Shown here piece after piece: positions 1 to 42,308 of a stretch of DNA of 42,308 nt (positions are counted from its first letter, which is position 1; every line of letters begins with the position of its first letter). Source of the stretch: a virus; the IMG/VR virus record IMGVR_UViG_3300034103_002135, positions 1-42,308 of that record. The stretch is one strand, 5' to 3'. Both the position numbers and the translations under genes were made by a program. The notes under the pieces were generated by a model that was given only the letters and a program-made list of their open reading frames with translations, had not been told where the DNA came from and ran no database searches.

Positions 1-184
1 TGATCCCAGCACCGACCGCCAGGATGGTCTCTAAGACCAATTCCAGCCCGTTGTTGACGCCGCCCAGGATCGGCCCGGCCTGCATCAGGAACAGCGCGGT
101 CAGCAGCAGGCCGACCCAGATTTCCGGGGCGTAGCCGTGGTGGTCGATCCGGTGTCCCTGCTCGGGGCGGGTCAGTGCGCTCAT
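1..184 (-). CDS. Small membrane protein, 3' end beyond window
   Basis: The reading frame starts at ATG 184 and is still open at the left edge, so only the first 61 residues are visible. Two hydrophobic stretches can be seen, about residues 22-40 and 46-60, after a polar N-terminus with His-Asp-His-His. It lies one base beyond the stop of the next upstream gene (186-443), which is also a membrane protein, so the two are probably co-translated. Paired small membrane proteins in phages are often holins or accessory lysis proteins, but the recognised holin is elsewhere (25228-25536), so no function is assigned. Confidence 0.7.
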   Translation of the reverse strand, partial: MSALTRPEQGHRIDHHGYAPEIWVGLLLTALFLMQAGPILGGVNNGLELVLETILAVGAGI

Positions 185-185
185 C

Positions 186-443
186 TCAGTCGTCCTCGTC
201 CTCGGCGTCCTTCTCGGCGGCGTCCTTCTTGGCGCTGCTGTTGCGCTTGGCCTCGGTGGCGAACCAGACGCCGAAGGCGGCGACCAGAACCTGGTCGAGG
301 ATCGGCGGCGGGCTGGAGTCGAAGATTTGGAACCCCGTCCACAGCCCGGTCAGGCCGATGATCCCGAGCGTGGTCGAGCGGACAGCGGCCAAGGGGTTGC
401 GCCATCCGGCTGCCATCCTGCCCTCTTTCGTCCACCATGCCAA
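186..443 (-). CDS. Two-segment membrane protein with charged tail, holin-like
   Basis: An 85-residue protein with two hydrophobic segments, about residues 25-42 and 49-64, joined by a short turn containing SSPPP. The C-terminal tail of about 20 residues is made almost entirely of Lys, Asp, Glu and Ala. This size and topology resemble class II holins or phage inner-membrane accessory proteins, but no family signature is recognised. It sits directly upstream of another small membrane gene and downstream of the 596-aa protein. Confidence 0.7.
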   Translation of the reverse strand: MAWWTKEGRMAAGWRNPLAAVRSTTLGIIGLTGLWTGFQIFDSSPPPILDQVLVAAFGVWFATEAKRNSSAKKDAAEKDAEDEDD

Positions 444-473
444 TGCCGCCGTCTACTCGTCGCGGGTCGGGAA

Positions 474-2264
474 CTAGAACATCAACTCGTCGGGGAAGTC
501 CGGCAGCACCGCGGCGGCACGCCGGGAGGCGGTCGCCGGCGGCAGTCCGTGCTCAGCGGGAAGCGCCTTCTGAAGGGCGTCCTTGAGGTCCCATCCCTGA
601 TGGGGATGCAACGTCATGATGCTGCCGTTCCAGTTCCCGGCCTCCACCCCGACCTGCCTCAGCTGCTCGGCCAGGTCGTCATCGAAGGAGGCGTCATCGG
701 CCCACCCCGTGATGCCCTCGTGCAGGATCGCCGGGACCGGCGGCTCGTCGTTCATCTGCCCGGTGATCGGGTGCTGCCAGGAGGGCACCCAGGACGGGTG
801 CAGCTTCAGCCCGGCGCCGGACTCGTAGGCTTTCTGGCCGGAGGGGACCATCGGGTCCTTGCTGTCCTCGTCGCCGTAGCGGTTGTGCATCCACTGCCGG
901 ACCAGGTTCAGCGCCTTGCGCTGGGTCAGGTCGTCGAGCTGGCCGGAGGCGGTTCGGCGGCTGCCGAAGATGTGCCCGAAGTCGTCATCCGGGCCGTCGC
1001 CGCCGCCCATGAACTTGTTCAGGTCGGAGTAATCCACCCCGGAGTCGCGGACGCCGCCGTCACGGCTGCGCCCGGCGTGATCCAGCGAGTAGTAGTGCTT
1101 CTCGGCGGCGGCCTTGGCCTCATCGTGGGTCTTGTAGATGGTCTTGCCGTTGTTGCCCTGCCAGACGTGGTCGCCGTCACCCCACCCGTTGTCGCGGTGG
1201 TTTCCCGGCTCGCCGTCCACGTCGAACGGTTCGTAGGTCCAGATGCCGTAGCCCCAACCAAGCGGCGGTGACTTGAAGTCGATCGTCCCGCCCCGGCCGT
1301 TGGGGTTGGGTATGGTCGGCCTCTCGACGCTGGTCTGGATGAGGTCGCCCAACTCGGTGGTCGCCTCGTGGCCGGACTGCCCGTCGTCCTCGCCGAAGCC
1401 CTCGTACTTCCAGTCCAGGCCACCGCTGGACGCAGTGCGGGAGGCGCCGATCAGGCGCGGGTCAAAGGGGTCCTGCTCGGTATCGGGGTCCCAGGTGCCG
1501 TGGTGGCGATCCTTGGGCACCAGTTCGTCGATGTGGTGCAGTTCGTAGCCGGAGTCCGGCCACTCCACGGTCGCCATGTCGTGGTGGACATTGCCGTCAG
1601 GATCAACCGCCGGATGCTCCACGATCCTCCCGGCCAGGGGATGCGGTTCGGTGACCTCACCGGTGGTTTCGTCGGCCCAGTAAACTTCCTGGCCCTGGTG
1701 GATGGGATGGCTGTGTCGATTCCAGGCCGGGCGCTCAGGGGTGGTGGGCCGTGCCGCCATGCCGTGCTCACCCCTGCTCAGGGCGTCACTGATGTAGTCC
1801 TGGGAATCCTCCCAGGACATGCCCTCCCCGGCGGTCCGGCGGGCGTAGAACGGGTGGGTCTCGTAGTTGGCCTTGCCGCAGACCGGGCAGACCCCGTCGC
1901 GGAACTCGGCGGCGTCGGACTCGGCGCCGCAGTACGGGCAGTCGATGAACTCGTCCTCGTTGGCGGTGCGCTTGCTGCCCCTGAAGGCGCGGGCGCCGTC
2001 GTCGAGGAAGTCGGTCAGCAGCCGGTGCCGCCCGGCCAGCAACTCGAGGCGTGCCGCCTCGGCCTCCCCGGCTAGCTCCAGATGGGCGGCGGTCAGGCCG
2101 GACCGGGCATGGACCAGGACCCCGTCGGTGGCCGCCAGCCGGGCCTCGAGGGACTCCGGACTGCCGTCGAACCAACGGGTTCGGGCCTGCCGCCAGGGAG
2201 CGGCGACACGCTGCAGGGCACGCATCTGCGCGGCCAGGCGCAGGTCGTCTGCTGGCTTGAACAC
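474..2264 (-). CDS. 596-aa modular protein with zinc ribbon and repeated RTA motifs
   Basis: GTG start chosen because GAGGAGG lies just upstream. The family is not recognised. The N-terminal 95 residues are rich in Arg, Ala and Leu and probably helical. A zinc ribbon follows, with Cys pairs at 109/112 and 126/129. A middle part (about 205-260) is rich in His and Asp, and a C-terminal part (about 440-596) is probably globular. Five short basic motifs of the type (S/K/R)-R-(R)-T-A occur near residues 98, 142, 275, 436 and 581 and seem to separate the modules. They could be processing sites or docking motifs. This modular layout would fit a virion-associated or co-packaged protein, but that is inference. 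Confidence 0.85.
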   Translation of the reverse strand: MFKPADDLRLAAQMRALQRVAAPWRQARTRWFDGSPESLEARLAATDGVLVHARSGLTAAHLELAGEAEAARLELLAGRHRLLTDFLDDGARAFRGSKRTANEDEFIDCPYCGAESDAAEFRDGVCPVCGKANYETHPFYARRTAGEGMSWEDSQDYISDALSRGEHGMAARPTTPERPAWNRHSHPIHQGQEVYWADETTGEVTEPHPLAGRIVEHPAVDPDGNVHHDMATVEWPDSGYELHHIDELVPKDRHHGTWDPDTEQDPFDPRLIGASRTASSGGLDWKYEGFGEDDGQSGHEATTELGDLIQTSVERPTIPNPNGRGGTIDFKSPPLGWGYGIWTYEPFDVDGEPGNHRDNGWGDGDHVWQGNNGKTIYKTHDEAKAAAEKHYYSLDHAGRSRDGGVRDSGVDYSDLNKFMGGGDGPDDDFGHIFGSRRTASGQLDDLTQRKALNLVRQWMHNRYGDEDSKDPMVPSGQKAYESGAGLKLHPSWVPSWQHPITGQMNDEPPVPAILHEGITGWADDASFDDDLAEQLRQVGVEAGNWNGSIMTLHPHQGWDLKDALQKALPAEHGLPPATASRRAAAVLPDFPDELMF

Positions 2265-2313
2265 CGGCGGTCCTCCTCGTATATCTACCCCTTTGAGGAC
2301 CTGGCCGGATGAT

Positions 2314-2586
2314 TCACAGCACCGGGAGCTTCTTGTCGGCCTTGGCGTGCCTGACGTAGCGCAACTCGCTGGTGGAGGTCTGCGAATCCTCGTCGGCCAG
2401 CCGGTAGGCCAGCACCGCCAGCTTGTCGGCCAGCAGCACCCGCTTCCTGCCGGAGGCCAGCGCTATCACCTCGTTGTCGGCGGCCCGCCAGATGAAGAAC
2501 ATCCCGGGGATTTCGCCGCGCAGGTCGATGGAGGTCCGGTAGCCGTCCTGCTCGCCGCCGAACAACTGGATTTGCACCTCAGCCAT
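2314..2586 (-). CDS. Hypothetical 90-aa protein
   Basis: ATG start preceded by a GAGGAGG-type ribosome site. The protein alternates beta-type hydrophobic residues with charged ones and has no membrane segment, cysteine motif or recognised domain. It stands between the DUF732-like secreted protein upstream and the 596-aa protein downstream, with about 50-base gaps on both sides, so it has its own ribosome site rather than a coupled start. Confidence 0.75.
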   Translation of the reverse strand: MAEVQIQLFGGEQDGYRTSIDLRGEIPGMFFIWRAADNEVIALASGRKRVLLADKLAVLAYRLADEDSQTSTSELRYVRHAKADKKLPVL

Positions 2587-2639
2587 TTCGCCTCCTCGAT
2601 CCTCACCCTTTCAAGACCGAGGACCGGCCGGCGGCAGGG

Positions 2640-2984
2640 TCAAGCCGTCGACCCGCCCCGCTGGTCGAACTGGGGGCACAGGTTCTCCACCGCGACGACC
2701 ACGAAGGTGGCCGCGTCGTCCTTGTCCACGCTGAGGTCGGTGCTGCGGTAGATCATGGTCGCCACCTGCACGCCGTCGTAGCCGTCGTCCAGCGCCCGGC
2801 AGACCGCGTAGCCCTGGTTGAGCAGGCCCACGTCGCCGTAGGCCCGGTTGTACCAGCCCAGGTCGTGGACGGCGTCGAGGAAGCTCGACGAGTCGGCGTG
2901 CGCATCCGGGGCGGTGGCCGCCGCGATGGTGGTGCCCAGCACCGCGCACAGCGACCACCAGGCGATCCTGCGTCGGTCCATCAT
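2640..2984 (-). CDS. Secreted DUF732-like protein
   Basis: The N-terminus is a classical Sec signal peptide: basic MMDRRR, a hydrophobic stretch to about residue 24, and a likely cleavage site after AHA. The mature part of about 85 residues has the features of the mycobacterial DUF732 family of small exported proteins: an early Phe-Leu-x-x-Val pair, a Gly-Trp motif, and a Cys in a VCRALDDGY segment paired with a Cys near the C-terminus, so one disulfide is likely. The family is known mainly from mycobacterial genomes, which supports a mycobacterial host and suggests capture of a host gene. Its role in the phage is unknown; it would act outside the cytoplasm. Confidence 0.8.
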   Translation of the reverse strand: MMDRRRIAWWSLCAVLGTTIAAATAPDAHADSSSFLDAVHDLGWYNRAYGDVGLLNQGYAVCRALDDGYDGVQVATMIYRSTDLSVDKDDAATFVVVAVENLCPQFDQRGGSTA

Positions 2985-3190
2985 CAGACCCTCCTCACGT
3001 ACAGTTTCAGGGATAGTCGCCGGGCGTCCCCCTCGGTGTCCGGCCCCAGGTCGAGGAACGCCCGCCGGACGACCATCACCGCTGTGTCGTCGGCGGCGTG
3101 GATGACGTCGCCGGGGAAGGGCGGCCCGGACAGGTAGACCCGGCCCATCCTCCCCTTGTCGTTGTGGTCGATCAGGTCGGCGATGATCAC
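2984..3190 (-). CDS. Hypothetical 68-aa protein
   Basis: GTG start overlaps the stop of the esterase gene upstream in a GTGA pattern, so translation is probably coupled. The stop falls at the start codon of the secreted DUF732-like gene. The short sequence is beta-rich (VYLSG, TAVMVV, LSLKLYV) and has no recognised domain. It may be a small partner of the esterase, but only position suggests this. Confidence 0.6.
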   Translation of the reverse strand: MIIADLIDHNDKGRMGRVYLSGPPFPGDVIHAADDTAVMVVRRAFLDLGPDTEGDARRLSLKLYVRRV

Positions 3191-3780
3191 GGCACGATCA
3201 CGTACTCGGTGTTGCCGACCGTCCGGACGGTCTCGGCGGCCGGGCCGAACAGGTCGACGCCCCAGTAGTTGGTGTGGATCGAGCCGAACATCGCCAGCGC
3301 CTTGTTCTTGCCGTGCCTGGCCGGGTCGTAGTCGGCCCAGTTGTCGCCCCGCCGGGTCACGTCGCGGACCCGGTACTGGGTGGTGTCGGGGGTGACCTTC
3401 AGGGTCCAGGGCTGCCTGCCGTATTTCCGCTCGGGGTTGCCGATCAGGATGAACGACAGCCGTTCCGGGTCGGGGGCGTCGGCGCGGGAGGCGAACATCC
3501 GCAGCCACGTCCCGGCCACCTGGGCGCCCTGGGAGTAGCCCAGCACGGTCAGCGGCCCGTCCAGGGACCGGATCAGCCCGTCGAGGCGCCGGGCACCGAC
3601 CTGGATCGAGCCGGACGGCTTGTCGCCCGCGGACGGGTCGAGCATCGCCGGGTAGCGCACCTGGACCTGGGTCCGGCCGCCGGTCACCGCATAGCCGCGG
3701 CAGACCCGTTTCATGTAGTTGATCGTCTTGTCGACGCCCAGGTCCAGGGCGCTGACGGTCAGTACGGTGGTGCTCACCAT
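3187..3780 (-). CDS. Serine esterase of cutinase / PE-PPE type (second LysB-like enzyme)
   Basis: A 197-residue alpha/beta hydrolase. The nucleophile elbow is GYSQG with Ser83. Candidate acid residues are Asp146 or Asp150 in a RRGDNWADYD segment, and the candidate His is His169. This order and spacing fit cutinases, PE-PPE esterases and phage LysB enzymes, which cut ester bonds in cell-envelope lipids. There is no signal peptide and no peptidoglycan-binding domain, unlike the larger LysB at 24215-25231. The ATG at 3780 has GAAGGAG upstream and overlaps the previous gene's stop. It may help release mycolates or act on another lipid; substrate unknown. Confidence 0.8.
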   Translation of the reverse strand: MVSTTVLTVSALDLGVDKTINYMKRVCRGYAVTGGRTQVQVRYPAMLDPSAGDKPSGSIQVGARRLDGLIRSLDGPLTVLGYSQGAQVAGTWLRMFASRADAPDPERLSFILIGNPERKYGRQPWTLKVTPDTTQYRVRDVTRRGDNWADYDPARHGKNKALAMFGSIHTNYWGVDLFGPAAETVRTVGNTEYVIVP

Positions 3781-3959
3781 GCTCCTTCGTGTCGGGATCG
3801 CCAGGTGTCGCGGCTGACCGCGAGGTCGGCCACCCGCTGGCTCATGTCGGCCGCCTGCTGGCGCAGCTCGGCGATCTCCCTGCGCAGCTCGGCGACCTCC
3901 CGCAGGTGCCCGTCCAGTTCGGCGAGTACCTGCGGCCAGGTCGGGTCGGGATCGGTCAG
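3774..3959 (-). CDS. Short coiled-coil protein, start uncertain
   Basis: A frame of about 61 residues dominated by a heptad-like helix rich in Leu, Glu, Arg and Ala (LREVAELRREIAELRQQ). It overlaps the stop of the upstream winged-helix gene and runs into the start of the esterase. No ATG, GTG or TTG with a good ribosome site lies at its 5' end. A CTG at 3959 just after GGGAGGAG, or a TTG a few codons earlier, are the only candidates. It is kept because coding continues without a gap and the coiled coil is convincing. Confidence 0.5.
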   Translation of the reverse strand: MTDPDPTWPQVLAELDGHLREVAELRREIAELRQQAADMSQRVADLAVSRDTWRSRHEGAW

Positions 3960-4462
3960 GACTCCTCCCAACCCAGCTTGCGGTTCTCCAGGGCGGGACG
4001 CTCGGTGACCATGATCTTGACGCTCCTGCCCAGCGCGGTGACACGGTGCCTGCCGTTGCTGACCTTGTTGACCAGGGGCGTGGTGGTGTCGGTGCTGGGG
4101 CGCTTGGTGCGCAGCCGCCACACGATGGCGGCGGTGACGTTGACCGCCTTGCCCAGGGTTTGGGCGAGGGCGGCGGTGGTGATGCCCTCGGGGTTCTCCC
4201 GCAGGTGCCGCAGGGCCTGCGCCTCCTCATCGGTGAGGTGGACCGACGTGGGCCTGCGGCGGCGGGCGGCGGGCGCGGCGGCCTCCTCCATCTCCCCGAT
4301 GGTGAACAGCGAAATCTCCTGGCCGGGGTCGATGGCCTCCTCCTCGGTGGTGGCCCGGGGCGCGGGGGCGGGATCACCGGGCATCAGCCAGGGCACCACG
4401 GCGGCGATCTCTTCGCCGCCCTCGAGGTGGATGGTCATGCCGTTGGGTAGTTCGATCTTCAT
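3956..4462 (-). CDS. Protein with C-terminal winged-helix-like DNA-binding domain
   Basis: 168 residues. Residues 1-55 are acidic and Pro-rich with no clear fold. A basic RRRR patch at about 68-72 follows. From about 73 to 160 there is a helix-turn-helix and wing pattern: TDEEAQALRHLRENPEGITTAALAQTL is written here only in part as helix 1-2, then a recognition helix (VNVTAAIVWRLRTK) and a beta wing (RHRVTALGRSVKI). This resembles MarR or other winged-helix regulators. It may control phage transcription. The region upstream (4463-4553) would hold its promoter. Confidence 0.7.
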   Translation of the reverse strand: MKIELPNGMTIHLEGGEEIAAVVPWLMPGDPAPAPRATTEEEAIDPGQEISLFTIGEMEEAAAPAARRRRPTSVHLTDEEAQALRHLRENPEGITTAALAQTLGKAVNVTAAIVWRLRTKRPSTDTTTPLVNKVSNGRHRVTALGRSVKIMVTERPALENRKLGWEES

Positions 4463-4553
4463 GCGATCAGGGTCCTCTGTTCGGTGGGTGGAATCACCGT
4501 TCCCGGCGATGGATGGTGCTTATGCTACAGGGGCACCATAGCATGAGGGTGTC

Positions 4554-5009
4554 TCAACCCTGGATTTCTTGCAGTATTCGGCGTGCCTGCGTGGCGACGC
4601 TCACGGGGTCCGGCAGGGAACGGCAGCGGCCCATCGTGGTCAGGCTGTCCCGGCGCAGCCGGATCAGCGCCACCTCGATGGCGGTGCAGCCGCCGACGAG
4701 CACCCGCGTCATCAGCCAGGTCATCCCCTCCGGCGCCGGCGGGAGCCGGAAGGAGGTGTCGGACACGATGACCGGGAGGTTGCGGCCCCAGGCGGCGACC
4801 CACAGGTCGTGGCTCCAGCGGTCCGGGGCCCCCTGGAGGTGGCTCAACGGGGCGGCACTCTGGGTCGCGTCGGCCCAGGCCACCGAGGGCGGGCAGAACC
4901 GGTGGTCGGGGGTGTCGTCGTCGCAGCCGCAGTCCGGCAGCCCCGCATCCAGGTGCCACTGGGTGACCAGGTTCCGCCAGAACATCGCGGCGTTCTCATC
5001 GGCGGTCAC
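4554..5009 (-). CDS. Hypothetical 151-aa protein with a CxC cluster
   Basis: GTG start overlaps the stop of the upstream gene (GTGA). The protein is rich in Trp and has a cysteine cluster, GLPDCGCDDD followed by a further Cys about ten residues on, which may bind a metal. The C-terminal half alternates hydrophobic and basic residues. No family is recognised. The 91-base gap downstream to the winged-helix gene contains TGCTATGGT, a word also found at two other promoter-like sites. Confidence 0.7.
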   Translation of the reverse strand: MTADENAAMFWRNLVTQWHLDAGLPDCGCDDDTPDHRFCPPSVAWADATQSAAPLSHLQGAPDRWSHDLWVAAWGRNLPVIVSDTSFRLPPAPEGMTWLMTRVLVGGCTAIEVALIRLRRDSLTTMGRCRSLPDPVSVATQARRILQEIQG

Positions 5010-5233
5010 TGGCCGTCCCCCGCCAGTCGGGCGACGGCGGTGGCGAGCAGCGCCGCATAGGAGGCGGGCGAGCTGACGGTGAGGATGTGGGTCAGGGCGG
5101 CGACCTCGTCGGATTTGCCGCCGGTGGCGTATCCGGTTCGGGCCTGACCCCACCAGCCGATGAGCCTGTCGAGGGTGTCCTCGGCTTCGGCGTGGGCCTG
5201 GTCGGCGGCGGCGATGACGCCGGGGTCACTCAT
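5006..5233 (-). CDS. Hypothetical 75-aa helical protein
   Basis: Mostly Ala-, Asp- and Leu-rich, predicted helical, with a central GWWGQARTGY. No membrane segment or recognised motif. It overlaps both neighbours by a few bases and belongs to the run of tiny coupled genes from 8.3 to 4.5 kb. Confidence 0.7.
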   Translation of the reverse strand: MSDPGVIAAADQAHAEAEDTLDRLIGWWGQARTGYATGGKSDEVAALTHILTVSSPASYAALLATAVARLAGDGQ

Positions 5234-5408
5234 CTTGACGCCAGTCGGTGACGTAGCGGTGGATCAGGCCGACGGTGTCGCGGCGCAGACCCAGTTCGCG
5301 GATCACCGCGTCGGCCATCTCGTAATCGCACGACGCTGGCTCCATGCCCGGTTCGTCGCCGTCAGCTTGAGCTATCGCGTAGGCGATGCGGGTGCGGAGG
5401 TCACTCAT
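5226..5408 (-). CDS. Small LRTRIA-family protein (paralogue 1)
   Basis: 60 residues, starting MSDLRTRIAYAIAQADG and ending with an acidic ADAVIREL helix. The same pattern (LRTRIA, ADG, ADAVI) recurs in the gene two places upstream (5484-5699), so the two are paralogues. Small proteins of this style are common in mycobacteriophage genomes. Function unknown. The start overlaps the stop of the tiny membrane gene at 5405-5491 (ATGA). Confidence 0.75.
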   Translation of the reverse strand: MSDLRTRIAYAIAQADGDEPGMEPASCDYEMADAVIRELGLRRDTVGLIHRYVTDWRQDE

Positions 5409-5491
5409 CGTCGGCCTCCCCAGAAATGGATCAGGAGAGCGAGTGAGAACGCTGCTATGGCAATCATTCCCAGGTATGGATGGTCACTCAT
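5405..5491 (-). CDS. 28-aa single-pass membrane peptide
   Basis: A complete 28-codon frame beginning MSDHPYLGMIAIAAF and ending WGGRR. One hydrophobic segment covers about residues 7-23, and the C-terminus is basic. Its start overlaps the stop of the upstream gene and its stop overlaps the ATG of the downstream gene in ATGA style. That makes it part of a continuous coupled run and supports its being real despite its size. It separates the two LRTRIA paralogues. Confidence 0.65.
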   Translation of the reverse strand: MSDHPYLGMIAIAAFSLALLIHFWGGRR

Positions 5492-5699
5492 CGTCGGCCT
5501 TCCAGTCGGTGCTGGACTCAGGTATAAGAACCATGATCACCGCGTCGGCCCTGAGCAGATACCCGTCCTGGGCAGGCTGCGACCACTCATTCCAGGGCAT
5601 CCCGTCCGCGTCGGCCAGCGCGGCGGCGATGCGGGTGCGGAGGTCAATGTTCGACAACGGCGGTTTGTCGGACATTCCACCCATAGCAATGTCAGTCAT
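5484..5699 (-). CDS. Small LRTRIA-family protein (paralogue 2)
   Basis: 71 residues; the core (LRTRIAAALADADG and ADAVIMVL) matches the paralogue at 5226-5408. Start taken at ATG 5699, which overlaps the upstream stop (ATGA); an internal ATG nine codons later (MSDKPPLS) would give a product more like the paralogue. Function unknown. Confidence 0.75.
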   Translation of the reverse strand: MTDIAMGGMSDKPPLSNIDLRTRIAAALADADGMPWNEWSQPAQDGYLLRADAVIMVLIPESSTDWKADDE

Positions 5700-6073
5700 T
5701 CGCCATTGCCTGTCAGTCCTAACTTTCGCGCTGAGCGTGGCTCGCGGGCAGCATCGTGGTCAACCCACCCGAGCCGAACCTCGTTATCGCCCACGCCAAT
5801 TATCAGCAGCGGGTCGCCCTCGGCCAGGGCGTTCAGGGCGGCCAGCACCAGCCGGTCGCGCAACAAATCCGGCGTCTCGCCGCCGCTCATCGGGGCACCA
5901 CCAGCTCGCAGGAACCCCCACCGGGCCATCCGCTCGCGGAGCCGGTGCAGCGCCCGGGCGCGGGCCTCGTCCTCGGTGTCGGCGACGGCGAAGTCGGTCA
6001 CCCCGTCCTGCTCGGCGATGGCCAGGTGCTGGCCGTCGCCGTAGCGGGTGACGGTCATCGTCAGGGCGCTCAT
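5696..6073 (-). CDS. Hypothetical 125-aa protein
   Basis: Starts MSALTMTVTRYGDG. The N-terminal 50 residues read as beta strands followed by a helix (DEARARALHRLRERM). The C-terminal half holds a helix and a beta hairpin (DPLLIIGVGDNEVRLGWV). No recognised family. Both ends overlap neighbouring genes by four bases, so it is translated as part of a coupled set. Confidence 0.75.
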   Translation of the reverse strand: MSALTMTVTRYGDGQHLAIAEQDGVTDFAVADTEDEARARALHRLRERMARWGFLRAGGAPMSGGETPDLLRDRLVLAALNALAEGDPLLIIGVGDNEVRLGWVDHDAAREPRSARKLGLTGNGE

Positions 6074-6159
6074 GGCCGCTCCCCGTTGAGGATCAGCCAG
6101 ACCGCCAGCACCAGCGCCATCCCGGCCCCGATCATGGTCACCGCCCCGGCCCCGGTCAC
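6070..6159 (-). CDS. 29-aa single-pass membrane peptide
   Basis: GTG start overlapping the upstream stop (GTGA); stop overlapping the downstream ATG. The peptide is one hydrophobic helix (about residues 8-24, GAGMALVLAVWLILN in part) with a short GERP tail. Coupling on both sides supports it. One of several comparable membrane peptides in this block. Confidence 0.6.
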   Translation of the reverse strand: MTGAGAVTMIGAGMALVLAVWLILNGERP

Positions 6160-6284
6160 TCCCCGGCTTCCTCTTCGTCCCGGGCCTTTTCCAGGGACGA
6201 GAACAGCCCCGACAGGACGGCGCCGAACTCGTCGCCGTTCCGGGCCGCGTCCAGCCGTTCCGCGGCGGTCCTGGGTTCAGGCAT
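6156..6284 (-). CDS. Hypothetical 42-aa acidic helical protein
   Basis: Starts MPEPRTAAERLDAARNGDEF, with a predicted amphipathic helix and a charged tail ending in Glu. Overlaps the 3' end of the Lys-rich gene upstream by eight bases and the GTG of the next peptide. No family recognised. Confidence 0.6.
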   Translation of the reverse strand: MPEPRTAAERLDAARNGDEFGAVLSGLFSSLEKARDEEEAGE

Positions 6285-6477
6285 CCCCCTTCTCCTTCTT
6301 CTCGGCCTTCTTCTCGGCCTGCTTCTCGTTGCGCCACCCCAGGTAGTCCCGGGCCTCCCCCTCGGCGTAGAACACCGCGACGATCCGGGCCAGGTTGGGG
6401 TCATAGATCGGCCAGGTCGGTTCGGGGTCGTCGTCGATCTCCAGCGGCTCAAACGTCCACGGTTCGGTGATGCTCAT
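6277..6477 (-). CDS. Hypothetical 66-aa protein with Lys/Glu-rich tail
   Basis: An acidic, Pro- and Trp-rich N-terminal half (EPLEIDDDPEPTWPIYD), then a helix, then a highly charged KQAEKKAEKKEK tail. No recognised domain. Coupled to the upstream gene by an ATGA overlap at 6474-6477. Confidence 0.7.
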   Translation of the reverse strand: MSITEPWTFEPLEIDDDPEPTWPIYDPNLARIVAVFYAEGEARDYLGWRNEKQAEKKAEKKEKGDA

Positions 6478-6707
6478 GCGGCGGGTTCCTTTCGGGCATC
6501 GCGCTCGGCCACCCTGGCCAGGTGCCGGGCGATCATGGCCTGGGCGTCGGTGAAGGTGTCCAGGCGGCGCACCTCCTGGCGGCAGGCGACGCCCCGGAAG
6601 ACCACCGCCCAGTGCCGGCCCCAGTCGGCGTCCCGGACGTACTCGATCTCCAGGGCCTGCCCGGGGTGCTTCAGCGGGGTGCTGTGCCAGAGGTAGCGGT
6701 CAGTCAT
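6474..6707 (-). CDS. Hypothetical 77-aa protein
   Basis: Begins MTDRYLWHSTPLKHPG; a beta-rich middle (HWAVVFRGVACRQEV) and a C-terminal helix (DAQAMIARHLARVAERDARK). The ATG shares its first base with the last base of the upstream stop. No family recognised. Confidence 0.75.
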   Translation of the reverse strand: MTDRYLWHSTPLKHPGQALEIEYVRDADWGRHWAVVFRGVACRQEVRRLDTFTDAQAMIARHLARVAERDARKEPAA

Positions 6708-6895
6708 CAGTCGTGGGCCTCATTGTGGATGTCAGCGTAAACGCGGGATAGGGTGATTCCCCGGCGCGGCACGCGGTTCGGGGTGAAGAATGCCCTCTTG
6801 GCGTCACTCCAGCAGACGGGGCAGCGGTTCGGCTGGCCGTGGTTGGCCTCGTCGTCGATGCCGTGCCAGCCGTTGCGGTGGTTGATGTTGCTCAA
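6707..6895 (-). CDS. Small putative zinc-binding protein, TTG start
   Basis: TTG 6895 is preferred because GAAGGAGGT lies at the right distance upstream; a longer in-frame ATG at 6940 has no such site. The 62-residue product has a His/Cys pattern (NHGQPNRCPVCW) that could form part of a zinc site, then a basic stretch with Arg-Arg-Gly. First gene after the promoter-like site at 6936-6964. Confidence 0.7.
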   Translation of the reverse strand: MSNINHRNGWHGIDDEANHGQPNRCPVCWSDAKRAFFTPNRVPRRGITLSRVYADIHNEAHD

Positions 6896-6935
6896 TGGTC
6901 TACCTCCTTCTTGGTGCAGCAAGGATGCTATCACT

Positions 6936-6964
6936 GCCATAGGACAGCAACAGGATGAAAAGAG
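6936..6964 (-). promoter_or_regulatory. Promoter-like site with conserved spacer word (variant)
   Basis: Minus strand: -10-like TATGGC and a poor -35 (CTCTTT), with a 17-base spacer holding TCATCCTGTTG, a variant of the spacer word shared by promoters elsewhere in the window. It lies between the stop of 6965-7225 and the TTG start of 6707-6895. Confidence 0.4.
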
Positions 6965-7225
6965 CTAGTTGCGGGTCGACCACACCTTGACGGCGGCCGA
7001 CCGTAGTCCCTGGGCCAGCCGGTGGGAGTCGGTGCGCGGGATGAACTGCGCCAGCAGCCGGGTGATGGAGTAGGCGGTCTCATGGGCACGCTCGGGGGTG
7101 AACTTCAACTCGGTGAGGGTCACGTCGCGGCTGTCGGCGACCACCAGCCGGATCGGGAACTCGGTGTCGGGGACATACGGGTTGCACTCCACCCGGATGC
7201 GGAACGCCGTGGTCTGGTCGCTCAT
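6965..7225 (-). CDS. Hypothetical 86-aa protein
   Basis: Beta-rich N-terminal half (FRIRVECNPY, IRLVVAD, VTLTELKF), then a helical C-terminal part (AHETAYSITRLLAQFI). No recognised family. ATG overlaps the stop of the upstream 44-aa gene (ATGA). Confidence 0.75.
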   Translation of the reverse strand: MSDQTTAFRIRVECNPYVPDTEFPIRLVVADSRDVTLTELKFTPERAHETAYSITRLLAQFIPRTDSHRLAQGLRSAAVKVWSTRN

Positions 7226-7356
7226 CGGCGGTGCCGCCCGCGGTAGCGGCCGGGGTCGCGGAAGACCGGCAGACCCTCGGCGGTGACCAGGACGTGGATG
7301 TTGCCGAAGGCGTCGGCGCGGCGGTTACCGAAGGTGCGGGGGATCAGGGCCAGCAT
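7222..7356 (-). CDS. Small basic 44-aa protein
   Basis: Starts MLALIPRTFGNRRADAFG and ends GRYRGRHRR; strongly basic, no membrane segment. Its start lies inside the 3' end of the upstream membrane gene (13-base overlap) and its stop overlaps the next ATG. Function unknown. Confidence 0.6.
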   Translation of the reverse strand: MLALIPRTFGNRRADAFGNIHVLVTAEGLPVFRDPGRYRGRHRR

Positions 7357-7514
7357 GCCACCATCCCCTCGGCGACCGCGCAGGGCGGCTCGGCCACGGT
7401 GGTGGCCCGCTCCACGGCGATCTGGGACACACTCAGGACCAGCCAGAGCAGGGCCAGGAACCAGCAGGTGATCACGGTCACCGCCAGCACGGCGCCCAGG
7501 AAGGCCCGCCTCAC
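7344..7514 (-). CDS. 56-aa membrane-anchored protein with two outer cysteines
   Basis: GTG start. Basic MRR, then one long hydrophobic segment (about residues 5-31), then an extracytoplasmic tail of about 25 residues with Cys in PPCAV and VACWP that could form a disulfide. It overlaps genes on both sides. Topology suggests an exported, anchored peptide; function unknown. Confidence 0.6.
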   Translation of the reverse strand: MRRAFLGAVLAVTVITCWFLALLWLVLSVSQIAVERATTVAEPPCAVAEGMVACWP

Positions 7515-7603
7515 CGCCGACCTCCCGCGCCCAGCAGGAAGATCAGCGCGGCGATGAACCCGCTGCCCAGCATCAGGGTGATCATGGTGGCCTCGCTGGT
7601 CAT
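7511..7603 (-). CDS. 30-aa single-pass membrane peptide
   Basis: MTSEATMITLMLG followed by a hydrophobic helix to about residue 26 and a basic GGRR end. Start overlaps the stop of the upstream membrane protein (ATGA), stop overlaps the next GTG. Coupling supports it. Confidence 0.6.
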   Translation of the reverse strand: MTSEATMITLMLGSGFIAALIFLLGAGGRR

Positions 7604-7782
7604 GAGAACCGCGCCATCCGGCCGGGGAGCAGGGCCGTGACGAAGAGTCCGGCGCCGATCCCGGCCTGGACCGGGGAGGTGCCGGCGACCACGGCGCTGG
7701 CGGCCCCGGATGCCACGAACATGGCCGAGGTCCAGGTCAGCAGACTGAATGCCAGCAGTCGCAGGCGGTGGTTGAACGTCAT
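7600..7782 (-). CDS. 60-aa two-segment membrane protein
   Basis: ATG 7782 with GGAAGG upstream is chosen over a longer frame. Two hydrophobic segments (about residues 8-29 and 35-52) with a GTSPVQ turn, then a short basic end. Likely a small integral membrane protein. It is the first gene after the terminator-like hairpin at 7856-7906, so it is probably transcribed separately from the gene at 7923-8183. Confidence 0.65.
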   Translation of the reverse strand: MTFNHRLRLLAFSLLTWTSAMFVASGAASAVVAGTSPVQAGIGAGLFVTALLPGRMARFS

Positions 7783-7855
7783 GAACGGGTTTCCTTCCTC
7801 AGTGTTTCTTACCGCTAAAACGGGTGTTGGCAGGGCAAACACGCCGTTGGGACGC

Positions 7856-7906
7856 AAAAATTGACCGCCCGCCCCGGGGGTGGAGGGACACCCCGGAACG
7901 GGCGGT
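7856..7906 (-). terminator. Hairpin terminator
   Basis: On the minus strand ACCGCCCG pairs with CGGGCGGT around an inner CCGGGGTG/CACCCCGG stem, followed by TCAATTTTT. It directly follows the stop of the gene at 7923-8183 and would end the transcript from the strong promoter at 8191-8219. Confidence 0.7.
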
Positions 7907-7922
7907 TGCCGGACGGGAGGGA

Positions 7923-8183
7923 TCAGCGGGTGATGAAGACGATGCGCTCGTCGCCGTCGCCGTCGGTGACCATCCAGGCCGAAACGGGGATTCCGGCGTC
8001 GCGGAGGGCGACGGTGTTGGTGTGGTCCATCGGGTGGGCGCTGTCGACGCCGACCTGGGCCAGGGCCACGCTGATGGCCTTGGCGAAGTCCTCGCCGGAC
8101 CAGACCTCGGTGGACTCGGTGTAGCGGGGACGCGACCAGACGGTGTAGACGGGCGCGGGGGCGGGGGCGGTGGTGTCTTTCAT
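7923..8183 (-). CDS. Hypothetical 86-aa protein, probably leaderless
   Basis: Starts MKDTTAPAPAPVY. After a Pro/Ala-rich N-terminus it reads as strand-helix-strand, with SAHPMDHTNT in the middle and a beta hairpin at the end (VSAWMVTDGDGDERIVFI). No family recognised. The -10 box of its promoter ends eight bases before the ATG, so the transcript should begin at or next to the start codon. With its own promoter and terminator it forms a single-gene unit, unlike its coupled neighbours. Confidence 0.75.
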   Translation of the reverse strand: MKDTTAPAPAPVYTVWSRPRYTESTEVWSGEDFAKAISVALAQVGVDSAHPMDHTNTVALRDAGIPVSAWMVTDGDGDERIVFITR

Positions 8184-8190
8184 GCCTCTT

Positions 8191-8219
8191 ATTGTAGGTC
8201 GACTACAGGATGATGTCTA
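8191..8219 (-). promoter_or_regulatory. SigA-type promoter with conserved spacer
   Basis: Minus strand: -35 TAGACA, 17-base spacer TCATCCTGTAGTCGACC, -10 TACAAT. The -10 is seven bases from the ATG at 8183, which implies a leaderless or near-leaderless transcript, a common mode in mycobacteria. The spacer word is shared with several other promoters in this window. Confidence 0.7.
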
Positions 8220-8249
8220 CAGTTTCACTGCATCTTTTTTCGGCCACGG

Positions 8250-8330
8250 TCAGTACCTCAGGTCGGTGAGCCAGAGAATCCCGGCCAGGGCACCGCCGGA
8301 CAGGACGGCCAGGTAAGCCTGGAGCGCCAT
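8250..8330 (-). CDS. 26-aa membrane peptide
   Basis: MALQAYLAVLSGGALAGILW followed by a short polar end. One hydrophobic helix. The ribosome site is weak and there is no overlap with neighbours, so the call is tentative; it resembles the other single-pass peptides in this block. Confidence 0.4.
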   Translation of the reverse strand: MALQAYLAVLSGGALAGILWLTDLRY

Positions 8331-8353
8331 GATGGCGGCGAAACGCCCCCACA

Positions 8354-8539
8354 TCAGGGCACGCCCGGCGGATCGAAGGACAGCGTGCCGTCATGGACCT
8401 GGCTGGCCAGGCAGAGGAGCCTCTGGGCCAGCTCCGGCTGGCCGTAGTTTTCCAGTGTGTGCCCCGCCAGCACCAGCAGCTCGGAGTGGTGGAACCGGCG
8501 GCTGGCGTCGGCCCGGCTGATCCTGACGTCGGTCAGCAC
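8354..8539 (-). CDS. Hypothetical 61-aa protein
   Basis: GTG start overlapping the 3' end of the secreted cysteine-rich gene upstream. Mostly helical (SELLVLAGHTLENYGQPELAQRLL), with no recognised domain. Coupled translation with the secreted protein is likely. Confidence 0.65.
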   Translation of the reverse strand: MLTDVRISRADASRRFHHSELLVLAGHTLENYGQPELAQRLLCLASQVHDGTLSFDPPGVP

Positions 8540-8790
8540 GGCGTGCGCGGGTCGACGTCGGTGGGCACCGCCCGGTTGGCGACGAGGTCATGGCATGCCT
8601 GGAAGCAGTTCGAGAAACCCAGCGCCGACTCGCAATGGTAGAAGGAGCCGTCGGCCCAGGCGTACTCGTCGCAGAAACCGCCCCAGGGTGTGTACATGCA
8701 CTGGCCGGGCAGGGCGGCCGCGGGCGGGGCCAGCGCCAGGAAGGCGCCGGTCAGGGCGCCGGCGGCGGCCAGGGAAAGGATTCGGATCAT
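8533..8790 (-). CDS. Secreted cysteine-rich protein, mycobacterial style
   Basis: ATG 8790 has GAAGGAG upstream. Residues 1-28 form a Sec signal peptide (MIRILSL, a hydrophobic core, likely cleavage after AAA). The mature part of about 57 residues has six cysteines (QCMYT, GFCDE, YHCES, NCFQAC, and the last residue), so up to three disulfides. Small exported proteins with this Gly-Gln-Cys-Met-Tyr start are familiar from mycobacterial genomes. It lies immediately downstream of the deazaguanine cluster but looks unrelated to that pathway. It may act on the envelope or against superinfection; this is speculation. Confidence 0.75.
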   Translation of the reverse strand: MIRILSLAAAGALTGAFLALAPPAAALPGQCMYTPWGGFCDEYAWADGSFYHCESALGFSNCFQACHDLVANRAVPTDVDPRTPC

Positions 8791-8798
8791 ATCGTGGG

Positions 8799-9485
8799 TT
8801 ACTCCTTCTCTAGGGGAACTTCGTCCAGCCAACCCAGGAGGGTCATCTGCCCCGGCTTGTCGGCCGGGTCGGTTGCGGTGACCGGCAGGTCGTCTAGCCA
8901 GCCGATGAGCTTCGGCAGGTTGACTGATGGCCCGAAGACCAGGTAGGTGCCGTCCACGGAATGGCACCCCCAGGAGTGGGCTGTGTTGAGTCGGCGCCTG
9001 GAGTTCACCCGACCCATGTGGGCGTGCTTGCCCCGCTTGACCGCCTCGACAACCAGATCACGAGCCGCCTCGGACAGCTTGAAGTCGGTGGTGCCGCCGA
9101 TGAACAGGGCATCCAGGTCATCCCAGGGCACCGTGGCCGGGACGGCACCGTCCTGGGCGACGAACGCCGCCGGGTAGCCGAGGTCGCGGATTCTGGGCAG
9201 CCAGGGAACCGACCGGGCGAGGGTGTCCTCATGGTTGCCGACCACATCCGGCGCGGTGGCGAATCGGCAGCGATTCCCGCGGTCTTCGGCGCGGCGCTCG
9301 AGCCAGCGCCACCAGCGCTCTTCGTTGAAGTTCTTCCCGAAGCAGCCGTTATCGGCAATCCAGTCTGAGTGAACCGTCCACTGCGAGACACGGGTGGAGG
9401 TCGGGGTCGCGATGATGCCCAGATCGGCGCGGGTCTTGATGGCCTCACGCACCGCTTCAGTGCTGGGATTGACGAAATAGATCAC
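8799..9485 (-). CDS. dpdA: DpdA-like DNA 7-deazaguanine transglycosylase
   Basis: A protein of about 228 residues resembling phage TGT-like DpdA enzymes, which exchange guanine in DNA for preQ0 or a derivative. Visible signatures are DNGCFGKNF near the N-terminus (acidic residue of the base pocket), APDVVGNHEDTLARS, PAAFVAQDG, a FIGGTTDFKLSE strand and loop, and HMGRVNSRRRL. This order is that of the tRNA-guanine transglycosylase barrel. GTG 9485 overlaps the queD stop by one base; an in-frame TTG at 9494 is the alternative. The position after queC, queE and queD strongly supports base insertion into phage DNA. The subtype and target sequence cannot be read here. Confidence 0.85.
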   Translation of the reverse strand: MIYFVNPSTEAVREAIKTRADLGIIATPTSTRVSQWTVHSDWIADNGCFGKNFNEERWWRWLERRAEDRGNRCRFATAPDVVGNHEDTLARSVPWLPRIRDLGYPAAFVAQDGAVPATVPWDDLDALFIGGTTDFKLSEAARDLVVEAVKRGKHAHMGRVNSRRRLNTAHSWGCHSVDGTYLVFGPSVNLPKLIGWLDDLPVTATDPADKPGQMTLLGWLDEVPLEKE

Positions 9486-9850
9486 TAACCGCAACCACCA
9501 CGGTAGGTGCTGTATGCGCGGGCGGTCTCATGAACCGTCACCGAGGACAGTTCAGGCAACTCAGCGACGAGGTTGTCCCAGAACCAGACCGCCAGATTCT
9601 CGCTGGTGGAGTTGGGGATGACATCATTGACGGTGCGATGATCCAGCAGGTCAAGGAGGGGCGCCGCCGCGGCCTTGATGTCGGAGTAGTCGCGCACCAT
9701 GCCGGTGCTGGCGCCGACCTCGCCGGACACCGTGATCACCACCCGGTAGGAGTGGCCGTGGAGGCGCCTGCACTTGTGGCCCTCCGGCACGCCGGGAAGC
9801 CAGTGGGCGGCCTCGAAGTCAACCTCGTAGGACACCTCAACAAACGGCAT
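9485..9850 (-). CDS. queD: 6-carboxy-5,6,7,8-tetrahydropterin synthase QueD
   Basis: 121 residues, the usual QueD length. Zinc ligands His16, His31 and His33 and the catalytic Cys27 lie in GHKCRRLHGHSY, which separates true QueD from 6-pyruvoyl-tetrahydropterin synthases lacking this Cys. LLDHRTVND, PNSTSENLAVW and the late VTVHET follow in the family order. It converts dihydroneopterin triphosphate to CPH4, the first committed step toward preQ0. No folE is in the window, so the GTP cyclohydrolase I step probably comes from the host or another part of the phage genome. The ATG overlaps the last base of the queE stop. Confidence 0.95.
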   Translation of the reverse strand: MPFVEVSYEVDFEAAHWLPGVPEGHKCRRLHGHSYRVVITVSGEVGASTGMVRDYSDIKAAAAPLLDLLDHRTVNDVIPNSTSENLAVWFWDNLVAELPELSSVTVHETARAYSTYRGGCG

Positions 9851-10479
9851 CAGCGAACTCCTATCACTTTGTGAACCTGGGTGTTGAGCCGCCACTGGGG
9901 ATGGACCAACAGGTAGTCAAGGGTTTTCTGTACGTTATCAGCCGACAGGCTGTCTACAGCGTTGCGCGGGCTGAGCCAGAAATGAGCAAAGCTAAGGTCA
10001 GCGAACCGCTCGGGGGTGACCCGGTCCTGCGGGTAGACCAGCTTCAGTTCATCGCCGTGGGTGATCCGCACGGTCGGGGTCTTGGGCGACACACAGACCC
10101 AGTCCACCGGCAATTCCTTCAGCGGCAGGGTGCCGTTGGTTTCCAGGGCGGTATAGAAGCCAGCCCGCCGGAACGCCTCCACCAGATCGGCGTCGAGCTG
10201 CAGCAGCGGTTCGCCGCCGGTGAAGATCACCATCGGCTCGGCCCAGGAGCGCATCCTGGGCATCACGTCCTCAACGGCGTTGACCACCGCGCCGGCGTCC
10301 TCCATCTCGGTGGCCGCGACGAAGTCGGTGTCGCAGAACGAGCAGATCGCGGACGCCCGGCTGGCGGGATCGCCGTCCCACAGGTTGCAGTCGGAGAATC
10401 GGACGAACACCGCCGCCCGACCGGCCCAGTAACCCTCGCCCTGGATGCTGTAGAAGATTTCGTTGATGCGGTAGCTCAC
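9850..10479 (-). CDS. queE: 7-carboxy-7-deazaguanine synthase QueE (radical SAM)
   Basis: 209 residues. The N-terminal YSIQGEG motif precedes the iron-sulfur Cys31, Cys46 and Cys49, a CX14CX2C spacing as in some proteobacterial QueE enzymes rather than the plain CX3CX2C. FTGGEPLL at about residues 86-92 is the SAM-binding GGE motif. It rearranges CPH4 to CDG. The ATG overlaps the queC stop by four bases, and its own stop meets the queD start, so the three pathway genes are translated together. Confidence 0.95.
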   Translation of the reverse strand: MSYRINEIFYSIQGEGYWAGRAAVFVRFSDCNLWDGDPASRASAICSFCDTDFVAATEMEDAGAVVNAVEDVMPRMRSWAEPMVIFTGGEPLLQLDADLVEAFRRAGFYTALETNGTLPLKELPVDWVCVSPKTPTVRITHGDELKLVYPQDRVTPERFADLSFAHFWLSPRNAVDSLSADNVQKTLDYLLVHPQWRLNTQVHKVIGVR

Positions 10480-11093
10480 AGTCCGGCCTCGGATCGGGCG
10501 GCACAGGCACCGCAGCTCCTGCAGGGTTCTTCGCCGCCCCGGTAGCAGGACCAGGTCAGTTCCAGCGGCGTACCCAATCGACGGCCCAGCGACACCACCT
10601 CGGCCTTGCTGCAGTACAGCAGGGGGGCATGCAGGAAGACATGGTTCCTGGTGCCCAGCCGGATCGCCTCACGCAGGGCCTCGATGAACTGCGGGCGGCA
10701 GTCGGGGTAACCGCCTGCGTCGGCGGCGTTGGCACCGAAGGCCACCCTTCCGCACCCGAGGCCGTCGGCCACGGCGGCGGCGACGGACAGCAGAACCAGA
10801 TTGCGGCCGGGAACCTCCGTTGCGTCGGGGGCGTCGGCGTGGTGGTCGGGAATCTCCCCCACGCCGGTCAGCGCCGAGGCACCGAACACCGATCCCAGAT
10901 TCACCACCTGGTGGCGCACCCCGTAGTGGGACGCGACGACGGTGGCCGACAGCAATTCCTGGCGTTTATGGCTCTGGCCGTAGGCGAAACTGACCGCCCC
11001 TACCTGATCGGCGCCGTGGCGGTGGACGGAGTCGGCCAGAACCACCGCGGAGTCCACCCCGCCGGACAGCAATACCAGTGATCGCACGGTCAT
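10476..11093 (-). CDS. queC: 7-cyano-7-deazaguanine (preQ0) synthase QueC
   Basis: 205 residues. The PP-loop SGGVDS is at residues 10-15, and FAYGQSHKRQEL is the next family motif. A zinc site of four cysteines lies at 183, 191, 194 and 197 (WSCYRGGEEPCRSCGAC). It uses ATP and ammonia to turn CDG into preQ0. First of the four coupled modification genes; its ATG overlaps the stop of the Cys-rich protein upstream (ATGA), which puts that protein in the same operon. Confidence 0.95.
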   Translation of the reverse strand: MTVRSLVLLSGGVDSAVVLADSVHRHGADQVGAVSFAYGQSHKRQELLSATVVASHYGVRHQVVNLGSVFGASALTGVGEIPDHHADAPDATEVPGRNLVLLSVAAAVADGLGCGRVAFGANAADAGGYPDCRPQFIEALREAIRLGTRNHVFLHAPLLYCSKAEVVSLGRRLGTPLELTWSCYRGGEEPCRSCGACAARSEAGL

Positions 11094-11308
11094 CCCGCCC
11101 AGCCGGTCGCGCATGTGCAGTTGTCCCGGCCGTGGCAGGTGCCGCAGTAGGCGGGGTCGTCGTCGCGGTAGGCGCACAGCGGGTGCCTGGCGCAGCGGTC
11201 TTCCTTGGGGCGGGGAGGCAGGCCGGGACTGTCCCAGGGCAGGACGGGGAAGCAGTCCTGCATGGCGTTGCCGGACTGCCTGCCGCACCCACAGATGCAC
11301 GTTCTCAT
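11090..11308 (-). CDS. 72-aa cysteine-rich protein in the preQ0 operon
   Basis: Begins MRTCICGCGRQSG. Ten cysteines and several histidines are arranged as CxCxC, then CARHPLC, YCGTC and CTC, enough for two zinc sites. The GGAGGAGGAGGAGGA run just upstream acts as ribosome site and also encodes the poly-Glu tail of the preceding gene. It overlaps queC by four bases. It could be a zinc-finger adaptor or may simply travel with the operon; no family is recognised. Confidence 0.7.
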   Translation of the reverse strand: MRTCICGCGRQSGNAMQDCFPVLPWDSPGLPPRPKEDRCARHPLCAYRDDDPAYCGTCHGRDNCTCATGWAG

Positions 11309-11541
11309 TCCTCCTCCTCCTCCTCCTCCAGGCCCGGGTCGTCGTCGCCGGGGCCGAGGAAGGCGTCCCACTCGGTGGGCGTGATGCCCGACATCAGGAA
11401 CTCACGGTGGTCGGCGCACAGGTGGGGAACCACCGACTGGATCATCTCACCGTCCTCGATGCGGGCGAGTTCCTGCTCGGTGACCGGCACGTCCATGACG
11501 TTGACCTGTCCGCTGAACGGCGAACGGCGGGAAATCTTCAT
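11305..11541 (-). CDS. Conserved small phage protein, 78 aa, acidic tail
   Basis: Starts MKISRRSPFSGQVNVMDVPV and contains REFLMSGITPTEWDAF, then ends in a run of seven Glu residues. Short proteins with this ITR-SPxTG start and a REFLxTGxTPxEW motif occur in many large phages; function unknown. The poly-Glu stretch comes from the GAG/GAA run that also provides the next gene's ribosome site. Confidence 0.75.
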   Translation of the reverse strand: MKISRRSPFSGQVNVMDVPVTEQELARIEDGEMIQSVVPHLCADHREFLMSGITPTEWDAFLGPGDDDPGLEEEEEEE

Positions 11542-11563
11542 GGCGGTGTTCCTTTTTCTTCTC

Positions 11564-12082
11564 TTAGGCCGAGCTGGGGCGGCGGCGCTTGGGGTTGAGG
11601 ATGCGCTTGAGGTCGGCCCGGGTCGCGTCGGGGTGCTTGATGACGTGGCGGGCGGCGAGGACCAGCACGGCGGCGGCGATGTGGTACTGCTTCCACGGCG
11701 CGGAGAACAGCACGTCGAACTTGTCTTCCGAGCCGTAGGGGCCGAACTCCCGAACCTCGTCGGCGGGGCAACCCTCGATGCAGATGTCGTCGCTGTTGCG
11801 GTGCTCGTAGGCGGCGAACGTCCAACCGCCCACGGTCACGGTCATGCCGTACTCGCGGCAGTTCTGGAAGGTGCCGAAGTCCAGCTTGTCCTCCTCCTTG
11901 TAGAACTCGTCGCCGAGGCCGGACTCACCCATCACCTCCACGGCGATACGGACGTTCTTGTCGCTGGCGGCGGTGACGTCGCGGGTGTCCAGGGTGCCGA
12001 AACCGCCCGCACCGTAGTGGTAGCGCACGGTATCGGCGTGGGTCTGGTCGATCAGGGCGGTGAGTGCCTGCATGAAGTTCAT
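11564..12082 (-). CDS. Hypothetical 172-aa protein
   Basis: Starts MNFMQALTALIDQTHADTVRYHYG. Mixed alpha/beta sequence with a Cys in FQNCREYG and an IEGCPADEVREF segment, then a helix and a basic C-terminus (NPKRRRPSSA). No family recognised. About 20-35 bases separate it from both neighbours. Confidence 0.75.
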   Translation of the reverse strand: MNFMQALTALIDQTHADTVRYHYGAGGFGTLDTRDVTAASDKNVRIAVEVMGESGLGDEFYKEEDKLDFGTFQNCREYGMTVTVGGWTFAAYEHRNSDDICIEGCPADEVREFGPYGSEDKFDVLFSAPWKQYHIAAAVLVLAARHVIKHPDATRADLKRILNPKRRRPSSA

Positions 12083-12117
12083 GGTGGTGGTGACCCTTCT
12101 GTGGTGTTGGGGTTTGG

Positions 12118-12591
12118 TCAGGCCGACTTGCGGGACAGGCCAGCGGTGCTGGTGAAGAACACGTCGGCGTTGCCGATGACGGTGCCGTTGAGGACGTATC
12201 CCGGGGAGCAGGGGCAGGAACCGCACCCCGCGTTGTAGGAGAACTTGGCGTCCTTGGCGTGGATGCCCAGCGGGGACAGCGCGGGCAGCAGTTCCTTGAG
12301 CCGCCTGGTGGTGGCACGCAGGGTCCGGCGGCGCCAGGCCAACCACTCCTTCTCGGCGGCCCGCTCCTCGTCGGTGGAGTCGGCGTTGGTGTAGGCGACG
12401 TAGCGGGGTTCCTGGGCCGACAGGTCGGGGACCAGGGTGTCGGTGGCACCGTAGAGGCGGGGCTTGCTGTAGTAGGCCCGGCTGCGGTCGTAGGTGCGGG
12501 GGACGACGGTGACCAGGATTTCGGCGCCGCCCTTGAGCAGGACGACGGTGCCGGTCAGTTCGTTTCCGTTGGGAGCGGTGAAGGTGGTCAT
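12118..12591 (-). CDS. Hypothetical 157-aa protein with a CGSCPCSPG motif
   Basis: ATG 12591 has GGAGG upstream; a longer frame to 12624 is less likely. The first 40 residues are beta-rich, then a helical Glu/Arg-rich part, then GCGSCPCSPGYVL, a tight Cys cluster that may bind metal. No family recognised. First gene of the transcript from the promoter at 12630-12657. Confidence 0.75.
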   Translation of the reverse strand: MTTFTAPNGNELTGTVVLLKGGAEILVTVVPRTYDRSRAYYSKPRLYGATDTLVPDLSAQEPRYVAYTNADSTDEERAAEKEWLAWRRRTLRATTRRLKELLPALSPLGIHAKDAKFSYNAGCGSCPCSPGYVLNGTVIGNADVFFTSTAGLSRKSA

Positions 12592-12629
12592 TCTGGCCTC
12601 CGGGTGGGTGGTGGTGGTTAACACCCAGA

Positions 12630-12657
12630 ACTATACACCTACTACAGGACGAAACAA
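12630..12657 (-). promoter_or_regulatory. SigA-type promoter with conserved spacer
   Basis: Minus strand: -35 TTGTTT, 16-base spacer CGTCCTGTAGTAGGTG, -10 TATAGT. It follows the stop of the methyltransferase C-terminal frame and drives the gene at 12118-12591 with a leader of about 30 bases. Confidence 0.7.
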
Positions 12658-12666
12658 GTATTCCGT

Positions 12667-14340
12667 TCAGTCTTCGTCGTCGGGGGCGGGCACGTCCAGG
12701 TTCTTCAGCAGCATCGAGATCGCGGCGTAAGCCTGCTGGGGGACCACCCCGTTACCGACGATCCGCAGCTGCCCCGTGCGGGAGACCCCGATCTCGGGGT
12801 CGCTGACCCATCCCTCCGGCCAGCCGATCAGCCATTCGGAGAAACGGGCGGTCAGCCGCGGGTTGCCGTTCTTGTTCGGCTCGGTGGGCGCCGGGGCGGG
12901 ACGGGTCAGCGACTCCCACCGGGCCACCGCCGGTCCGTACTTCCCCCACCGGCCGGCGGGGAAGTGGCCGGTCACGGCGGCCAGGTCGGGGGAGTTGCGT
13001 TCCCGCTCCGACGGGCAGTCGCCGCGCTGGTGGGTCTTCGGGGTCGGCAGCAGCAACCCGGCCTCCCCGGCCACCTCGGCCTCGGCCAGGTCGGCGATCA
13101 CCGCACCCAGCGCCGGGTTGGTGCGGGCCATCTCCCCCGGCGAGTTACGGACCAGCGAGGCCCCGACGGTCGGGGTCGGCAGCAGTGAACCCTTCCCCTC
13201 GGGGAGCCGGGACACCACATCGCCCAGCGACACCGAGCGTCCGTTGTTGCCGACGTCAGCGGCCGGGTCCTGCATGTGGCCGTTGCCGTCCTGGGCCACC
13301 GGGGTCGGCAGCAGCGGGGCCATCTCCGCGCCGACCGCCTCCGACAGCGACACCGACTGGCCCTTGGCGCGGCGCTGATCCGGGGTGCTGGCCGTGCCGT
13401 CGCTGGCCCCGGCCCGGGGAGTCGGCAGCAGCGGGGAATCCCCGGCAGGCTCCCTCAGATCATCGCCCAGCACGGCGTCGATCAGCTTGACGCGGTGACC
13501 GGCGGCCTTGGTCCTGTCGGGATCGGTGCCGCCCCGATGGCCGTCGGCGGCGCTCGGGGTGGGGAACATCTGGTCGCCGCGGTCGGTGACCACCCAGTCG
13601 GCGTTGGAGTCCACGGTCTCCGGCTTGCCGCCGCCGTCCTTGACCAGCGGGCGCCACTCGTCGGGCACCTCGTCCCAGCTGTCGAACTCGAGCGGCAGCG
13701 TTCCCTGGGTCAGGTCGACGGCCTGCCGGACGGTGGGGCCGGAATCGGTCTTGCGGCGGGTGTTCGGCGCCTCGGTCATGGGAACCTCCTTGTTGTCATG
13801 GGCGAACAGGCCGACCACGTCGCGTAGCCGGGAGTTACCGCCCTGCCCGGTGGGTTTGGTGGTGCCCTCCCAGGACAGCCCGGTGCGGATGCCGCCGCCG
13901 GAGCCGTCCGACTGGGTCGGTGTGGGCAGCAGGGGGGCATCACCGCTGGCGTACTCCTGCGCCCAGTTCCGCATGCCGTAGCCGTGCGAACCGCCGCCGT
14001 CCGCGGCCAGCGGGGTCGGCAGCAGGGCATCCTCCTCAGCCAGCTCCCTGGGCAGGTCGACCTCCATCGCGGCGGCCAGCCGGGGAACCCGGACGTTCTC
14101 GTCGTGGGCGCCGCCGGAGGACGCCCCGCGCGAGTCGCTGGTGGTCGGGGTCGGCAGCAGCTTGACCGGCGGGTCATCGGGGATTCCCATCAGCGACACG
14201 ATCGTGCCCAGGTGGGTGGACTTCTCGATGGGCCGACCCGAGGTGCGCGGGGTGCCGAACACCCCGTCGTGCGCCTTCGGGGTCGGCAGCAGCGGCAGCT
14301 TCTCATCCAGGCTGATGGGCGGCGGGTTCTCCTCGGTCAC
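12667..14340 (-). CDS. C5-cytosine methyltransferase C-terminal part with LPTP repeat array
   Basis: 557 residues. Nine copies of an LLPTP-x3-D type module (one as MFPTP) spread over residues 17 to about 450. The last 100 residues match the C-terminal end of C5 methyltransferases: PAVARWE, then NGNPRLTARFSEWLIGWPEGWV (motif IX neighbourhood), then GNGVVPQQAYAA (motif X). The catalytic half (motifs I-VIII) is in the gene at 15796-16389, so this frame probably supplies the target-recognition and closing part of the enzyme. The ATG overlaps the stop of the middle frame (ATGA). No homologue with this many modules is known to me. Confidence 0.8.
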   Translation of the reverse strand: MTEENPPPISLDEKLPLLPTPKAHDGVFGTPRTSGRPIEKSTHLGTIVSLMGIPDDPPVKLLPTPTTSDSRGASSGGAHDENVRVPRLAAAMEVDLPRELAEEDALLPTPLAADGGGSHGYGMRNWAQEYASGDAPLLPTPTQSDGSGGGIRTGLSWEGTTKPTGQGGNSRLRDVVGLFAHDNKEVPMTEAPNTRRKTDSGPTVRQAVDLTQGTLPLEFDSWDEVPDEWRPLVKDGGGKPETVDSNADWVVTDRGDQMFPTPSAADGHRGGTDPDRTKAAGHRVKLIDAVLGDDLREPAGDSPLLPTPRAGASDGTASTPDQRRAKGQSVSLSEAVGAEMAPLLPTPVAQDGNGHMQDPAADVGNNGRSVSLGDVVSRLPEGKGSLLPTPTVGASLVRNSPGEMARTNPALGAVIADLAEAEVAGEAGLLLPTPKTHQRGDCPSERERNSPDLAAVTGHFPAGRWGKYGPAVARWESLTRPAPAPTEPNKNGNPRLTARFSEWLIGWPEGWVSDPEIGVSRTGQLRIVGNGVVPQQAYAAISMLLKNLDVPAPDDED

Positions 14341-15672
14341 GGCTGGCCGCCGCGCAGCAGGGAGATGACGGTCTCCAGCAGGCTGATGATCTGGGCCTGC
14401 GCCGGGTCGATGACCACACCCTCGAGAGGGTCCGGCGGTTCGGGCGGGGCGTCCGCATCATCCCGGGCCAACCGCTGCACCTCCACGGCCAACGACTTCC
14501 CCCGACCGTTGCCGTTGTAGCCCTTCTTCTTCAGTTCCTCGGCCCACTCGTCGAACCGCTCCGGGCTGACCCCGATCTCCTGGGCCATCGGGGTGGGCAG
14601 CAACTCGATCCTCTCCCCATCACCATCCTGGTCGAGCAGACCGGCCGCGGCCACGTCGTTGAGGTCGGCGCCGTACCCGCGGCCTCGGTTCACGGCCTCC
14701 GGCTTGCCGCCGGTGGCGTCCCGGGTCTGCGGGGTCGGCAGCAGCGGGACGCCCTCGCCGCCGCGCTGCACCTCCACCGACAGCGACCTGCCGTGGCCGT
14801 TGCCGTTGTAGCCCTTGGTTTTCAGCTTCTCGGTCCACTCGTCCCACTGCTCCGGGGTCTTGCCGGCGCCCATGTCGTTGACCACCGGGGTGGGCAGCAG
14901 CGGCAGGTCGCGGACGACGTGCGGGAGCATCACCTGGCGGCCGGAGTCGATCCGGCCCTGCAGGGAGGTCGATCCGCACATGTGGTCGGTGGCGTTCGGG
15001 GTGGGAAGCAGCGGCTCGGCGGCCTCCAGGCCCAGCCGCTCCGCGTCCACCGGGTTGGTGCCGCACAGGGCGCCCTGCAAGGTCGGGTTGCCACCGGCGT
15101 GGGTGGTTCGCTTCTCCCTGCTGTCCAGCGTGGTCGGGGTCGGCAGCAGCGGGGCCTGGCCGGTCTCGCGGATCATCTCGTCGATGTCGCGGGCCAGGTT
15201 GTGGGTGTTGAAGTTCTTGCCCGGCACGCCCTTCCAGTCCCTGGCCTGCGGGGTGCCCATCAACTCCTCGTCCTGCGGGCGGTCGGGGGTCTCCCCGGTC
15301 AGGTGGTAGTGGATGGCGCCCAGGCCGGGGGACTTCCGCTCACGCTCGGCCGGGCTGTTGGTGCCCTTGGAGTCCGAGGTGCGCGGCGTCGGCAGCAGCG
15401 TCCCCGGCGCGTTGGTGATGTCGCCCTTGAACACCACGTCGTTCAGGGTGGTCCCGGTGTTGTGCTGGGAGCCGGGCTGACGGCCGGAGGTCTCGTTGCG
15501 GCCCTGCGACGAGGTCGGCGTCGGCAGCAGCAGGGGATCATCCCCCACCTCGAGGTCGAGCATCCGGGGCAGGTCGGTGAGGTGCCTCTGCCGGCGACCC
15601 TCCCGCAGCGACTCCAGCGACTGCTGCATGCTGCCGCCGGAGCCGTCCACCGCGCTCGGGGTCGGGAGCAGG
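13034..15672 (-). repeat. LLPTP module array (about 18 units, two genes)
   Basis: On the plus strand GGGGTCGGCAGCAG occurs exactly about eight times, with roughly ten close variants spaced 100-160 bases apart except for one longer gap. Each encodes LLPTP, MFPTP or MGTP on the minus strand, then a variable part with a conserved Asp, Gly-rich turn and a Leu/Val helix. Sixteen units are LLPTP and two are degenerate. The array crosses the boundary between the two genes. Confidence 0.85.
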
Positions 15673-16028
15673 CCGAGCCGGTCAAGCTCGGCGACCTGGT
15701 TGCCGACCCCGGCGGGCTTGGAGCGGGTGTTCGACCCCATGTTCGGGGCGTCCGGCATGGTGTCCGGGGTGTGGAACAACTCCAGCTGGGGCCGGTCAGC
15801 CTTCTGGACGGGGGGTCGCGAGGATGAAGACCCGGTCGCGGCGGTGGGGCGCCCCGACTGAGGAAGCGGATACAGTCGCCCACTGCGCATCATACCCGAG
15901 GTCTGAAAGGTCGCCGAGAACGGCTCCAGCGGCGCGGAGGACGGGATCGGCGGCTGCCCCCGCTTCTGCTTCGGGTGCGCCTCCCACAACTCCTTCTGCG
16001 GGTTCCACGTTGCGATGGGCTTTGGCAC
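14337..16028 (-). CDS. LPTP-repeat protein, middle part of split C5 methyltransferase
   Basis: 563 residues starting MPKPIATWNPQKELWE. Residues 1-75 contain SATFQTSGMMRSGRLYPLPQ and a run of Ser, a start I recall from actinobacterial and phage proteins next to C5 methyltransferases. From about residue 120 on there are nine LPTP-type modules (eight LLPTP, one LMGTP). Near the C-terminus two units share a PEQWDEW/PERFDEW-KGYNGNG-SL-VEVQR pattern, so they are recent duplicates. Its first 233 bases overlap the catalytic gene in another frame. It may contact DNA or bridge the catalytic and C-terminal parts; no catalytic motif is visible. Confidence 0.75.
   Translation of the reverse strand: MPKPIATWNPQKELWEAHPKQKRGQPPIPSSAPLEPFSATFQTSGMMRSGRLYPLPQSGRPTAATGSSSSRPPVQKADRPQLELFHTPDTMPDAPNMGSNTRSKPAGVGNQVAELDRLGLLPTPSAVDGSGGSMQQSLESLREGRRQRHLTDLPRMLDLEVGDDPLLLPTPTSSQGRNETSGRQPGSQHNTGTTLNDVVFKGDITNAPGTLLPTPRTSDSKGTNSPAERERKSPGLGAIHYHLTGETPDRPQDEELMGTPQARDWKGVPGKNFNTHNLARDIDEMIRETGQAPLLPTPTTLDSREKRTTHAGGNPTLQGALCGTNPVDAERLGLEAAEPLLPTPNATDHMCGSTSLQGRIDSGRQVMLPHVVRDLPLLPTPVVNDMGAGKTPEQWDEWTEKLKTKGYNGNGHGRSLSVEVQRGGEGVPLLPTPQTRDATGGKPEAVNRGRGYGADLNDVAAAGLLDQDGDGERIELLPTPMAQEIGVSPERFDEWAEELKKKGYNGNGRGKSLAVEVQRLARDDADAPPEPPDPLEGVVIDPAQAQIISLLETVISLLRGGQP
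15796..16028 (-). other. Dual-coded overlap of the methyltransferase and repeat protein
   Basis: The same 233 bases encode, in one frame, methyltransferase motif VIII (GAPHRRDRVFILA) and, in the other, the SGMMRSGRLYPLPQ-type start of the repeat protein. Both frames carry sequence that looks conserved in homologues. The relation between the frames would need a +1 shift for a direct fusion. Confidence 0.7.
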
Positions 16029-16389
16029 TTAACAATCCCCTGACGTTCTCGATGACGACGTAGCGCGGCCGGATGGCCTCGATGGCGGTGGCGAACACCG
16101 ACCACAATCCCGACCGGGTGCCCTGCTTGATCCCGGCCCTCTTACCCGCCGAGCTGACGTCCTGGCACGGGAATCCCCCACAGAGGACGTCGACCGGCTC
16201 CACGGTGGACCAGTCGATCTCGGCGATGTTGCCCAGGTTCGGGGTGTTCGGGAAGTGATGCTCCAGCACCTTGGAGGCGTCCTTGTCGATTTCGCTGTGC
16301 CAGACCACCTCCCCGCCGAAGATCGCGGTGACGGCCATGTCCAAGCCACCCGCGCCGGTGAAGAGAGAGCCGATCTTCAAGCTGGTCAC
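15796..16389 (-). CDS. C5-cytosine DNA methyltransferase, catalytic part (motifs I-VIII)
   Basis: 197 residues. Motif I FTGAGG is at 10-15, motif IV GGFPCQDVSSAG contains the catalytic Cys75, motif VI ENVRGLL is at 114-120, and motif VIII HRRDRVF is at 182-188. The frame then stops, lacking target-recognition region and motifs IX-X, which are found in the frames at 14337-16028 and 12667-14340. Split C5 methyltransferases that work as two chains are known (M.AquI). GTG start with a weak ribosome site. The Vsr gene nearby fits 5-methylcytosine production. A single chain by frameshifting is an alternative. Confidence 0.9.
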   Translation of the reverse strand: MTSLKIGSLFTGAGGLDMAVTAIFGGEVVWHSEIDKDASKVLEHHFPNTPNLGNIAEIDWSTVEPVDVLCGGFPCQDVSSAGKRAGIKQGTRSGLWSVFATAIEAIRPRYVVIENVRGLLSAKAHRNVEPAEGVVGGAPEAEAGAAADPVLRAAGAVLGDLSDLGYDAQWATVSASSVGAPHRRDRVFILATPRPEG

Positions 16390-16492
16390 ACCTGTTCTTG
16401 TCGGGGGGTGGGTGAATCACAGGTCCGTAATTTCGGCGCCAGCCTAACACGTACCAAGCTGCGTGGGGGCTATAACACCCCGACATGCCGAA

Positions 16493-16525
16493 ACCCCCCG
16501 GGGGGATTTTCTCCCCCCGGGGGGT
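16493..16525 (-). terminator. Strong GC hairpin in 213-base gap
   Basis: ACCCCCCGGGGGGA and its mirror copy face each other around TTTTC, giving a near-perfect stem of about 14 pairs; each half is itself palindromic. It lies after the stop of 16603-17334 and before the methyltransferase gene. There is no long U-run, so it may be a terminator, attenuator or structural element. No gene is seen in 16390-16602. Confidence 0.55.
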
Positions 16526-16602
16526 CGGACGGGAGGCGCCGCAAAAATGCACCACCACCAAGCGGCGGGTCAACTCCCGCCCTGCCAGGAAAGCTTAGCG
16601 GT

Positions 16603-17334
16603 TCAGCAGGCGGCGAGGCCGAAGAAGAGCCACCCGGTGGTGGGCGTGTCGGCCCTCCTCGGGGTCGCCACGGTGATCTCCAGCACCGCCGACGCCGAAA
16701 CCGTCTTGGCGGCCACGACGGCCAGCTCGGTGCCGTTGACGTCGGGGTAGAACTTGACCGCCCGCACCGACGCGCTGCCGCCGGTCGAGGACAGCGCCTC
16801 CCTCTTCGCCGCCGCGATGGCCTGGGCCTTGGTGTCGTACAGGGTGGCGCGGGTGCCGTAGGTCTTGACCTCGTACCTGGTGACGGCGCGGCCCGTCGCC
16901 TGGGTGACCACCGTCGTGGTCTTGATGCTCGGCTTGACGTCCACCTCGTGCAGGGAGGTGCCGTACTTGTCGAACGCCTTCCTGAGGGCGGCGTCGCGGA
17001 TGTCCCACTCGCTGGCGCTGTGGCCGTGCTCGTTGACGGGGTCGACGGTGACGGTCATCTTGACCTTCCTGAAGGTGAAGTGCTTGTCCTCCGCGACGGG
17101 GACGGCCAGCGCGTGCTCCCACTTCTGGGCGTCGTCGATGTGGGTGTGGCCGTAGAGGTTGGCGGCCCGGAGGGTCAGCGGGGTCGGCAGCACCCGGCGG
17201 TAGCCGCTGGTGGTGGAGATGGTGCCGTTGTAGCCGTCGTTGCCGTACTCGCAGCGGGCGTCGGTCACGGCGGAGGCGTAGGCGGCGCCGAGGTTGGCGC
17301 CGGCGACGTAGGTGGTGAACTCGGTTGCTCCCAT
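16603..17334 (-). CDS. Conserved phage protein with EYGNDGYNGTI motif, 243 aa
   Basis: The N-terminal part contains ARCEYGNDGYNGTISTT, a motif of a protein family seen in many phages and plasmids (AxYEYGxGGYxGTI type). The middle and C-terminal parts are Val/Thr-rich beta sequence. No enzymatic motif. It has its own promoter (17371-17399), divergent from the plus-strand island, and a strong hairpin behind it. Function unknown; it may be an early gene. Confidence 0.8.
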   Translation of the reverse strand: MGATEFTTYVAGANLGAAYASAVTDARCEYGNDGYNGTISTTSGYRRVLPTPLTLRAANLYGHTHIDDAQKWEHALAVPVAEDKHFTFRKVKMTVTVDPVNEHGHSASEWDIRDAALRKAFDKYGTSLHEVDVKPSIKTTTVVTQATGRAVTRYEVKTYGTRATLYDTKAQAIAAAKREALSSTGGSASVRAVKFYPDVNGTELAVVAAKTVSASAVLEITVATPRRADTPTTGWLFFGLAAC

Positions 17335-17370
17335 GATTGCTCCTCGGGTGGATGGTGGCGTGTCCCCCGA

Positions 17371-17399
17371 ATGCTACATGCCTACTACAGGATGATCAA
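17371..17399 (-). promoter_or_regulatory. SigA-type promoter with conserved spacer (divergent pair, left)
   Basis: Minus strand: -35 TTGATC, 17-base spacer ATCCTGTAGTAGGCATG, -10 TAGCAT. Drives the gene at 16603-17334. Its -35 box abuts the plus-strand promoter at 17398-17426, so one regulator could control both directions. Confidence 0.7.
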
Positions 17400-17426
17400 C
17401 CATTCACCCTGTGGCGTGTGTATAGT
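17398..17426 (+). promoter_or_regulatory. Plus-strand promoter of the vsr island
   Basis: -10 TATAGT at 17421-17426; upstream ATTCACCCTGTGGCGTGTG matches the shared spacer pattern (TTCATCCTGTAG...GTG). The -35 (AACCAT) is poor, which may mean activator dependence. It precedes the gene at 17462. Confidence 0.55.
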
Positions 17427-17461
17427 TCGGGATGTACCCACCACCACCGAGGAGGAACGAC

Positions 17462-17830
17462 ATGGATGAACCCACCCTGATCTGCGAGGACGCCCCAGTC
17501 ACGCTGGCCGTCACCGACCTGTTCGTCTACCCGCTGACGACCTGCTGCCGGGCATCCGGCAAGGGCGGCGGGGACGGCGTGATCTGCCGCGCCTGCTACC
17601 GCGACGTGGAGACCTACTTCGGCGACTGCTGGTCGGCCGCCGACGACGACGGCTGGGCCACCTACCAGTGGATGCTGATGGACTTCGGCGCCAGCCAGCG
17701 GACCGCGGACGCCCTCGTCGCGGAGGCCAGACGGCAGGTCGACGCGACCGGACTGGCCCGGAAGCCGCTCAGGAAGCCGAGGTGCGTCTGGGACGCCGAG
17801 GCCAAGAAGATGCGGGTGGTCTTCGAGTGA
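17462..17830 (+). CDS. 122-aa protein with Cys-rich middle
   Basis: First gene of the only plus-strand island. The ATG has GAGGAGGAACGAC upstream. A TTCCRASG pair and VICRACYRDV give up to four Cys for a zinc site at about residues 28-45. A Trp-rich segment and a basic C-terminal part (RKPLRKPRCVW) follow. No family is recognised. It ends in a GTGA overlap with vsr, so it may be a partner or regulator of that enzyme. Confidence 0.8.
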   Translation: MDEPTLICEDAPVTLAVTDLFVYPLTTCCRASGKGGGDGVICRACYRDVETYFGDCWSAADDDGWATYQWMLMDFGASQRTADALVAEARRQVDATGLARKPLRKPRCVWDAEAKKMRVVFE

Positions 17831-18237
17831 CCGCCGCCCCCGTCCCCCTCAGCCGGGCGGTCAGCCGCCGGATGAGCGCGATGCCCTCCAGGGACACCCG
17901 CATCGAGATGGCCCTGCGCCGCGAACTGCACGGCTGGGGCCTGCGCTACCGTACCCACCTCCGCGGCCTGCCGGGCAGGCCGGACGTGGCCCTCACCAGG
18001 GCGCGGATCGCGGTGTTCGTGGACGGCTGCTTCTGGCACAGCTGCCCCGAGCACGGCTCGTCGCCGCGGCACAACGGCGACTGGTGGGCGGCGAAGCTGG
18101 CCGCGAACGTCGAGCGCGACCGGCGCAAGGACGAGCAGCTGGCCGGGCTGGGTTGGCTGCCGGTCCACGTCTGGGAGCATGAGGACCCCGCCACGGCGGC
18201 CGCCCTGATCGTTGCGCTGTGGGAGTCGAGGCGGTGA
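17827..18237 (+). CDS. vsr: Very short patch repair endonuclease Vsr
   Basis: 136 residues, the usual length. SRDTRIEMALRREL is the N-terminal helix motif and LRYR...LPGRPD carries the catalytic Asp53. VFVDGCFWHSCPEHG supplies the metal and zinc-binding Cys and His residues, and WWAAKLAANVERDRRKD and VWEHE follow. Vsr nicks beside T in T:G mismatches that arise when 5-methylcytosine deaminates. It belongs functionally with the C5 methyltransferase 1.4 kb away on the other strand. Residue His64/Phe62-type base intercalators of the E. coli enzyme cannot be aligned with certainty here. Confidence 0.95.
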   Translation: MTAAPVPLSRAVSRRMSAMPSRDTRIEMALRRELHGWGLRYRTHLRGLPGRPDVALTRARIAVFVDGCFWHSCPEHGSSPRHNGDWWAAKLAANVERDRRKDEQLAGLGWLPVHVWEHEDPATAAALIVALWESRR

Positions 18238-18479
18238 CCGTCACGGACGGCTGGGCGGCGGCCTGGCTGTACGTCACGCTGGCGCCGGGCCAGGTCGAGT
18301 CGCGGTGCCTCAAGGAGGCCGCCAAGCTGATCGGGATCAGCGGGGACAGGCTCCAGGGCGCCCGCGCCCGGCTGGGCGTGGAGTCGGTCGTGCTGTACGG
18401 GCAGGCCGGGGCGGGTCTCCACACCGCCTGGCGGCTCCCCGACATGGGTTTCCGCCAGAACCTGGATTTCATCCTGTAG
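18234..18479 (+). CDS. 81-aa winged-helix-like protein
   Basis: GTG start overlapping the vsr stop (GTGA). The middle reads as two helices with a turn (LKEAAKLIGISGDRLQGARARLGV), followed by a beta wing and a HTAWRLPD end. This pattern resembles the small winged-helix domains at the ends of primase and RepA-type proteins. It may bind DNA and assist vsr or regulate the island. A promoter for the next gene lies in its last codons. Confidence 0.65.
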   Translation: MTVTDGWAAAWLYVTLAPGQVESRCLKEAAKLIGISGDRLQGARARLGVESVVLYGQAGAGLHTAWRLPDMGFRQNLDFIL

Positions 18480-18491
18480 ACCGTGTACAGT
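18463..18491 (+). promoter_or_regulatory. Internal plus-strand promoter with conserved spacer
   Basis: -35 TGGATT, 17-base spacer TCATCCTGTAGACCGTG, -10 TACAGT. It lies across the stop codon of the winged-helix gene (TAG at 18477-18479) and drives the gene at 18530-18946. Confidence 0.65.
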
Positions 18492-18529
18492 CATTCCTGC
18501 AAGCACCGCCACCCACGAAGGAGCAAGAA

Positions 18530-18946
18530 ATGGAAACCATCACCCTCCCCAACACCCTTCCCACCATCAAGGTCGGCGCGAAGGTCTCCGTCGACGACCC
18601 CAAGTACCCCGGCACCTGGACGATCAAGAGCGTCGGCCCCAAGAACTGCGTCGTCATCCCCGACACCGGTGGCCGTGGCCTTCGCGCTCCCAAGTGGATG
18701 CTCAAGGAAGCCACCGCTGAGGCCGTCACCGCCGCCGCTGACGCAGCACCCTACGTCCACTACTCCGCAGGCGAAATCGTGCGCCTCGTTCGTGGCAGCG
18801 ACGCCCAGCGTGACGGCCTGTGGGTCGTGCTGGTGGACAAGGGCGAGCGCATCAACGTCACCAAGCTGGGCGGTGACGGTGACCGCTACCTGCGGGTTTC
18901 CCGTTCCTGGCTCTCCAAGGTCAATCTCGCCGACGTGCTCAAGTAG
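18530..18946 (+). CDS. Hypothetical 138-aa protein, two KOW-like halves
   Basis: GAAGGAG upstream of the ATG. Two similar beta-rich halves can be seen, VGAKVSVDDPKYPGTWTIKSVG and, after residue 85, AGEIVRLVRGSDAQ...LWVVLVDKG, each reading as short strands with a Gly turn as in small SH3-like or KOW barrels. Codon choice here is less G+C-biased at third positions than in neighbours, with fewer rare codons, suggesting strong expression. It has its own promoter and ends at the bidirectional terminator 18961-18995. Function unknown. Confidence 0.75.
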   Translation: METITLPNTLPTIKVGAKVSVDDPKYPGTWTIKSVGPKNCVVIPDTGGRGLRAPKWMLKEATAEAVTAAADAAPYVHYSAGEIVRLVRGSDAQRDGLWVVLVDKGERINVTKLGGDGDRYLRVSRSWLSKVNLADVLK

Positions 18947-18960
18947 CCACGACCAACCGA

Positions 18961-18995
18961 GAACCCCCCGACGCGAACTAGTCGTCGGGGGGTTC
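18961..18995. terminator. Bidirectional terminator between converging genes
   Basis: GAACCCCCCGACG pairs perfectly with CGTCGGGGGGTTC over a 9-base loop. It ends the plus-strand island and covers the last codons of the minus-strand gene at 18978-19259. Confidence 0.8.
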
Positions 18996-19259
18996 TTCGT
19001 CGTGCGGCAGGGTCAGCCGTCGGATGCGCAGCAGGCGACCGATGGTCGGGTTGAGCGTCGCCGCATCGGCGACCAGGTCGTCGCGCAGGCCGTCCAGGGC
19101 GGCGACGGCGTTCCAGTCCGGATCGGAGAGCAGGTCCCGGACGCTCATCCGGCCCAGCGACTCGTTCAGCGCGACCAGCGCGGTCTGGGCGACCAGCAGG
19201 GCGTCGAACGCCTTCCAGGCGGCCGCATGGGCGACCACCACCTCGGCGGGCGTGGTCAC
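18978..19259 (-). CDS. Hypothetical 93-aa helical protein
   Basis: GTG start in a GTGA overlap with the upstream membrane gene. Ala- and Leu-rich helices (AHAAAWKAFDALLVAQTALVAL, DGLRDDLVADAATLNPTIGRLLRIRR), then an acidic end. No family recognised. Last gene of the minus-strand operon that starts at 21442. Confidence 0.7.
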   Translation of the reverse strand: MTTPAEVVVAHAAAWKAFDALLVAQTALVALNESLGRMSVRDLLSDPDWNAVAALDGLRDDLVADAATLNPTIGRLLRIRRLTLPHDEEPPDD

Positions 19260-19531
19260 GCCGACCTGTGGGCGTGAGGCCAGTCGCAGGAGATGACGTG
19301 GCCGGGGCCGGGGAAGGACAGGCAGAGCACCGTCCGGCCGTCGTTCATGACGATGAGCTGCTCGCTGATGCCCTGATCCTGGGTCGTCCGGGCCGGGGAC
19401 TCCCTGGTCGGGACGGCGGGGGACGTGTCGGCGGTCAGGGCGAACCACAGCACCAGACCGAACAGGATCACCAGCACGGCCATCGTGGCCTGCCTGGCGT
19501 GGTGTTGCAGCTCCCGGTACGGGTCGTGCAT
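19256..19531 (-). CDS. 91-aa single-pass membrane protein with outer domain
   Basis: Basic N-terminus (RELQHHARQ), one hydrophobic segment at about 16-33, then an exported part of about 55 residues with two cysteines (VLCLSF and ISCDW) that could bond. Topology is that of a type II anchored protein. Function unknown; neighbours are also small membrane proteins. Confidence 0.7.
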   Translation of the reverse strand: MHDPYRELQHHARQATMAVLVILFGLVLWFALTADTSPAVPTRESPARTTQDQGISEQLIVMNDGRTVLCLSFPGPGHVISCDWPHAHRSA

Positions 19532-19534
19532 GGG

Positions 19535-19729
19535 TCAACCCGTCCGGTCGCAGCGCGGGCGGCTCGCGGGGGCCTCGTCCTCCCAGGAGGTGTCCATCCT
19601 GTCCAGCGCGTGGGCGATGACCGCGTCCATCTTCTTGGACTCCAGCGCGTAGCGGTACCCCGCCCAGACGCCGATCACCAGGGACAGCGCCAGACCGGCC
19701 AGCCCGGTCGCGAGGCCCACCTCGATCAC
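19535..19729 (-). CDS. 64-aa single-pass membrane protein
   Basis: GTG start. Hydrophobic residues 3-24 then a polar tail with YRYALESKKMDAVIAHALDRMD helix and a Cys near the end. N-out or N-in cannot be told. Overlaps the upstream gene (GTGA). Confidence 0.7.
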   Translation of the reverse strand: MIEVGLATGLAGLALSLVIGVWAGYRYALESKKMDAVIAHALDRMDTSWEDEAPASRPRCDRTG

Positions 19730-19923
19730 TGGGACTCCTCCTCGACGATGCGGTGCAGGCTCTCGGCGATGGAGACCAGGGCGCAGACCGCGCCCTCGAT
19801 CAGCATCCGGTCGGCGGTACGCTTCCCGGCCACCTCGTCGTCGGGGTAGATGTCCTCGTAGTAGATGTCCACCACGGCCTTGGCCTCCTTGAGGTAGTCC
19901 AACCTCAGGTCCCCGGCGCTCAC
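19726..19923 (-). CDS. Hypothetical 65-aa protein
   Basis: GTG start in a GTGA overlap. Acidic, with Tyr-rich VDIYYEDIYPDDEV and a C-terminal helix (LVSIAESLHRIVEEE). No family recognised. Confidence 0.7.
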   Translation of the reverse strand: MSAGDLRLDYLKEAKAVVDIYYEDIYPDDEVAGKRTADRMLIEGAVCALVSIAESLHRIVEEESQ

Positions 19924-20147
19924 GGCCGCTGCTCCTTCTCGTCGAGGTAATCGGCGATCAGGGTCTCGATCTTGTTCTCCGGCATCTCCCGCAGCAGACC
20001 GGCGGAGGTCTGCAGGTGGGTGACGAACTGGGCCAGGTCGATGGCGTGCCGGACCCGGCTGTCGCGGGCGTTGGCCCGCTTGATGTACTCCGGCGGCGAC
20101 ATGTACCGCACCTCCTCCTCGGTGCCGGCGATGGTCTCAGGCATCAT
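19920..20147 (-). CDS. Hypothetical 75-aa helical protein
   Basis: Starts MMPETIAGTEEEVRYMSPPEY and is helical to the end. Its start lies within the last codons of the ATP-grasp-like gene (11-base overlap). No family recognised. Confidence 0.7.
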   Translation of the reverse strand: MMPETIAGTEEEVRYMSPPEYIKRANARDSRVRHAIDLAQFVTHLQTSAGLLREMPENKIETLIADYLDEKEQRP

Positions 20148-21054
20148 TTGCTTCCTCCTTCTGCGGGTTTCGTGCGTAGACGTTCAGGTCGGGGGACCAC
20201 CGCCACTTCTCGTCGGCGTGGCCGAAGTCGTGGGAGGCCGCCAGCGCGGCGAACACCCCGGTCGGGTCGGCGTGCAGCGGTTCGACGGCCCAGGCGGGCC
20301 ACGCCCGGAGCACGGTCACCTGGCCGTCCACCGTGACGCCCAGGTCGAGGGCGTAGCCGGGTGGGCCGTCGACCTCCCTGGCGATCACCCTGGCGGTGTC
20401 CACCGCGCCCTCGGCGAGGCGCTGCCCCTCGGCGTTGAACAGCATCTCGAGGAACAGGCTGGAGTCCCAGCCCACCATCCCCAGACGGTAGGGCGCCGAC
20501 GCCGTGACGTCGCCGCGGGCGATCCAGCAGCGCACCTCCACCACGCAGGCCAGCATCTCGTCCAGCTGCAGCAGGGTGGAATCGGGCAGCCGGGCGTAGC
20601 CGGGCGGCACGGCACCGACGGCGAGCATCTTGGCCTCGACGACCTGGGGCGGCAGCAACTCGGAGATTTCGCCCGGGACGGACATCACCACCTGGGGGTG
20701 CTCCTCGGCGGCCTGCGGGTGCTTGGCGTAGTAGCGGGCGAGGTCGGCCTTGCGCAGGGTGCCGACCCGGCGCTTCAGGAACCGCTCGGGCATGGCCGCG
20801 ACGAAACCCGGGCCGGGGGCGGTCAGCTGCGGCAGTTCGATCCCGGCCTGGATGACCTGGACGGCCCAGTCGGTGGACATCCACCACAGCGTCTGACCGG
20901 CGGTGTCCCCGTCCACGCCGATCCCGATGTCCTGGCTGGCGCCGAACGGGGCCAGCGCCGCAGCCACGGCGGGTTTGTGGGTGACGGCCTTGAACGGGCG
21001 GGTCTGCGTGGTCTCCTCCTCGACCTCGACGTCGATTACGGAGTTCTCGGTCAT
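20137..21054 (-). CDS. ATP-grasp-like protein, 305 aa
   Basis: The C-terminal half has the layout of actinobacterial and phage ATP-grasp (R2K-type) proteins: VVEVRCWIARGDVTASAPYRL (a strand-turn-strand with conserved Arg and Asp), then a helical stretch, PPGYALDLGVTVDGQVTVLRAWPAW, and a Gly/Asp-Pro end (HADPTGVFAAL). The N-terminal half has no recognised fold. ATP-grasp enzymes join a carboxylate to an amine or thiol; the substrate here is unknown. It could modify a host or virion protein. ATG overlaps the upstream stop (ATGA). Confidence 0.6.
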   Translation of the reverse strand: MTENSVIDVEVEEETTQTRPFKAVTHKPAVAAALAPFGASQDIGIGVDGDTAGQTLWWMSTDWAVQVIQAGIELPQLTAPGPGFVAAMPERFLKRRVGTLRKADLARYYAKHPQAAEEHPQVVMSVPGEISELLPPQVVEAKMLAVGAVPPGYARLPDSTLLQLDEMLACVVEVRCWIARGDVTASAPYRLGMVGWDSSLFLEMLFNAEGQRLAEGAVDTARVIAREVDGPPGYALDLGVTVDGQVTVLRAWPAWAVEPLHADPTGVFAALAASHDFGHADEKWRWSPDLNVYARNPQKEEANDA

Positions 21055-21344
21055 CGGTTGCTCCGCATCTGGAAGGAGGGGATCGGCCCGGCCAGCGGAT
21101 CGGCCTGGATCGGCTGGTCGGGATGAATCCCGAGCATCCGCATCATGGCCTCGGCGTCGGCGACCTGGGCCTTGCGGCTGCGGCCCTTGGCGTTGCCGGC
21201 GATGACCAGCTGGGCCTTGCGGCGCAGCTGCTCGCTGAACGGCTCGATGTCCCCGATCTGCGACGATGAGGTCTCGAAGTCGCGTGCGGAGTGGAACTGG
21301 CGCTGCCGGTGGGCGCTGCGGCCGGTGGCCGCGCGGGCCGTCAC
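21051..21344 (-). CDS. Hypothetical 97-aa basic protein
   Basis: GTG start in a GTGA overlap with the 33-aa membrane peptide. Rich in Arg, Gln and Ser at the N-terminus, helical in the middle (EPFSEQLRRKAQLVIAGNAKGRSRKAQVADAEAMMRML). May bind nucleic acid; no family recognised. Confidence 0.65.
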   Translation of the reverse strand: MTARAATGRSAHRQRQFHSARDFETSSSQIGDIEPFSEQLRRKAQLVIAGNAKGRSRKAQVADAEAMMRMLGIHPDQPIQADPLAGPIPSFQMRSNR

Positions 21345-21442
21345 AGGCCCGCCGCCCAGATGTAGAGGTAGCCCAGCCCGAAGATGATGGACATCGAAAT
21401 GGCCGAGGCCGCCAGGGTGGCCTTCCAGTCGGGGTTGGTCAT
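21341..21442 (-). CDS. 33-aa single-pass membrane peptide
   Basis: MTNPDWKATL then one hydrophobic segment to the end (ending YIWAAGL). First gene after the promoter-like site 21482-21510, with GGAAG upstream and a GTGA overlap with the next gene. Confidence 0.65.
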   Translation of the reverse strand: MTNPDWKATLAASAISMSIIFGLGYLYIWAAGL

Positions 21443-21481
21443 GGTTTTCTCGCTTCCAGGTGGGTGGAATTACACCAGCGA

Positions 21482-21510
21482 ACTATAACACCGCTGCAGA
21501 ACCAATTCAG
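21482..21510 (-). promoter_or_regulatory. Promoter-like site behind the terminase gene
   Basis: Minus strand: -10 TATAGT, 17-base spacer ending GCAGCGGTGT, -35 CTGAAT. The CTGCAGCGGTGTTATAGTT stretch resembles the shared pattern (CTGTAGTAGGTGTATAGTT) but lacks TCATC. It would start the operon 21442 to 18978. Confidence 0.5.
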
Positions 21511-21520
21511 GGATGTCGTG

Positions 21521-23698
21521 TCAGTTCCGATACCCGCGTGTTCTGTCCCCGGTATACGGGCCTCGGGAACCGAGGGAGTTGCGCCGTGCCCGCTCAAGTT
21601 TGTTGCGCTCGAGGGCCGCCTTGTTGCGCTCGGCACGCAGGCTGCGCCGCTCGGACTTATCGGCCTCCTCGGCGATGTAGCGCTGCAGCGGGTCGGAGTA
21701 GCGGTCCTTGTCGTGGAACATCAGCCGCTCCTGCTCGCGTCCGGCCCGAAGCCCGTCCACGTTGGTGGAGCCGACGGCGGTCCGGTTCATCGCCGTCCAC
21801 CACCGGTCCAGCGACTCGTGCAGCAGCTCGGTGACGACCACCATCACCGCGTCGGCCAGGTCCTTGGTCTGCACCGGGCCGATCTGCTGCCGGTCGACCT
21901 TGCCGTTCTTCTCCTGCAGGAACTTCAGCTCCAGCTCGAGCAGCGACTGGCCGTCGTCGGCGAAGTCGTCCTTGTAGCAGTGGACCCAGCCCAGGTTCAG
22001 CGCCGACTTGAACTTCTCGAACCGGTCCTGGTTCTCCTTCGCGGTGAAGGTCTTCTCCAGCACCCTGATGTTGGGGAAGGCCCGTTTCTGGTGGGCGATG
22101 AACCCGGCGGAGTTGAACTGGTCGTAGGTCATCTTGACGGTGGACGGGAACCGGGTCAGGTAGTCGTCCAGCTCCTCGCCGACCCGGACGTAGTCGATGG
22201 TGTGGTCCCTGAAATCCTCGGGCCGCCACACCTTCAGGACGTCGATGACGACGTGCGGCCAGACGATGCCGTGCTCGTCCTCCGGGGCGTCCTCGAGGTG
22301 GGCGATGGCGAAGCCGAAGTTGGCGTTGGTGCGGGAGGGGTCGGCGTGGGCGCGGTACTTGATGGCCAGGATGCCCTGGTGCTGCTCCACCAGCGGGTCA
22401 CGCCAGGTCGGGGTCAGGAACATCCTGTCGACCATCACCTCGTTGAGGTAGGCGTCCTGCACGGTCGCGAACTGGGCGCCGCGTTCCACCCCGAACTTGT
22501 CCGGGTTGCGCTGCTTGCGGCGGAACTGGACCCGCTCGTCCGGCGAGCCGTCCTCCTTCGGCTCGAACTGGACCGGCTTGTTCCAGCGCGGGAAGTTGCG
22601 GGTCCGGTTGGGGCGCATCGGGATGTCCCGGCTGCGCTCCCAGTCGGTGTACGGCTCCCAGGACGGCAGCTGCACCACCAGGAAGGTCGGCTCGGCGACG
22701 GCGGCCTCCAGCTCCTCCTCGGCGTCGATCTCCAGCGCCTTCTCGGTGAAGGTCTTGGTCTCCATCCGGCCCTCGCGGGCGTTGTACACGTCCATCGTCA
22801 CCCGGCCCTGCTGGTAGAGCTCGTAGAACCGGCCGATCTTGGTGTACGGGCTGGACGGGATGTAGGTCAGCGCCGCCGAGCCGAACTGGTCGAGGGAGGG
22901 CTGGAAGGCGTCGTAGATTTCCTCCCCGGTCTTGGCCGAGCCGGTGCCGGAGATCATGTGGGCCATCTCGTCGTAGAAGTTGGCCAGGCCGGTGCCGCCG
23001 CGGCCGGACGAGGACACCGACGAGGAGGCCTTGCAGTAGATGGTGGCGATCTCCCGGTCGGTGCTGATCCCGGCGAGGCGCATCTCCTCGATGCGCCGCT
23101 CGTCGCCGGGCGTCCGGACGTAGAACTCGGTGTACTTGTCGCCGACGATGTGGTGCTTGAGGTAGGCGCAGTCCATGACGGTGTTGCGGATGTCGCGGAA
23201 CTGCCGGGTCACCGCCTGGGTGAGGCTGGTGGCGACCACCGTGATCTCGGCGACCTGGCCGGGGACCTGGTCGAAGTGGGACTGCCAGTCGTCCAGGCTG
23301 TACAGGTAGGCGATCCGCTCGGCGCCGAGGATGGAGCCGAGGATGCCCTTGGAGGCGCGGCGCCCCATGACCATCTGGACGTGCGGGAAGTGGGTGTAGC
23401 CGTTGGCCTTGAGGTAGTCGATGCGCTCCCAGATGTCCGGCTGGACGCCCCACGGCCTGGTGCGGGACCTGAACGACTCGGCCCAGTGCCCGATCACGTC
23501 CCGGTCGTAGTCGGTCATCTGCTCGGTCTCGAGGTAGATCAGCTTGAGCAGGGTCATCTGCCGGGGGTAGAGGCGCTTCCCGCAGAACGAGGGGTGGGTC
23601 GCGAAGTCGACGATGGAGTCCCAGGGTGTGCCGGTCCGGACGCTGTTCTTGAAGGAGCCGATGGGGTCGAAGTCGGGCAGGATGATGGATTTGGTCAC
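21521..23698 (-). CDS. terL: Terminase large subunit (ATPase and nuclease)
   Basis: 725 residues. The ATPase part has a variant Walker A, MGRRASKG at 111-118, and Walker B FYDEMA at 241-246. The RNase H-like nuclease part has the three acidic positions: HADPS (Asp453), MTYDQFNS (Asp526) and DLADAV (Asp616). The last 75 residues are basic and helical. It cuts concatemers and pumps DNA into the prohead. GTG 23698 forms a GTGA overlap with the upstream gene. No portal or capsid gene is adjacent, unlike the usual order. Confidence 0.93.
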   Translation of the reverse strand: MTKSIILPDFDPIGSFKNSVRTGTPWDSIVDFATHPSFCGKRLYPRQMTLLKLIYLETEQMTDYDRDVIGHWAESFRSRTRPWGVQPDIWERIDYLKANGYTHFPHVQMVMGRRASKGILGSILGAERIAYLYSLDDWQSHFDQVPGQVAEITVVATSLTQAVTRQFRDIRNTVMDCAYLKHHIVGDKYTEFYVRTPGDERRIEEMRLAGISTDREIATIYCKASSSVSSSGRGGTGLANFYDEMAHMISGTGSAKTGEEIYDAFQPSLDQFGSAALTYIPSSPYTKIGRFYELYQQGRVTMDVYNAREGRMETKTFTEKALEIDAEEELEAAVAEPTFLVVQLPSWEPYTDWERSRDIPMRPNRTRNFPRWNKPVQFEPKEDGSPDERVQFRRKQRNPDKFGVERGAQFATVQDAYLNEVMVDRMFLTPTWRDPLVEQHQGILAIKYRAHADPSRTNANFGFAIAHLEDAPEDEHGIVWPHVVIDVLKVWRPEDFRDHTIDYVRVGEELDDYLTRFPSTVKMTYDQFNSAGFIAHQKRAFPNIRVLEKTFTAKENQDRFEKFKSALNLGWVHCYKDDFADDGQSLLELELKFLQEKNGKVDRQQIGPVQTKDLADAVMVVVTELLHESLDRWWTAMNRTAVGSTNVDGLRAGREQERLMFHDKDRYSDPLQRYIAEEADKSERRSLRAERNKAALERNKLERARRNSLGSRGPYTGDRTRGYRN

Positions 23699-24213
23699 TG
23701 TGGAGTGCCTTCCCGCCGCTGCTCGTAGTCGCGCTGCATCTGCTGGCGCTTGGTGAAGATGTCTACCAGCAGGCCCATGTCCTGAGGAATCGCCCAATCA
23801 CGGTCTCCGTCGGCCTTGTTGTGCAGCAGAACCATCGCGGCTGCGACTTGGCGAGGGTCATATCCATACTTGCCTTCAGCCTCTGGCCCGGTTTCGTAAG
23901 GAGCGTCAAAGCTGCTCGGCTCACCGTGAACTAGGGGACGGGCATCCTCCATGCCCATCTCCATCCCTCGGTGAGCCGCCGGATAGCGGTTCTTCAGGAA
24001 ACTTTCGATGTCCTCCCAGTTGTATGCGGGATCGGAAGGGTCGCCACCGAAATCGTCCTCATGGGCCTCCTTGGCCCACTGTTTCATCTCGCCGTGCAAT
24101 TTCTTGACGAACTTCTTGACGGTGCCGTTAATCAAGGAGTCGGGCACGGCGGCCGTGTGCCAAGGGGCCAGCAGGGCCACCTGGTCGCGTGCGGTGATAA
24201 CGCGGCGCGTCAT
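23695..24213 (-). CDS. Hypothetical 172-aa protein coupled to terL
   Basis: Starts MTRRVITARDQVALLAPWH, then a Lys-rich helix (NGTVKKFVKKLHGEMKQW), acidic and Tyr-rich middle, and a helical end (FTKRQQMQRDYEQRR). No helix-turn-helix of a small terminase is obvious, although the position directly before terL would suit one. Lower G+C than its neighbours, which may indicate recent acquisition. The TRRVITA start recalls the RRTA motifs of the 596-aa protein. Confidence 0.75.
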   Translation of the reverse strand: MTRRVITARDQVALLAPWHTAAVPDSLINGTVKKFVKKLHGEMKQWAKEAHEDDFGGDPSDPAYNWEDIESFLKNRYPAAHRGMEMGMEDARPLVHGEPSSFDAPYETGPEAEGKYGYDPRQVAAAMVLLHNKADGDRDWAIPQDMGLLVDIFTKRQQMQRDYEQRREGTPQ

Positions 24214-24214
24214 G

Positions 24215-25231
24215 TCATGACCTTAGGTAGGCAATCGCCTCAGCGGTGGAGTAGTTGACGTGCGGCCCGGTTCGCCTGCCGAAGAACACGATGGCGTCCA
24301 GCATGGCCTTGAACATACCCGTGGTCTCGCTGATCGTGCTGGCGTCCCTGACCGCCCCGGTCAGCTCCAGAACCTGCCGCAGCAGGGAGTCCGGCCCCCG
24401 GAGCATGTCCCCGGAGCGGATGACCTGCCAGATCGCGGTGCGGTTCTCGCCGGACTCGTCGTCGGGGACATCGGTGTACAGATCACCCTTATGGGCATAC
24501 TCCCGCCACCAGTCCGGGGTGTCGACCATCAGGTCGGCGGTCACCCCACCGTGGGTCTTCGGGGACGGCGGCCCACCGGCGTCGGGCCAGACCCTGCCCC
24601 GCTCGCGCATCGGGTTGCCCCAGGTGACCGCCTTGCGGATGTGCGGCTCGGCCCAGTGCAGCCTGCCGCTCTCCGGCTTGATGTCGGCCTCCCAGGCCTC
24701 GGACACCACGATGGCGCCCTGGGAGTACCCGGCCAGCGCGGCCCCGTACTCCTCGACCTGGGTGCGGAACCTGACCAACTGGGCGTACAACTCGTTCCGC
24801 CCGGCGGTGATCGACGGTCCCATCGGTACCGGCCTGGCCGGGTAGCCGATTGGCTGCCAGCGGTATCTGTGCTCGACCGCCCGGGCGGTGTCGGCGTCCG
24901 GCCCGACCCACCAGGGCACCCCGGTGCCGCAGACCGTGAACAGAACCGGGCGCTGGTCGGGGCGGGGCGGCCGGGCGACGAACCCCATCGCGATCTTGGT
25001 CTCGTAGTTCAGGATGCCGGCGATGTACTTCCCGGTCGCCAGCCTGCCGAAGCCGGTGTTGTAGCGGGCCTGCATCTCGGCGACGGCGGTGACCATCGGC
25101 TCGTCGTAGTCAGGGGTGTCGGCCAGGCCGCGGGCGTAGCTGAACTTGGGGCGCATGAACGCCTTGAGCGCCCGGATTTCCTCGTGGCTGTCGCCCAGCC
25201 CCCAGCCGACCCACTGCCCGGCGATCCTCAC
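24215..25231 (-). CDS. LysB mycolylarabinogalactan esterase
   Basis: 338 residues. Residues 1-85 form a peptidoglycan-binding-type helical domain (DSHEEIRALKAFMRPKF, later FGRLATGKYIAGILNYETKIAM), and the rest is an alpha/beta hydrolase. The nucleophile is Ser170 in AGYSQG; the general base is probably the His in HVNYS at about 324, and the acid an Asp near DLYTDVPDDESGEN. LysB cuts the ester bond between mycolic acids and arabinogalactan late in lysis. Directly downstream of the holin, with an overlapping start. Confidence 0.9.
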   Translation of the reverse strand: MRIAGQWVGWGLGDSHEEIRALKAFMRPKFSYARGLADTPDYDEPMVTAVAEMQARYNTGFGRLATGKYIAGILNYETKIAMGFVARPPRPDQRPVLFTVCGTGVPWWVGPDADTARAVEHRYRWQPIGYPARPVPMGPSITAGRNELYAQLVRFRTQVEEYGAALAGYSQGAIVVSEAWEADIKPESGRLHWAEPHIRKAVTWGNPMRERGRVWPDAGGPPSPKTHGGVTADLMVDTPDWWREYAHKGDLYTDVPDDESGENRTAIWQVIRSGDMLRGPDSLLRQVLELTGAVRDASTISETTGMFKAMLDAIVFFGRRTGPHVNYSTAEAIAYLRS

Positions 25232-25536
25232 GGCTGGTAGTCGGCGGCCGCTGGGTCGCCGCTGGTGGCGCTGACGGGCGCGGGGACCTCAACGGCGGGG
25301 ACCCCGGTGGGCGGGGCGACCACAGCGGTGCTGCCGCCGACGGCCCGCTCCCGGTCCACCGACTGCAGCAGGCTGATCAGTGCGGCCACCCCGGAGGCGT
25401 AGATCAGCGCCAGCCAGGAGGCGTTCAGGTTGGCCGAAACGTGCTCCACGGTGAGCAGTCCGGCCAGTGACTGGCAGAAGGTGCGGAACCCCCTCCAGGT
25501 GGCGTCCTTCCAGAATTGCCGGTTCGTCCACATCAT
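25228..25536 (-). CDS. Holin, r1t type
   Basis: 102 residues. FWKDATWRGFRTFCQSLAGLL is the first part of the r1t-type holin pattern, and a second hydrophobic segment (WLALIYASGVAALISLLQS) follows. The C-terminal tail is Pro/Val/Ala-rich and acidic. GAAGGAG precedes ATG 25536, which overlaps the endolysin stop. It makes the membrane lesion that releases the endolysin. The order endolysin-holin-LysB fits known mycobacteriophage lysis cassettes. Confidence 0.88.
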   Translation of the reverse strand: MMWTNRQFWKDATWRGFRTFCQSLAGLLTVEHVSANLNASWLALIYASGVAALISLLQSVDRERAVGGSTAVVAPPTGVPAVEVPAPVSATSGDPAAADYQP

Positions 25537-26711
25537 GACTCCTTCGGGGTGATCTTGAAGACCCTGCGCCAGAGGTCCTCGAGCAGTTCGCGGTCGGTGG
25601 CGTCGCGGGGCCATTCCTTGGGTTTGGGTGGCGCCGGCGGCGGTGGGGGCGGCACAGGTCTGGGCCGGAAATCCCCCCGCAGCGACTTGGCCACCTCGGC
25701 CCGGAACCAGTTCATGTCCAGGTTGCCGGGGTCCCATTTGCCCTGGCTGCGACCGGCCCACTCCTTGTGGGCGATCACCCGGTCGGCCCCGTAGCCGAGC
25801 CTGCCAAGGATGGCGGCGACGGTGTCGCGCATGGCGATGATCTGCGGGTCGGGCCAGCGCTCCCGGGTCTGGGTGGCCGGGGTGATCGAGGTGTCCATCG
25901 GCCAGGCGCACTCGATGCCGATGGTGTGGTAATTGGCCAGGTCGGTCGGGATACCCACGTGGCTGCCCATCCCGGCGTGCCAGCAGACCCCGGCGGCGAC
26001 CACCGACACGGTGCCGTCCGGGGCGATGTGCAGCTGGGACAGCGGGCCGGGAAGGTCCGGGCGCCCCCTCTGGATCGACTCGGCGGTCTCCCGGGCGTTG
26101 CCGGTGTGATGCACCATCACGTGCGTGACGGCCCGCATGTCGCCGTGGCCGTACTGCTGCCAGTTGGGCAGCTCCCGGACCTTCAGCGCGGGCTGCTGGG
26201 CCTTGAGCACCTCGGCCAACCATGTCGGGTCTCCCGTCCATCCCACCGGTCTCTCCTCTTTGGTCAGGGCCACCGCCGGGTCGTGGGCGCCGCCCAGGAC
26301 CGGCAGCGGGTCTCGCTTGTTGTTCGGTTGGTAGCCGTCGAGCATGAAACTCAGGTGCAGGTGCGGGGCGGTGCCCCCGTTGCTGCCCTGGTCGGGGTTG
26401 ATGGTGGCGATCTGCTGACCGGCCTGCACGGTTACGCCGGTGCGGATGTGCGGGAGCCGGACGATGTGGCCGTACTCCCAGACCTGGCCGTCGGGGGACT
26501 GGACGACCAGCCAGCCCGCCGGGTCGGGGCCGCCGTAGCCCTGGGCCGCGCCGTGGTGGAGCACGGTGCCGTCGTCGATGGCGTGGACCGGCCTTCCGGC
26601 GCTGCCGCCGGGGAAGCCGAAGTCGGTGCCGAAGTGGAACCCCCCGGCGCGGGGGCCGTAGGGGCTGGTGACGATCCTGCCGCGCTCCAGCGGCCAGTAC
26701 CGTGCTGCCAC
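25533..26711 (-). CDS. Endolysin LysA with M23 peptidase and amidase domains
   Basis: 392 residues. Residues 1-130 are an M23-type peptidase domain (His26 and Asp30 in HFGTDFG, His-Leu-His at 117-119). Residues 190-345 are an N-acetylmuramoyl-L-alanine amidase type-2 domain with HHTGN at 201-205 and a later Gly-Ile-Glu and WDPGNLDMNWF. A poly-Pro linker and a short helical end follow. GTG 26711 has GGAGGAGG at a good distance; an earlier GTG at 26729 is less likely. Both domains cut peptide or amide bonds of peptidoglycan. No signal peptide, so the holin is needed. Confidence 0.9.
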   Translation of the reverse strand: MAARYWPLERGRIVTSPYGPRAGGFHFGTDFGFPGGSAGRPVHAIDDGTVLHHGAAQGYGGPDPAGWLVVQSPDGQVWEYGHIVRLPHIRTGVTVQAGQQIATINPDQGSNGGTAPHLHLSFMLDGYQPNNKRDPLPVLGGAHDPAVALTKEERPVGWTGDPTWLAEVLKAQQPALKVRELPNWQQYGHGDMRAVTHVMVHHTGNARETAESIQRGRPDLPGPLSQLHIAPDGTVSVVAAGVCWHAGMGSHVGIPTDLANYHTIGIECAWPMDTSITPATQTRERWPDPQIIAMRDTVAAILGRLGYGADRVIAHKEWAGRSQGKWDPGNLDMNWFRAEVAKSLRGDFRPRPVPPPPPPAPPKPKEWPRDATDRELLEDLWRRVFKITPKES

Positions 26712-26763
26712 CGTGACCACCTCCTCCACCTATTCAGGGCCGAATCGGGTCGGGAGGCAGGGC

Positions 26764-26800
26764 AAAAAAGGAACCCCGACCGGCGTGGTCGGGGTTCCTT
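26764..26800 (-). terminator. Rho-independent terminator upstream of lysA
   Basis: Minus strand: AAGGAACCCCGACC pairs with GGTCGGGGTTCCTT over a 5-base loop and is followed by TTTTTT. It ends the transcript of 27425-26814 and separates it from the lysis genes, which must then have their own promoter close by or rely on readthrough. Confidence 0.85.
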
Positions 26801-26813
26801 CGGGGAGGGAATC

Positions 26814-26930
26814 TCAGGGCAGGGCGTGTTCGGCGAGTTCGCGGTTGCAGGTGTCCCCGCTGTCGGCGAGTTCCGCGACGCACAGATCGGGGTGGTCGGC
26901 GTAGGGCCGGAACTGGTGGTCGGTGATCAT
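26814..26930 (-). CDS. 38-aa His/Cys peptide
   Basis: MITDHQFRPYADHPDLCVAE and ending EHALP. The His and two Cys suggest a small zinc-binding peptide of a kind frequent in mycobacteriophages. Overlaps the upstream stop (ATGA) and ends 14 bases before the terminator stem. Confidence 0.65.
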   Translation of the reverse strand: MITDHQFRPYADHPDLCVAELADSGDTCNRELAEHALP

Positions 26931-27169
26931 GGGATGACCGGCACGGTGGGCAGTTCCTCCAGCGTGGTGAACAGGGCACCCGCCCCGTTGCCCTCGTCGT
27001 CCCGGGACGGGTACAGCATGGTGCCGTCACTGAGGACGATGACCACCGAGCGGTTGTGCCAACCCAGGTCGTCACGCTCCTCGTCGCTGAGGTAGCGCAC
27101 GGCGGTGATGGTCTTGCCGACCAGCACGTTGGCGACCTTGTCTCCCCAGGTCTTGGCGTAGTCAATCAT
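26927..27169 (-). CDS. Conserved phage protein, 80 aa
   Basis: The core (TITAVRYLSDEERDDLGWHNRS, then VIVLSDGTMLYPSRDDEGNGAG) is a pattern I associate with small proteins of many large phages. Beta-rich, no catalytic motif. Coupled to the 38-aa peptide. Confidence 0.8.
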   Translation of the reverse strand: MIDYAKTWGDKVANVLVGKTITAVRYLSDEERDDLGWHNRSVVIVLSDGTMLYPSRDDEGNGAGALFTTLEELPTVPVIP

Positions 27170-27215
27170 CGTTTCACTCCTTGGTGGGTGGGTGGGTGGT
27201 GGGTGTGGAAACGGG

Positions 27216-27425
27216 TCAGGGGGTGGTGCCGTTCTCCCAGGCCATGTAGAAGTCGGAGATGCTGTCGGCCCAGCCGACGCGGCCGGGGATGTCCACGGTG
27301 TACTTGGCGTAGAACTTGGCGAAGCGGTCGGCGAAGTACTGCGGAATCTGGATGCCCTGCTCGTTGATCCAGGCCAGGGCGGTCTCGCGGGCTTCCTTGC
27401 GCTGGGCGGTGACGGTGGTGGTCAT
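27216..27425 (-). CDS. Hypothetical 69-aa protein
   Basis: ATG 27425 is preferred because the promoter -10 box at 27461 lies only 36 bases upstream, which excludes the longer frame. The sequence is helical and aromatic (YFADRFAKFYAKY). No family recognised. Confidence 0.75.
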   Translation of the reverse strand: MTTTVTAQRKEARETALAWINEQGIQIPQYFADRFAKFYAKYTVDIPGRVGWADSISDFYMAWENGTTP

Positions 27426-27460
27426 CGTGTCTCGCTTTCGTTGGTGGTGGTGTGCCATCG

Positions 27461-27489
27461 ACGATACACGAGACTATAGGATGAAACAA
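27461..27489 (-). promoter_or_regulatory. SigA-type promoter with conserved spacer
   Basis: Minus strand: -35 TTGTTT, 17-base spacer CATCCTATAGTCTCGTG, -10 TATCGT. It starts the transcript of 27425-26814. Confidence 0.65.
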
Positions 27490-27496
27490 GAACCCC

Positions 27497-27847
27497 TTAG
27501 GTGGTGGCCTGGATCAGGCCCAGACCGTGCAGGTCGGCGAAATTGGTGTCCGCGTTGGGCATGGAGAAGTCGGCGCTGAACTGCTTGCCGGTGTAGCGCT
27601 CCCGCCAGGCGATCCTGTAGGGCATCGGCCTGGACAGTTCAACATGGTTGGACGGCACCAGGCTGAACGTGACGGTGTTGGTGTCATTGGCCAGCAGGAT
27701 CACCTTGGTCTGGCCGCCGCCGACCAGGACCGTGTTCGCGGTGCCGTTGTACGGGGTGGTCAGCGGGATGATGGTGACCTCCATCGTGTTGGGCGTGCTG
27801 GCGTAGACGGCCCGCTCGAAGGTCAGCGTGAGGGTGCGCTTCTGCAT
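27497..27847 (-). CDS. Beta-rich 116-aa protein, possible virion component
   Basis: Begins MQKRTLTLTFERAVYASTP and continues as alternating strands (TMEVTIIPLTTP, VILLAND, TVTFSLVPSN), with no charged helix. This looks like a small beta-sandwich, as in tail-associated or decoration proteins; no family is recognised. The stop lies 7 bases from the promoter at 27461-27489. Confidence 0.7.
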   Translation of the reverse strand: MQKRTLTLTFERAVYASTPNTMEVTIIPLTTPYNGTANTVLVGGGQTKVILLANDTNTVTFSLVPSNHVELSRPMPYRIAWRERYTGKQFSADFSMPNADTNFADLHGLGLIQATT

Positions 27848-27856
27848 GCGGCTCCT

Positions 27857-28066
27857 TCAGAGCTTGAACGGGAACGGCAGCTTGGTGGCCAGCCGGGTCA
27901 GGACCCGCTCGGCGACCTGCTCGTAGGCGTCCGGCAGCGCCTCGACGGCATGGTCGATGCCGTGCCGGATGGAGTCCTCGATGATGCCGGGCAGGCTCTC
28001 GATGATCTCCTCGGCCACCCGCGCCGCGATGGCGCCGACCAGCTTCTGAATCAGTTTGTCCAACAT
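27857..28066 (-). CDS. 69-aa amphipathic helical protein
   Basis: Repeated helix pattern (LIQKLVGAIAARVAEEIIESLPGIIEDSIRHGIDHAV) with regularly spaced Ile/Val and charged residues. It could associate with membranes or a coiled partner, but no true membrane segment is seen. Lies between the glycosyltransferases and the beta-rich protein. Confidence 0.65.
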   Translation of the reverse strand: MLDKLIQKLVGAIAARVAEEIIESLPGIIEDSIRHGIDHAVEALPDAYEQVAERVLTRLATKLPFPFKL

Positions 28067-28081
28067 TCCGCTCCCCTCTCG

Positions 28082-28786
28082 TTACCGATTAGAGTCTCTG
28101 GCGGCGATGTCGGCAGGATCGGGGATGGCGGCCAGGGAGGCCCGCCAGGACGGCCGGACGCCGAACGCCCATGCCCTGCGGATTTCGGTGGCCGGTCGGG
28201 TGCCGTCGTCGGCGCGGTGCTGGCTGATGTGCCTGTCGATCACGGTGGGAAGCCGGTTCTCGTGATCCACGATGGAGGGGTGGGTGTAGCCGACCCGTAT
28301 CCCCATGTCCCGGGAGAACTGCCCGACCGCCTCGTCGATGGGCGTCCTGCCGGTCTGGTAGCGCCGATTGGCCCCCAGGTGCGCCAGCAGCGCCGGGATC
28401 ATGTCGGTGCGGATGGCCACCGCGACGTGGTGCAGCAGCTCGCTGCACATCAGGAAGTGCTCGTCGCGGGCGATGACCCGGGCGATGGACGGCTGCCAGT
28501 GCGGCGGCCGGGTCCGGCCCAGGTACAGGCTGAGCAGGCCGGTCGGGGCCGCCGCCAGTACCTGGCCGAGCTGGTCGCGGAAGTTGTTCACCGGAATTGC
28601 GTCGTCCTCGAGGATCACCGACCACGGCTTCCCGGACTCGGCCAACCACCTGTAGCAGACCTCGTGGTTGCGACCGGCCCCCATGCCGCCCTCGTCGATG
28701 GCGACCGTGTCGGCGCCGAGGTGGTCGGCCAACCGCACCGCCCGCCCGCGGCGGCTGTGGTGGGCGACGACGCCGAGGGCGATCAT
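28082..28786 (-). CDS. Glycosyltransferase with LEDDA motif
   Basis: 234 residues, GT-A-like. VVAHHSRRGRAVRLADHLGAD is the nucleotide-side strand and helix, GAGRNHEVCYRWLA follows, and VILEDDAIP is the metal-binding acidic motif (DxD-like). This combination resembles glycosyltransferase family 25 and similar small transferases. The ATG overlaps the stop of the second glycosyltransferase (ATGA), and the third is directly upstream. It probably adds a sugar to a phage or host molecule. Confidence 0.75.
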   Translation of the reverse strand: MIALGVVAHHSRRGRAVRLADHLGADTVAIDEGGMGAGRNHEVCYRWLAESGKPWSVILEDDAIPVNNFRDQLGQVLAAAPTGLLSLYLGRTRPPHWQPSIARVIARDEHFLMCSELLHHVAVAIRTDMIPALLAHLGANRRYQTGRTPIDEAVGQFSRDMGIRVGYTHPSIVDHENRLPTVIDRHISQHRADDGTRPATEIRRAWAFGVRPSWRASLAAIPDPADIAARDSNR

Positions 28787-29847
28787 GAGAGGACCTCCAG
28801 GTAGTAGGGGAGCAGCGCGTCCCAGCCGTGCAGGGTGGCCAGGACCCGGGCCTGGTGCCGGCAGCGGGCATGGAAGTCCCCGTCGGAGGCCAGCCTGTCG
28901 ATCCGTTCGGCCAACCCGCGCGGGTCGGCGCGGTACACGTCGATGAGGGTCTTGGTGTGGATGGTGTCGTGCGGGTTGGCCGGTGTCAGCCAGTCCTGCG
29001 GCAGCCAGTCCCGGTTCGGCTCGACGTCCGGCATCAGGGCCGGGATTCCGGCGCCCAGCGCCTCGTTGAGGGGCAGGCACAGCCCACCGTAGCGCCGGGG
29101 CAGCACCAGCGCGTGCTGGCCGGTGTAGAGGTCCCAGTAGTCCCGGGGCGGGTCCGGCTCGATCACCAGGGTGACGTTGTCCGGGGACTGCCCCCTGGTG
29201 ATGAGGCCGCCGAGGTGGCCGGGCCGCTGGCAGGTCAGGGTGACGGTGACCTCGGAGCGGATGTACCGCAGCGCGTCGAGCAGGTCGCGGGTGCCGTTGC
29301 GGTCACCGACCGCCGGGTATCCGGCGACGTGCAGGAACCGCGTGCAGGAGTCCGGCGCGGGCGTTTCGGGCCAGCGGTCGAGGGCAATCGGCACCGGCAG
29401 GTGGATGACCCTCATCCGGTCGGCCAGGCGGTACGCCGCCTCCCGGAGGTGCCAGGTGGACGGCAGCGCCAGCACGTCGGGCGGGTGCCCCTGGTGCGGG
29501 CCGTCCTGAAGGTAGTCGAGCAGCTCCCAGTTGCCCTGCAGGACGGTCCTGATGCCGCGGGCGCGGGCCAGGCCGTACAGCCGGTAGTTGTAGGGGGTCT
29601 CCATCGTGAAGACGGTGTCCAGGCCCTCCAGCCAGTCCTCCAGGGTGCGGTCGTCGGGTGGCCCGGCGCAGACGGTGACCTCGCCGTGACCGAAACGGTG
29701 CGGGTGGACGGTGAGGTCCTTGCCGGAGGCCGACCGTCCGGCGAGGTCGACGATGAGGGTCTTCCCCGGCCGGAGGTGCCGATGGAACTCCCAGGACTGG
29801 ACGCCCAGCCCGGTGTCGTCCGCGCGGGCGATGAGGCCGAGCGTCAC
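28783..29847 (-). CDS. Glycosyltransferase, GT-B fold, 354 aa
   Basis: GTG start in a GTGA overlap with the upstream gene. LGLIARADDTGLGVQSWEFHRHL is the N-terminal acceptor-side start, and RFLHVAGYPAVGDRNGTRDLLDAL begins the donor domain. RYGGLCLPLNEALGAGIPALM is the family-4 type nucleotide-sugar motif with the conserved Glu. It transfers a sugar from a nucleotide donor. Middle gene of three coupled transferases. Confidence 0.82.
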   Translation of the reverse strand: MTLGLIARADDTGLGVQSWEFHRHLRPGKTLIVDLAGRSASGKDLTVHPHRFGHGEVTVCAGPPDDRTLEDWLEGLDTVFTMETPYNYRLYGLARARGIRTVLQGNWELLDYLQDGPHQGHPPDVLALPSTWHLREAAYRLADRMRVIHLPVPIALDRWPETPAPDSCTRFLHVAGYPAVGDRNGTRDLLDALRYIRSEVTVTLTCQRPGHLGGLITRGQSPDNVTLVIEPDPPRDYWDLYTGQHALVLPRRYGGLCLPLNEALGAGIPALMPDVEPNRDWLPQDWLTPANPHDTIHTKTLIDVYRADPRGLAERIDRLASDGDFHARCRHQARVLATLHGWDALLPYYLEVLS

Positions 29848-30773
29848 AGGACGGCGCCCAGGATGGTCTGCCAGCGGTGCAGGTAGGTGTGGGCGCGGTG
29901 GACCTCGGCGTGGCCGCGGTCGCGGATGCCCTCCCGGTCCACCGGGAACCGCAGGTGGTGGTCGATCAGGTCGAACAGGGTCGACCAGTCGTTGTAGTCG
30001 TAGAACGCCAGGTGCTCGCGGTCGCGGAACTGCTGGTCTAAACCCTTGATGCGGGGGTGGATCAGCATGCCGCCCCGGCCGAGGGTCTCGTAGACCCGGT
30101 CCGACCAGTAGCCGGGGTGGTCGAAGCCGGGGCACAGGGTGTCACCGACCACCACCTGGGTCCGCCCGTAGAGCCGGTTCAGGTCGGCCCCGCGGACCTG
30201 CCGCCCGTCCCGGCCCGGGATCAGGTGGAAGTCGTCGCCGTAGCGCATGTGCAGCCGGGCGATCAGCTCGTTGCGGTAGGGCCATTCCGGGTGGTAGTTG
30301 TGGCTGCCGACGAAGGCCACCTTGAGGTCGCGGCGCGGGGCGGGGGCCATCCAGCACTCCCGGTGGGAGACCGCGGCGGGCAGGTAGTGGCCGGTGGCCG
30401 GTGTGCTCGCGGTGATCCAGTCGGCCATGCCCGGGTCCACCGTGAAGAAGTGGTCGACCTCGGAGAAGTAGGGATCGGCGGTGAGGTTCCTCTCCCTGTC
30501 CAGGCCGTGCCAGAGGTCGAGGTGGTAGGCGACGGTGGGCACCCCGGACCGGCGCAGCTCGCGGATCGCCTCGGCGATGCCGGTGGTGTGCCAGGTGTGG
30601 GTATGCACCCAGACCAGCAGGTCGGAACCGTCGGCCCCGTCGAGCAGCCCGTCCGCGGTGGCCCCGAACTCCTGCAGCGGCAGGACATGGTGGCCGAGGT
30701 CGGTCAGGGCCTGGGCGTGGTGGTGCTCGGTGGAGTGCGGGTCGCGGAAATTGCCGAGGACGGTGATCCTCAC
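29844..30773 (-). CDS. Glycosyltransferase of CgeB / family-1-like type, 309 aa
   Basis: MRITVLGNFRDPHSTEHHH start, then a Rossmann-like half (LLVWVHTHTWH, VAYHLDLWHG), then VAFVGSHNYHPEW linking to the C-terminal half with RVYETLGRGGMLIHP, a pattern of CgeB-like and DUF3880-type transferases. First of the three coupled transferase genes. The acceptor is unknown; phage capsid or tail proteins are plausible because such glycosylation has been reported in mycobacteriophages. Confidence 0.78.
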   Translation of the reverse strand: MRITVLGNFRDPHSTEHHHAQALTDLGHHVLPLQEFGATADGLLDGADGSDLLVWVHTHTWHTTGIAEAIRELRRSGVPTVAYHLDLWHGLDRERNLTADPYFSEVDHFFTVDPGMADWITASTPATGHYLPAAVSHRECWMAPAPRRDLKVAFVGSHNYHPEWPYRNELIARLHMRYGDDFHLIPGRDGRQVRGADLNRLYGRTQVVVGDTLCPGFDHPGYWSDRVYETLGRGGMLIHPRIKGLDQQFRDREHLAFYDYNDWSTLFDLIDHHLRFPVDREGIRDRGHAEVHRAHTYLHRWQTILGAVL

Positions 30774-30776
30774 AAA

Positions 30777-31004
30777 TCATCTCCTCCTGATGAAGCCGTC
30801 CAGCTCGTCGGACTGGTTGAGCAGGCTGGCCGCCACCTGCCGGGCGCCGGCGGGGCTGGTCTGGAAGATCAGCACGATGTCGTCCGGCCCGGTGAGGACC
30901 AGGGCCACGCAACCGTCCTTCTTCCCGATGCTGATCCGGTCGGTCAGGTATCCGTTGACCTCCTTGCGCTCGAAGCGCTCCGGCGGCGGCAGCGGTGCGG
31001 ACAT
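30777..31004 (-). CDS. Hypothetical 75-aa protein
   Basis: Starts MSAPLPPPERFERKEVNGYL. Beta-rich centre (GCVALVLTGPDDIVLIFQTSP), then a helix (GARQVAASLLNQ) and basic RRR end. Its stop is 3 bases before the first glycosyltransferase start codon. No family recognised. Confidence 0.7.
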   Translation of the reverse strand: MSAPLPPPERFERKEVNGYLTDRISIGKKDGCVALVLTGPDDIVLIFQTSPAGARQVAASLLNQSDELDGFIRRR

Positions 31005-31020
31005 CGGGTGCCCCTTTCGG

Positions 31021-31170
31021 TCAGGAGAAGTTGTCCTCCAACAACCCTGGACCGTTGGGGATGGACGACCGGGCGGCGGATTCCGCGTCCTTGGCGCAGT
31101 CCTCGCAGTACCCGAGGCGCTCATCCCAGCTGCGTGTGCAGCACTCGCAGATCGGGCCGGGAAACGTCAT
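31021..31170 (-). CDS. 49-aa zinc-ribbon-like protein
   Basis: MTFPGPICECCTRSWDERLG then YCEDC: five Cys arranged as CxxCC and CxxC, enough for one zinc site. The rest is polar. No family recognised. Confidence 0.65.
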   Translation of the reverse strand: MTFPGPICECCTRSWDERLGYCEDCAKDAESAARSSIPNGPGLLEDNFS

Positions 31171-31182
31171 CGTTTTCACCTC

Positions 31183-31311
31183 TCACTGATTCTTGTGTCC
31201 TTGGCAGTACCAACCCAGCACGCCGTGCCGAATTGCCAGCACGACGGCGGGTGCGCGGCAGTCGGTGACGCGGCATCCGGGTTGGCGTTTCTTGTCGGAG
31301 TAACGGCTCAT
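31183..31311 (-). CDS. 42-aa basic Cys/His protein
   Basis: MSRYSDKKRQPGCRVTDC, later WYCQGH. Three Cys and two His could form a zinc knuckle. Strongly basic. Not coupled to its neighbours. Confidence 0.6.
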   Translation of the reverse strand: MSRYSDKKRQPGCRVTDCRAPAVVLAIRHGVLGWYCQGHKNQ

Positions 31312-31344
31312 GCGGGGGCGGGGATCATCACCATGATGGGATCG

Positions 31345-31373
31345 ACCATAGCATTCCCGCAGCGCGGGTTGAG
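31345..31373 (-). promoter_or_regulatory. Weak promoter-like site
   Basis: Minus strand: extended -10 TGCTATGGT, 17-base spacing from a poor -35 CTCAAC. It lies just after the terminator and before the 42-aa gene, which would otherwise lack a promoter. The CATGCTATGGT/AATGCTATGGT word also appears at 32062 and near 4540. Confidence 0.4.
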
Positions 31374-31399
31374 CGGGCCTATGGGCGTGTCAGGGCAGA

Positions 31400-31437
31400 G
31401 AAAATCCCCCTCCCAGGGATCGGGGAGGGGGATTTTC
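31400..31437. terminator. Bidirectional hairpin terminator
   Basis: GAAAATCCCCCTCCC pairs with GGGAGGGGGATTTTC over a short loop. It follows the gene at 31451 by 13 bases and ends the transcript from the promoter at 32062-32090. Confidence 0.85.
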
Positions 31438-31450
31438 GTCCAGGGGGCGC

Positions 31451-31738
31451 TCAGGCCCAGTGGGGATGCGGTTTCGGGGCGGCGCCCTCGGGCATCCCAT
31501 GCATCGCCCGCAGGGTGCCGTCCATGTTCACCGTGAACAGCGACCGGCGGTCCGGGGTGACGTAGATGGCCCAGACCTCGCCGACCTCGTCGCCCTTGGA
31601 GCCGTAGAAGTCGATGTTCTCGGGGGTGTAGGCGTCCGACACCGACGAAACCGACAGGTAGCCGCCGCTGCCGGGGAACGGTGCGGCGTGCCGCCAGGTC
31701 GCCTTCAGGCCCAGCAGGAGGGGTGCATTGCCGGTCAT
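31451..31738 (-). CDS. Hypothetical 95-aa protein
   Basis: ATG 31738 has GGGGAG upstream at a good distance; a GTG at 31744 overlapping the upstream stop is the alternative. Beta-rich with Gly-Ser-Gly-Gly-Tyr, VWAIYVTPDRRSLFTV and a Pro/His-rich end. No family recognised. Confidence 0.7.
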   Translation of the reverse strand: MTGNAPLLLGLKATWRHAAPFPGSGGYLSVSSVSDAYTPENIDFYGSKGDEVGEVWAIYVTPDRRSLFTVNMDGTLRAMHGMPEGAAPKPHPHWA

Positions 31739-31740
31739 GG

Positions 31741-32055
31741 TCACTCCCCGTCCTCGTGCTTGACCAGGACGGTGGCCTTGGCGTGGCTCAGGACGGTCTG
31801 GTCCTGGTCCTGCCAGGTGCTGAAGCCCTTGACCTTGGCGGTGACCTCGACGGTGTCGCGGCGGTTCACGCTGAACAGCGACCCGCTGGAACCCGAAATC
31901 TTGTAGGTCACGCCGTCGTTGCCGTCGATGATGATGAACATCGTGGACGAGCGGTTGTAGGACATGGGGGCCATGTACTTGGCGACCCGGACTGTTCCGG
32001 TGACGGTGATCTTGTCCCCGATGGCCGGGGCGGTGGTGGTGGTGTTTGCGTTCAT
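31741..32055 (-). CDS. 104-aa OB-like protein, probably leaderless
   Basis: Residues 12-95 alternate strands in the style of a small OB barrel (GDKITVTGTVRVAKYM, TMFIIIDGNDGVTYKISG, DTVEVTAKVKGFS), so it may bind single-stranded nucleic acid; no family signature is proven. The promoter -10 box ends six bases from the ATG, so the transcript should be leaderless. Confidence 0.7.
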   Translation of the reverse strand: MNANTTTTAPAIGDKITVTGTVRVAKYMAPMSYNRSSTMFIIIDGNDGVTYKISGSSGSLFSVNRRDTVEVTAKVKGFSTWQDQDQTVLSHAKATVLVKHEDGE

Positions 32056-32061
32056 GTCATC

Positions 32062-32090
32062 ACCATAGCATGACTACAGGATGAAAACGC
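32062..32090 (-). promoter_or_regulatory. Promoter with conserved spacer, leaderless
   Basis: Minus strand: -10 TATGGT within TGCTATGGT, 17-base spacer TCATCCTGTAGTCATGC, -35 GCGTTT. The ATG at 32055 is seven bases from the end of the -10 box. Confidence 0.65.
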
Positions 32091-32102
32091 AACCCCCTCC
32101 CC

Positions 32103-32414
32103 CTACGGGTTCGCCGCAGGCCCATCGACGGGACGGGGACGGGTCTTGACGTGGACGGTCTTGATGTCGGACTCGCGGATGATCTTGCGGCGCCGTGCCC
32201 GGCTCAGCGGCCCCTCGGCCTGGATCAGCAGCACGCCGTCCTTGCCGCGCTCGGCGTAGAGGATTTCGTACTGCCCGGCCATCAGGCCGGGTCGGCGGGA
32301 CACCGAGACCCAGGTGCCCCTGGTGACGCGGAAGGTCTTGCCGGTCGAGGCGACGTCGAACTCGTACAGGAACTCGGGCCGCCAGTCGCTGGGGTACGGC
32401 TTCTTCTGGTTCAT
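32103..32414 (-). CDS. Hypothetical 103-aa protein
   Basis: GGAGGATTTCCGC precedes ATG 32414. Beta-rich first 70 residues (FLYEFDVASTGKTFRVTRGTW), then basic helix (LSRARRRKIIRESDI) and a Pro-rich end. No family recognised. Confidence 0.75.
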   Translation of the reverse strand: MNQKKPYPSDWRPEFLYEFDVASTGKTFRVTRGTWVSVSRRPGLMAGQYEILYAERGKDGVLLIQAEGPLSRARRRKIIRESDIKTVHVKTRPRPVDGPAANP

Positions 32415-32458
32415 GCGGAAATCCTCCGGTGGTGGTGTGGGTGGGTGGATCACCCACC

Positions 32459-32487
32459 ATTCTACCACACCAGTTTTTAGCCACTGG
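32459..32487 (-). promoter_or_regulatory. Possible promoter of the 103-aa gene
   Basis: Minus strand -10 TAGAAT preceded by TGTGG; the -35 (CCAGTG) is poor. It lies in the 117-base gap between 32414 and 32532, which also has an A-rich stretch. Confidence 0.35.
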
Positions 32488-32531
32488 GAAGTCACCGCTG
32501 ATCAGGAGGTGTTTTTTGTTTGCTGGAAGGG

Positions 32532-32831
32532 TTATTTCGGCGGGATTTCCAGCCGGGCCAGTGAGTTGACCGGCATCGGGATGAAGCTCGTCAACGGCGC
32601 CGGAGGTTGGGAACGGTGGTGCCGGATGACGGTGGCGGTGGTACGCAGCCGCCGGTCGCGGAGGTAGCGGCGGATGGCCTGCACGGTGTGGGCCAGGAAG
32701 AACACGACCGCGGCCCAGAAGATGACGTCCCGGACGTTGCGGTGGACGGCCACGACGGCCAGCAGCGCGGACACCGCGGCTCCCCCGCCCCGGCACCACC
32801 AGGAACGGCCGAACGCCCTCGCCTCATCCAT
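32532..32831 (-). CDS. 99-aa membrane protein with two segments
   Basis: Hydrophobic residues at about 17-30 and 36-51 separated by a HRNVRD turn. A basic YLRDRRLRTTATVIRHHR stretch and a Pro/Leu-rich end follow. Likely an integral membrane protein with a cytoplasmic basic tail. No family recognised. Confidence 0.7.
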   Translation of the reverse strand: MDEARAFGRSWWCRGGGAAVSALLAVVAVHRNVRDVIFWAAVVFFLAHTVQAIRRYLRDRRLRTTATVIRHHRSQPPAPLTSFIPMPVNSLARLEIPPK

Positions 32832-32837
32832 CCCCGG

Positions 32838-32942
32838 CTACTCCGTTGAATCCACGATGTTGGAGATGGCCAGGTAGACGGTCAGCTCCATGACCAGCAC
32901 GACGGCGACACCGATGAGGGCGAATCGACGGAACCTGGCCAC
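32838..32942 (-). CDS. 34-aa single-pass membrane peptide
   Basis: GTG start with GGAAGGGG upstream. Basic MARFRR, then one hydrophobic segment to about residue 28 and a short acidic tail. Six bases lie between its stop and the next ATG. Confidence 0.6.
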   Translation of the reverse strand: MARFRRFALIGVAVVLVMELTVYLAISNIVDSTE

Positions 32943-32977
32943 GGTGACCCCTTCCTGCTACTGATTCCTGGCGGTGC

Positions 32978-33235
32978 CTACCAGGACAACAGGGTTTCGG
33001 GGAAGGTTTCCTCGACGGATTCCCCGTCGATCAACGGCGCCAACGCCCCGCGAATCTCCAACCGCAAACGTGCCGGAAGGGCCGAGGCGGCGGGAGTCCA
33101 CACGTATTCGCCGATGACGATCCCCGACGGCAACGTGCGCGGCGTGATCACCAGATGGTACTTGAACTGGCGGTACTTCTTCCTGATCTGGTCGCCGTCA
33201 GTCTGGGTCGCCGCGATCAGGAGCCTCACCCTCAC
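32978..33235 (-). CDS. Hypothetical 85-aa protein
   Basis: GTG start inside the 3' end of the upstream gene (38-base overlap); a nearby GTG at 33229 is also possible. Begins with RVRLLIAATQTDGDQ and later has PARLRLEIRGALAPLIDG. No family recognised. Confidence 0.6.
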   Translation of the reverse strand: MRVRLLIAATQTDGDQIRKKYRQFKYHLVITPRTLPSGIVIGEYVWTPAASALPARLRLEIRGALAPLIDGESVEETFPETLLSW

Positions 33236-33488
33236 CAGCCCGGTCCTCTCCGCTGACGTGTACCCGGAACGAGGCGGTGTACGCCAGTCGATCCGGGTCG
33301 GGGTAGTCGGTTTCGATGATGATGCGGGTGACCCGGGATTCCACTCCGGCCTCCCGTTGTTGATCGAGAACCAGCCGCTCAACGAACTCCCTCTCTCGGT
33401 CGGTGATCTGCCGGACGTCCCGGCGCAGGAACCCCACCAGGGTCCCCCGGATGTCGATCTCAACCCGGGGGGTCGGCGGGTTCTTCAT
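33198..33488 (-). CDS. Hypothetical 96-aa protein
   Basis: MKNPPTPRVEIDIRGTLVGF start, then an Arg/Glu-rich helix (DREREFVERLVLDQQREAG) and a beta part (TRIIIETDYPDPDRLAY). Acidic end. Overlaps the neighbours on both sides. No family recognised. Confidence 0.7.
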   Translation of the reverse strand: MKNPPTPRVEIDIRGTLVGFLRRDVRQITDREREFVERLVLDQQREAGVESRVTRIIIETDYPDPDRLAYTASFRVHVSGEDRAGEGEAPDRGDPD

Positions 33489-33633
33489 CGTCCCAGTCGT
33501 CCTCCGGGGAACCGCCCGGCGACCGGAGGGGCGCCCCCGGGTGGTCGCGGAGGTGGCCCCGGCCGTAGCGGTCGCGCCGCCGCCGGTGCGACGAGGTGGC
33601 CCTGAAGGCGCCCCGGTTGTTGCCGCCCTTCAT
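33460..33633 (-). CDS. 57-aa Arg/Gly-rich protein with acidic tail
   Basis: MKGGNNRGAFRATSSHRRRRDRY start with many Arg and Gly residues, then PGGSPEDDWDDEEPADPPG. Probably disordered and nucleic-acid-binding at the N-terminus. ATG overlaps the upstream stop (ATGA). Confidence 0.6.
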   Translation of the reverse strand: MKGGNNRGAFRATSSHRRRRDRYGRGHLRDHPGAPLRSPGGSPEDDWDDEEPADPPG

Positions 33634-34022
33634 CCCTGGACGGTCTTCCCGGCCACCGTCACCCTGACGGTGCCAGGGATGTCGCCGCGCATCTTGATGT
33701 AGGCCTGCATCGCCGGCAGGTCGGGGAACTCGAGCCAGCCCGGCCCCGAGGAGCCGGTGTGGGTCGTGCCGGCGGCCTGCCGGTTCATCTCCCGGTGGTA
33801 GTCCTCCGGCCTGCCGCCGCCGGTGTCCATGACGTTGAGGCAGCCCCGGTGGCACAGCATCATGGCCGCGGTGCCCTGGTAGAAGCCGCGCGGGTCGGTC
33901 TCCCCGACCTCCCGCCCGCACAGGAAGCACTTATCGCTCCACTGCAGCGGCCCGGCGGCGACCTCCTTGCTGCCGCCCGCGGTGTAGGACTGGGCGGTCG
34001 GCTTCCCGATCTTGTCGGGCAT
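33630..34022 (-). CDS. 130-aa zinc-binding-like protein
   Basis: CFLCGREVG and MLCHRGC give four Cys in a treble-clef-like arrangement at about residues 32-60. The C-terminal half is beta-rich (GDIPGTVRVTVAGKTV). ATG shares a base with the upstream stop. No family recognised. Confidence 0.75.
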   Translation of the reverse strand: MPDKIGKPTAQSYTAGGSKEVAAGPLQWSDKCFLCGREVGETDPRGFYQGTAAMMLCHRGCLNVMDTGGGRPEDYHREMNRQAAGTTHTGSSGPGWLEFPDLPAMQAYIKMRGDIPGTVRVTVAGKTVQG

Positions 34023-34489
34023 CAGTAAATGTCCTTGCGCTTGGCGTCCTCCTTGAGGGTGCCGGTGTTGGGGTCGATGACGCCCTTGACCCCGTCGAAC
34101 ACCCCGTCGCGGACCTCGAACTTCTGCTTGTCGTGGTCGAACTCCAGCAGCTTGGCGGTCCGTCCGGTGACGACGACCTTCGGCGTGTAGATCAGGCTCA
34201 TGTCGCCGGGGATGTCGGTGGTGTCGGGACTCTGATGCAGGGGGAGGTCCGGGTCCTCGGGGTGGCGTTCCTCGGACTCCCACTCCCAGATCACGTCACC
34301 GACGAAACCGGCCTCGGCCAGCCGGTCCCGCAGCTCGCCGGAGAAGGTGGCCCGGCGGGCGGCCTGCTCCAGTACGGTCAGGCCGTCCCTGGCCGGGTAC
34401 CTGCCGATCATCGCGTCCCGGATGTCCTTGATCGCCAGCTTCTCGGACTCGTAGAGTTCCTTGACCCCTTCACCGAACTCGATCGGCAT
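34022..34489 (-). CDS. Hypothetical 155-aa protein
   Basis: ATG 34489 has GGAGG at seven bases; a GTG at 34495 overlaps the upstream stop but its spacing is poor. N-terminal helices (VKELYESEKLAIKDIRDAM), then an acidic Trp/Glu stretch and a beta C-terminus (DGVFDGVKGVIDPNTGT). No family recognised. Confidence 0.75.
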   Translation of the reverse strand: MPIEFGEGVKELYESEKLAIKDIRDAMIGRYPARDGLTVLEQAARRATFSGELRDRLAEAGFVGDVIWEWESEERHPEDPDLPLHQSPDTTDIPGDMSLIYTPKVVVTGRTAKLLEFDHDKQKFEVRDGVFDGVKGVIDPNTGTLKEDAKRKDIY

Positions 34490-34491
34490 GC

Positions 34492-35511
34492 TCACGCCTC
34501 CGGCAGGAGGCGCTCGCAGGTGCCGCAGCGGTGGGTGACGTGGTCGGTGTTGAAGGCCAGGTCGCCGGAGATGTGCTGCAGCTTGACCATCGTGCGGTAG
34601 TTCACCGCGCCGTTGGCCAGCTCGGTGAAGACCTGCTGGATGTCGTACAGCGTGGCGTCCTCGGGGAGCACGTTGACCCGCTCCATGATGCGGTCCATCA
34701 GCCGCTGGGGCAGGCCGTACTCGCGGCCCAGCTGGTAGGCGAAGCGGACCGGGGAGCCGGGCGGGAAGGTGCGGGCCAGGGCCGCGTAGTCGGCCAGCTT
34801 GGAGTCCAGGTCGCCCATCACCCGGCGGCAGGCGCCCTCCAGCTCCACGAAGATGTCGTCGATGGTGTTGCCCTTCAGGCGGATCGTGCCCTCGGCCTCG
34901 GGGGAGGTGGAGCCATTCGTGCACCACAGCCGGTGCAGGTAGGTCAGCACCTGGGGGGCCTCGACGGCGGTCGGGTTGCTGATGATGCGGACGCCGCCGT
35001 GGGTGATGTCGCCGACGGTGCGGGTGCCCTGCTGGCGGTCCTCGATCCGCTCGTCCGGCTCCACGGTGACGCTGTGCGGGGTGATGATGTCGATGTGGAA
35101 CTTGGTGTCGTTGCGGATCAGGGACACGATCTCGTAGTCGGGGTCCATCGTCTCGGTGACGACCTCGGCGACCCGGGCCAGCGGCAGGACCAGCAGGCCG
35201 GGCTTGTGGATGGTGACCCAGTTCTCGTCGGTGGCCTCGATGACGGCGGCGGCGTTGCCCCTCCGCTGCAGCCAGTAGTTGAGGTTCATCGACTTCAGGT
35301 CGGCCGGGCACTTCGCCAGGTACGCCTTGGAGATGCCCAGGTACTGGGCCAGCGACCGCTCGGCCTGCTCGTCGAGCTGGAAGGTCTCCCCGTCGGCCAT
35401 CTGAATGAACCGGGCCTCCTCGTCCACGGCCATCTCGCCGAGGGTGGTGGTCAGGCTCCGTTCCTGGCCGAGCTGCTGCAGGTGGTTCTTGAGGTCGGCG
35501 ACAAGCATCAA
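34492..35511 (-). CDS. DUF932-like phage protein, 339 aa
   Basis: The sequence has the layout of the DUF932 / phage-plasmid-like family: an N-terminal part with AQYLGISKAYL and the LNYWLQRR segment, a beta-rich middle, and a LWCTNGSTSPEAEG segment resembling the family's R-x-C-x-N-G motif. A C-terminal CGTCERLLPEA could bind zinc. Function of the family is unknown; it is common in mobile elements. Start ATG 35511 with GAAACGGAG upstream. Confidence 0.75.
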   Translation of the reverse strand: MMLVADLKNHLQQLGQERSLTTTLGEMAVDEEARFIQMADGETFQLDEQAERSLAQYLGISKAYLAKCPADLKSMNLNYWLQRRGNAAAVIEATDENWVTIHKPGLLVLPLARVAEVVTETMDPDYEIVSLIRNDTKFHIDIITPHSVTVEPDERIEDRQQGTRTVGDITHGGVRIISNPTAVEAPQVLTYLHRLWCTNGSTSPEAEGTIRLKGNTIDDIFVELEGACRRVMGDLDSKLADYAALARTFPPGSPVRFAYQLGREYGLPQRLMDRIMERVNVLPEDATLYDIQQVFTELANGAVNYRTMVKLQHISGDLAFNTDHVTHRCGTCERLLPEA

Positions 35512-35555
35512 CGACTCCGTTTCTGTGGGTGGGTGTGTGTCGATCTATCGCAACA

Positions 35556-36890
35556 CTACACCTGCAGCACACCCCAGTTGGTCACCATCGTGGTGTTTCC
35601 GCCGTCGTTCCGCCGGACGGTGGAAACGTAGGGGAATCCGGCACGCTGGACCGGCGTCCTGTCGGCGGGGACGGTGATCGTCCAGTCCTGGGCGGTGACC
35701 GGGGTGGCGCTGACGGGCGTGCAGACGACGGCCTCCCCGGGCGGCACGGTGGTCACGCCCATCCCCTCGGCGGTGACCACGGGCAGGTCGCTGGACGGGG
35801 TCTGGTTGTACAGCGTGTACGGGTGCGCGCCGGCGCCGGGGAGCCGGACGATCTGGGAGGCCAACCCGGTGAACACCTGGATGTGGTCGCTGGCGGCGTC
35901 CAGCACGGTCTCCCCGCGTTCGGTGCGGGTGCTGGTGTAGCCCCGGGTCAGCGGCAGCTGCGGCTGCAGGTAGGCGGTGCCGCCGAGGTAGCTGGCGCCG
36001 TCCCCGAGCGGGACCGTGAACGGGTGGGGCGACCAGCGGCGGCTGATGGACCGGTTGGTCCAGGTCCTGGCGTCCCAGTGGCCGGGGGCCTCGGGGGCCG
36101 TCCCGGCGGCCGGGGTCGGCGGCGTCCAGACCGGCATGGTCAGGTAGTAGCGCATCCGGTACCGGGCCACCGACACCGGGCCGGAGGTGGGGATGTCACC
36201 GTCCAGCGGGGTCAGGTCGGCCGGGTCGGGGGACCAGCCGCAGCGGGAGCCGCGGGTGGTGTGGTAGCGCCAGCGGTAGAACGGGCTGACGGACCGGTTC
36301 TCCCCGATCCGGCCCCAGTTCTTCCGGGCCACGGTCAGCTTGCCGTCCACGGGACCGAACAGCCACAGGTCGTTGCCCTCGAGGTAGAGGCCCAGCCCGA
36401 GGCCGGAGGGGACGACCTCCTCGGCGACCAGGGTGGCCTCCCGCCGGGTGCCGATCCGGAAGTGCTGCAGCAGCGCCTCGTCGCCGATGGTGGACAGGAC
36501 GAACAGGTAGTCGCCCCGGCTGGTCGCGGAGGTCAGGGTCCGTTCCCCGTCCACCTCGGTGGGGATGGTCTCCACGCTGGCCGGGGTCCCGGAGGCGGGG
36601 CTGAAGATCGCCCAGGTGGGCAGGTAGCTCTCGGAGGCGCCGCTGTAGAGCAGCGGGCCGCCGGTCTGCGGCTGGGCGACGGTGGCGGTGTGCAGGTGCC
36701 GGGAGAACAGGCCGAGGTAGCGGCCGTCGGGGATGCGGTGGAACCAGACGGGGGCGGCGGCGGCGAGGGTGGTCGGGTCGTACATCTGGCCCTGCCGCGG
36801 GTCGGCGGTGTCGGTGGTGGCGGTGGCGACGCTGATCCCGGCGGTGTCCAGGGACTGGGGCGGGACCTGCCGGACGGCGTAGGTGGCCAT
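35556..36890 (-). CDS. Beta-rich 444-aa protein, possible virion or receptor component
   Basis: Almost wholly strands and turns, Trp/Tyr-rich (GRYLGLFSRHLHTATV, WRYHTTRGSRCGWSP), with repeated aromatic-Gly patterns that suggest a beta-propeller or tail-associated protein. No catalytic motif. ATG overlaps the stop of the HTH gene (TAATG). No family is recognised; late, structural assignment is inference. Confidence 0.65.
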   Translation of the reverse strand: MATYAVRQVPPQSLDTAGISVATATTDTADPRQGQMYDPTTLAAAAPVWFHRIPDGRYLGLFSRHLHTATVAQPQTGGPLLYSGASESYLPTWAIFSPASGTPASVETIPTEVDGERTLTSATSRGDYLFVLSTIGDEALLQHFRIGTRREATLVAEEVVPSGLGLGLYLEGNDLWLFGPVDGKLTVARKNWGRIGENRSVSPFYRWRYHTTRGSRCGWSPDPADLTPLDGDIPTSGPVSVARYRMRYYLTMPVWTPPTPAAGTAPEAPGHWDARTWTNRSISRRWSPHPFTVPLGDGASYLGGTAYLQPQLPLTRGYTSTRTERGETVLDAASDHIQVFTGLASQIVRLPGAGAHPYTLYNQTPSSDLPVVTAEGMGVTTVPPGEAVVCTPVSATPVTAQDWTITVPADRTPVQRAGFPYVSTVRRNDGGNTTMVTNWGVLQV

Positions 36891-37642
36891 TAGTCCTCGC
36901 CGAGGGTGTCGTTGGCGTCGGAGGACATGACCGGGTCGTAGCCGACGTCGTCGTCGTCGACCACCTCGGCCTCCACCACGTCGTCCCGGACGGTGCCCTT
37001 CAGCTCGTCGATGCGGGCCACGATCTCGGACATCATGGCGGCGGGGACCACATCCTTGACGGCCTGCTGCAGGATCGCCACGTCACGGCGCATCTCGGCG
37101 ATCTGCTCCTCCACGGCGCCGTCCCGCTGCATCTCCTCGAGCCTGAGCTGGGCCTTCAGGCCGGTCTCGAAGTCCACCACGGTGTCCTCGTCGACCAGGT
37201 TCTGGAAGCCCTTCTGGGCGACGATGTCGAGGTAGGCCATCCCGGTCAGGAGGTGCGCGGCGGCGTCCCCGAACTCGTCGGCGACCTGGTCCTTGCGCCT
37301 CTCGAGGATGCGGCGGCGGGCGGCGTTGGCCGGGTCCTGGGTGTTGAAGTGGCGCTCGGCGTGCCGCAGGACCGACCAGTAGGTGATCTTGTTGTTCTTG
37401 GCGCGGCGGGCGTTGAGGTCCTCGACGTACTCGACGATCTCGGCGACCTTCATGCCGTAGGCCAGCAGCCGGTTGACCCGGCTGCGGGACTCGGGGTCCT
37501 GGCAGACCCGGCACCGGTGCTCGGGCATCCGGTCGCGGTGCTGCGCCCGGATGGCCGCGACCTCCCGGTCGACCTCGGCCTCCAGCTGCCGCCCGTCGAC
37601 CTGGGCCGCCGCCACGGCACGGCGGGCCGGGGGCTGGGTCAT
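36890..37642 (-). CDS. HTH protein, candidate small terminase
   Basis: 250 residues. Cys44 and Cys47 in RCRVCQDPESRS start a zinc or helix segment, then VNRLLAYGMKVAEIVEYVEDLN, which reads as a helix-turn-helix, and a basic stretch (RRAKNNKITYWSVLRHAERHF). A long coiled coil (about 140-215) and an acidic end follow. This layout is that of many actinophage small terminase subunits, but the large subunit is 14 kb away, so the call is tentative; another DNA-binding role is possible. Confidence 0.6.
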   Translation of the reverse strand: MTQPPARRAVAAAQVDGRQLEAEVDREVAAIRAQHRDRMPEHRCRVCQDPESRSRVNRLLAYGMKVAEIVEYVEDLNARRAKNNKITYWSVLRHAERHFNTQDPANAARRRILERRKDQVADEFGDAAAHLLTGMAYLDIVAQKGFQNLVDEDTVVDFETGLKAQLRLEEMQRDGAVEEQIAEMRRDVAILQQAVKDVVPAAMMSEIVARIDELKGTVRDDVVEAEVVDDDDVGYDPVMSSDANDTLGED

Positions 37643-37654
37643 GGAATCCCTCCC

Positions 37655-37939
37655 TCAGGCGTTGAAACGGGGATCATGGTCGGCCAGCATCCGGCGCGGC
37701 CGGAGGTTGGCCATCGGGTTGTAGGCCCGCCGGTACAGGCCCTGCCGGATCGACGGGTCGGGGACGCCGTTGGAGTTGAGCACCTCGCGGGCCTGCCGCA
37801 ACGAGAGCTGCTCCTCGGTGAGGTAGTCCTTCTTCTCGGACAGGGCGGTGACGCCCCGGCGCCCCTCCCGGAGGATGGCGTTGGCCTGCTCCTCCAGCTC
37901 GTTGTTGATTCCGCTGTACAGACTGTCCAGCAACGACAT
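37655..37939 (-). CDS. Hypothetical 94-aa protein
   Basis: Starts MSLLDSLYSGINNELEEQAN; two helices and a basic end (LRPRRMLADHDPRF). A weak ribosome site; GGAGG lies 12 bases away. Directly before the HTH gene. No family recognised. The 100-base gap upstream has a 7-pair hairpin (GTGCCCAC/GTGGGCAT) of no known role. Confidence 0.65.
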   Translation of the reverse strand: MSLLDSLYSGINNELEEQANAILREGRRGVTALSEKKDYLTEEQLSLRQAREVLNSNGVPDPSIRQGLYRRAYNPMANLRPRRMLADHDPRFNA

Positions 37940-38040
37940 CGTGACGGTGGTCCTCCACCTCAGATGCCCACTTCGGCAAAGCAAGACTTGGGTGGGCACC
38001 ACGCGCTTGCGGGCCGGCGCCGGGCGGCTGACTGCAGCCT

Positions 38041-38568
38041 TCAGTCATCGTCGTCGTCGTTGTTCTGTGTGTCCTCTGGGGACATCCTAGTTCCCCCGAT
38101 TGAGGCATCTGTAGATTCATAAGGCTCGGGCGTGTCATCACAGGGTGCGGGCGGCTTCCTCCGGCGCTTCCGGCGGGCCTCCACCGGGTCCCAGGTGCCC
38201 TCCTGCTTGGCGTCGTAGGCGGCGACCATCTTCTTGAGGCCGTCGTCGCTGTACTGCTGCACCGGGGTGGACCACCGGCTGTTGGGCAGCAGGATCGCGG
38301 TGGCCGCGCTCTCGGTGTAGCCGCGCAGGCAGATCAGCTCGAACGCCTGCCGCTGCCGCAGGGGCAGGATTTCGATGCCGGTCATCAGGTCGCCGAGGTA
38401 GATTTCCTCGCCGTCCACGGCGAGCACGTCGTCGACCTCGCCGGACTCCCTCAGCGCCCGCCAGTGGTAGTAGTTCTGGTAGATGCGCTTGAAGACCTGG
38501 ATGCGGCGCTTGGAGGTGGAGTACTCGCCGTCCCTGTCGGGGTCATACGCGGGGAGGCGTCTTCCCAT
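38041..38568 (-). CDS. Sigma-region-4-like HTH protein, 175 aa
   Basis: ATG 38568 with GAGG six bases upstream; a GTG at 38574 is less likely. ILPLRQRQAFELICLRGYTESAATAIL is the helix-turn-helix of sigma factor region 4 (Leu-Pro-x-Arg-x-Arg, then a helix pair), followed by PVQQYSDDGLKKMV. Region 2 is not recognised. A Lys/Arg-rich patch and a run of Asp end it. It may redirect host RNA polymerase; its gene overlaps the upstream gene by about 26 bases. Confidence 0.65.
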   Translation of the reverse strand: MGRRLPAYDPDRDGEYSTSKRRIQVFKRIYQNYYHWRALRESGEVDDVLAVDGEEIYLGDLMTGIEILPLRQRQAFELICLRGYTESAATAILLPNSRWSTPVQQYSDDGLKKMVAAYDAKQEGTWDPVEARRKRRRKPPAPCDDTPEPYESTDASIGGTRMSPEDTQNNDDDDD

Positions 38569-39274
38569 TCTCACCCTCGATTCTCCACTGTCGCACCTTC
38601 TGCAGGACCCAGCAGAAGTTGTCGATCTCGGCCTGGAAGACCTTGGCGCTCGACCACAGGTAGTAGCAGAAGAAGGCGCGGTACTTGTCCTCCCGGGTCT
38701 TGCGGGAGGCGTAGGCGTTGCGGCCGGGGATGGTCTCCTCGACCAGCTCGGCGAATGCGTCCTGGTACTGGTCGTCGTGGATGTGCTTGGCGAACACGGC
38801 CTCCATCAGGAGTTCGTTGACCTTCGGGGCGATGTCGATCCTGACCCGGGACAGGTCCATCAGGGCACGCTCGATGTCCTGGCCGGTCATCTGGTCCCAG
38901 TGCTCGATCTCCTTGCCCCGCTCGTCGCGGCGCCAGACGATCCGGCCTCCCCGGTCGCGCTGCACCATCCCGGTCTCGGGGTTGATCTGCGGCACCCTCA
39001 GCTCGGCGTAGAAATCGTCGATGACCTGCTTGGCCTCGCCGTACATATGTGCCACCACGGTGTCCACCGACGAGCGGATGCGGTCGAGGTGCCTCTGCTC
39101 GTCGGAGCGCCACCGGAAGCTGATCTTGTCGAATAGCGACTTCCCGGCGGCCAGCATCACCGGCTCCTCGTCCACGAAGGCGGAGCCGTCGCCGGCGATG
39201 CTGGCCAGGTGCTCGTTCTGCAGCTGGCGGGCCACCGACTTGGCGATGTCGCCCTCGTGGTCCCAGCCGGTCAT
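38543..39274 (-). CDS. Hypothetical 243-aa protein
   Basis: Helical, Arg/Glu/Asp-rich (DEQRHLDRIRSSVDTVVAHM, QYQDAFAELVEET), with Trp/Phe/Tyr-rich FFCYYLWSSAKVF near the C-terminus. Embedded between RusA and the sigma-like gene in a replication and recombination block, so a DNA-related role is likely but unproven. ATG overlaps the RusA stop (ATGA). Confidence 0.7.
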   Translation of the reverse strand: MTGWDHEGDIAKSVARQLQNEHLASIAGDGSAFVDEEPVMLAAGKSLFDKISFRWRSDEQRHLDRIRSSVDTVVAHMYGEAKQVIDDFYAELRVPQINPETGMVQRDRGGRIVWRRDERGKEIEHWDQMTGQDIERALMDLSRVRIDIAPKVNELLMEAVFAKHIHDDQYQDAFAELVEETIPGRNAYASRKTREDKYRAFFCYYLWSSAKVFQAEIDNFCWVLQKVRQWRIEGENGKTPPRV

Positions 39275-39684
39275 GCCTTCTCCCCCACGTTGATCCGCAC
39301 CCCGGGCTGCTCCCCGTCCTCGGCGATCCGCTTGGTGCCGACCATGTCCACGATCAGGGAGTCCTCGGCGTAGACGGTGCCCTTGAGGGCGTCCCCGATG
39401 GCCCGCAGCAGCTTGTCCAGGTCGGGTTTCTTGGTGGCCGGGGGCGTGGGCCGGGTCCTGGGAACGGACAGCGGGCGCTTCATGACGAAGTCGCAGCGCA
39501 GGAACACCGGGCCGGTGATGAGCCGGTGGCCGGACATGGCGTCGGCGGCGAACACCTTCACGTCGGAGCGCCACGGCTTGACCCCGGCCGCGGACTCCAC
39601 CATGCTCACCTTGCCGTTGGGGGACACGAAGCCGCGCTTGGACCCCTGCGGCTGCGGGATGCCGGGCACGAAGAACTCGATCAC
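39271..39684 (-). CDS. rusA: Holliday junction resolvase, RusA-like
   Basis: 137 residues. The family pattern is present: FFVPGIPQPQGSKRG at the start, then PDLDKLLRAIGDAL and VYAEDSLIVDMVGTKR, which contain the paired acidic residues of the RusA active site. It cuts four-way junctions formed during recombination and replication. GTG start in a GTGA overlap with the upstream nuclease. Confidence 0.85.
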   Translation of the reverse strand: MIEFFVPGIPQPQGSKRGFVSPNGKVSMVESAAGVKPWRSDVKVFAADAMSGHRLITGPVFLRCDFVMKRPLSVPRTRPTPPATKKPDLDKLLRAIGDALKGTVYAEDSLIVDMVGTKRIAEDGEQPGVRINVGEKA

Positions 39685-40448
39685 CGGGCGGCCTTCTTGG
39701 CCAGCCAGCACTCGAACCGGGCCGGGCAGGCCTTCATCCTCACCGAGTCCAGCGGGCAGCAGTGCTCGGGCGGGGTGTCGGTGGCGATGCACTCCCGGAC
39801 GTAGTCGAACTTGGCGAAGATTTCCGACAGCAGCCGGTCGTTGCGGTCGACCAGGAACTCCTTCATGCGGTAGGGGTAGCCGCTCTCCAGCACCAGCAGG
39901 ATTCCGGTGGAGTAGCCGGTGCCGTGCAGGCCCATCGACAGCTGGGCGTCCCATTCCGGCTTGATCTGGGTCTGCAGGTCGAAGCCCCTCGAGTTCTGGG
40001 TCTTCAGCTCGACCGGGTAGACGAAGCCGTCCGGGTGGTGGACCAGGAAGTCCACCCGGCCGCGGGCGTTGTGCTCCTCGATGGTGTACTCCACCTCGAC
40101 GTGCTCGGGGGAGGTGATCAGACCGGCCATCTGGAACTGGGCCTGGATGATGCCGTGCAGGGCGCTGCCCATCGCCAGGGTCATCTCCGACTGGACGCTG
40201 CGCCGCTCCACGATGATGTTGTCGCGGTGGTCCGGGTGGAACCTGTAGTACAGCTCCCTGGCGTCCATGAGGGCATGGCTGGACGGGTGGAACATCCCGT
40301 CGCCGTGGCCGTAGTAGGGGCCGGAGTCTATCGTCACGTCGTAGCTGTCCGGCCAGCGTTGGGACAGCATGGCGTTGCGGAAGTACGGCAGCAGCAGGTC
40401 CTTGTCGGTCAACGACGCCAGGACCGAGCCGTATGGACTAGCTGGCAC
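39681..40448 (-). CDS. PD-(D/E)XK exonuclease (RecB/Cas4-like)
   Basis: 255 residues. GRVDFLVHHPDGFVYPVELKT supplies the Asp and the E-x-K pair of the nuclease core. The C-terminal CCPLDSVRMKACPARFECW has the four Cys of an iron-sulfur cluster that recalls Cas4/AddB-type nucleases, although a matching N-terminal Cys is not seen. An exonuclease for recombination is the likely role. GTG 40448 has GGAGGTGGTGGAGG upstream and overlaps the stop of the previous gene by 11 bases. Confidence 0.75.
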   Translation of the reverse strand: MPASPYGSVLASLTDKDLLLPYFRNAMLSQRWPDSYDVTIDSGPYYGHGDGMFHPSSHALMDARELYYRFHPDHRDNIIVERRSVQSEMTLAMGSALHGIIQAQFQMAGLITSPEHVEVEYTIEEHNARGRVDFLVHHPDGFVYPVELKTQNSRGFDLQTQIKPEWDAQLSMGLHGTGYSTGILLVLESGYPYRMKEFLVDRNDRLLSEIFAKFDYVRECIATDTPPEHCCPLDSVRMKACPARFECWLAKKAAR

Positions 40449-40806
40449 CCTCCACCACCTCCCGGTATGTCTCCAGCAGCGCGACATAGTCCTGCAGCGG
40501 AACGACAACGTAATCATGGACTTCCAGCCCGCCCTTGTCCACGAGGCGCACCGGGAGGGCGAATCTTTTCCCGGCCTCCGCCGCCCGCCGGACGTACTGG
40601 CCCATCAGCTTGGCGTTGATCGAGAACGACTTCTGCTCGGTGTACTTGCAGTCCACCATCAGGGCGTAGCCGGTCTCGGTGTGGTGGCGGCGGTCCACCC
40701 CGTCGCCGGGGTCGTGGGCCTGGGAGCCGGAGGCCACCGTGGCGCTCAGCCCCAGCGCACGGTTGGCGTAGGACTCCCAGGCCTCCCAGCCCAGCACCGG
40801 CCTCAC
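40438..40806 (-). CDS. PD-(D/E)XK endonuclease-like protein, 122 aa
   Basis: The segment ALGLSATVASGSQAHDPGDGVD, then YALMVDCKYTEQKSFSI, fits the small Hjc / type-II-like fold: Asp in GDGVD, Asp and Lys in VDCK (Asp in place of Glu), and Ser/Gln-rich follow-up. It may be a resolvase or structure-specific nuclease. Start overlaps the recA-like stop (ATGA). Confidence 0.65.
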   Translation of the reverse strand: MRPVLGWEAWESYANRALGLSATVASGSQAHDPGDGVDRRHHTETGYALMVDCKYTEQKSFSINAKLMGQYVRRAAEAGKRFALPVRLVDKGGLEVHDYVVVPLQDYVALLETYREVVEGAS

Positions 40807-41903
40807 AGCAGGTCCTCCTCGACCGCCTCCGGATCAAACGGGGCAACCTCCGCCGCCACGCTGCCGTCGGTCTTGAGCACCGCCATCGTCTCGCTGACAA
40901 TGGTCGCCTTGGCCTCCGGGTCGGCGGCGATGATCTCGCGCAGCCCCTTGATCCCCTGAACCTTGTGCTCGCCGCTGCTCTTGTACTCCGGAAGGGCCGG
41001 GTGGGCGTACCAGGAGCCGCTCTGGGTGACGACCTTGGTGGCTACCGCCAGCCGGACCACCTCGTCGAGGGTGTCGATCCCGAACCCGTACTCGGGGGTG
41101 TCCACCGAGTAGAACCACCACCAGGCGGTGCGGCCCTCAGCGGCCATCTGATTCTTGATCACCGAGGCGAAGACCTTGAAGCCGACGACCATTTTCTCTC
41201 CGTTGACGACCGCCTCCACCTTGTCAGAAGTGCTGCGGCGCAACTTGATTCGCATCACGCAGGCATGCTTGAGGCCGTGACCGCCGGGCGTCATGTGGCG
41301 GCGGAAACCTTCCATGTCGGCGCGCACCTGGTTGACGCAGAAGGTCAGGCAGCGATGCTTGGCGCTGGCCGCAGCGGCGAGCCGAGCGAACTTGGTCACC
41401 GCACCGGCGTTGCCGCCGACCTGAACCTTCTCGGCCTCCTTCTCCGCCGCCGCCTTGGTCGGGGAGCCGCCGATGGAGTCGAACAGGACGAAACCGACCT
41501 GGCCGGAGGAGACCGCGTCGATGTACATGTTGGTCGCCTGCTCCATGTGGTCGGGCTGCATGTAGATCACCCGCTCCATCCGATCGGAGCCGATCAGGTA
41601 GGCCACCCAGTCCATCGTCAGCTTGTGCTCGGTGTCGAGGATGACCGCGATCCGGTTGGGGAAGTTGTCGAGGAAGTGCAGCATGGTCAGCAGGCCCAGG
41701 GTGGTCTTTCCGCAGCCCTCGCCCCCAGCGACCTCGATCACCCGGTCCGACGGCAGGCCACCCACCCCGGTGGCGAAGTCCAACGCCAGGGACCCGGAGG
41801 TGATCGGGTCGTGGACCGGGACCTCGGAGGCCCTCATGATGGAGTCGGCCCCGAACTTGGCCTGCATCTCCCCCAACAACTTGTCGACCGCGACATTACC
41901 CAT
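40803..41903 (-). CDS. recA: RecA-like recombinase
   Basis: 366 residues, close to cellular RecA (about 350). Walker A GGEGCGKT is at 60-67, Walker B is VGFVLFDSIGG, and CVNQVRADM matches the RecA loop with the conserved Asn-Gln. The C-terminal third is acidic at the end. It pairs homologous DNA strands for recombination-dependent replication. ATG 41903 overlaps the polymerase stop; a TTG at 41909 is possible. Confidence 0.88.
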   Translation of the reverse strand: MGNVAVDKLLGEMQAKFGADSIMRASEVPVHDPITSGSLALDFATGVGGLPSDRVIEVAGGEGCGKTTLGLLTMLHFLDNFPNRIAVILDTEHKLTMDWVAYLIGSDRMERVIYMQPDHMEQATNMYIDAVSSGQVGFVLFDSIGGSPTKAAAEKEAEKVQVGGNAGAVTKFARLAAAASAKHRCLTFCVNQVRADMEGFRRHMTPGGHGLKHACVMRIKLRRSTSDKVEAVVNGEKMVVGFKVFASVIKNQMAAEGRTAWWWFYSVDTPEYGFGIDTLDEVVRLAVATKVVTQSGSWYAHPALPEYKSSGEHKVQGIKGLREIIAADPEAKATIVSETMAVLKTDGSVAAEVAPFDPEAVEEDLL

Positions 41904-42308
41904 TGACAATCCAATCCAATCGTTCCACTACTGACAGCTGGCAGCCCCGTCCGGGCAGCTTGAGCACCTCACAGGCCACCGGCACCCCCGTCGACTGCAA
42001 CATCCTCTGGTTGGCCTCCCAGGCATCGGAGAACGCCACGATGTCGAAGTCCTCCTCGGACCACCGGACCGACAGGAACGCCATCTGCTTGCCGTTGCGC
42101 TGGGTGTGCTTCTTGACCTTGGTCAGCTCCCCGCCGATGGTGAACCGAGCGCCGACCGGCTGTTCGTCGATGTCGGTGGGGTGGTTCAGGCACTCCCCCT
42201 CGATCATCGCGATGTAGCGGGCCATCGGGTCGATGCTGACGTAGGTGCCCAGCAACTCGGTCTCCAGTGCGGCGAGCATCTTCTGGTCGGCGAAGTCGAA
42301 GGACGGGT
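41896..42308 (-). CDS. dnaE: C-terminal end of DnaE-like DNA polymerase III alpha subunit
   Basis: The frame is open through the right edge, so it is the 3' end of a larger gene. Visible is LETELLGTYVSIDPMARY, which matches the E-x-L-G-x-Y-x-S-x-H-P motif that precedes the OB domain in DnaE, with Asp in place of His. An OB barrel follows (FTIGGELTKVKKHTQRNGKQMAFLSV, then CEVLKLPGRGCQLSVVERLD). It would bind single-stranded DNA. A complete separate OB protein starting at ATG 42279 cannot be excluded. Confidence 0.75.
   Translation of the reverse strand, partial: PSFDFADQKMLAALETELLGTYVSIDPMARYIAMIEGECLNHPTDIDEQPVGARFTIGGELTKVKKHTQRNGKQMAFLSVRWSEEDFDIVAFSDAWEANQRMLQSTGVPVACEVLKLPGRGCQLSVVERLDWIVNG

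Follow-up and report, generated by a model that had tools for sequence, protein, structure and literature searches.

A viral C5 methyltransferase predicted to act in three chains, with a conserved overlapping gene and a long array of reassorted LPTP modules

How a methyltransferase whose motifs are distributed over separate genes, two of them filled with short LPTP modules, could act as one enzyme is the question raised by the locus described here. The window, i.e., the whole stretch of 42,308 nucleotides that was analysed, is a complete IMG/VR virus record (IMGVR_UViG_3300034103_002135), and the three genes in question, alpha, beta and gamma, all lie on its minus strand (Table 1). Judged by its sequence, alpha is the catalytic chain of a C5 methyltransferase: it matches PF00145 (E = 1.1e-38) and phrog_363 (E = 1.4e-67) as well as M.HhaI in a phmmer search, and it carries motifs I, IV (PCQ), VI (ENV) and VIII of the PF00145 family, with the open reading frame (ORF) ending shortly past motif VIII. 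Motifs IX and X of the presumed complex are found in gamma. The preliminary description of this DNA, which had placed motifs I–VIII in one gene and IX–X in another, thus holds for alpha and the gamma C-terminus, but the three frames it assumed are in fact two, as gamma shares the frame of alpha, from which in-frame stop codons separate it, and beta is read in +1.

Table 1. Coordinates of the features discussed (positions in the window).
Feature	Position	Strand	Remarks
alpha	15796..16389	-	C5-methyltransferase motifs I–VIII; 197 aa; GTG start
Shine-Dalgarno-like AGGGGA for beta	16036..16041	-	inside alpha codons for ENVRG
dual-coded overlap (predicted)	15796..16028	-	alpha motif VI–VIII segment and beta N-domain (VPKPIATWNP..SGMMRSGRLYPLP)
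beta	14337..16028	-	N-terminal domain, ~9 LPTP modules and C-terminal tail; 563 aa
beta part of LPTP array	14484..15779	-	beta residues ~84–515
beta modules 6 and 8	14473..14856	-	only similar module pair within the array; 93 nt at 82% identity
gamma	12667..14340	-	~9 LPTP modules, then motifs IX–X; 557 aa; frame of alpha
motif IX–X region of gamma	12703..12948	-	WGKYGPAVARWE...EWLIGWPEGW...GNGVVPQQA; alignment, phrog_1008, phrog_10223
Vsr-like mismatch endonuclease	17668..18234	+	PF03852, E 5.1e-21; phrog_13076, E 1.2e-38
QueD-like (PTPS)	9488-9895	-	
QueE-like radical SAM	9853-10479	-	
QueC	10479-11300	-	

Beta starts at a GTG inside alpha, and the resulting overlap of 233 nt, absent from the preliminary description, encodes conserved protein in both frames: the first ~75 residues of beta are read in +1 over the DNA of alpha motif VI–VIII. 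A hidden Markov model (HMM) of this N-domain, run over named phages and viral contigs, yielded 169 loci, which include some contigs fetched twice (138 have distinct overlap DNA), and the domain lay in +1 over alpha motif VI–VIII in all 169. A bacterial genome scan, for which a narrower N-domain alignment was used instead of the diverse one, added 41 loci, nearly all labelled Actinomycetota, with the same overlap in 41/41. Taken together, the +1 overlap occurs in 210 of 210 actinobacterial phage and genome loci with the N-domain, over a GC content of the loci from about 0.40 to 0.75.

Such an open and conserved second frame could simply echo the conservation of alpha. In 134 loci, alpha codons were therefore swapped for synonyms drawn from the same gene, and none of the 26,800 shuffles reached the real +1 score (median 95 bits for the real sequences vs. 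21 bits for the shuffled ones), while the +1 frame was open in 100% of the real sequences vs. 27% of the shuffles. For the window itself, an HMM leaving it out scored the beta N-domain at 75.8 bits, compared with a mean of 22.3 and a maximum of 57.5 bits in 20,000 shuffles of its alpha. The conservation of alpha alone gives about 21 bits, for which reason weak distant +1 matches are not to be over-read; as an explanation of the beta domain, however, a mere by-product of alpha conservation is ruled out by the synonymous shuffles, and beta is a conserved overlapping gene. In the window, the GC content at third codon positions (GC3) of alpha decreases within the overlap, from 0.92 to 0.62; the beta frame has 0.83 there and reaches 0.95 outside the overlap. 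That this DNA encodes both the alpha segment and the beta N-domain appears practically certain from these sequence signatures. At two loci (L020, at ~4310, and L206), the beta N-domain continues into motif VIII-like residues in a single frame (PHKRERV and PHQR, respectively), which suggests that the overlap has suffered an indel and that the enzymes may be rearranged or no longer intact.

The same alpha codons appear to provide beta with its own start. An AGGGGA lies 7 nt upstream of the beta GTG in the window, and across loci AGGGG or AGAGGA ahead of this GTG is built by the ENV-Arg-Gly codons of alpha, the Arg of ENV-R being AGA or AGG in 87% of loci vs. 23% in the background and the Ser codon that holds the GTG being AGT in 84% vs. 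9%. Because ribosome-binding site and GTG are made of rare alpha codons and are conserved, beta most likely initiates at this GTG, which lies seven codons before the first Trp and is the last start codon ahead of the domain in 76 of the 138 distinct loci; most of the remaining loci have a nearby or longer-ORF alternative start. Three loci (L006 at ~3000, L007 at ~2500 and L011 at ~2327) carry a long insert after ENV, resembling the published ShiLan homing insertion, with a beta ATG directly after the insert end, where a GGAGG is also provided. The start of beta thus seems to be the place of the insertion, which seems to bring a new ribosome-binding site. Gamma, with a GC3 of 0.92, lacks a clear ribosome-binding site, its start overlaps the beta stop as GTGA, and its translation would depend on coupling.

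Both beta and gamma match phrog_1008 ("DNA methyltransferase"), and the window shares with the actinophage LPTP methylases of this group the N-domain, the LPTP modules, motifs IX–X and the +1 overlap. Across 134 distinct loci, motifs IX–X are placed in the ORF of alpha in 70 (with beta nested), in that of beta in 52 and in a third ORF in seven, including the window, with five loci incomplete; modules are found in either chain. At locus L038, all modules reside in a beta nested inside a module-free alpha-gamma chain. This switching of IX–X and modules between the chains of alpha and beta bears out the earlier view of a split methyltransferase, and since they move so freely between chains, alpha, beta and gamma very probably form one complex, as far as gene layouts can tell. 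Growth of the array probably took place in an ancestor that had alpha and gamma joined in a single gene, with beta inside it, the link being lost later; descent of the window from such a nested layout is indicated by gamma still being in the frame of alpha.

The array itself comprises 17 exact [LFM]PTP motifs in the window (eight in beta and nine in gamma), where 0.11 are expected in shuffled protein and 2000 shuffles gave at most three, and degenerate HTP/GTP units bring the number to ~18 modules, in agreement with the count given previously for the two genes. Other complete loci have 0–9 modules, typically 3–5, so that homologues do carry only a few units, as stated previously, and the window array is twice as long as that of the longest relative found (18 vs. 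9). Overstated, on the other hand, were the exact DNA repeats: families of 33–50 nt at the LPTP codons are only 62–76% alike, and the best sizeable repeat pair is one 93-nt stretch at 82%. The 18-module array is known from one viral contig, in which an assembly error may lie at the beta/gamma junction, and single-protein scans of viral contigs revealed no close relatives of beta or gamma.

For a comparison between loci, 513 modules were clustered by average linkage (single linkage merged unlike types and was dropped), giving 143 module types, the commonest of which occurs in 46 loci. Arrays differ in 99 of 105 locus pairs with alpha at least 95% identical, although part of these differences reflects the same modules placed in another chain, and 230 pairs of modules reach a similarity of at least 75% despite alpha identities below 60%. 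The phages Ovechkin, Babsiella, Hamulus and Kenuha5, for example, have different arrays at alpha identities of about 95–99%. The best matches of the window modules likewise stem from different phages, e.g., gamma module 3 from L016 (similarity 0.93, alpha identity 0.66) and beta module 7 from L098 (similarity 0.69, alpha identity 0.69). Whether an array ever repeats a type varies with the threshold, and the reliable test is a permutation on dereplicated loci: it showed one similar pair within arrays, namely beta 6/8 of the window, vs. 12.3 ± 3.6 in permuted data. From this depletion it follows that arrays collect unlike modules; the modules are reassorted and non-redundant. In the alpha-gamma ORF of L030, one module breaks off at LLP and continues directly into the segment preceding motif IX (RLLPMCDYALLDG), likely owing to a deletion inside the array.

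Structure prediction, which had been proposed as a check, was informative for part of the enzyme. AlphaFold was applied to single chains, namely the natural alpha-gamma chain of L117 and the beta-gamma chain of L063, with an alignment of 42 sequences in each case. The catalytic core and IX–X are HhaI-like with a pLDDT above 90 and match M.HhaI and M.HaeIII, and the first 50 residues of beta form a small beta-sheet domain (pLDDT 85–93). The modules are mostly below 50 in both models, which may be due either to true disorder or to the poor alignment that reassorted modules give; as reassorted modules align badly, these values speak neither for nor against DNA reading. Gamma had no relative among solved structures and the beta-gamma model no significant match in the PDB, while the significant matches of that model in a viral structure library were phage methylases and unnamed proteins.

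We lean towards a three-chain C5 methyltransferase in which the modules are exchangeable target-recognition units. Alpha would catalyse, with its SAM-binding and catalytic motifs I–VIII, and gamma would complete the enzyme by supplying IX–X, while beta, made from its own GTG in +1 within alpha, would bring a small folded N-domain and half of the specificity array. The modules of beta and gamma, sitting where a target-recognition domain belongs, between motifs VIII and IX, would recognise DNA, and many different modules could lead to methylation of more sequence contexts and thereby to escape from more restriction enzymes. That the chains assemble, that modules read DNA, that many targets or an easy change of target result and that the purpose is anti-restriction is what we infer. 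The module sequences make a role as target-recognition units reasonably likely, as types recur in diverged phages, are swapped between near-identical enzymes and remain unrepeated within arrays. We propose one DNA target per module only tentatively, and the number of modules need not equal the number of specificities. Somewhat doubtful would be a fully combinatorial methyltransferase, with each reassorting module adding a target, up to ~18 contexts, from a library common among phages. Of the three functions envisaged for the array in the preliminary description, multi-specificity is thus the best supported, by reassortment and non-redundancy; a scaffold is less likely, because repeats within an array are avoided, and a decoy is without evidence.

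A competing explanation, which we consider unlikely, is a split methyltransferase of one specificity, in which the N-domain and the module adjoining IX recognise the target. The remaining modules would then serve as a flexible and perhaps disordered tether, binding DNA non-specifically or holding the chains together. The low pLDDT of the modules and the many relatives with just 1–3 of them would suit such an enzyme, as would M.EcoHK31I with its one degenerate target, YGGCCR (PMC3439449). A tether, however, should tolerate repeated units, whereas similar units are depleted in arrays, and specific module interiors are kept across diverged phages. Still further from the data is a decoy or regulator unrelated to methylation: beyond the unusual length of the array nothing points to it, modules share chains with IX–X, and module chains accompany a C5 catalytic chain in the examined loci, which leaves this reading a very slim chance.

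The other two alternatives concern the gene structure. One could regard alpha, beta and gamma as what is left of a methyltransferase gene that frameshifts have broken up and that is decaying, with the array as a by-product, given that relatives manage with one or two ORFs instead of three and given apparently damaged copies such as L030, L020 and L206. Yet the beta frame is kept throughout the actinobacterial loci, its start site and codon choice are selected, and the three ORFs of the window retain coding-type GC3 and the dual-coding signature; we therefore reject a pseudogene as highly improbable. The +1 relation could also be taken as a sign of programmed frameshifting that joins alpha and beta in place of independent initiation. 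A shift before motif VIII would, however, deprive the product of this motif, both the GTG and its ribosome-binding site are conserved, and in relatives alpha runs beyond the overlap to IX–X in its own frame, so that this alternative, too, was rejected as scarcely credible.

Beyond the actinobacterial loci, an inner +1 chain with motif IX, next to an alpha that keeps I–VIII and X, was found in phages of Acinetobacter, Stenotrophomonas, Paenibacillus, Salmonella, Lacticaseibacillus, Porphyromonas and Microcystis. In this second clade, beta overlaps the alpha ORF in +1 in 78 of the 79 loci with alpha, and there are 0–5 modules. For ten named loci outside the model, shuffles reached the real score in 0/1000 cases in five and in 4–51/1000 in the others. 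The Porphyromonas and Microcystis matches, borderline when taken alone (4 and 8 of 1000 shuffles), might be echoes of alpha conservation; this reading was set aside because the larger clade is consistent. In the Paenibacillus phage Shelly (L219, 1560-2264), the inner frame had been entered by annotators under the name "g55 internal gene", so that the overlap was recognised independently. In phiBT1 (L215, 2203-3253), gene 9.1 bears the annotation "DNA methylase may be inactive"; the modules and IX–X missing from 9.1 lie in an unannotated +1 ORF (2321-3253) that overlaps gene 9.1 and fills the gap up to the next gene.

To our knowledge, two-chain C5 methyltransferases with overlapping genes are known from only one or two enzymes. 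In M.EcoHK31I, the small subunit is encoded inside the gene of the large subunit, in an alternative frame, and the window resembles it in that a second chain, likewise out of frame, overlaps the catalytic gene. Motif IX of M.EcoHK31I is located on the second polypeptide, which is needed together with the catalytic one (PMC3404938). Its split, with IX on the second chain and X on the catalytic chain, is the layout of the non-actinobacterial relatives (76 of 79 loci have motif X in alpha) but not of the window, where X, like IX, resides on gamma, a third chain. The three chains and the 18-module recognition array further set the window apart, and the likeness drawn here is one of layout. M.AquI is not known to have an LPTP array or deep dual coding. 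It is a two-polypeptide enzyme for CYCGRG with motifs I–VIII on one chain and IX–X on the other (PMC3404938). The window likewise separates these motif groups, but over three chains. Bacillus phage C5 methyltransferases (SPR, phi3T, rho11, SP-beta, H2) carry tandem target-recognition domains between VIII and IX and are single chains with a few domains. Compared by description only, the window differs from them in its three chains, its overlapping frames and its up to 18 short modules; primary papers on these multispecific enzymes are cited in PMC8936443 and PMC4081073.

The window enzyme belongs with the same phage methylases as the actinophage ShiLan/Dorothy family, which comprises 13 clusters and often recombines within the gene (PMC9957025); a homing insertion that carries an HNH gene out of frame is also described (PMC11855218). 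The overlap reported there is the HNH insertion and is distinct from the +1 beta chain, and term searches of both papers and of a literature library returned no account of a +1 beta chain or a module array. Shelly gp55/gp56 and Corndog-cluster gp6/gp5 resemble the window in that beta lies in +1 of alpha and is annotated as overlapping; these records call the inner frame only "DNA methylase" or "hypothetical" and have 1–3 modules.

Neighbouring genes give further hints on DNA modification in this phage. Vsr enzymes repair T:G mismatches left by deamination of 5-methylcytosine, and a Vsr-like gene ~1.3 kb from the methyltransferase would fit cytosine methylation in the window phage. As a general companion it was rejected, since no Vsr gene was present within the flanks of 301 related loci (0/301). 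The QueD-like, QueE-like and QueC genes, in turn, suggest that a 7-deazaguanine base is probably made by the phage as well, as another type of modification of DNA or RNA.

The overlap described here was found in 210/210 actinobacterial loci and 78/79 loci of a second clade, to which phages from further phyla belong; the named records that were examined often lack an annotation of the inner chain or assign it a wrong start. If the modules set specificity, these arrays would amount to a naturally shuffled collection of parts for C5 methylation. In that case, near-identical phages differing in one module could allow the rules from module to target to be read from methylomes.
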